Virus record (IMG/VR): IMGVR_UViG_3300035158_000911
Location: 1 to 22,315 of that record
Source: a virus
Strand: one strand, 5' to 3'
Length of the DNA: 22,315 bases
Shown: positions 1 to 22,315 of the stretch, one piece after another
How the letters are laid out: every line of letters begins with the position of its first letter
Position numbering within the stretch: position 1 is the stretch's first letter
The notes under the pieces: generated by a model
The model's input: only the letters and a program-made list of their open reading frames with translations
What the model was told of the DNA's origin: nothing
Database searches by the model: none
Translations under genes and position numbers: made by a program

Positions 1-14
1 CAACGAGGAATAAA

Positions 15-179
15 ATGTACGACTATAACAAATATCCAATAGAAAATTTCATAGGCAAGACGCTTAAAAAAATCAAAGTGGGTGATGATTATATAGTTTT
101 TCACACGACTGATAAAGAAATCGTACGGATGCAGCATGACCAAGATTGTTGTGAGGATGTAAAAGTAGTGATTGCATAG
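15..179 (+). CDS. Small DUF7448-like phage protein, short
   Basis: A 54-residue open frame starts at an ATG at 15 with GAGGAA four bases upstream. It contains IGKTL near residues 13-17 and HDQDCCEDV near residues 41-49. This combination of an N-terminal IGKTL-like strand and an H-x-QDCCE motif resembles the DUF7448 family of small phage and bacterial proteins, recognised here from memory. Family members that I recall continue for several dozen residues after the CCE motif, whereas this one stops at TAG (177-179), only nine residues after CCE, so it may be C-terminally truncated or frameshifted. No continuation resembling the family is obvious in the other two frames. Function is unknown. It heads a small plus-strand group convergent to the late operon. 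Confidence 0.6.
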   Translation: MYDYNKYPIENFIGKTLKKIKVGDDYIVFHTTDKEIVRMQHDQDCCEDVKVVIA

Positions 180-190
180 GTGAACATGTT

Positions 191-364
191 ATTTGCAATG
201 GATTTGTTGATATGCGTAAAGTATTAGAAGGTTGGAATGTTCTCAACTGTCGTGCTTGTGGAATGAGAAAATTATTTCCATCAACTATTGATTTAGATAT
301 TTATGATAAAGAAGAAATTTGGAAAAAATTAGCTTTGTACTTTAATCAAAGGATAGTAGAATGA
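191..364 (+). CDS. Small Cys-rich protein, start uncertain
   Basis: This frame is open from 155 to the TGA at 362-364 and reads like a real protein: it has WNVLNCRACGMRK in the middle and an acidic then amphipathic C-terminus. Its stop overlaps the ATG of the lipoprotein gene at 361 (ATGA), a typical coupling arrangement. The first in-frame ATG is at 212 (50 residues) but has no good ribosome binding site. An in-frame ATT at 191 has AGGTGA (178-183) exactly 7 bases upstream, which would give 57 residues. In-frame Cys and His codons upstream of 191 (C-x3-H-x2-C) would make a C-H-C-C zinc ribbon with CRAC, but no canonical start precedes them, so a frameshift from the preceding gene is another explanation. 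Function is unknown. Confidence 0.45.
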   Translation: MCNGFVDMRKVLEGWNVLNCRACGMRKLFPSTIDLDIYDKEEIWKKLALYFNQRIVE

Positions 365-735
365 AAAATAAATTGTTTTTAATAGTTACCATTTTAGCTA
401 TAATATTAAGTTCACTACTAACAGGATGTACTTCTTCAAATGAAATAGTTCCAATGAAAGATGTACTTGGTTCTAAGTTAGAATTAAAATCAGTAGTATC
501 AATACAAGAATTTGAAGAAATTCAAATACAGATAGGAAATATTCCTCCTGATGCTACTAATGGTTTAGGATATCACATAGCTCGATACAATAGTAAAGAA
601 TTTATGCATGAAAGATTTTGGCAGAATGAAATGAAAATCCCAGCAACTACTCCATTTCTATTTCAGCTAAATAAAAAGGCAATAGACTACGTGTATGGAA
701 AGTATGGAATCTTGCCTCCAGGTATAATCAAATGA
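361..735 (+). CDS. Predicted lipoprotein, small, phage-encoded
   Basis: This 124-residue protein has a textbook lipoprotein signal: K2/K4 at the N-terminus, a hydrophobic core over residues 5-20 and the lipobox LTGC with the modified cysteine at residue 23. The mature part of about 100 residues is mildly charged, has no further membrane segment, and ends in a Pro/Gly-rich tail (GILPPGIIK). The start is supported by AAAGGA upstream and an ATGA overlap with the preceding small gene. No family is recognised. Phage lipoproteins expressed apart from the structural genes are often superinfection-exclusion factors (for example T5 Llp and TP-J34 Ltp), so that role is possible but not shown. An outer spanin is less likely because no partner inner spanin is visible nearby. 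Confidence 0.8.
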   Translation: MKNKLFLIVTILAIILSSLLTGCTSSNEIVPMKDVLGSKLELKSVVSIQEFEEIQIQIGNIPPDATNGLGYHIARYNSKEFMHERFWQNEMKIPATTPFLFQLNKKAIDYVYGKYGILPPGIIK

Positions 736-766
736 GATCATGATCACTTGGTGATCGCCAGTCACC
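736..766. other. Palindromes with three GATC sites
   Basis: Directly behind the lipoprotein stop codon lies a 10-base palindrome, GATCATGATC (736-745). It overlaps a perfect hairpin with GATCAC (742-747), loop TTG and GTGATC (751-756), and an alternative stem pairs GGTGA (750-754) with TCACC (762-766). Three GATC tetramers fall within 21 bases. No T-tract follows on either strand, so this is not a classic intrinsic terminator, although the hairpin could protect the 3' end of the lipoprotein transcript. Confidence 0.5.
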
Positions 767-770
767 ACAA

Positions 771-810
771 TCAAAAAGAAAAGGAGCGGGCAATTCCATT
801 GCCACACTCC
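771..810 (-). terminator. Intrinsic terminator of the minus-strand operon
   Basis: Read on the minus strand, GGAG (810-807) pairs with CTCC (786-783), and inside it GGCAAT (803-798) pairs with ATTGCC (794-789) around a three-base loop. The stem is followed at once by TTTTCTTTTTGA (782-771). A G/C-containing stem plus a T-tract, about 30 bases after the stop codon of the last minus-strand gene, is the standard layout of a Rho-independent terminator. In the plus direction there is no T-tract, so it should work one way only. Confidence 0.88.
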
Positions 811-841
811 AATTCAAAGTGAGAAAGTAAGAGACTATAAA

Positions 842-1213
842 CTAATCTTCTTCGGTAATAGCTTCATATCCTTCCGGCATTGGTACAAAATTCATATCTT
901 TATCAACTACAACAAATAAGATATTCTTCTCCAACAAAACATCTGCTATTTGTGTAAGTGTATCCCAGTTAACTGTTTTCATATCTACTTGAATACAATA
1001 GATTTTTCCTGGTTCAAGAGTTCCCAAAACCTGCATTGAAGGATCTCCCAACGCTTCAGTTGCCTGCTCAAAGAAAGAATTTATCTTATGCGTAAGTTGT
1101 GACATCACTTCATGCCTGCTTATCTCTTCAAACTTCACTTCTCTATGCGTCATTTTGCTAACAAATTTAGCAAATCCTCCGAACAACACATTTACTAACT
1201 CACTACTGATCAT
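842..1213 (-). CDS. Hypothetical protein, last gene of the operon
   Basis: This 123-residue protein is acidic at its C-terminus (ending TEED). The N-terminal half is predicted helical (FGGFAKFVSKM, then a helix around residues 30-60). The C-terminal half has a beta-alpha-beta look: a strand ending in YCIQVDM, a helix covering TLTQIADVLLEK, then a strand ILFVVVDKD. I do not recognise a family. The ATG at 1213 has AGGAG about ten bases upstream, inside the end of the metallophosphoesterase gene, and only three bases separate the two genes, so they are probably co-translated. The intrinsic terminator follows its stop. It may be a small accessory partner of the phosphoesterase, which is inference from position only. 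Confidence 0.75.
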   Translation of the reverse strand: MISSELVNVLFGGFAKFVSKMTHREVKFEEISRHEVMSQLTHKINSFFEQATEALGDPSMQVLGTLEPGKIYCIQVDMKTVNWDTLTQIADVLLEKNILFVVVDKDMNFVPMPEGYEAITEED

Positions 1214-1216
1214 GTT

Positions 1217-2377
1217 TTAATTTCTCCTCTTATCTAATACGATTGGAAATTCTGCAGTCTTACCAAATTCAGGGTGGATAATAAAGAATGCTTGCTCTGG
1301 TGGTTGATAATCCGCTTTGATATGTTGAGCAAATTCATTATATCCAATGACCGAACTATTAAGAACATAGCTCGAACTGGTTTCTCGAGTATGCCAATGT
1401 CCCATAATATCTAAATCAGCTTTTCTTGCTTTATTCCATTGAGCAATAGCTTTTCTTAATGGAATATGTATTCCACCGACTCCGCCACCATATCTAATTC
1501 CATTACCATGATGGAATCGAATATCATTATCAAAAACAGTTATCCAATTAAAGTATCCCTCAGGAAGCTTAAACTTAACTCGAGTCTCACCCTTCATTGC
1601 ATACCATTTAGTAAGAAACTGATACATCAACCATTCGTATGATTTTTTGTGAGCTCTTTTAACTTCATTCTTTTTAGTTATTCTGGAATGGTTTCCACAG
1701 CAACACACTATATCAATTTCTTTAAGGTCTCCATGTTTCAAAAGAAAATCAATGCCACTAACATATAATTCAAATGCTAAAAGCACAGCTTCTGGCGGTG
1801 TCATGTCACTGGCTTCCATTAGCTCTTCATGAATCCAACCTGATATAGCATCACCAAGTAATCCAAGAACTAATCTATTAATCACTGACCTACTTCGACA
1901 CATATCAAGAAGATTTACAACAACTTTGAAATATGTCTCAATTCGTTTCTTTCCTATCTCTGGATTATATTTATTTATAAATCCAATTTCTTCTGGAACA
2001 ACTATTTCATCAATATGCCAATCACTCGATAAAGCAAAGGCAACAACTTCTTTTGCTTCCTCTTGTTCAACTTTCCAATGCTCTGGAATAATGATTGAAC
2101 TTAACTTAGAAAGCTGCTGATACTGATTAAGCTCTTTATTTAACTCTGCTATCTGATCAAGAGCTTGACGATATCTTTTCTTTTGATCCTGCAACTGTTT
2201 CTTCGCTGTCCGTAGCTGCACATCTCCTGCCACTAATTTAGAAGTGGAAATTTTCATTTTTTTCTTGATACGATAAACACTTGTTCTCCCAACTCCATGC
2301 TTCTCAGCTATCTGGGTTGGCTCAAGCCCATTAACTAAATCTTGGGTAATTTTGTCTTTTACTGTATCAGAAATCAT
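1217..2377 (-). CDS. HTH and metallophosphoesterase fusion protein
   Basis: This 386-residue protein has three parts. Residues 1-40 form a resolvase/transposase-like helix-turn-helix (TQIAEKHGVGRTSVYRIKKK). Residues 55-92 are a Lys/Gln-rich coiled coil. Residues 112-386 form a calcineurin-like phosphoesterase with the motifs in order: D119-W-H121, GD at 175-176, GNH at 228-230, H289-H290 and GHWH at 326-329. These are the metal ligands of the family, so the enzyme should be an active two-metal phosphoesterase, with a nuclease or phosphodiesterase activity on DNA more likely than a protein phosphatase activity given the HTH. Similar HTH-phosphoesterase proteins occur in many phages, with uncertain roles. 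The ATG has AGGAGA seven bases upstream. It follows the longest gap in the minus-strand operon, so it may have its own promoter. Confidence 0.85.
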   Translation of the reverse strand: MISDTVKDKITQDLVNGLEPTQIAEKHGVGRTSVYRIKKKMKISTSKLVAGDVQLRTAKKQLQDQKKRYRQALDQIAELNKELNQYQQLSKLSSIIIPEHWKVEQEEAKEVVAFALSSDWHIDEIVVPEEIGFINKYNPEIGKKRIETYFKVVVNLLDMCRSRSVINRLVLGLLGDAISGWIHEELMEASDMTPPEAVLLAFELYVSGIDFLLKHGDLKEIDIVCCCGNHSRITKKNEVKRAHKKSYEWLMYQFLTKWYAMKGETRVKFKLPEGYFNWITVFDNDIRFHHGNGIRYGGGVGGIHIPLRKAIAQWNKARKADLDIMGHWHTRETSSSYVLNSSVIGYNEFAQHIKADYQPPEQAFFIIHPEFGKTAEFPIVLDKRRN

Positions 2378-2466
2378 GTACTGTTCTCCTAATCATAAAA
2401 CTTAGTCAGTTAAACTATATATTTACAATATAATTATACATTTTTCCTCTTTCTACTTTGGAATTT
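2378..2466 (-). promoter_or_regulatory. AT-rich gap with possible promoter
   Basis: This 89-base gap is the only sizeable intergenic space in the minus-strand operon. Read on the minus strand it contains TATAAT (2438-2433), a match to the bacterial -10 consensus, followed by more A/T runs and then AGGAGA in front of the next ATG. The hexamer 17 bases upstream of TATAAT is CCAAAG, which is a poor -35, so a sigma70 promoter would be weak or need an activator or a phage sigma factor. No hairpin terminator for the upstream genes is visible here. Confidence 0.35.
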
Positions 2467-3138
2467 TTATCGATTTAACCTCCTAATATGCACAACACCA
2501 TTATTCGTTATAACTCTTGGTTCAGAACGTAATTTATTTTTTCTACGATTAGTTTGTTGCTGTTCTCTTCTTCGACTTTCCCTTGATGCTTGAAAATGTT
2601 TAACAACTGGATTTTCAATGCTGGACATATAATCAAAAATCATACAATATTCTGCCGGCAATAAATGATATTTATGATGCCGTAAAACTGTTGCCAATGC
2701 ACGTTGATCCCAAAGCTTTGGATTAGCTGCACACTCCGTAATCCATTCATCTACAATTTGATTTGTCTCTGGAGTATTCTTAAGAAAAATCGTTCCACTT
2801 AACATTTCTGGAGCGCAATGCTTTCGTCTAAATTTAGTATGGTCAAGGACATGAACGGCAATATTTACATTTGACTCTTGATCAAGCTTATCAAAATATT
2901 TAGGATAGCGACAAATAATTGCATCTGCATCAACATAAATTATCGAATGTCGAGGATACTTATTAAGCATGCTCTTAAGAAATGTAGGCTTATACTGCAT
3001 ATTGGCGTACCAATTGCCTTTATCATCTATCGGAGCTACGTCATAATTCAAATTGAATCTTCTTAGTGACTCAATGAGCTTCTTTGATAACTCTTCATAC
3101 CGAGTATTTTTTGAATAAAAAGCACAAATTTTCCACAT
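2467..3138 (-). CDS. GT8-like glycosyltransferase with basic tail
   Basis: This 223-residue protein looks like a GT-A nucleotide-diphospho-sugar transferase related to GT8 or GT77-type enzymes. The sequence YVDADAII (residues 68-75) holds the D-x-D metal and nucleotide-sugar motif. A middle segment, GTIFLKNTPE, and a WDQRALA segment around residue 143 match the acceptor-side region of such enzymes, where a DQ pair is typical. The last 40 residues are unusual: they are very rich in Arg and Lys (SRRREQQQ, RRKNKLR) and look unstructured, which suggests binding to a polyanion or membrane surface. The start ATG overlaps the stop of the radical SAM gene (TAATG). It is the last gene of the glycan cassette. 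The donor and acceptor cannot be told from sequence. Confidence 0.72.
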   Translation of the reverse strand: MWKICAFYSKNTRYEELSKKLIESLRRFNLNYDVAPIDDKGNWYANMQYKPTFLKSMLNKYPRHSIIYVDADAIICRYPKYFDKLDQESNVNIAVHVLDHTKFRRKHCAPEMLSGTIFLKNTPETNQIVDEWITECAANPKLWDQRALATVLRHHKYHLLPAEYCMIFDYMSSIENPVVKHFQASRESRRREQQQTNRRKNKLRSEPRVITNNGVVHIRRLNR

Positions 3139-4271
3139 TATATCATATTCCTATCAACATTATCTTCAACGAAGTAATTTAAGAAAAATTTGTCATAGCC
3201 ATAATTTGAGCATCTTATAGAACAAGCAGGACCTCTGCCCTCATTGTTAATTGTATCATGAACAATAGAAATATGTTTAGCACTTCCCCATACTTCTTTA
3301 AGAGCTTGCCATCCACCTTGTTGACAATCAGCTAACATTACACTTCTATCACATCTCCTATCTACGCATGCATAAGCTTTGCCATCACTTGTTATAGTTA
3401 CAGTCAGTGGAGTTAAATAACAATATTTAGGTAAAATTTGAGTATATGAAGGAGTAAATTTATGTCTTACTCCCACAATTTCAAATTCGCCTGGAACTTC
3501 AAAATCATTAATAGCCTTTGTAATTTGCATCTCTACAGAATCGATATTAATTAATTTTCGCGATTCTTCTGGCAAGTCAGCAGGACGAATTTGTACATAT
3601 CTACAACCTAAATCTTTAGCTATTGCACAACTTTCATATATCTCTTGATAAGTATCAGGTAGAACTAAAATTTTCCAGCCAACATCATTTCGTAATTTAT
3701 TCTTATCTATGATTTTTATTAGTTGGCCAATATTTTTAAGTACTCTATCCCAACCATCTTTCGGACAATTTTTAATTTTTTGATAACCTTCTTTAGTTCC
3801 TGCATCCATGCTAAAGCCAATAAACAAACTGTAGAAAGCAGCATAGTTCAATAATTGTTCTGTAAAAGCGTAGCCATTTGAAACAAGACCAATTTGAATT
3901 TTTGAAAAATGTAACTCCTTCAATAATTTTGGAAGACGTGGATAAAGTAAAGCATCTCCTTGACTTCCGACAATGCAGCAACCTTGTACTCTTGCACCAT
4001 CAACTTTCCATTCTCTTAAAAAGTAAGGTAAAGTTCTGGCCAATCTTCCCGATAAATCTGGAAGACATTGATTCTTAATTTGTTTACGTCTATGATGGCA
4101 ATGACCGCAACGATATTGACATTTTCCAGTCACATCTAAATTTAAAACAATAGGTGGTAAATATTGTTCATTAATAATTGCCTCAAGTCTGCGGCCATGA
4201 ACTAATATCTTTTGACTATTGAATGGATGGAAAGGAGAATTCTGTATATCTATTCCACATTTTTTAGACAA
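3138..4271 (-). CDS. Radical SAM enzyme with SPASM-like tail
   Basis: This 377-residue protein has the radical SAM cluster motif C51-x3-C55-x2-C58 after LNLDVTGK, and a second Cys-rich region near the C-terminus (KYCYL, ACVDRRC, LADC, PACSIRC) that fits a SPASM or twitch domain with auxiliary Fe-S clusters. SPASM enzymes modify peptides, sugars and other substrates. Between lie the expected barrel strands, such as GLVSNGY and FSMDAGTKEGY. The start is a TTG at 4271: AGGAG sits 7 bases upstream and no earlier in-frame ATG exists; the nearby ATG is in the reading frame of the upstream methyltransferase. The gene overlaps that methyltransferase by 22 bases. Its role in a glycan cassette could be dehydration, epimerisation or methylation of a sugar, or peptide modification; none is shown. 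Confidence 0.85.
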   Translation of the reverse strand: MSKKCGIDIQNSPFHPFNSQKILVHGRRLEAIINEQYLPPIVLNLDVTGKCQYRCGHCHHRRKQIKNQCLPDLSGRLARTLPYFLREWKVDGARVQGCCIVGSQGDALLYPRLPKLLKELHFSKIQIGLVSNGYAFTEQLLNYAAFYSLFIGFSMDAGTKEGYQKIKNCPKDGWDRVLKNIGQLIKIIDKNKLRNDVGWKILVLPDTYQEIYESCAIAKDLGCRYVQIRPADLPEESRKLINIDSVEMQITKAINDFEVPGEFEIVGVRHKFTPSYTQILPKYCYLTPLTVTITSDGKAYACVDRRCDRSVMLADCQQGGWQALKEVWGSAKHISIVHDTINNEGRGPACSIRCSNYGYDKFFLNYFVEDNVDRNMI

Positions 4272-4804
4272 AACATTGCTCCTTTCTCTTTTGGTGGTTT
4301 AATATTTTTATGCCAATTAGGATAATGAAAAACTTCGTATCCCAATTTTTTCATATCTTTAGGGTACCAAGTACTTCTATGTGTTTGATAATGATCGTTA
4401 CCAAAACCCCTATCATCTTTTGTTTGTGGATGATTTCCAACAGGCACAAAAAAGATTAAACATTTACTCGCTATTCTTTCACACTCTTGAAGAAGTTTAA
4501 TAGCATCTTCTTTTTCAAAATGTTCAATTATATCTATGCCTACAACACATTCAATATAATTTTCTGGATAAAGTGCATCTAAATGTATTAAATCAAGACA
4601 ACCAAATACAACTCCATTATTCTTTTTATTCGCTTCATCTATAACTTGTTGACATGCGTCAATGCCAACTCTTACTGGAGCTTGAATTCGTTTAATAAGC
4701 CTTCCTGCCCCACATCCAATATCTAAAACGGAGTTATATTTTGAAGCTTCTTGTATAACTTTTCTAATTGACCATTTTTCATTTGTAGATGCTGTAGATT
4801 TCAC
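4250..4804 (-). CDS. Class I SAM-dependent methyltransferase
   Basis: This is a single-domain Rossmann methyltransferase with motif I VLDIGCGAG, an acidic ribose-binding residue in GIDA, and a motif IV-like segment VVGIDIIEHF followed by a Methyltransf_11-type helix. The C-terminal KENGAMF-like segment reads PKEKGAMFCLKN. The start is a judgement: GTG at 4804 has AAGGA exactly 7 bases upstream and gives 184 residues; ATG at 4828 or TTG at 4834 would give longer forms but lack a good ribosome binding site. Either way the gene overlaps the end of the ParB-methyltransferase gene. The acceptor is unknown; in this cassette it is probably a sugar or a lipid-linked glycan intermediate, by context only. 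Confidence 0.82.
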   Translation of the reverse strand: MKSTASTNEKWSIRKVIQEASKYNSVLDIGCGAGRLIKRIQAPVRVGIDACQQVIDEANKKNNGVVFGCLDLIHLDALYPENYIECVVGIDIIEHFEKEDAIKLLQECERIASKCLIFFVPVGNHPQTKDDRGFGNDHYQTHRSTWYPKDMKKLGYEVFHYPNWHKNIKPPKEKGAMFCLKNVE

Positions 4805-5801
4805 GTCTGTATCCTTTATCAAAGTCATGTCCAAGATATTTAATTTGACGGGAATTTTTTACTAAAATATTAAATATATCTCTTTGAGTACATCCTAACT
4901 TCTCAAGTTTATCCCATCTACCAGGAGCAAAAATTATACGTTCAGTAGTAGATTGAAGAATTCTTTTTAAGTGTTCATAAGCTACATCCAATCCCGATTC
5001 TAAAACTGTGTGATAAAACACATCAAGATAAATAACTATATCAGTATTAAATCCATTTCTAAAAATATGTGTTCCTATATCCTCATGAAAAATTCTAATA
5101 CTTCTATGTAATGCACATAATTTTTCTCTAACAACATCAAGATATGGTTTACATCTGTCAACAAATGTTACATCAAAATCATGTCCCGATAATGCAACTC
5201 CAAAATAGCCATCATTACAACCAAGATCAATTAATCTATTTTGACTACACGTAATAATATCAGAATAAATAAGAACTAATCTATCAATTGATTTTCGAAT
5301 ACTTTTTAATCCAGGAAATGTATTATATGAATGACCTGGTTTAAGAGTTGTAGTTTGAGGAACTTTATTATATACATTTCGTATATTGTTTAATGGAGCT
5401 CCCACATTAACCATTGGATCTAAAGGCATTGATCTAATCGGTACACTTTCAATTCCAAGGGCATAAGCTATAGCTACTCGATGGTGTCCACCATATAACT
5501 CAATTTTATCCTGATGAAGACACCAACCACTTACTGAATTTTTTATACCATTAGTTTTAATATCATCTATTAACTTTTTGAAATCCTCAAATCTACTATA
5601 TCCTCCTCGACCTCCAGTATTAATTTCTTGAATAGCGTTATATGCTAATTTACCAAATCTACCTTTGAATTTATCAGAGTGTAGGCAATCTTCGATAGCA
5701 GGAATATGAGTAGGCATTTGATACACTGGAATTCCCGCAATGCCTAATTCTCTGGTAAGCCAAGAACGATTAACTAATAAATTTTTAATTAGAACGCTCA
5801 T
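4779..5801 (-). CDS. ParB-like domain fused to methyltransferase
   Basis: This 340-residue protein joins two folds. Residues about 65-125 resemble the ParB/sulfiredoxin-like N-terminal domain: a helix FEDFKKLIDDIKTNG, then a strand and GGHHRVAIAYALG at 104-116, which matches the G-x-x-R-x-x-A nucleotide-binding box, then VPIR. Residues about 175-340 form a class I SAM methyltransferase with motif I IDLGCNDGYFG (191-201), an acidic VDR at 214-216, and a motif IV-like DIVIYLDVFYH. The ParB-like fold in known proteins binds CTP or ATP, and some members act as kinases or nucleases. Here there is no ParB HTH, so DNA partitioning is unlikely; a nucleotide-dependent step coupled to methyl transfer in glycan synthesis is inference. 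It overlaps the upstream glycosyltransferase by 17 bases. Confidence 0.78.
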   Translation of the reverse strand: MSVLIKNLLVNRSWLTRELGIAGIPVYQMPTHIPAIEDCLHSDKFKGRFGKLAYNAIQEINTGGRGGYSRFEDFKKLIDDIKTNGIKNSVSGWCLHQDKIELYGGHHRVAIAYALGIESVPIRSMPLDPMVNVGAPLNNIRNVYNKVPQTTTLKPGHSYNTFPGLKSIRKSIDRLVLIYSDIITCSQNRLIDLGCNDGYFGVALSGHDFDVTFVDRCKPYLDVVREKLCALHRSIRIFHEDIGTHIFRNGFNTDIVIYLDVFYHTVLESGLDVAYEHLKRILQSTTERIIFAPGRWDKLEKLGCTQRDIFNILVKNSRQIKYLGHDFDKGYRREIYSIYK

Positions 5802-6537
5802 TCAAAAATCTTTCAATAAAGAATGGATTCTCTCGCATTACTTCAGGTAACTCATCTGTAAATTTTTGTAATTTACTTGGTTCAATTTGCCTACGCCAAG
5901 GCTTTAAAAATGTTTCAAAATGAGCGTAAGGTTTAATTGGAATACAAAATGAATATCCAGAATTTTTTCTTATTCTTTGACCAGATGCTTTATGAGTATG
6001 AACTTCGCCGGGAGAGGTATGAGTCATTCCAATTTCATTTGTCAAAAATATTCTACCGCTGCGGCTATATGCAGGAAAAGTATGCTCCATATCAAAAAAC
6101 CATATAAGAGATACGAAGCCACAAATCTTTCCCTTTGGCCAATCTTTCGCAACATTTTGCAAAGTTTCCATTGCCTCTTTATAATATACCTCATCTCCAT
6201 CTAAAATGATGAAGAATTTAGATTCAGTATCATGAATCATTTTCTCACGAGCATACCATTTACCTTTTTTATTCCTTCCCTCAGAAGCTATATTTTTCCA
6301 ATTAGATTTTTCACCAGTTGTCCATTTAGTTTCATCTACTTCAATTGGAACGTATTCAAATATAATTTTATTATCCACATCTTCACTTAAAAGCAATTCA
6401 ATGTCTTCTAAAGTATGTTCATCATAAGAACCGGTATCATATAGTAAAATCTTTCCCACATAATCATAGACAGATTTAACAGCGTAATAAACAAAAGGTT
6501 CATTTCGCACCATGCAATGTACTGTTAACTCTTCCAT
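5785..6537 (-). CDS. Family 2-type glycosyltransferase
   Basis: This 250-residue protein has a GT-A fold signature: an N-terminal strand HCMVRNEP, the DTGSYD segment at 34-39 in place of the usual DDGS, and the catalytic metal-binding DGDE at 113-116 after FFIIL. A large insertion between the two motifs (residues 60-105) is rich in Lys and Trp. The C-terminal part has HTHK and a PYAHFETF segment, where His residues could contribute to metal or acceptor binding. It resembles glycosyltransferases that act on glycan chains with an RNE-P opening. The ATG at 6537 has AAAGGAG 7 bases upstream, the strongest ribosome site in the cassette. It overlaps the preceding glycosyltransferase gene by 13 bases. 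Donor and acceptor are unknown. Confidence 0.82.
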   Translation of the reverse strand: MEELTVHCMVRNEPFVYYAVKSVYDYVGKILLYDTGSYDEHTLEDIELLLSEDVDNKIIFEYVPIEVDETKWTTGEKSNWKNIASEGRNKKGKWYAREKMIHDTESKFFIILDGDEVYYKEAMETLQNVAKDWPKGKICGFVSLIWFFDMEHTFPAYSRSGRIFLTNEIGMTHTSPGEVHTHKASGQRIRKNSGYSFCIPIKPYAHFETFLKPWRRQIEPSKLQKFTDELPEVMRENPFFIERFLNERSN

Positions 6538-7328
6538 ATTTTAACTCCTTTTATCATCTCAGGCCGTTGCCAATTAGGATTCTCACCATTTGGATAAGCA
6601 TTCTCAGTTTTTAATCTATTATGCAAAGGTAACGTATACTCTCTTCTCAATTTTTGATAAGCTGGGTTCATTGATGGCGAAGGATGCCATAAATGCCCTA
6701 CTAAATGTTTTCCAAATTGAGTTTTTCTATTGTACTTCCACCACCAAACAAAGTAACTATCTTCTCCAGCAAATCCTAAAGCGTATCTTTCATCAAATCC
6801 ACCATTTCTAATGAATTCAGATTTATTAAAAGCTAAACAAAAACCACCAAAATTAAATACTCTTCCAACAGTATTATGTTTATTTAATGCGTAAAAATCT
6901 CCTTTGTAATTATATTTGACTCCTTCTGCAAATCTAATACATCTATGATGCAACATTACAATTTTGTTATTTAAGTCTAAACTTACACTTTGCAATTGGT
7001 TTACATTAGTAAATAAAACTTCTGGATCTGTAACAATTACTTTTTCAAAAGAGGCCATGTTGCATATCATTGAATTTCTATCACAAGCTGGACAATTAGA
7101 AGCTATCTTAAAAGGAAGCACTTCCCTATCACAAAAAGAAAATTTAATTTGATAAAACTTTTTATGCCATTTTTCAATCACTTCTTTTATGTTATCAGAA
7201 GATCCTCCATCCGCTATGCAAATTTCAACTTTTTTTAAGTCATAATTTTGAAATTGTAAATCATGTAAACGTATATCTAAATAGTCAGCTCTATCTTTTA
7301 ATGTGATACAAATTGAAATATTATCCAT
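6525..7328 (-). CDS. Family 2-type glycosyltransferase, galactosyltransferase-like C-terminus
   Basis: This 267-residue GT-A enzyme has an N-terminal ICITLKDRA, the nucleotide-binding ADGGSSDN at 39-46, and DPEV at 101-104 in the place of the D-x-D motif. The C-terminal half carries NGGFDERYALGFAGEDSYF (residues 175-193), which matches the acceptor and catalytic GGFDE...GxED region of polypeptide N-acetylgalactosaminyltransferase-like and galactosyltransferase-like C-terminal domains, then WWW and HLWHP. These features suggest an inverting transferase for Gal, Glc or GalNAc-type donors, but the sugar cannot be assigned. A CPAC pair at 79-82 is unusual. The gene overlaps the next upstream glycosyltransferase by 8 bases. 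Confidence 0.85.
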   Translation of the reverse strand: MDNISICITLKDRADYLDIRLHDLQFQNYDLKKVEICIADGGSSDNIKEVIEKWHKKFYQIKFSFCDREVLPFKIASNCPACDRNSMICNMASFEKVIVTDPEVLFTNVNQLQSVSLDLNNKIVMLHHRCIRFAEGVKYNYKGDFYALNKHNTVGRVFNFGGFCLAFNKSEFIRNGGFDERYALGFAGEDSYFVWWWKYNRKTQFGKHLVGHLWHPSPSMNPAYQKLRREYTLPLHNRLKTENAYPNGENPNWQRPEMIKGVKIWKS

Positions 7329-8004
7329 CTTTGCTTGCCCAGTACTCTCTTCTTCTCTGATTTGATTTTCTTCTTTCTTCTGGATGCTTAAATTTCAAAT
7401 TACCTATTCTATCCGTATTTCTTAGATTAATGTATAGCAGTCTCTCAGGAATATTGATACGCTGCAATCCCCGTAATTTTAATTCCTTTACCCAATCAAC
7501 ATCTTCGCCTCCAAAATCAACTCCTTCGATAAATCTTGGCACATTTGTAGTTTCAAACATTATAGAAGCAAAAGACCTACCTCTATCATTTGGATTAATT
7601 TTTGGATATTGAAAACATTCTTTTTTATTTTGTGGAATCAATCTTACATGATTAGTAGAAACAAAACTTTTTGGATTACTTTTAATAGCATTATACTGCA
7701 TCTCTATTCGATAAATGTTAGACATATCATCTGAATCTTGCCAACATGCATATTTAGCAGTTATCAAATTCAATAACATATTTCGTGCAAATGATACACC
7801 CATATTTCTCGCTACATAGCTATGATATTTGATTCTTTTATCATGAAAAGATTCAACAATTTCACGAGTGTTATCAGTTGAACCATCATCCCAGATAATT
7901 ATTTCTAAGTTTTTATAAGTTTGCTCAACAATAGATCTCAAACAATCCGTGATGATATAACCTCTATTAAATGTAGGAATTAATACATTTATCTTCTCAC
8001 TCAT
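7321..8004 (-). CDS. Family 2 glycosyltransferase
   Basis: This 227-residue protein is a clear GT2 enzyme. It opens with NVLIPTFNRG, carries DDGSTDNT at 39-46, a conserved ARN-x-G-x-S-x-ARN segment around 65-75, and QDSDD (89-93) as the metal-binding D-x-D. Further on, EGVDFGGEDVDW (159-170) supplies the ED pair expected for the catalytic base. It ends in a basic tail (RRKSNQRRREYW), a feature shared with the GT8-like protein of this cassette. It is short for the family, which usually has 250-350 residues, so there is no extra acceptor domain. The ATG overlaps the TGA of the upstream methyltransferase (ATGA), with AAGGA 8 bases upstream. Confidence 0.9.
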   Translation of the reverse strand: MSEKINVLIPTFNRGYIITDCLRSIVEQTYKNLEIIIWDDGSTDNTREIVESFHDKRIKYHSYVARNMGVSFARNMLLNLITAKYACWQDSDDMSNIYRIEMQYNAIKSNPKSFVSTNHVRLIPQNKKECFQYPKINPNDRGRSFASIMFETTNVPRFIEGVDFGGEDVDWVKELKLRGLQRINIPERLLYINLRNTDRIGNLKFKHPEERRKSNQRRREYWASKDG

Positions 8005-8897
8005 TTACAAGTTCCTTTGCACTGATATACTCTTCGCACACCTCTCACATTATGTCTATAAGTAGCAAGCACTACACCACCTACAATCTTATCAATATCA
8101 ACCTCGCTCATTCTATTACCTTTTGGAAATAAAGGTGGCATTATTAATTCAACAAATAAATGCTCTTTAGTTCGGCATTTTAATTCATTAATTTTTGTCT
8201 TTAATGATTTATAAGTAGGATCAGGTTGATGATGCACACTTAGATAAAGAATGATGTCCACATTAGTTTTGGGATCTCTATTAACAAATGTAACATCTTG
8301 ATGAATAATACTATCTCGAATAATTCTTCCCATACCAAGCGATTTATTATTTGTATCAAATCCTACAACTTTGGCACCAGCTTCACTTGCCTTGAATGAG
8401 AAGAACCCATAATGACAACCAATATCTAAAACGGAACGATTTGACCATTCAACAATATTTATTTTATCCCAAAGAAAATTACTATCCGCCTTTTTTATTG
8501 GACTAAATGAAAATCCTTGAAACCAATACTGATGCTTTGCCCAATCCCTTATTTGTCTACTGTCCCATTTTTCCAATATTGTAACTTCAATCTCACCAGA
8601 TTTAAGAGAATCGGGAAGAAGACCTTTAGTTACTATTTCTAAAACATTCCCACGTTGATGACTTGTATGATCTCTTACTGCCCAACCATAATATTTGTTT
8701 TTGCCCTTTTGGAGTTCAAGAAAATAATAATTAGCTTTCTCAGTTGTTATAGAAGGAACTTTTTCAAGAATTCTTAATTCAGGAACATAAACATTAAAAG
8801 TTCCACATATCTCACAACCAAAAAGCTTTCTATGCGGAGAACAACATTTATGGGCTTGATTCATTCCAGTAATATAATGTCCTATCATAGTTCTCAT
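8001..8897 (-). CDS. SAM methyltransferase with N-terminal Cys/His cluster
   Basis: This 298-residue protein has a methyltransferase domain from about residue 120 to the end, with motif I VLDIGCHYGFFSF at 156-168, the acidic D181 in GFDTN, and IILYLSVHHQ as the motif IV strand. The preceding FQGFSFSP and following pattern resemble the CmoB/DUF1698-type group more than Methyltransf_11, but the assignment is loose. The N-terminal 35 residues contain H16, C18, C19, H22, C28 and C31, a likely zinc site. Such zinc-plus-methyltransferase layouts occur among sugar C-methyltransferases, yet the exact substrate cannot be told. The ATG at 8897 has GAGGA 6 bases upstream and overlaps the previous stop (ATGA). 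Confidence 0.82.
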   Translation of the reverse strand: MRTMIGHYITGMNQAHKCCSPHRKLFGCEICGTFNVYVPELRILEKVPSITTEKANYYFLELQKGKNKYYGWAVRDHTSHQRGNVLEIVTKGLLPDSLKSGEIEVTILEKWDSRQIRDWAKHQYWFQGFSFSPIKKADSNFLWDKINIVEWSNRSVLDIGCHYGFFSFKASEAGAKVVGFDTNNKSLGMGRIIRDSIIHQDVTFVNRDPKTNVDIILYLSVHHQPDPTYKSLKTKINELKCRTKEHLFVELIMPPLFPKGNRMSEVDIDKIVGGVVLATYRHNVRGVRRVYQCKGTCK

Positions 8898-9703
8898 GTT
8901 AAGTCCTCGATATTCATATAAGGTATAACGCTATTCAATCTACTATTCTTTGAACAAGAAATTACTTGAATATCTGGCCTTTCTTTTTTTAACTTCTCCA
9001 AACCTATTTTAAAATACTTAAAGTAATTATCCAATTTAGCATTAAAAGACCTTATATCTTCTCCATATCCTCCATGATAATGTGTAGTTCTTTGTTTATT
9101 TAAGTCTAAACCAAAAAGATATATTTTTGTAAAGCCAAGAATAACTGCTAATTGAAGAGCACAAAAACCAGAATTTAATCCTGTTTTAAATGTCTCAAAA
9201 GTATATCCAATTCCGCTTTGTTTATAAGCTTTAATTAGAGCATCGAAACCACGAATGTCATATATCATATTATATCTGGTATCGACTATCCAGCCATCTA
9301 TCTCTTTCATAAATGTGTGGCTAAGATCAGCAACAAAGAATTTTGTGGCAGATATTAAATTAAAAGAGGGTCTCCTAATTTTACTAAGAAATGTATAATC
9401 TACCGTAACAAAGTAATTTGGATTCGGCACATTAAAAATAGATTTGTTTACTGTGATAGTGCATTTATTAGCAAATTGATTAAAATCAAAATTCGCTAAA
9501 GAAGGACCTCCACCAACTATGTAGACTGAACCGTCAAATGTTTGAATATTTTTTATGACTGCATTTTGAGTTGACGTCATAGTCAGAGGAAGGTCTTTTT
9601 TTGATATGCGAGTACGAATCACCCTATGTCTCTTCCGCTTAATCCGAGGAGAGATAGTTGGTTTTGGTGGTGTTGGCTTTATAATTGTATTATCCTTTCT
9701 CAC
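8894..9703 (-). CDS. Maf/MptE-like GGGPSL protein, second copy
   Basis: This 269-residue protein carries VYIVGGGPSLANF at 60-72, then a segment TVNKS and, further on, GLNSGFCALQLAVILG and IYLFGLDL. This is the pattern of the DUF115/MptE-like group, which includes the Maf proteins that glycosylate bacterial flagellins, and of related GT-A/GT29-like small enzymes. It is a clear paralogue of the gene immediately upstream. The first 40 residues are rich in Pro, Lys and Arg and look unstructured. The start shown is GTG at 9703, which overlaps the upstream stop (GTGA) but has no strong ribosome site; an in-frame ATT at 9685 has AAGGA exactly 7 bases upstream. The reaction is probably sugar transfer, by family analogy only. 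Confidence 0.75.
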   Translation of the reverse strand: MRKDNTIIKPTPPKPTISPRIKRKRHRVIRTRISKKDLPLTMTSTQNAVIKNIQTFDGSVYIVGGGPSLANFDFNQFANKCTITVNKSIFNVPNPNYFVTVDYTFLSKIRRPSFNLISATKFFVADLSHTFMKEIDGWIVDTRYNMIYDIRGFDALIKAYKQSGIGYTFETFKTGLNSGFCALQLAVILGFTKIYLFGLDLNKQRTTHYHGGYGEDIRSFNAKLDNYFKYFKIGLEKLKKERPDIQVISCSKNSRLNSVIPYMNIEDLT

Positions 9704-10449
9704 TGTCTAAACGTTTCAATATCTCCCTTTGGGAAACATTTAAGAGAACTATCCGGATTTAAGTTAACAACTTCAATTCCTGCTTCAGCAATAGCTGGAG
9801 CGAACTCCTCAAAACACATTCTAAATTTATTTAGTTTAGGTTGATAATGTCTTTTACTTTGAAATGAATATCCATCATGCCAATGTGTTTCTATTCTTGA
9901 TTGTATACTTTTAGTCTTTAAGTCATATCCTAAAAGACCTATTCTTTTAGCACCTAAAGCAATAGCTAATACTAATGCTCCAAATCCACTATTGTTCCCA
10001 CCGTAAATTCCTTTCTTTAAATCAAAACTTAAAGCCTTTTTTGAAACCCAATTAACTAAATAAACACTTTCATCATATTTATGTTTAACGCTATGTTTTA
10101 CAAAGACTTTAATTCCTTTATAAGCTAACCATTGTTGATGAAGTATTTTCCACTCGGGTTTTTGTGCATAAGTGACCATATCATAAAGTCTTTTATCCAT
10201 TGCATAATTTATGGTTGTAGGAAATTTGATAAAAGATTTGTTCACTCCAATAGTTAATTCATGTTTGATGAGATTAAAATTGAAGGTTTTTAATGAAGGA
10301 CCTCCCCCAAGAAGAAAACAAGTTCTATTCTTCCAAGCTCCTGTCGGAAGGATACTGGTTATATTAGATGCCTTACAACGCCTATTCTTAACCGGCACAA
10401 TCAAAGGACCTTTACGATGTTTAACTATTATACCCATATCAACTGCCAT
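9700..10449 (-). CDS. Maf/MptE-like GGGPSL protein, first copy
   Basis: This 249-residue protein has CFLLGGGPSLKTF at 44-56, IGVNKS near 67-72, a GGNNSGFGALVLAIALGAKRIGLLGYDL block near 155-175, and HWHDGY just after it. The GGGPSL loop, the N-K/S segment and the GLLGYDL strand are the shared signature with the following gene, which has VGGGPSL, TVNKS and LFGLDL with HYHGGYG. In Maf flagellin glycosyltransferases the same motif order is seen. The gene is the first after the fibre genes, and its ATG overlaps the stop of the last fibre gene (TAATG), which couples the glycan cassette to fibre translation. The N-terminal 40 residues are basic. Confidence 0.75.
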   Translation of the reverse strand: MAVDMGIIVKHRKGPLIVPVKNRRCKASNITSILPTGAWKNRTCFLLGGGPSLKTFNFNLIKHELTIGVNKSFIKFPTTINYAMDKRLYDMVTYAQKPEWKILHQQWLAYKGIKVFVKHSVKHKYDESVYLVNWVSKKALSFDLKKGIYGGNNSGFGALVLAIALGAKRIGLLGYDLKTKSIQSRIETHWHDGYSFQSKRHYQPKLNKFRMCFEEFAPAIAEAGIEVVNLNPDSSLKCFPKGDIETFRQ

Positions 10450-11567
10450 TAGGCTAAACTAAGTGCTAAAACTCGATAATATCCTGATGTGACATATCCT
10501 GAGCCACCCCAAGAAGAACCCACACCCACAATATAACCAACATAATTCGCAGCAGCTCTTACTCTACAAGAAGTAGTAGTTATAAGAGTAACTTGTCCTC
10601 CTATCGCCCAACTAAAGTCACCATGAGAGTGGTCATAAAACCATCCAATTTCAGCGGGATTAGAACCATCCGAACTTTGAGAAAATTGTATTTGGAAAAT
10701 TATCTTTGTAGTGCCCAAGTTATGATTTAAGTCATATACACCACCAGGCGAAGCAGCAAACCAGCCTGAATCCCATGCCCCTCCTAAAGAAACAGAAGAA
10801 ACAGTTGTAAAAGTTCTAACATCGGTAATTCTATTCGCTGGAATACTTGTATCACCATTTACAATTCTAACTTCTGCTAATACTTTTCTACTATCATAAT
10901 TAGGAGCTGTTGGACTTACTGCTGGAGTACCTTGAAGTATTTTAACCGTGCCATCTGTATCCACATATACTAAATCAATTCTGGAATTTGGAGAACCTGG
11001 AACACTAAATGGCCCAACCAACTGTTCTGGTACAATGATATTTTGAGTAGAATCATGCACTCTACCAGCTCGAACTCTTACATACAATCCTGTATCAACT
11101 TCTACTCTTAAAAGTAAATCAGAAATATTTAAAAGTGTTCTATCTGTGTAATCAAATCCAGTTAAAGTTGATCCAGAGAAAACACATTTACCAACAATTA
11201 TATCATTAGCTAAAGCTGATGCAGCAGCATCAATAGCATGAACTTCAACATAGTTATTTTGCTGTTCCACAAAATTCCAACGAAGTATAATGAAAGGAGT
11301 TCCTGAAGTAATAGCTCCTGAATCAAGCGTAGTAGCATTAAGTGTAGCAGAAGTCGATGTTTTTACACTTATTTGTTCATCATCGTCACCTATTTCTGCA
11401 GTAAAGGTTGATAAAGTAATCTCAGAATCAGTAACTTTTGTTAAATATCCGCCTTTATAAATTCCTCTTGGACGCATATCTATATTTCTTTTATTAAATT
11501 CTTCAGCAGTTGCCTCTTCGTAGTATTCATGTGTCATTTCTTGAGTGCCGTGATTAGTTGTTCCCAT
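10449..11567 (-). CDS. Tail appendage/fibre protein with lectin-like tip
   Basis: This 372-residue protein is predicted all-beta and acidic. Residues 1-265 are paralogous to the 278-residue protein upstream (positions 12366-13202): both have GIYKGG near residue 35, a VLRW/ILRW strand, NDL/NDI-VGKC, RIRAGRV/RVRAGRV, LVYVD and a closing DVR-F segment. The C-terminal 105 residues differ and begin with AWDSGWF and YDLNHNLGTTK, a motif frequent in receptor-binding tips of phage fibres, then end in a Gly/Ser/Tyr-rich segment. The likely layout is a conserved virion-docking half plus a variable receptor-binding half. The ATG at 11567 has AAGGA 7 bases upstream. Confidence 0.75.
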   Translation of the reverse strand: MGTTNHGTQEMTHEYYEEATAEEFNKRNIDMRPRGIYKGGYLTKVTDSEITLSTFTAEIGDDDEQISVKTSTSATLNATTLDSGAITSGTPFIILRWNFVEQQNNYVEVHAIDAAASALANDIIVGKCVFSGSTLTGFDYTDRTLLNISDLLLRVEVDTGLYVRVRAGRVHDSTQNIIVPEQLVGPFSVPGSPNSRIDLVYVDTDGTVKILQGTPAVSPTAPNYDSRKVLAEVRIVNGDTSIPANRITDVRTFTTVSSVSLGGAWDSGWFAASPGGVYDLNHNLGTTKIIFQIQFSQSSDGSNPAEIGWFYDHSHGDFSWAIGGQVTLITTTSCRVRAAANYVGYIVGVGSSWGGSGYVTSGYYRVLALSLA

Positions 11568-11586
11568 ATTACTTTCCTTTTATTAA

Positions 11587-12366
11587 TTAAGGTGCTGGTT
11601 CACAATAAGCATCTATTAAAGCATTTGAACTATCATATTGTTCATCTACTTCTTCACAATATACTTGAACATCAAAATAATTAGCTGCTGCATTATGAAC
11701 TCTTACTCGCCAACGACCATAGCCATGATCGCCTGGATACCAATTAACTTGTTTTATCCAACCAGACCAGCCTCCTACTGAAATTGTTGTTGGTGAGCCA
11801 TCTATTAAAATTGTAGTAGAATCTTGTCTTTGATATGTATTAGTTGTAGGAGAGCCTATCCAACCTTGATGATTGCCTCCACCTCGGCAATAAACTCTAA
11901 CTTTGAAAGTTTCATATACTCGAAATCTACCCTCAAATATAAGTACTGGATGTTTTCCATAAGTAGTATGCGAACCATCAATATTTAATCTTAAAGTTTC
12001 AGTTTCTGTTGGAGAAGGAGTCCAGTTACCTTGTGTGGTAGAATAAACAAGATATGGATCTGTTCCAGTAAGAATTCCATTTGTAACTATATTATACCAA
12101 GCAACATTTCCAAAACCTGAATATTGTCTTCGAAGTAAATTCAACTCATAATAACCCAGAGTTCCAATTGCTTTGATATCTGGCACTGCAGGCGTACCAA
12201 TATTTATTCTTATTGGTAGAGCTCCAGGCGAAGATGGGTCAATCAAAGGAATCCCATATATTGTACCATTCTTAGCTATTCTAAGTTTATGGCTGGCATA
12301 ATCAGTATCGACTGGAATTTCAATAATCTGACTACCGTCCCAAATTCTAAGTCCTATTTCTGCCAT
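11587..12366 (-). CDS. Tail appendage protein, beta-rich
   Basis: This 259-residue protein starts with MAEIGLRIWDG and then LRIAKNGTIYGIPLI, a short opening seen at the N-terminus of several phage appendage proteins. The remainder is rich in Gly, Thr, Tyr and Trp and has predicted beta strands only, with Trp-rich loops (GGWSGWIKQVNWYPGD) that could bind glycans. I chose ATG at 12366 because it overlaps the upstream stop (TAATG) with AAGGA 10 bases away; a TTG at 12387 would add seven residues inside the upstream gene. It lies between the two paralogous fibre genes, so it probably belongs to the same appendage. Function beyond that is unknown. Confidence 0.7.
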   Translation of the reverse strand: MAEIGLRIWDGSQIIEIPVDTDYASHKLRIAKNGTIYGIPLIDPSSPGALPIRINIGTPAVPDIKAIGTLGYYELNLLRRQYSGFGNVAWYNIVTNGILTGTDPYLVYSTTQGNWTPSPTETETLRLNIDGSHTTYGKHPVLIFEGRFRVYETFKVRVYCRGGGNHQGWIGSPTTNTYQRQDSTTILIDGSPTTISVGGWSGWIKQVNWYPGDHGYGRWRVRVHNAAANYFDVQVYCEEVDEQYDSSNALIDAYCEPAP

Positions 12367-13202
12367 TATAAATCTGTCCTTAACCAAACTTGACCAGTAC
12401 CAGGATTAGAAGGATCAGAAGTTCTTCCCTCCACTACAAAGCCAATTTTGTTTGACAAAAATTCTCGAACATCTTTTATTTTATCAGAAGTAATGTTGGT
12501 GTCTGTACTATCTAAAGTTATTTCAGCCAATACCATTTTTCCTCCATACTCTGGTGCCACGGGAGAAGCCGCTTCAGTTCCTGTATCATCAATTAAAATA
12601 TTACCTGTTAATCGGTCAACATAAACTAAATAAACTTTACTATCCGAACTTGGAAGAACAAATATATTACTTTTTTGATCTATGACATCAATATATCCCT
12701 CTGAATTTTGAACTCGTCCTGCTCGAATTCTTACTTTTAATTCTGTGGCTTCTGTTGGCTCAACCTTTAAGTGTAATTCTTGTGTATTAGGAGTAGAACG
12801 TGGATAAGAAGAATCCCCATAAGTAAATCCCTGAAGAGCTCCTCCACCAAAACTACATTTTCCTACTACTAAATCATTTGCAGAAGGAGTAGCTACCACT
12901 AATATTTCCATAAAATCAGAAGTCAAACCTACATATGTCCACCTGAGAACTACGTGTGGAGTAGCTTCTGCAACAGTTAAAGTTACTGCTATTGTGGTTT
13001 CAACTTTTATTTGATGTGTACCATCAGAAATTTCACAAACAAGAGGAGATATTGATGCGTGAGTATTATCCACAATACTCAAACGTCCTCCTTTATATAT
13101 TCCCAATTGCCGAATATCTTTGAAGCGAGCATTAACTTCGCTACTTGCGGCAGGGTCATAAAATTTCAAGGTTACTTCTTGATTACCTACATCAGCTGGC
13201 AT
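12366..13202 (-). CDS. Tail appendage protein, shared N-terminal domain
   Basis: This 278-residue protein consists almost only of the domain shared with the 372-residue protein downstream. It contains GIYKGG at 34-39, VVLRWTY, NDLVVGKC, VRIRAGRV, LVYVD and KDVREF. It ends with a short segment, GRTSDPSNPGTGQVWLRTDL, which is common in phage fibre proteins just before a tip or joining region. There is no lectin-like tip as in its paralogue. It could be a docking or spacer subunit, with the following gene supplying the distal domain. The ATG at 13202 has AGGAG exactly 7 bases upstream. Paralogy is seen in the sequence; the role is inferred from position. Confidence 0.72.
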   Translation of the reverse strand: MPADVGNQEVTLKFYDPAASSEVNARFKDIRQLGIYKGGRLSIVDNTHASISPLVCEISDGTHQIKVETTIAVTLTVAEATPHVVLRWTYVGLTSDFMEILVVATPSANDLVVGKCSFGGGALQGFTYGDSSYPRSTPNTQELHLKVEPTEATELKVRIRAGRVQNSEGYIDVIDQKSNIFVLPSSDSKVYLVYVDRLTGNILIDDTGTEAASPVAPEYGGKMVLAEITLDSTDTNITSDKIKDVREFLSNKIGFVVEGRTSDPSNPGTGQVWLRTDL

Positions 13203-13219
13203 ATTTATTCTCCTATATT

Positions 13220-14530
13220 TTAAGATTCACTTGGCAAGAATGATGATCCTACACCAGAGCCACTTGGGCCACTCACTCCAGATTCAGGTTCTTCTGGAGC
13301 TAAATCTGTCTTGAATACTTCTACAATTACTCTTAATTCTACATTATTTCCTTTATCAATTTTTGGAAAGATACTTGATAAAACTAAAACATCTGGAGCG
13401 CCAGGAATATACAAACCAAGTTCATTTAATCCATCCTGAACTTCGGCTTTTGGTACTATAAATTCAAATGTAATTTTTTCATTAGTAATAGTGACACTAT
13501 CTACTGTTCCTGTTATTGCTGGATTATCTATATCAAAACTTCCGCCAGTACCAAAAACCCATTTTGAAATTGAATTGATAAATGCTTCAGCATTTTGATC
13601 AAAAAAGGTTCCATCATCAAAGTTCCATTCTTCACCACTTCCAATCATATCAAAATGTTTGGTTGAAACTTGCCATGTTCCATGTATTTTAGTTTTTATT
13701 TCGCCATCTACTTCTATGATATGCCCAAATTCATCTGTCTTAGGATTTAATAACAATAAATAATGAGGAACAGTATGAACCGGCCTTGTCTTTTCAACTT
13801 GAGCAGCTAAATTATTTAAGTAACTTGTTCTCCAAAGATATGCTACAGAACCTTCTTGAAATACCTTATTCAATACTATTTCTAATCCAAAATGTGGTGA
13901 CTTGTAATATGAACTATCAAAGCCAGGTGGATTTTCATCCTCGTCTCCTACAAACCATTCTGTCATATAAAAATTAACATAATCATTTGTATACATATCA
14001 TAAAAGTTTACTTGGAATTGTTGTATTAAAGCTAAAATTTGTATCGATTCATATGTTCCTTTTAACTTATACCAATCAATAGCATGCTGTAATTCTTTTC
14101 GTAAGCTTGCTTCAGTAGCTTCATCTTCTGGAGAAAATTCAACTCCAATAAGAGCTCCCAAATATCTTAGATAAGGAATCGTTCCAACTGTATATGGACT
14201 AAGAAGCCTCACAATATTTTGAACACTTGTCAACCAACCACTAACTTGAATTCCAGCTTCTTTAATATATGCTTCTAAAATAGCAAGTTCTTCTGCTTCA
14301 GCTAAAGGATCAACTACATCCCTAAATTTTTCGGGAATTAGTGGAAGTAAATCAAGTCCAACTGTTTGAATAGGACTTGTATCCAACTCACCTATCATTA
14401 CTAATTCTATACCAGTAAGAGGATGAGCGATATAAGTCACATCCATAGTAAGTTCAACTTCGTGAACTAACTCTTCACCATATTTTTGGTCTAAATGATA
14501 ACCATCATCAAGATGCCAATTTGTAGCCAT
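13220..14530 (-). CDS. gpI-like baseplate tail protein with extra domains
   Basis: Residues about 75-260 of this 436-residue protein match the P2 gpI family (Tail_P2_I): an acidic helix region, LRYLGALIGVEF, LRKELQHAIDWYKLKGTYESI at 143-163, which is the family hallmark, and a C-terminal RPVHT. P2 gpI is around 176 residues, so this protein is much longer. The C-terminal half contains a beta region and ELGLYIP...SSIFPKIDKG at 370-396, resembling the N-terminal domain of phage fibre proteins (DUF3751 type). A W-x2-DDG-x3-DQ motif occurs twice, at 5-15 and 302-312. The end is Ser/Gly/Pro-rich. It links the baseplate to the fibres. The start has AAAGGA 9 bases upstream. Confidence 0.85.
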   Translation of the reverse strand: MATNWHLDDGYHLDQKYGEELVHEVELTMDVTYIAHPLTGIELVMIGELDTSPIQTVGLDLLPLIPEKFRDVVDPLAEAEELAILEAYIKEAGIQVSGWLTSVQNIVRLLSPYTVGTIPYLRYLGALIGVEFSPEDEATEASLRKELQHAIDWYKLKGTYESIQILALIQQFQVNFYDMYTNDYVNFYMTEWFVGDEDENPPGFDSSYYKSPHFGLEIVLNKVFQEGSVAYLWRTSYLNNLAAQVEKTRPVHTVPHYLLLLNPKTDEFGHIIEVDGEIKTKIHGTWQVSTKHFDMIGSGEEWNFDDGTFFDQNAEAFINSISKWVFGTGGSFDIDNPAITGTVDSVTITNEKITFEFIVPKAEVQDGLNELGLYIPGAPDVLVLSSIFPKIDKGNNVELRVIVEVFKTDLAPEEPESGVSGPSGSGVGSSFLPSES

Positions 14531-14531
14531 A

Positions 14532-16778
14532 TTATGTTATCCTTTCAGAATCTAAAGGTAAGTTATATGGATTATATCTATGAGGATTTGGTTTAACAGT
14601 AATAACCATATCATTTGACCAATCCACTCCACCATCATTAGTGGCTTTACATTTATATGTTGTAGTAACAAATGGATATACAGTCAAAGTTGAATTTGTT
14701 GCACCAGGTATAATAACATTATTTTTATACCATTGATATGTTGGTGCCGGATCTCCTGTTGCCGTTACATATAAATCAACTTGCGCTCCCGCTATAGATT
14801 CTGAACTTGCTGATTCATCTGTTATATTTGGTGGAATAATAATTAATCGAATTGTTTCAAACAAAAGCTCTCGTACATTATCAATAGTCCAAGAACTCCC
14901 TGAATCAGTTGAATCATAACAATCTCCATCAGGATAACCCATCGGCATAATAAGGTCAGCTAAACATAATAACCTATTAAATATATCACCAGAAGGAGTG
15001 CCCATTACAATAGCATATTTCGTTCCATCTGTTAATGAAAGAGGACTGGAAAGTTCATAGTAACGCCATTCACCTGAAGTTTGAGTAGTAAGATTGGAAT
15101 CAAAAGTTGCAGTAGCTAAATCTGCTCCAGTAGGTTTACCCGTTCCATCAGTTGCTCGAATAGAAAGTGTAGTATCTCCAGGCGAGCCTTGACGATAAAA
15201 TCCCAACTTGATACCTATTAAACTATAATTTCCATTAGCTGTAAATGTTTGTGCTCGCCAATTAGTTCCTTGAAAATTTATTGCTCCTGCACCATCAGTA
15301 AAATAATCATTTTTTGTTGTTAATGGAGTTATAGAAGCGCCACTTGAAAAAGCAATTCCCTCTATCTCATCTGTAGGACATTGTATTGCGTCTTCTAATA
15401 CGCTACTATCATACTTCCAACAAAGTACAGAACCTTTTCTTATTCCAACAACATAAGGTTTATCATCGTCATCGGATACCATAGCTCTTCTTAGTATAGC
15501 TCCATGGTCAAGATAATCTTGTTCCACCAGAGAAGAATTAAGGTAAACAAAAGTTTTTGTTGCGGTGTCATTTGTTACAAGAAAAACATTATTATTGCTA
15601 TCCACTGCCACACTATCTGCGTTAGTAGTTATTCCTCCATCATAATCTAATTGATTATTTCCATCTTTATCCCAACTATAAAGAACCTTTTTTCCAGCGG
15701 AGTAATTCAAAGATATTAATACTCGTTGATTAGACATAATAGCTATGTCAGTAACAGTTGCCCCAGTAGAAGGATCTTTTTGCCAAAGAGGTGCTCCCAA
15801 ACTTGAACTATATTTACGTAAATTTACAGGAGTTCCACCAGAACCAATGTAAATACTATCATCATTTGTATCAACAGCCACACCTCCTATTGTGCCAGAT
15901 GAAGTAATTACTTCCTCAGTAGCTAAATTAGTTTGAACTCGAGCAGCTCCAAGGCCAGTACCCACAATGATTCTTCCTGTACTATCTAAAGCTAAGTCCC
16001 AAGCATAGGTAGTACTTCTTACATATCTACCTCCTAATTTATTTCCTACAGAATCAAATTTCCAAAGATTTTTTGTTCCACTTCCGTCATTACCAGCCTG
16101 CCCAGAAACGTATACATCATTATTAGAATCTATAACTACATCAAGAGTATTATTTCCAGTATCATATGTCCACTGAAGTTCTCCGTTATTGTTATAAGCC
16201 CACACTGAAGCTACACCTGAACCAGAAGTAATTCTATCTCCAACCAACACAGTTAATTCCGGGCTGGATGATGCATCACGACATCTGAATAATAAGTCAT
16301 GAGTTGTGGTTGTAGACCAAGAACTTCCTCCATTAGTACTCCATTCTAAATCTCCACCGGGATAATCTGAAGATGCTCCATCATTATCGTAAGACCATAC
16401 CATTGTTATAGAAGCACTCAGGGAATCTCCATGGATAACTATGGCATATTTTGTTGACTCTGTGAGAGCATAGGGAGAACTTAATGTACAAGAAACCCAA
16501 TTAGGAATAGAATCGGAAACTTGAGAATTAGTAATTGTTCCAGAAGCCAAAATGCCACCTACTATATCTGGATGGTCACTTCCATCAACACCATATAATT
16601 CTACATCGATATTCCCAATATTATCTCCGGCACCTTTACTAAGATAAGCTTCAATTGTAGTGAGAGTATATGAACTTGAAGCAGTAAAAGTCTGTCCTGC
16701 CCAATCATCAGAATTGTCTAAAGTAAGAGCAAGATATGGTGCCGCTGTCCCAGAATAATGGTCTTTTACAACGCTAAT
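14532..16778 (-). CDS. Modular adhesin with beta-propeller and Ig-like domain, ATT start
   Basis: The open frame runs from the TAA at 16791-16793 to 14532 and has no ATG, GTG or TTG until a TTG at 16550, which would cut a domain in half. An ATT at 16776-16778 lies exactly 7 bases after AGGAG (16790-16786), the normal spacing in this phage, and gives 748 residues. Residues about 20-170 form a jelly-roll-like domain (QTFTA at 29-33, YAIVI, DLLFR). Residues 174-481 are a beta-propeller-like region with repeated VAVDSNN/LALDSTG motifs typical of PQQ or SBBP-type blades. Residues 500-645 repeat the jelly-roll-like domain (QTFTA at 510-514, YAIVM, ELLFE). Residues 651-731 are Ig-like (YQWYKNN). Probably a virion adhesin binding cell-surface glycans. 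Confidence 0.78.
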   Translation of the reverse strand: MSVVKDHYSGTAAPYLALTLDNSDDWAGQTFTASSSYTLTTIEAYLSKGAGDNIGNIDVELYGVDGSDHPDIVGGILASGTITNSQVSDSIPNWVSCTLSSPYALTESTKYAIVIHGDSLSASITMVWSYDNDGASSDYPGGDLEWSTNGGSSWSTTTTHDLLFRCRDASSSPELTVLVGDRITSGSGVASVWAYNNNGELQWTYDTGNNTLDVVIDSNNDVYVSGQAGNDGSGTKNLWKFDSVGNKLGGRYVRSTTYAWDLALDSTGRIIVGTGLGAARVQTNLATEEVITSSGTIGGVAVDTNDDSIYIGSGGTPVNLRKYSSSLGAPLWQKDPSTGATVTDIAIMSNQRVLISLNYSAGKKVLYSWDKDGNNQLDYDGGITTNADSVAVDSNNNVFLVTNDTATKTFVYLNSSLVEQDYLDHGAILRRAMVSDDDDKPYVVGIRKGSVLCWKYDSSVLEDAIQCPTDEIEGIAFSSGASITPLTTKNDYFTDGAGAINFQGTNWRAQTFTANGNYSLIGIKLGFYRQGSPGDTTLSIRATDGTGKPTGADLATATFDSNLTTQTSGEWRYYELSSPLSLTDGTKYAIVMGTPSGDIFNRLLCLADLIMPMGYPDGDCYDSTDSGSSWTIDNVRELLFETIRLIIIPPNITDESASSESIAGAQVDLYVTATGDPAPTYQWYKNNVIIPGATNSTLTVYPFVTTTYKCKATNDGGVDWSNDMVITVKPNPHRYNPYNLPLDSERIT

Positions 16779-16790
16779 TTTAATTCTCCT
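16776..16790 (-). promoter_or_regulatory. Ribosome binding site with ATT start codon
   Basis: Read on the minus strand, AGGAG (16790-16786), seven spacer bases and ATT (16778-16776) follow the upstream TAA stop (16793-16791) directly. Neighbouring genes have AGGAG or AAGGA with 7-base spacers before ATG (11567, 13202, 17282, 19025), so spacing and sequence mark this as the start. ATT is a rare bacterial start codon, known from infC, and usually lowers initiation. Confidence 0.6.
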
Positions 16791-17282
16791 TTATTTATGT
16801 TTTGATCTTATTTCAAATTCAATTATATCACCAGCAGGAATAGTTCTTTCAAATACAAATGATAATGCTCCCATTAATACACCACTATCATCAGATGAAG
16901 TAGCCAAGAAGGCACCACTAACTGGTCCAATATTCCCACCAGTCGCTGTAAATGAAATTGTCTGAGAAACCACACGCCAATCTCCTTCATGTTGTTCTAT
17001 AGTAGGCCATCCTACCGCAGATCTTTCAATGGACTGTCGAGAGTATCCACTACCCGATGGTTCATTTGGAATAGTAGTAAGCGTCGTCGATTCACTCACA
17101 TTTCCTTGATACAAACCAACCCAAAACATAGGAGAAGCAAAGTATACAGCACCATTATCACGATAAAAAGTATCTACAAAAGCTTTTTCACCCTCATCAG
17201 GAATGATATTTTTCTTTTCCATTTCAAAGATAACTTCACCGTTATGAATGTGCCTCATTATCCAAATATGTTCAATATTCAT
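16791..17282 (-). CDS. Beta-rich tail appendage protein, unknown
   Basis: This 163-residue protein is predicted beta-rich with an early acidic and charged region (EMEKKNIIPDEGEKA). It contains FWVGLYQGNVSE near residues 53-64, GYSRQSIERS near 78-87, and a C-terminal VFERTIPAGDIIEFEI. The GLY-GN and GYSR pattern is seen in small structural proteins of some phages, but I cannot name a family. It lies between the gpJ-like wedge and the large adhesin, and its TAA stop is in frame with the adhesin frame. It may be the base or chaperone of that adhesin, which is inference. The ATG has GAGGA 7 bases upstream. Confidence 0.7.
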   Translation of the reverse strand: MNIEHIWIMRHIHNGEVIFEMEKKNIIPDEGEKAFVDTFYRDNGAVYFASPMFWVGLYQGNVSESTTLTTIPNEPSGSGYSRQSIERSAVGWPTIEQHEGDWRVVSQTISFTATGGNIGPVSGAFLATSSDDSGVLMGALSFVFERTIPAGDIIEFEIRSKHK

Positions 17283-17315
17283 TATTAAATCCTCAAATAT
17301 GTTCTAATTACTCTC

Positions 17316-19025
17316 TTACTCCATGCTAATTGTATTTATATCGACATCATCTAATTTACATATTTGTCGAGCCAAAGGAATTATATTATCATTTTCATCT
17401 TGTTGATATCTTACAGTAACTCCAGTATCAGGAGGAGCAGCAGTATCTAAAGTAATGACTCCTGTAGAATAATTTATCGTAGCATTTGAAATACTTGCAT
17501 GAGTAAATGTTCCCGTTCCATCTCCTTGATCAACATCAGTGACAACATAATTATCATCAATATGTAAACGAACTGTTTCTGGTTTAACATCTAAAGCATT
17601 AAGCGTTGCTCCCCAATCAAATTGTGAATCATATGAATCGCTTAAAGATTGCTTTAATTCTAAATACATACTCACATAAGCAACATTTACAAGTTCATGA
17701 ATTGCAGAAATAATTTCACTATATTTTACAATTGTTCCCAGCTTAGTTGTATCTCCAAGAACAAATTTAGCTGTTACTGCTGTTTCTATATCCGCTTGTG
17801 TTTGCGATAATGAATGTCCTGTAGCTACTTTAACATCCAAAACTGGAATAACATATAATATAACAGGATCAACAAATTCATATTTGACAGTCATCATTGA
17901 CTTATTATAAATATCTGCTGATAATGTTTCTTTAAAAGTTGTTCCAGGCAATTCCCAATTCTGAAGAATTATAGCCATTTTAACTTTATTAAGCATTTCA
18001 TAATCAGCTGGCACACCTTCTTCTATTGCTTCTTCATTCTCACCCCAAACATTAGCATTAGCAACTCCAGCATAATTTTCTATAATAGCTATAAAATCTT
18101 CTTTAGTTACAGCTCTATCTCCAGTTTTGAATACTCGTGGAGCTTCATACCGAATTTCTTCAATACCTTCCGCATTATCACCACCAAGAAGAGTATCATC
18201 GTTAGTTACTGTAACTGTTACAATTGCTCCATCTTCATCATAAATAGTTGAACTAAGTGTTGTAATTTTATCAGCATATGTTACATTACCATCTAATCCC
18301 TCTGACTCAATATATTGAATGATAATCGTCTCTCCTGAATTAGGAGCTTGTCCATTTATATTATCACCAAATTGAATTGTTATAGTATCATTCGCTTCAT
18401 TAATAACACGATAATGTTGATCAACATTTGAACTATTTATAAATGAAGCTACTTTAGTCCATTCAACACCATCTACAATGATTCTTAAAGTTGGATTAGT
18501 TACATCTGCTGAATTTTCAATTGAGGTATTATTTACATTATATTCTTGTGTTATCGAACCATTAGAAGTTATTTCTAATTGATTCAATATACCTTGAATT
18601 GAATCAATTGAAATAGATGTTAATCCTTTTTCAATGGCTGCATATTCATTAGTCAAAAATTTAACTCCATCTACAGATTCACATACTGTGTATTTTGGAA
18701 TATAAACTATTTTTGAAAGTGGAGCCGCTATACTAAAAGTTAAATTTCCTGTAGCAGATGTTTTTCTCTTAGGCTGATAATTCAATAATTGAACCAGATT
18801 TTTTACACTTGAAAGAAGTTGAGCTGTTGGCAAATAAGATTCCTCTGCTCTTCGCTCAGTATAGTACAATCCTACATTAAGAACATAAGCTAAAACCTCT
18901 ATTAGCATTTCGCCAGTTCCAGATCTGTAAATGTCTTTCCATGAATCCTCAGCTTTCAATCTATTTTGAAGTTGAAGGACAAGGTCTTCAAAATTATATT
19001 GTGTATAATTCAGCAAATTAGACAT
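17316..19025 (-). CDS. gpJ/gp6-like baseplate wedge protein
   Basis: This 569-residue protein belongs to the Baseplate_J family (P2 gpJ, Mu gp47, T4 gp6), which forms the ring of baseplate wedges. The N-terminus has the expected region with YTERRAEESYLPTAQ and the LNYQPKRKTSA strand. The hallmark is in the middle: EIRYEAPRVFKTGDRAVTKE followed by DFIAIIENYAGVANANVW. The C-terminal 90 residues add a beta domain with INYSTGVITLDTAAP, a short pattern found in other phage tail proteins, which makes the protein longer than P2 gpJ (about 300 residues). The start overlaps the stop of the gp25-like gene by one base (TAATG), with a strong GGGGAGG site 7 bases upstream, which supports coupled synthesis. 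Confidence 0.92.
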   Translation of the reverse strand: MSNLLNYTQYNFEDLVLQLQNRLKAEDSWKDIYRSGTGEMLIEVLAYVLNVGLYYTERRAEESYLPTAQLLSSVKNLVQLLNYQPKRKTSATGNLTFSIAAPLSKIVYIPKYTVCESVDGVKFLTNEYAAIEKGLTSISIDSIQGILNQLEITSNGSITQEYNVNNTSIENSADVTNPTLRIIVDGVEWTKVASFINSSNVDQHYRVINEANDTITIQFGDNINGQAPNSGETIIIQYIESEGLDGNVTYADKITTLSSTIYDEDGAIVTVTVTNDDTLLGGDNAEGIEEIRYEAPRVFKTGDRAVTKEDFIAIIENYAGVANANVWGENEEAIEEGVPADYEMLNKVKMAIILQNWELPGTTFKETLSADIYNKSMMTVKYEFVDPVILYVIPVLDVKVATGHSLSQTQADIETAVTAKFVLGDTTKLGTIVKYSEIISAIHELVNVAYVSMYLELKQSLSDSYDSQFDWGATLNALDVKPETVRLHIDDNYVVTDVDQGDGTGTFTHASISNATINYSTGVITLDTAAPPDTGVTVRYQQDENDNIIPLARQICKLDDVDINTISME

Positions 19026-19420
19026 TAAGAGGCCTCCCCTTTTATAGAAACTTCCTGCTTAAAAATTTTATAAAATCCTTTTATTGTAAAACTAATTTCA
19101 ATCACTGCGGAATTATTATCCGGGTCATCAAGATATCGAACTTGAGTAACTGTTACTCGGTCATCCCATGTTTCTATTTCATTTTTAAGATCTCGAGATA
19201 TTAAATCTATCAATGGACTATTCATCGATTCAAATACTATATCATTAAGGCCAGCTCCAAATTCAGGAAGCATAACTCTTTCACCTTTTCTTGTTCGAAG
19301 AATATTATCAACTGAAGTTTGAACAGCTTTGATATTGATAACCTTCTTCAATAGTCCTTGAGCATCTTGAACTAATCGATGATCTATATCACTCCAAATT
19401 TCGCCTATTTGTTCAGCCAT
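19025..19420 (-). CDS. gp25/gpW-like baseplate wedge protein
   Basis: This 131-residue protein is a member of the T4 gp25 / P2 gpW family. The hallmark is the segment SVDNILRTRKGERVMLPEFG followed by AGLNDIVFE, with the R-x-G-E-R core and the P-E-F-G turn. The C-terminal half is beta and acidic, as in the family, where it forms part of the wedge core with gpJ/gp6 and starts sheath polymerisation. Length fits the family (110-135 residues). Only two bases separate it from the PAAR gene upstream, and one base overlap joins it to the gpJ-like gene. The ATG has GGAG five bases upstream. Confidence 0.95.
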   Translation of the reverse strand: MAEQIGEIWSDIDHRLVQDAQGLLKKVINIKAVQTSVDNILRTRKGERVMLPEFGAGLNDIVFESMNSPLIDLISRDLKNEIETWDDRVTVTQVRYLDDPDNNSAVIEISFTIKGFYKIFKQEVSIKGEAS

Positions 19421-19422
19421 AT

Positions 19423-19695
19423 TTACTCCACATATACATTTCTATCAGGAGGTGTTATTAAAGCTCCGCATCCTGCAACTGCATTTTCAGTTAGTATAAG
19501 TTTTCCATTGCATTTACTTTTTGTAGTTATAGCTGTTATTGAAGTTGTACCATGTCCATCAAGAGGGCAACTATGTTGAGCTCCATTAACCGCAACTTCT
19601 GTTCCACCAACATCAAAACTTCCATCTTGATTCGAAGTTATAATGCTACCGCCATGACTACTGGAATCACCTTTTAAAGCTATTTTCTTTGCCAT
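19423..19695 (-). CDS. PAAR-repeat spike tip protein
   Basis: This 90-residue protein is a PAAR-family cap that sharpens the tail spike. It has the opening GDSSSHGG, then VAVNGAQHSCPLDGHG and AGCGALI. Potential metal ligands are H14, H41, H48, C43, C62 and C76; PAAR proteins use three His and one Cys for zinc. Three repeat units can be traced (residues 10-38, 40-60 and 74-90). Length is normal for a stand-alone PAAR protein, and there is no effector fusion. It sits between the spike and the gp25-like gene, the usual position. The ribosome site (AGGT, 6 bases) is weaker than for its neighbours, which would suit a protein needed in one copy per virion. Confidence 0.93.
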   Translation of the reverse strand: MAKKIALKGDSSSHGGSIITSNQDGSFDVGGTEVAVNGAQHSCPLDGHGTTSITAITTKSKCNGKLILTENAVAGCGALITPPDRNVYVE

Positions 19696-19703
19696 ACCAA
19701 TAC

Positions 19704-20237
19704 CTATGGATTTATACTAACCGACGTTCCATCAATTACAATGGCTCCACCATCTATAGTAATATCTCCTCCATGAATTAGAATTTTGCCATTACTATCT
19801 ATCATTACATATGAGCCAGATGGATGACTAACTTTAATTTCTTGGCTTCCGCTTGCGTCATCAATATAAATTACTATTCCATTTTTTGTTTTAAGAACTT
19901 TTCTACTGGGATAATTTGTTGTTCGCTCAGAAGGAAGCCCATGAACTCCATCAGCTGCCTCCGCGAAATAAACTGGTTGATACACATCTTCTTGTTCAAA
20001 AAAACACCAAACAAATGAGCCTACTTCAGGAACAGAAAAATAACCGAATCCTGAACCAGATCCACGAGATATTGGAAAAGCAGGTATTGCCCAAGGGATA
20101 TCAGCAGTAGCAATTCCATTGAATACACCATGTATCTTAACTTTAATTCTTCCAAGCATATCTGGATCAGTATTACTCATAACTTCACCACGATAATTAC
20201 CTGAAAATTTTAGATTATCATTTTTAAACTTAATCAT
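19704..20237 (-). CDS. gpV/gp5-like baseplate spike protein
   Basis: This 177-residue protein corresponds to P2 gpV and the OB-fold plus beta-helix parts of T4 gp5. Residues 13-95 form the OB-fold (YRGEVMSNTDPDMLGRIKV, then IPWAIPAFP and a VPEVGSFVWCFFE block). Residues 140-177 look like a narrow beta-helix with short repeats (GKILIHGGDITIDGGAIVIDG), which forms the membrane-piercing needle under the PAAR tip. There is no lysozyme domain, unlike T4 gp5, so peptidoglycan cleavage must come from elsewhere. The helix is short compared with P2 gpV. The gene overlaps the hub gene by eight bases. Confidence 0.93.
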   Translation of the reverse strand: MIKFKNDNLKFSGNYRGEVMSNTDPDMLGRIKVKIHGVFNGIATADIPWAIPAFPISRGSGSGFGYFSVPEVGSFVWCFFEQEDVYQPVYFAEAADGVHGLPSERTTNYPSRKVLKTKNGIVIYIDDASGSQEIKVSHPSGSYVMIDSNGKILIHGGDITIDGGAIVIDGTSVSINP

Positions 20238-21408
20238 TTCTCTTAGAACGTTCCGCCATAATTAAAGTATTCTCAATTGAAGAATCGATTCCACTTCTCG
20301 TTAATAAAATATTAGTTAAAAAAGAAGAACCTAAAACATGAACAACTCTTTTCACAAGCCAATATCCAGAATGCTGATATAGATAAAAATCTCCGCTGGC
20401 AAAAGCTTCATTAAAAACTACTTTTACAACATCACCTGGCGCTAAACTTTCATTGCCCCAAGCTGATATCCACATACTCACTAAACCAGTAAGAGCTCCA
20501 TAATATTTACTTTTTATTTTACCTTCAAAATCTTCATGAAAATCATTTGAACGACCTGTATGGAGTTCTAATGTTCCCTGAGTATCGTTATCCTCATCTA
20601 TTAAAAATTGCTCAGAAAGAGATGGATATTCAGTATATCCTACACTACCGCTTTTATAAACTCCAGTAGCATAATCAAACCAAGCATAAGATTGCTGTTT
20701 TGCACTAAATTGTGAAATAAGTTGAGAACTATCCAAAACTTGATAATCTACTACAGGATAAAAATCCTCATACTGTTTGTGCCCAATCATAAAATTGGCT
20801 GCTACACTTTGTTCAACTATTTCATCAAGACTTTTAAATACAAATATTGGTAAGCTTCTAATATTTTTAATAAAACAATAATATCCACTTTGTCCATTAA
20901 TTCCCAACAAATTACCTTTTAGAAATCGAAGTAATTGAGCATTTGTCCACCATGGTTGAATTATAGTTTTACTATATTGCAAAGATTGACCAATTTCTGC
21001 ATCCGGAATTTTTAATTCATCCGAAACAATATCAGAAATAGAAGTATAAACATTTCCTGTTAAAGCTCTTGATTTAGGTGGATCAAGTAAATCAATTACA
21101 TTTAATATTCCCTCTATAGAATATTGTTTTTCAAAAGTAGCTCTTCTTCTTTTCACAAGAAATTGAAATTCATTACTATACTCTTCTCCAAGAGAGCCAG
21201 TTATTTTAAGACCAATGCTATTAGCATCTTTATCATGTGGAACTATCTCTCCCAAAATTCCAGTTGGTTCTCTCAAAGTCATTTTAAAAGACGGCAGCAA
21301 CTGGTCTATATCTTGCGTTATAGTGAGCTCTTGAACCATTCCAGCCTGAAGAGGAACGTAAGTACCACCTATGGTTAAACCAAGTTTGTATCCTCCAATG
21401 GCTTGCAT
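20230..21408 (-). CDS. gpD/gp27-like baseplate hub protein
   Basis: This 392-residue protein fits the baseplate hub family (P2 gpD, Mu gp44, T4 gp27, VgrG N-terminus). It is predicted beta-rich with two tube-type domains: a LTITQDIDQLLPSFKMTLRE strand pair near the N-terminus and a FEKQYSIEGILNVIDLLDPP region. The WISAWGNESLAPGDVVKVVF segment near residue 320 and the GYWLVKRVVHVLG strand near 348-360 match the late-control D-type C-terminal layout. It connects the tail tube to the spike encoded next. The ATG overlaps the stop of the gp53-like gene (TAATG), with GGAGAT 7 bases upstream. Position directly before the spike strengthens the call more than any single motif. Confidence 0.85.
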   Translation of the reverse strand: MQAIGGYKLGLTIGGTYVPLQAGMVQELTITQDIDQLLPSFKMTLREPTGILGEIVPHDKDANSIGLKITGSLGEEYSNEFQFLVKRRRATFEKQYSIEGILNVIDLLDPPKSRALTGNVYTSISDIVSDELKIPDAEIGQSLQYSKTIIQPWWTNAQLLRFLKGNLLGINGQSGYYCFIKNIRSLPIFVFKSLDEIVEQSVAANFMIGHKQYEDFYPVVDYQVLDSSQLISQFSAKQQSYAWFDYATGVYKSGSVGYTEYPSLSEQFLIDEDNDTQGTLELHTGRSNDFHEDFEGKIKSKYYGALTGLVSMWISAWGNESLAPGDVVKVVFNEAFASGDFYLYQHSGYWLVKRVVHVLGSSFLTNILLTRSGIDSSIENTLIMAERSKRND

Positions 21409-21722
21409 TATTTAGATCTCCGAACTCTATATTTCTTTTGAAAAGCGTAAATATCTAATTTACTTGGAATTGTTAATATGTCACCAACTGTTATACCTGT
21501 AAGTGGATTATCAATTCCATTCACTAACATAATTATCCACCAAAAACGAACTGTTCCATAGTATCGATATGAAATTAAATCGGGACGCATTACATCTGTA
21601 CCATTAACTCGATAATATGTTGGTGGATACGACATCTCAAACTCTGATAGTGCATTATGTAAAAAGTCAAGTTCGTTTACACCATCAACTGTTTCAATAT
21701 GATAAAAAGTTGTTCTATCCAT
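21408..21722 (-). CDS. gp53-like baseplate wedge protein
   Basis: This 104-residue protein contains RPDLISYRYYGTVRFWW followed by IIMLVNGIDNPL at about 47-75, then VGDILTIPSKLDIYAF. The pattern I-S-Y-x-Y-Y-G-T-x-x-F-W-W-I-I-x-x-x-N-x-I is the signature of T4 gp53-type and related LysM-like tail proteins, in which the C-terminal part resembles a LysM fold. It is shorter than T4 gp53 (196 residues) and consists of the core only. These proteins join wedges to the hub or to each other. The gene has eight bases between it and the upstream gene and overlaps the hub gene by one base, so it is part of the baseplate operon. Confidence 0.85.
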   Translation of the reverse strand: MDRTTFYHIETVDGVNELDFLHNALSEFEMSYPPTYYRVNGTDVMRPDLISYRYYGTVRFWWIIMLVNGIDNPLTGITVGDILTIPSKLDIYAFQKKYRVRRSK

Positions 21723-21730
21723 TTTTTAAC

Positions 21731-22315
21731 CTAAAACGAAGTAATATGAAATTCTCTACGAATACCTTCAGTTTCATTTTCTTCTATACTTGTGCCTAAT
21801 GTTGTCTTTTCATATGCACGGGATAATGTTTGCACTGTTGGTATTTCATATGTTTCAAGCACAACATTTATATCCGCACTAATTGGATCTCCAAATGTAT
21901 CCATTTTAATATGATAAGCTGTTGATACTTCTCGAATAATAACATCGTCAAAATTTAAGAATTTGCCCAATTGAAGAATTATTCTATCGCCTCCTTTTGT
22001 ACCCTCTACAATACTTGAAATATTCAATTCATTTACTGGCTTTCTTGAACTTAATATTCCCTCCCATGAAAACGGAGACGGACCTGGCGGACTAAGCAAT
22101 GGCAATGATTTAATAAGTTCCGATGCTGTTGTCAATCCTGGCTTTGAAGCAAATTCAGCCGCTCTATCTTTTACATTAGCAGTATCCGCTTCTGTTCCTG
22201 GCTCAGATGGCAAAGCTAATGATTGAAGTATTCTACATGGCTCCACAACATCTTTAGCCGAATCATTAATAGCTTCAAATTTTAATTTTAAATTAATAAC
22301 CATTGGCGTTGAACC
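21731..22315 (-). CDS. Tail tube initiator-like baseplate protein, 5' partial
   Basis: The frame is open to the right edge of the window: the codons GGT-TCA-ACG-CCA precede the first ATG (22301-22303), and no ribosome binding site stands before that ATG, so the true start lies outside and the visible part is at least 194 residues. Residues near the end (VIIREVSTAYHIKMDTFGDP followed by ISADINVVLETYEI) form a tube-type strand pattern with D-x-x-G-x-P-x-x-A-x-V that is shared by tail tube initiator and hub adaptor proteins such as T4 gp48 and gp54. Its position directly before the gp53-like and hub genes agrees. An assignment to one of these families needs the full length. Confidence 0.6.
   Translation of the reverse strand, partial: GSTPMVINLKLKFEAINDSAKDVVEPCRILQSLALPSEPGTEADTANVKDRAAEFASKPGLTTASELIKSLPLLSPPGPSPFSWEGILSSRKPVNELNISSIVEGTKGGDRIILQLGKFLNFDDVIIREVSTAYHIKMDTFGDPISADINVVLETYEIPTVQTLSRAYEKTTLGTSIEENETEGIRREFHITSF

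Follow-up and report, generated by a model that had tools for sequence, protein, structure and literature searches.

Why would a phage place a run of glycan enzymes directly behind its fibre genes? The window, which is the whole 22,315-nucleotide stretch of viral DNA analysed here, carries ten ORFs (c1 to c10) on the minus strand at 2467-10449, where the first-pass annotation had put them. Judged from gene content and order, the locus is quite probably a phage-encoded island for glycosylating the virion in the cytoplasm with a modular glycan. In related phages c1 and c2 are kept and the other sugar genes are swapped almost completely, a pattern suggesting that the particle carries a variable glycan coat of the phage's own making.

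Gene content and packing of the cassette

The cassette encodes two DUF115/MptE-like proteins, four GT-A-type glycosyltransferases, three methyltransferases and one radical SAM enzyme, and it follows three fibre genes:

fib1, 12366-13202, minus strand: fibre protein with a conserved ~250-aa base, aligned with fib3
fib2, 11587-12366, minus strand: tip of the fibre or its second subunit, joined to fib1 through TAATG
fib3, 10449-11567, minus strand: second fibre; weak DUF4815 match; phrog_3398 (virion structural)
c1 (DUF115a), 9700-10449, minus strand: conserved anchor, Maf/GT42-like transferase; PF01973, E 2.2e-5; phrog_4603, E 1e-26
c2 (DUF115b), 8894-9703, minus strand: second Maf/GT42-like transferase; PF01973, E 2e-6
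c3, 8001-8897, minus strand: SAM methyltransferase with a CmoB/DUF1698-like C-terminus; N-terminal part uncharacterised
c4, 7321-8004, minus strand: GT2 glycosyltransferase; PF00535, E 9.6e-26; DSDD at residue 90
c5, 6525-7328, minus strand: GT2-like glycosyltransferase; PF00535, E 7.4e-7
c6, 5785-6537, minus strand: GT2-like glycosyltransferase; PF00535, E 1.4e-3, below cut-off; DGD at residue 113
c7, 4779-5801, minus strand: ParB-like N-terminal domain (~70-123) fused to a methyltransferase (~190-283)
c8, 4250-4804, minus strand: small SAM methyltransferase; PF13649, E 9e-10
c9, 3138-4271, minus strand: radical SAM enzyme; PF04055, E 3e-11; CxxxCxxC at residue 51
c10, 2467-3138, minus strand: GT77-like glycosyltransferase that closes the cassette; PF03407 (Nucleotid_trans), E 4e-7; DAD at residue 70

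Every junction from fib3 to c10 overlaps: by 1 base at fib3-c1, 4 at c1-c2, c2-c3 and c3-c4, 8 at c4-c5, 13 at c5-c6, 17 at c6-c7, 26 at c7-c8, 22 at c8-c9 and 1 at c9-c10. For c8 these lengths assume a GTG start at 4804, the likely one with better support; its longest ORF begins at 4834. Overlapping genes as such are ordinary in phages. Elsewhere in the same run, however, 4 of 14 junctions overlap, against 10 of 10 here (hypergeometric p ~0.0005), and the cassette is thus packed more tightly than the remainder of the operon. The start codon of c1 falls within a TAATG at the end of fib3, the last fibre gene. The re-measured ORFs and overlaps agree with the earlier description of a ten-gene chain that overlaps by 1 to 26 bases at every junction and is coupled to the last fibre gene through TAATG. 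The extent given to it contains all ten ORFs, but the conserved unit reaches further, into the upstream fibre genes. Promoter and terminator scans showed no enrichment over shuffles, and none of the ten cassette proteins has a convincing transmembrane helix. For fib2, which had no family match in domain searches, the ATG at 12366 is favoured as the start and the listed TTG at 12387 is less likely.

The count of four glycosyltransferases was borne out by GT2 domains in c4, c5 and c6 and a Nucleotid_trans domain in c10; no relative of solved structure was found for the GT77-like profile. Domains also identify c3, c7 and c8 as methyltransferases and c9 as a radical SAM enzyme, with the amendment that c7 has a ParB-like domain as well. 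The C-terminal cysteines of c9 likely form an auxiliary cluster. This protein lies under every NCBIfam equivalog cut-off, and its assignment as viperin was dropped (47 bits versus a cut-off of 180). GT2 and methyltransferase families serve surface polysaccharides too, which counts against a role on the virion.

The fold of the DUF115 pair

What kind of enzymes are c1 and c2? Both carry GGGPSL (at residue 48 in c1 and 64 in c2), together with THWHDGY at residue 188 of c1 and THYHGGY at residue 207 of c2. The structural model of c1 (pLDDT 90.1) has Maf (5mu5) as its best Foldseek match (E 6.7e-6), and c2 matches Cst-I (2p56; E 4.4e-5). By hhalign, c2 aligns with CstII at E 1.1e-9 over 189 columns and DUF115a with a GT42 sialyltransferase at E 3e-5. 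Foldseek matches of the pair include Maf 5mu5, CstII and ST8SiaIII; similarity to Cst-I/CstII has probability 1.0, and the TM-scores of the best matches are modest (0.41-0.51). As modelled, c1 and c2 share the fold of the Maf flagellin glycosyltransferase and of GT42/GT29-like sialyltransferases.

They are not true members of the Maf family. Their PF01973 scores (28.1 and 24.7 bits) are under the Pfam curated cut-off of 34.6, and at 249 and 269 aa they are single-domain proteins rather than the three-domain architecture of ~600 aa. Maf itself is a three-domain protein (PMC11339370). The first-pass annotation had named two Maf/MptE-like proteins and advised structure prediction; run for c1 and c2, structure prediction and profile comparison returned Maf and Cst-I/CstII, and the label is apt for the fold but not for size, domain number or profile score.

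The Maf flagellar glycosylation islands of Campylobacter, Aeromonas and Clostridium resemble this locus in the MptE-like/GT42-like catalytic fold, in a transferase gene that adjoins a surface filament gene, in variable glycan genes and in NulO synthesis in some cassettes. Unlike Maf, the phage proteins lack the N- and C-terminal domains, are encoded in tandem and would presumably act on a structural protein of the phage; no flagellin lies within the window, and the neighbours of c1 and c2 are phage fibre genes. The GT42 enzymes Cst-I and Cst-II share the fold and the motifs G-x-GPSL and SG...LAxxLG...GxD, and phrog_4603 members are annotated 'alpha-2,3-sialyltransferase' in phage records. However, identity is ~15%, and the acceptor is presumably a protein here, whereas that of Cst is lipooligosaccharide.

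Kept anchor and exchanged cargo

The same arrangement was sought beside fibre genes elsewhere, as the first reading had recommended, and the gene order f13220-fib1-(fib3)-DUF115a-DUF115b is kept in 13 relatives, plus L157. All 13 have a fib1 orthologue (40-61% identical) and c1, with c2 adjoining it, and nine have fib3. An orthologue of c10 occurs in five and is the final cassette gene in several. The intervening cargo is shared in 54 of 541 possible cases (10%; median 0 per pair), and c5 to c8 have no counterpart in any of the 13. Full-length c3 orthologues are present in L057 and L061, and in L064 c3 is fused to DUF115b. Some of the relatives' cassettes hold NeuB and CMP-sugar synthetase (L054 and L084) or a UDP-GlcNAc 2-epimerase (L061, L062 and L066). 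DUF115a identity tracks that of the baseplate protein gpJ (rho 0.84), whereas DUF115b identity does not (rho 0.24). The DUF115 pair is missing from the sequence covered in about eight more distant fibre-bearing lineages, and the fibre therefore does not need it in every case; fib3-type fibres were seen only alongside DUF115.

Beyond this lineage, 62 loci were usable, and in 46 of them the DUF115a homologue lies at most four genes behind a head gene, counting major-head, putative major-capsid (beside a cement gene) and head-tail-adaptor genes. In PAJU2 the homologue (gp10) belongs to the head-tail module, and in CcrColossus the end of a tail gene runs into the homologue, gp126. Natural fusions of DUF115a with the GT77-like domain of c10 occur at six further phage loci. 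The viral contig search required an alignment as query, c1 as a single sequence having matched nothing. A scan of a genome collection gave just ten matches (21-39% identity), mostly on MAG contigs that are perhaps binned phage.

The virion as the presumed target

How might such a cassette work? In the reading we favour, fibre proteins and glycosylation enzymes would be made from one operon, in the cytoplasm. What we infer for catalysis, donor, acceptor, linkage and benefit is as follows. DUF115a would recognise a virion protein, most likely fib3 or fib1, and add the first sugar, probably on Ser/Thr (O-glycosylation). The donor would probably be a host-made CMP-activated nonulosonic or Kdo-type sugar. 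Since NulO synthesis genes are lacking in the window, any CMP-sugar donor would have to be supplied by the host; NeuB and CMP-sugar synthetase genes in the cassettes of two relatives are an indirect pointer to possible CMP-sugar use. DUF115b and c10 may attach capping or additional sugars. Elongation of the chain would fall to c4, c5 and c6 (GT2), and its decoration to c3, c7 and c8 (methyltransferases) and c9 (radical SAM). Across phages DUF115a, the fibre base and often c10 stay as the anchor and the chain-building genes are traded, so that the glycan would vary from one phage to the next. Possible gains include shielding of receptor-binding proteins, altered adsorption and escape from recognition.

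Among the fibre proteins, fib3 would be the likeliest acceptor. Alignment with fib1 shows the same base, to which fib3 adds a loop rich in Ser/Thr and a C-terminal tip that varies. DUF115a divergence does not track fib3 divergence (rho 0.11), and fib3 as the exact acceptor is thus without support from co-divergence. The earlier proposal of a phage that modifies the fibre or tail of its own particle with sugars has good comparative support in the conserved order, the capsid/connector context, the Maf/CstII fold and a cassette with no membrane enzyme or flippase; the support is partial, in that its exact acceptor is one that we infer and its enzymes stand outside the Maf family proper.

The acceptor could instead be another virion protein (an Ig-domain protein, baseplate, sheath or capsid), with the place beside the fibre genes serving as a convenient late-operon slot. 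We regard this as rather unlikely, though worth serious attention. The same slot in relatives holds unrelated GT2-methyltransferase proteins of 1465 and 773 aa, three radical SAM enzymes occupy the post-fibre slot in relatives, and homologues elsewhere follow capsid genes; against this, the TAATG coupling ties the cassette tightly to fib3, whose type of fibre keeps company with DUF115.

Remodelling of the host surface, in which O-antigen or capsule is altered against superinfection or readsorption, as by Gtr clusters, appears improbable. Like the Gtr serotype-conversion clusters of temperate phages, the locus encodes GT2 enzymes; c4 matches phrog families named for GtrB-like O-antigen conversion, and the cargo families resemble polysaccharide glycosyltransferases. 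However, GtrA, a membrane Gtr, a flippase and an integrase were not found in the 13 records (fragments, some >80 kb), the cassette has no membrane protein, its genes sit inside a virion operon, and in other phages genes for the capsid or connector precede the DUF115a homologues. DNA hypermodification, with modified phage bases glycosylated against restriction, is very improbable: DNA-modifying phage glycosyltransferases are well known (cited in PMC12619734), but the 14 records (fragments) held no thymidylate-synthase/hydroxymethylase family member, the cassette lies beside fibre rather than replication genes, and the known targets of the GT42/Maf fold are glycans or proteins. Surface remodelling and DNA glycosylation, both offered at first as alternatives, are weakened by these absences. 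That the DUF115 proteins are pterin diphosphokinases (MptE) in a cofactor or small-molecule pathway is scarcely credible: the Pfam name of PF01973 speaks for it, whereas the structural matches are to sialyltransferases and Maf, the neighbours are glycosyltransferases and a GT77-like fusion occurs in other phages.

How new is virion glycosylation of this kind? To our knowledge, few phages have been shown to carry glycosylated particle proteins. The chlorovirus PBCV-1 is an unrelated virus whose enzyme families differ from those of the cassette; the likeness lies in virus-encoded glycosyltransferases, with a presumed virion acceptor here. In PBCV-1 these enzymes help make the virion-protein glycan (mentioned in PMC5852040). 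In mycobacteriophages, proteins of the capsid or tail tube are reported to be glycosylated by the phage itself (Freeman et al. 2023, cited in PMC12619734), the self-glycosylation that we propose here from genes. Unlike the present case, they are not described in the text available as using a DUF115-based swappable island, and the organisms listed for the 31 phage records that contain a DUF115a homologue include no Mycobacterium phage. Phage virion glycosylation is therefore already known, and the first-pass view of a little-described system applies to the layout: the literature searched, which covered few subscription papers, yielded no account of phage DUF115 islands with a conserved anchor and a swappable glycan.

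The chances seem about even that phages widely use small Maf-like DUF115 enzymes to glycosylate their particles, in a scheme where a transferase anchored to a capsid, connector or fibre gene, often fused or coupled to a GT77-like enzyme, starts a glycan whose type, nonulosonic in some, is set by adjacent swappable sugar, methyl and radical-SAM genes. DUF115a directly behind capsid, connector or fibre genes, as seen in dozens of viral contigs, would offer a simple marker for probably glycosylated phages; its position points to the acceptor worth examining, and DUF115 loci point to sources of new protein glycosyltransferases. The layout also leads one to expect that virion surfaces change glycan type rapidly, a point of relevance to adsorption and to how other organisms recognise phages. 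XacN1 carries a DUF115 homologue, and its virions contain at least two glycoproteins, which the authors credited to other genes (PMC5852040).

Cassette layout and its conservation in relatives

The window, 22.3 kb from IMG/VR, is a fragment of a contractile-tailed phage, as it carries genes for baseplate J (gpJ) and gp25, and its sequence appears to encode a PAAR protein and a spike as well. The tail operon, on the - strand, proceeds from f16791 through f14532 (whose product has an Ig-like domain), f13220, and the fibre genes fib1, fib2, and fib3 directly into ten cassette genes, c1 to c10. An exonuclease gene lies 89 bases beyond the end of c10.

2467-10449, - strand: glycan cassette c1 to c10, numbered from the fibre end
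361-735, + strand, unlike the other operon genes: small ORF with a lipoprotein-type signal (LLTGC)

The first-pass annotation had described a ten-gene chain with overlaps of 1-26 bases, tied to the last fibre gene by TAATG. We measured all junctions and this description was correct: from fib3-c1, where TAATG forms the junction, to c9-c10, the overlaps are 1, 4, 4, 4, 8, 13, 17, 26, 22, and 1 bases. Overlaps occur at 4/14 other junctions of the same run (chance p ~0.0005). The same annotation proposed a search for the cassette beside fibre genes elsewhere, and this search recovered its first two genes there in relatives. A baseplate J search identified 14 close relatives and a c1 profile identified 79 viral loci. 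Within this phage lineage, 13 loci keep the order fibre-DUF115a-DUF115b (DUF115a and DUF115b being c1, c2, and their homologues), and L157 is an additional case. Identity to the window across the 13 loci is 39-62% for c1, 32-57% for c2, 40-61% for the fib1 base, and 45-72% for gpJ.

The remaining genes are largely exchanged. None of the 13 lineage loci has a reciprocal best match to c5, c6, c7, or c8, full-length c3 is present in three relatives, and a pair has on average 10% of its cargo genes in common, with sharing and presence figures being approximate as some loci are incomplete. c10 is also found in five relatives, and in L056 it is the closing gene, immediately before the same exonuclease. 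DUF115a identity tracks gpJ identity across phages (rho 0.84), whereas DUF115b identity does not (rho 0.24): L061 has 49% identity in gpJ yet 57% in c2, while L053 and L054 have 70-72% in gpJ yet 37-38% in c2. By these comparisons, c1 is part of the virion backbone, whereas c2 moves with the glycan genes.

Predicted enzymes and sugar donor

c1 and c2 match PF01973 (MptE-like) weakly and phrog_4603, named alpha-2,3-sialyltransferase, strongly. Structure prediction, another proposed check, gave matches of Maf and sialyltransferase type. Models built from alignments of each protein's own viral relatives were confident (pLDDT 90.1 for c1 and 82.8 for c2). The top solved-structure match of c1 was Magnetospirillum Maf (5mu5, E 6.7e-6), with CstII and human ST8SiaIII next; c2 matched Cst-I/CstII, and its profile aligned with the whole CstII domain (E 1.1e-9). 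TM-scores were modest (0.41-0.51). GGGPSL and TH-x-H-x-GY are almost invariant among c1 relatives; in c2 relatives, the second motif always keeps its first His. Judging by motif order, these motifs resemble the nucleotide-binding loop and catalytic-His region of CstII, respectively. One DUF115a copy (L061:10004-10987) has a C-terminal extension resembling a C2H2 zinc finger (CPIC...H...H). One DUF115b (L062:10699-11550) has a long insert at the His-motif region and has lost the second His; it may be inactive or of altered specificity.

Among the other cassette proteins, c4-c6 are GT2-like, c3, c7, and c8 are methyltransferases, c9 is a radical SAM enzyme with a CxxxCxxC motif, and c10 is a transferase of GT77-like type whose DxD motif is invariant. 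No convincing transmembrane segment was found in any of the ten proteins; hydropathy peaks at a conserved helix of c1/c2, SG...LA..LG. Six loci encode DUF115a and the c10 domain as a single polypeptide, and DUF115b is fused to c3 in L064. Because of these fusions, the first, second, third, and last cassette genes are functionally linked. In c7 (4779-5801), an N-terminal ParB-like domain with a GGHHR motif is fused to the methyltransferase, an arrangement without counterpart in the 13 relatives.

We surveyed 107 cargo proteins from relatives. The commonest families were GT2, GT1/GT4-type transferases, and SAM methyltransferases including FkbM, and there were also radical SAM enzymes, epimerases, a LicD-family protein, and a sulfotransferase. 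Two cassettes (L054, L084) encode NeuB and a CMP-sugar synthetase, and three (L061, L062, L066) encode UDP-GlcNAc 2-epimerase, all of which are steps of nonulosonic acid synthesis. Nonulosonic acid is the donor class of Maf (PMC11339370) and likewise of GT42 enzymes. The window contains no nonulosonic acid synthesis genes, and therefore the host must supply such a sugar, if it is used.

Virion-gene neighbours and alternative roles

Outside the lineage, genes for head decoration, major head, head protease, portal, and head-tail adaptor proteins lie directly upstream of c1 homologues. Virion-gene context was present in 46/62 usable loci (phrog_24071 in 27, the major head protein phrog_617 in 5, and a head-tail adaptor in 14). 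Loci that are related are not independent, but virion-gene contexts of four different kinds occur. The phrog_24071 protein almost always adjoins a cement gene and, from this position, is probably the capsid protein. In the isolate PAJU2, a DUF115a homologue lies with a methyltransferase between the head closure and tail terminator genes; in CcrColossus, it overlaps a tail gene, and the next genes encode a nucleotide-diphospho-sugar transferase and a methyltransferase. What recurs beside DUF115a is a virion gene rather than one for surface polysaccharide or DNA metabolism. Fibres of the fib3 type were seen only together with DUF115, and several more distant fibre homologues occur without it. 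Of the proposed fibre glycosylation, the tie between glycan enzymes and virion genes holds (13 fibre loci and 46/62 head/connector loci), and fib3 is a candidate for the exact acceptor.

In each of L080, L086, L091, and L096, the DUF115a homologue is part of one very long ORF (774-956 aa) that follows a capsid or connector gene, which points to a multi-domain glycosylation protein. The unannotated 462-kb phage genome LR756500.1 encodes a DUF115a homologue (34% identity) and, ~75 kb off, a c10 homologue (32%).

Could the cassette serve another purpose? The first-pass annotation offered host-surface remodelling and DNA glycosylation, and searches for marker genes weaken both. Against remodelling of the host surface, 13 records yielded no GtrA, flippase, or integrase, and against DNA glycosylation, 14 yielded no thymidylate-synthase-type hydroxymethylase, all of these records being fragments.

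Glycosylation by the phage of its own fibre or tail was also called little-described. This does not apply to the general idea, which is already known because glycans have been reported on mycobacteriophage capsid and tail-tube proteins (work cited in PMC12619734) and glycoproteins in XacN1 (PMC5852040). It does apply to the DUF115 layout: in the literature searched, we found no description of a DUF115 pair behind fibres, swappable cargo, the fusions, or capsid-linked homologues. The XacN1 genome encodes a DUF115 homologue adjoining large uncharacterised genes.

The slot behind the fibre without DUF115

Some relatives that lack DUF115 carry other modification genes behind the fibre, and this slot looks like a hot spot for such genes. 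In one (L167:7690-12087), a protein of 1465 aa combines four GT2 stretches with a methyltransferase. Another has a 773-aa GT2-methyltransferase protein in the slot (L158:7636-9957) and a collagen-repeat protein further along. In a third (L165:7613-10863), three tandem radical SAM enzymes, two with weak SPASM matches, lie close behind the fibre gene and perhaps mediate peptide modification of the virion.
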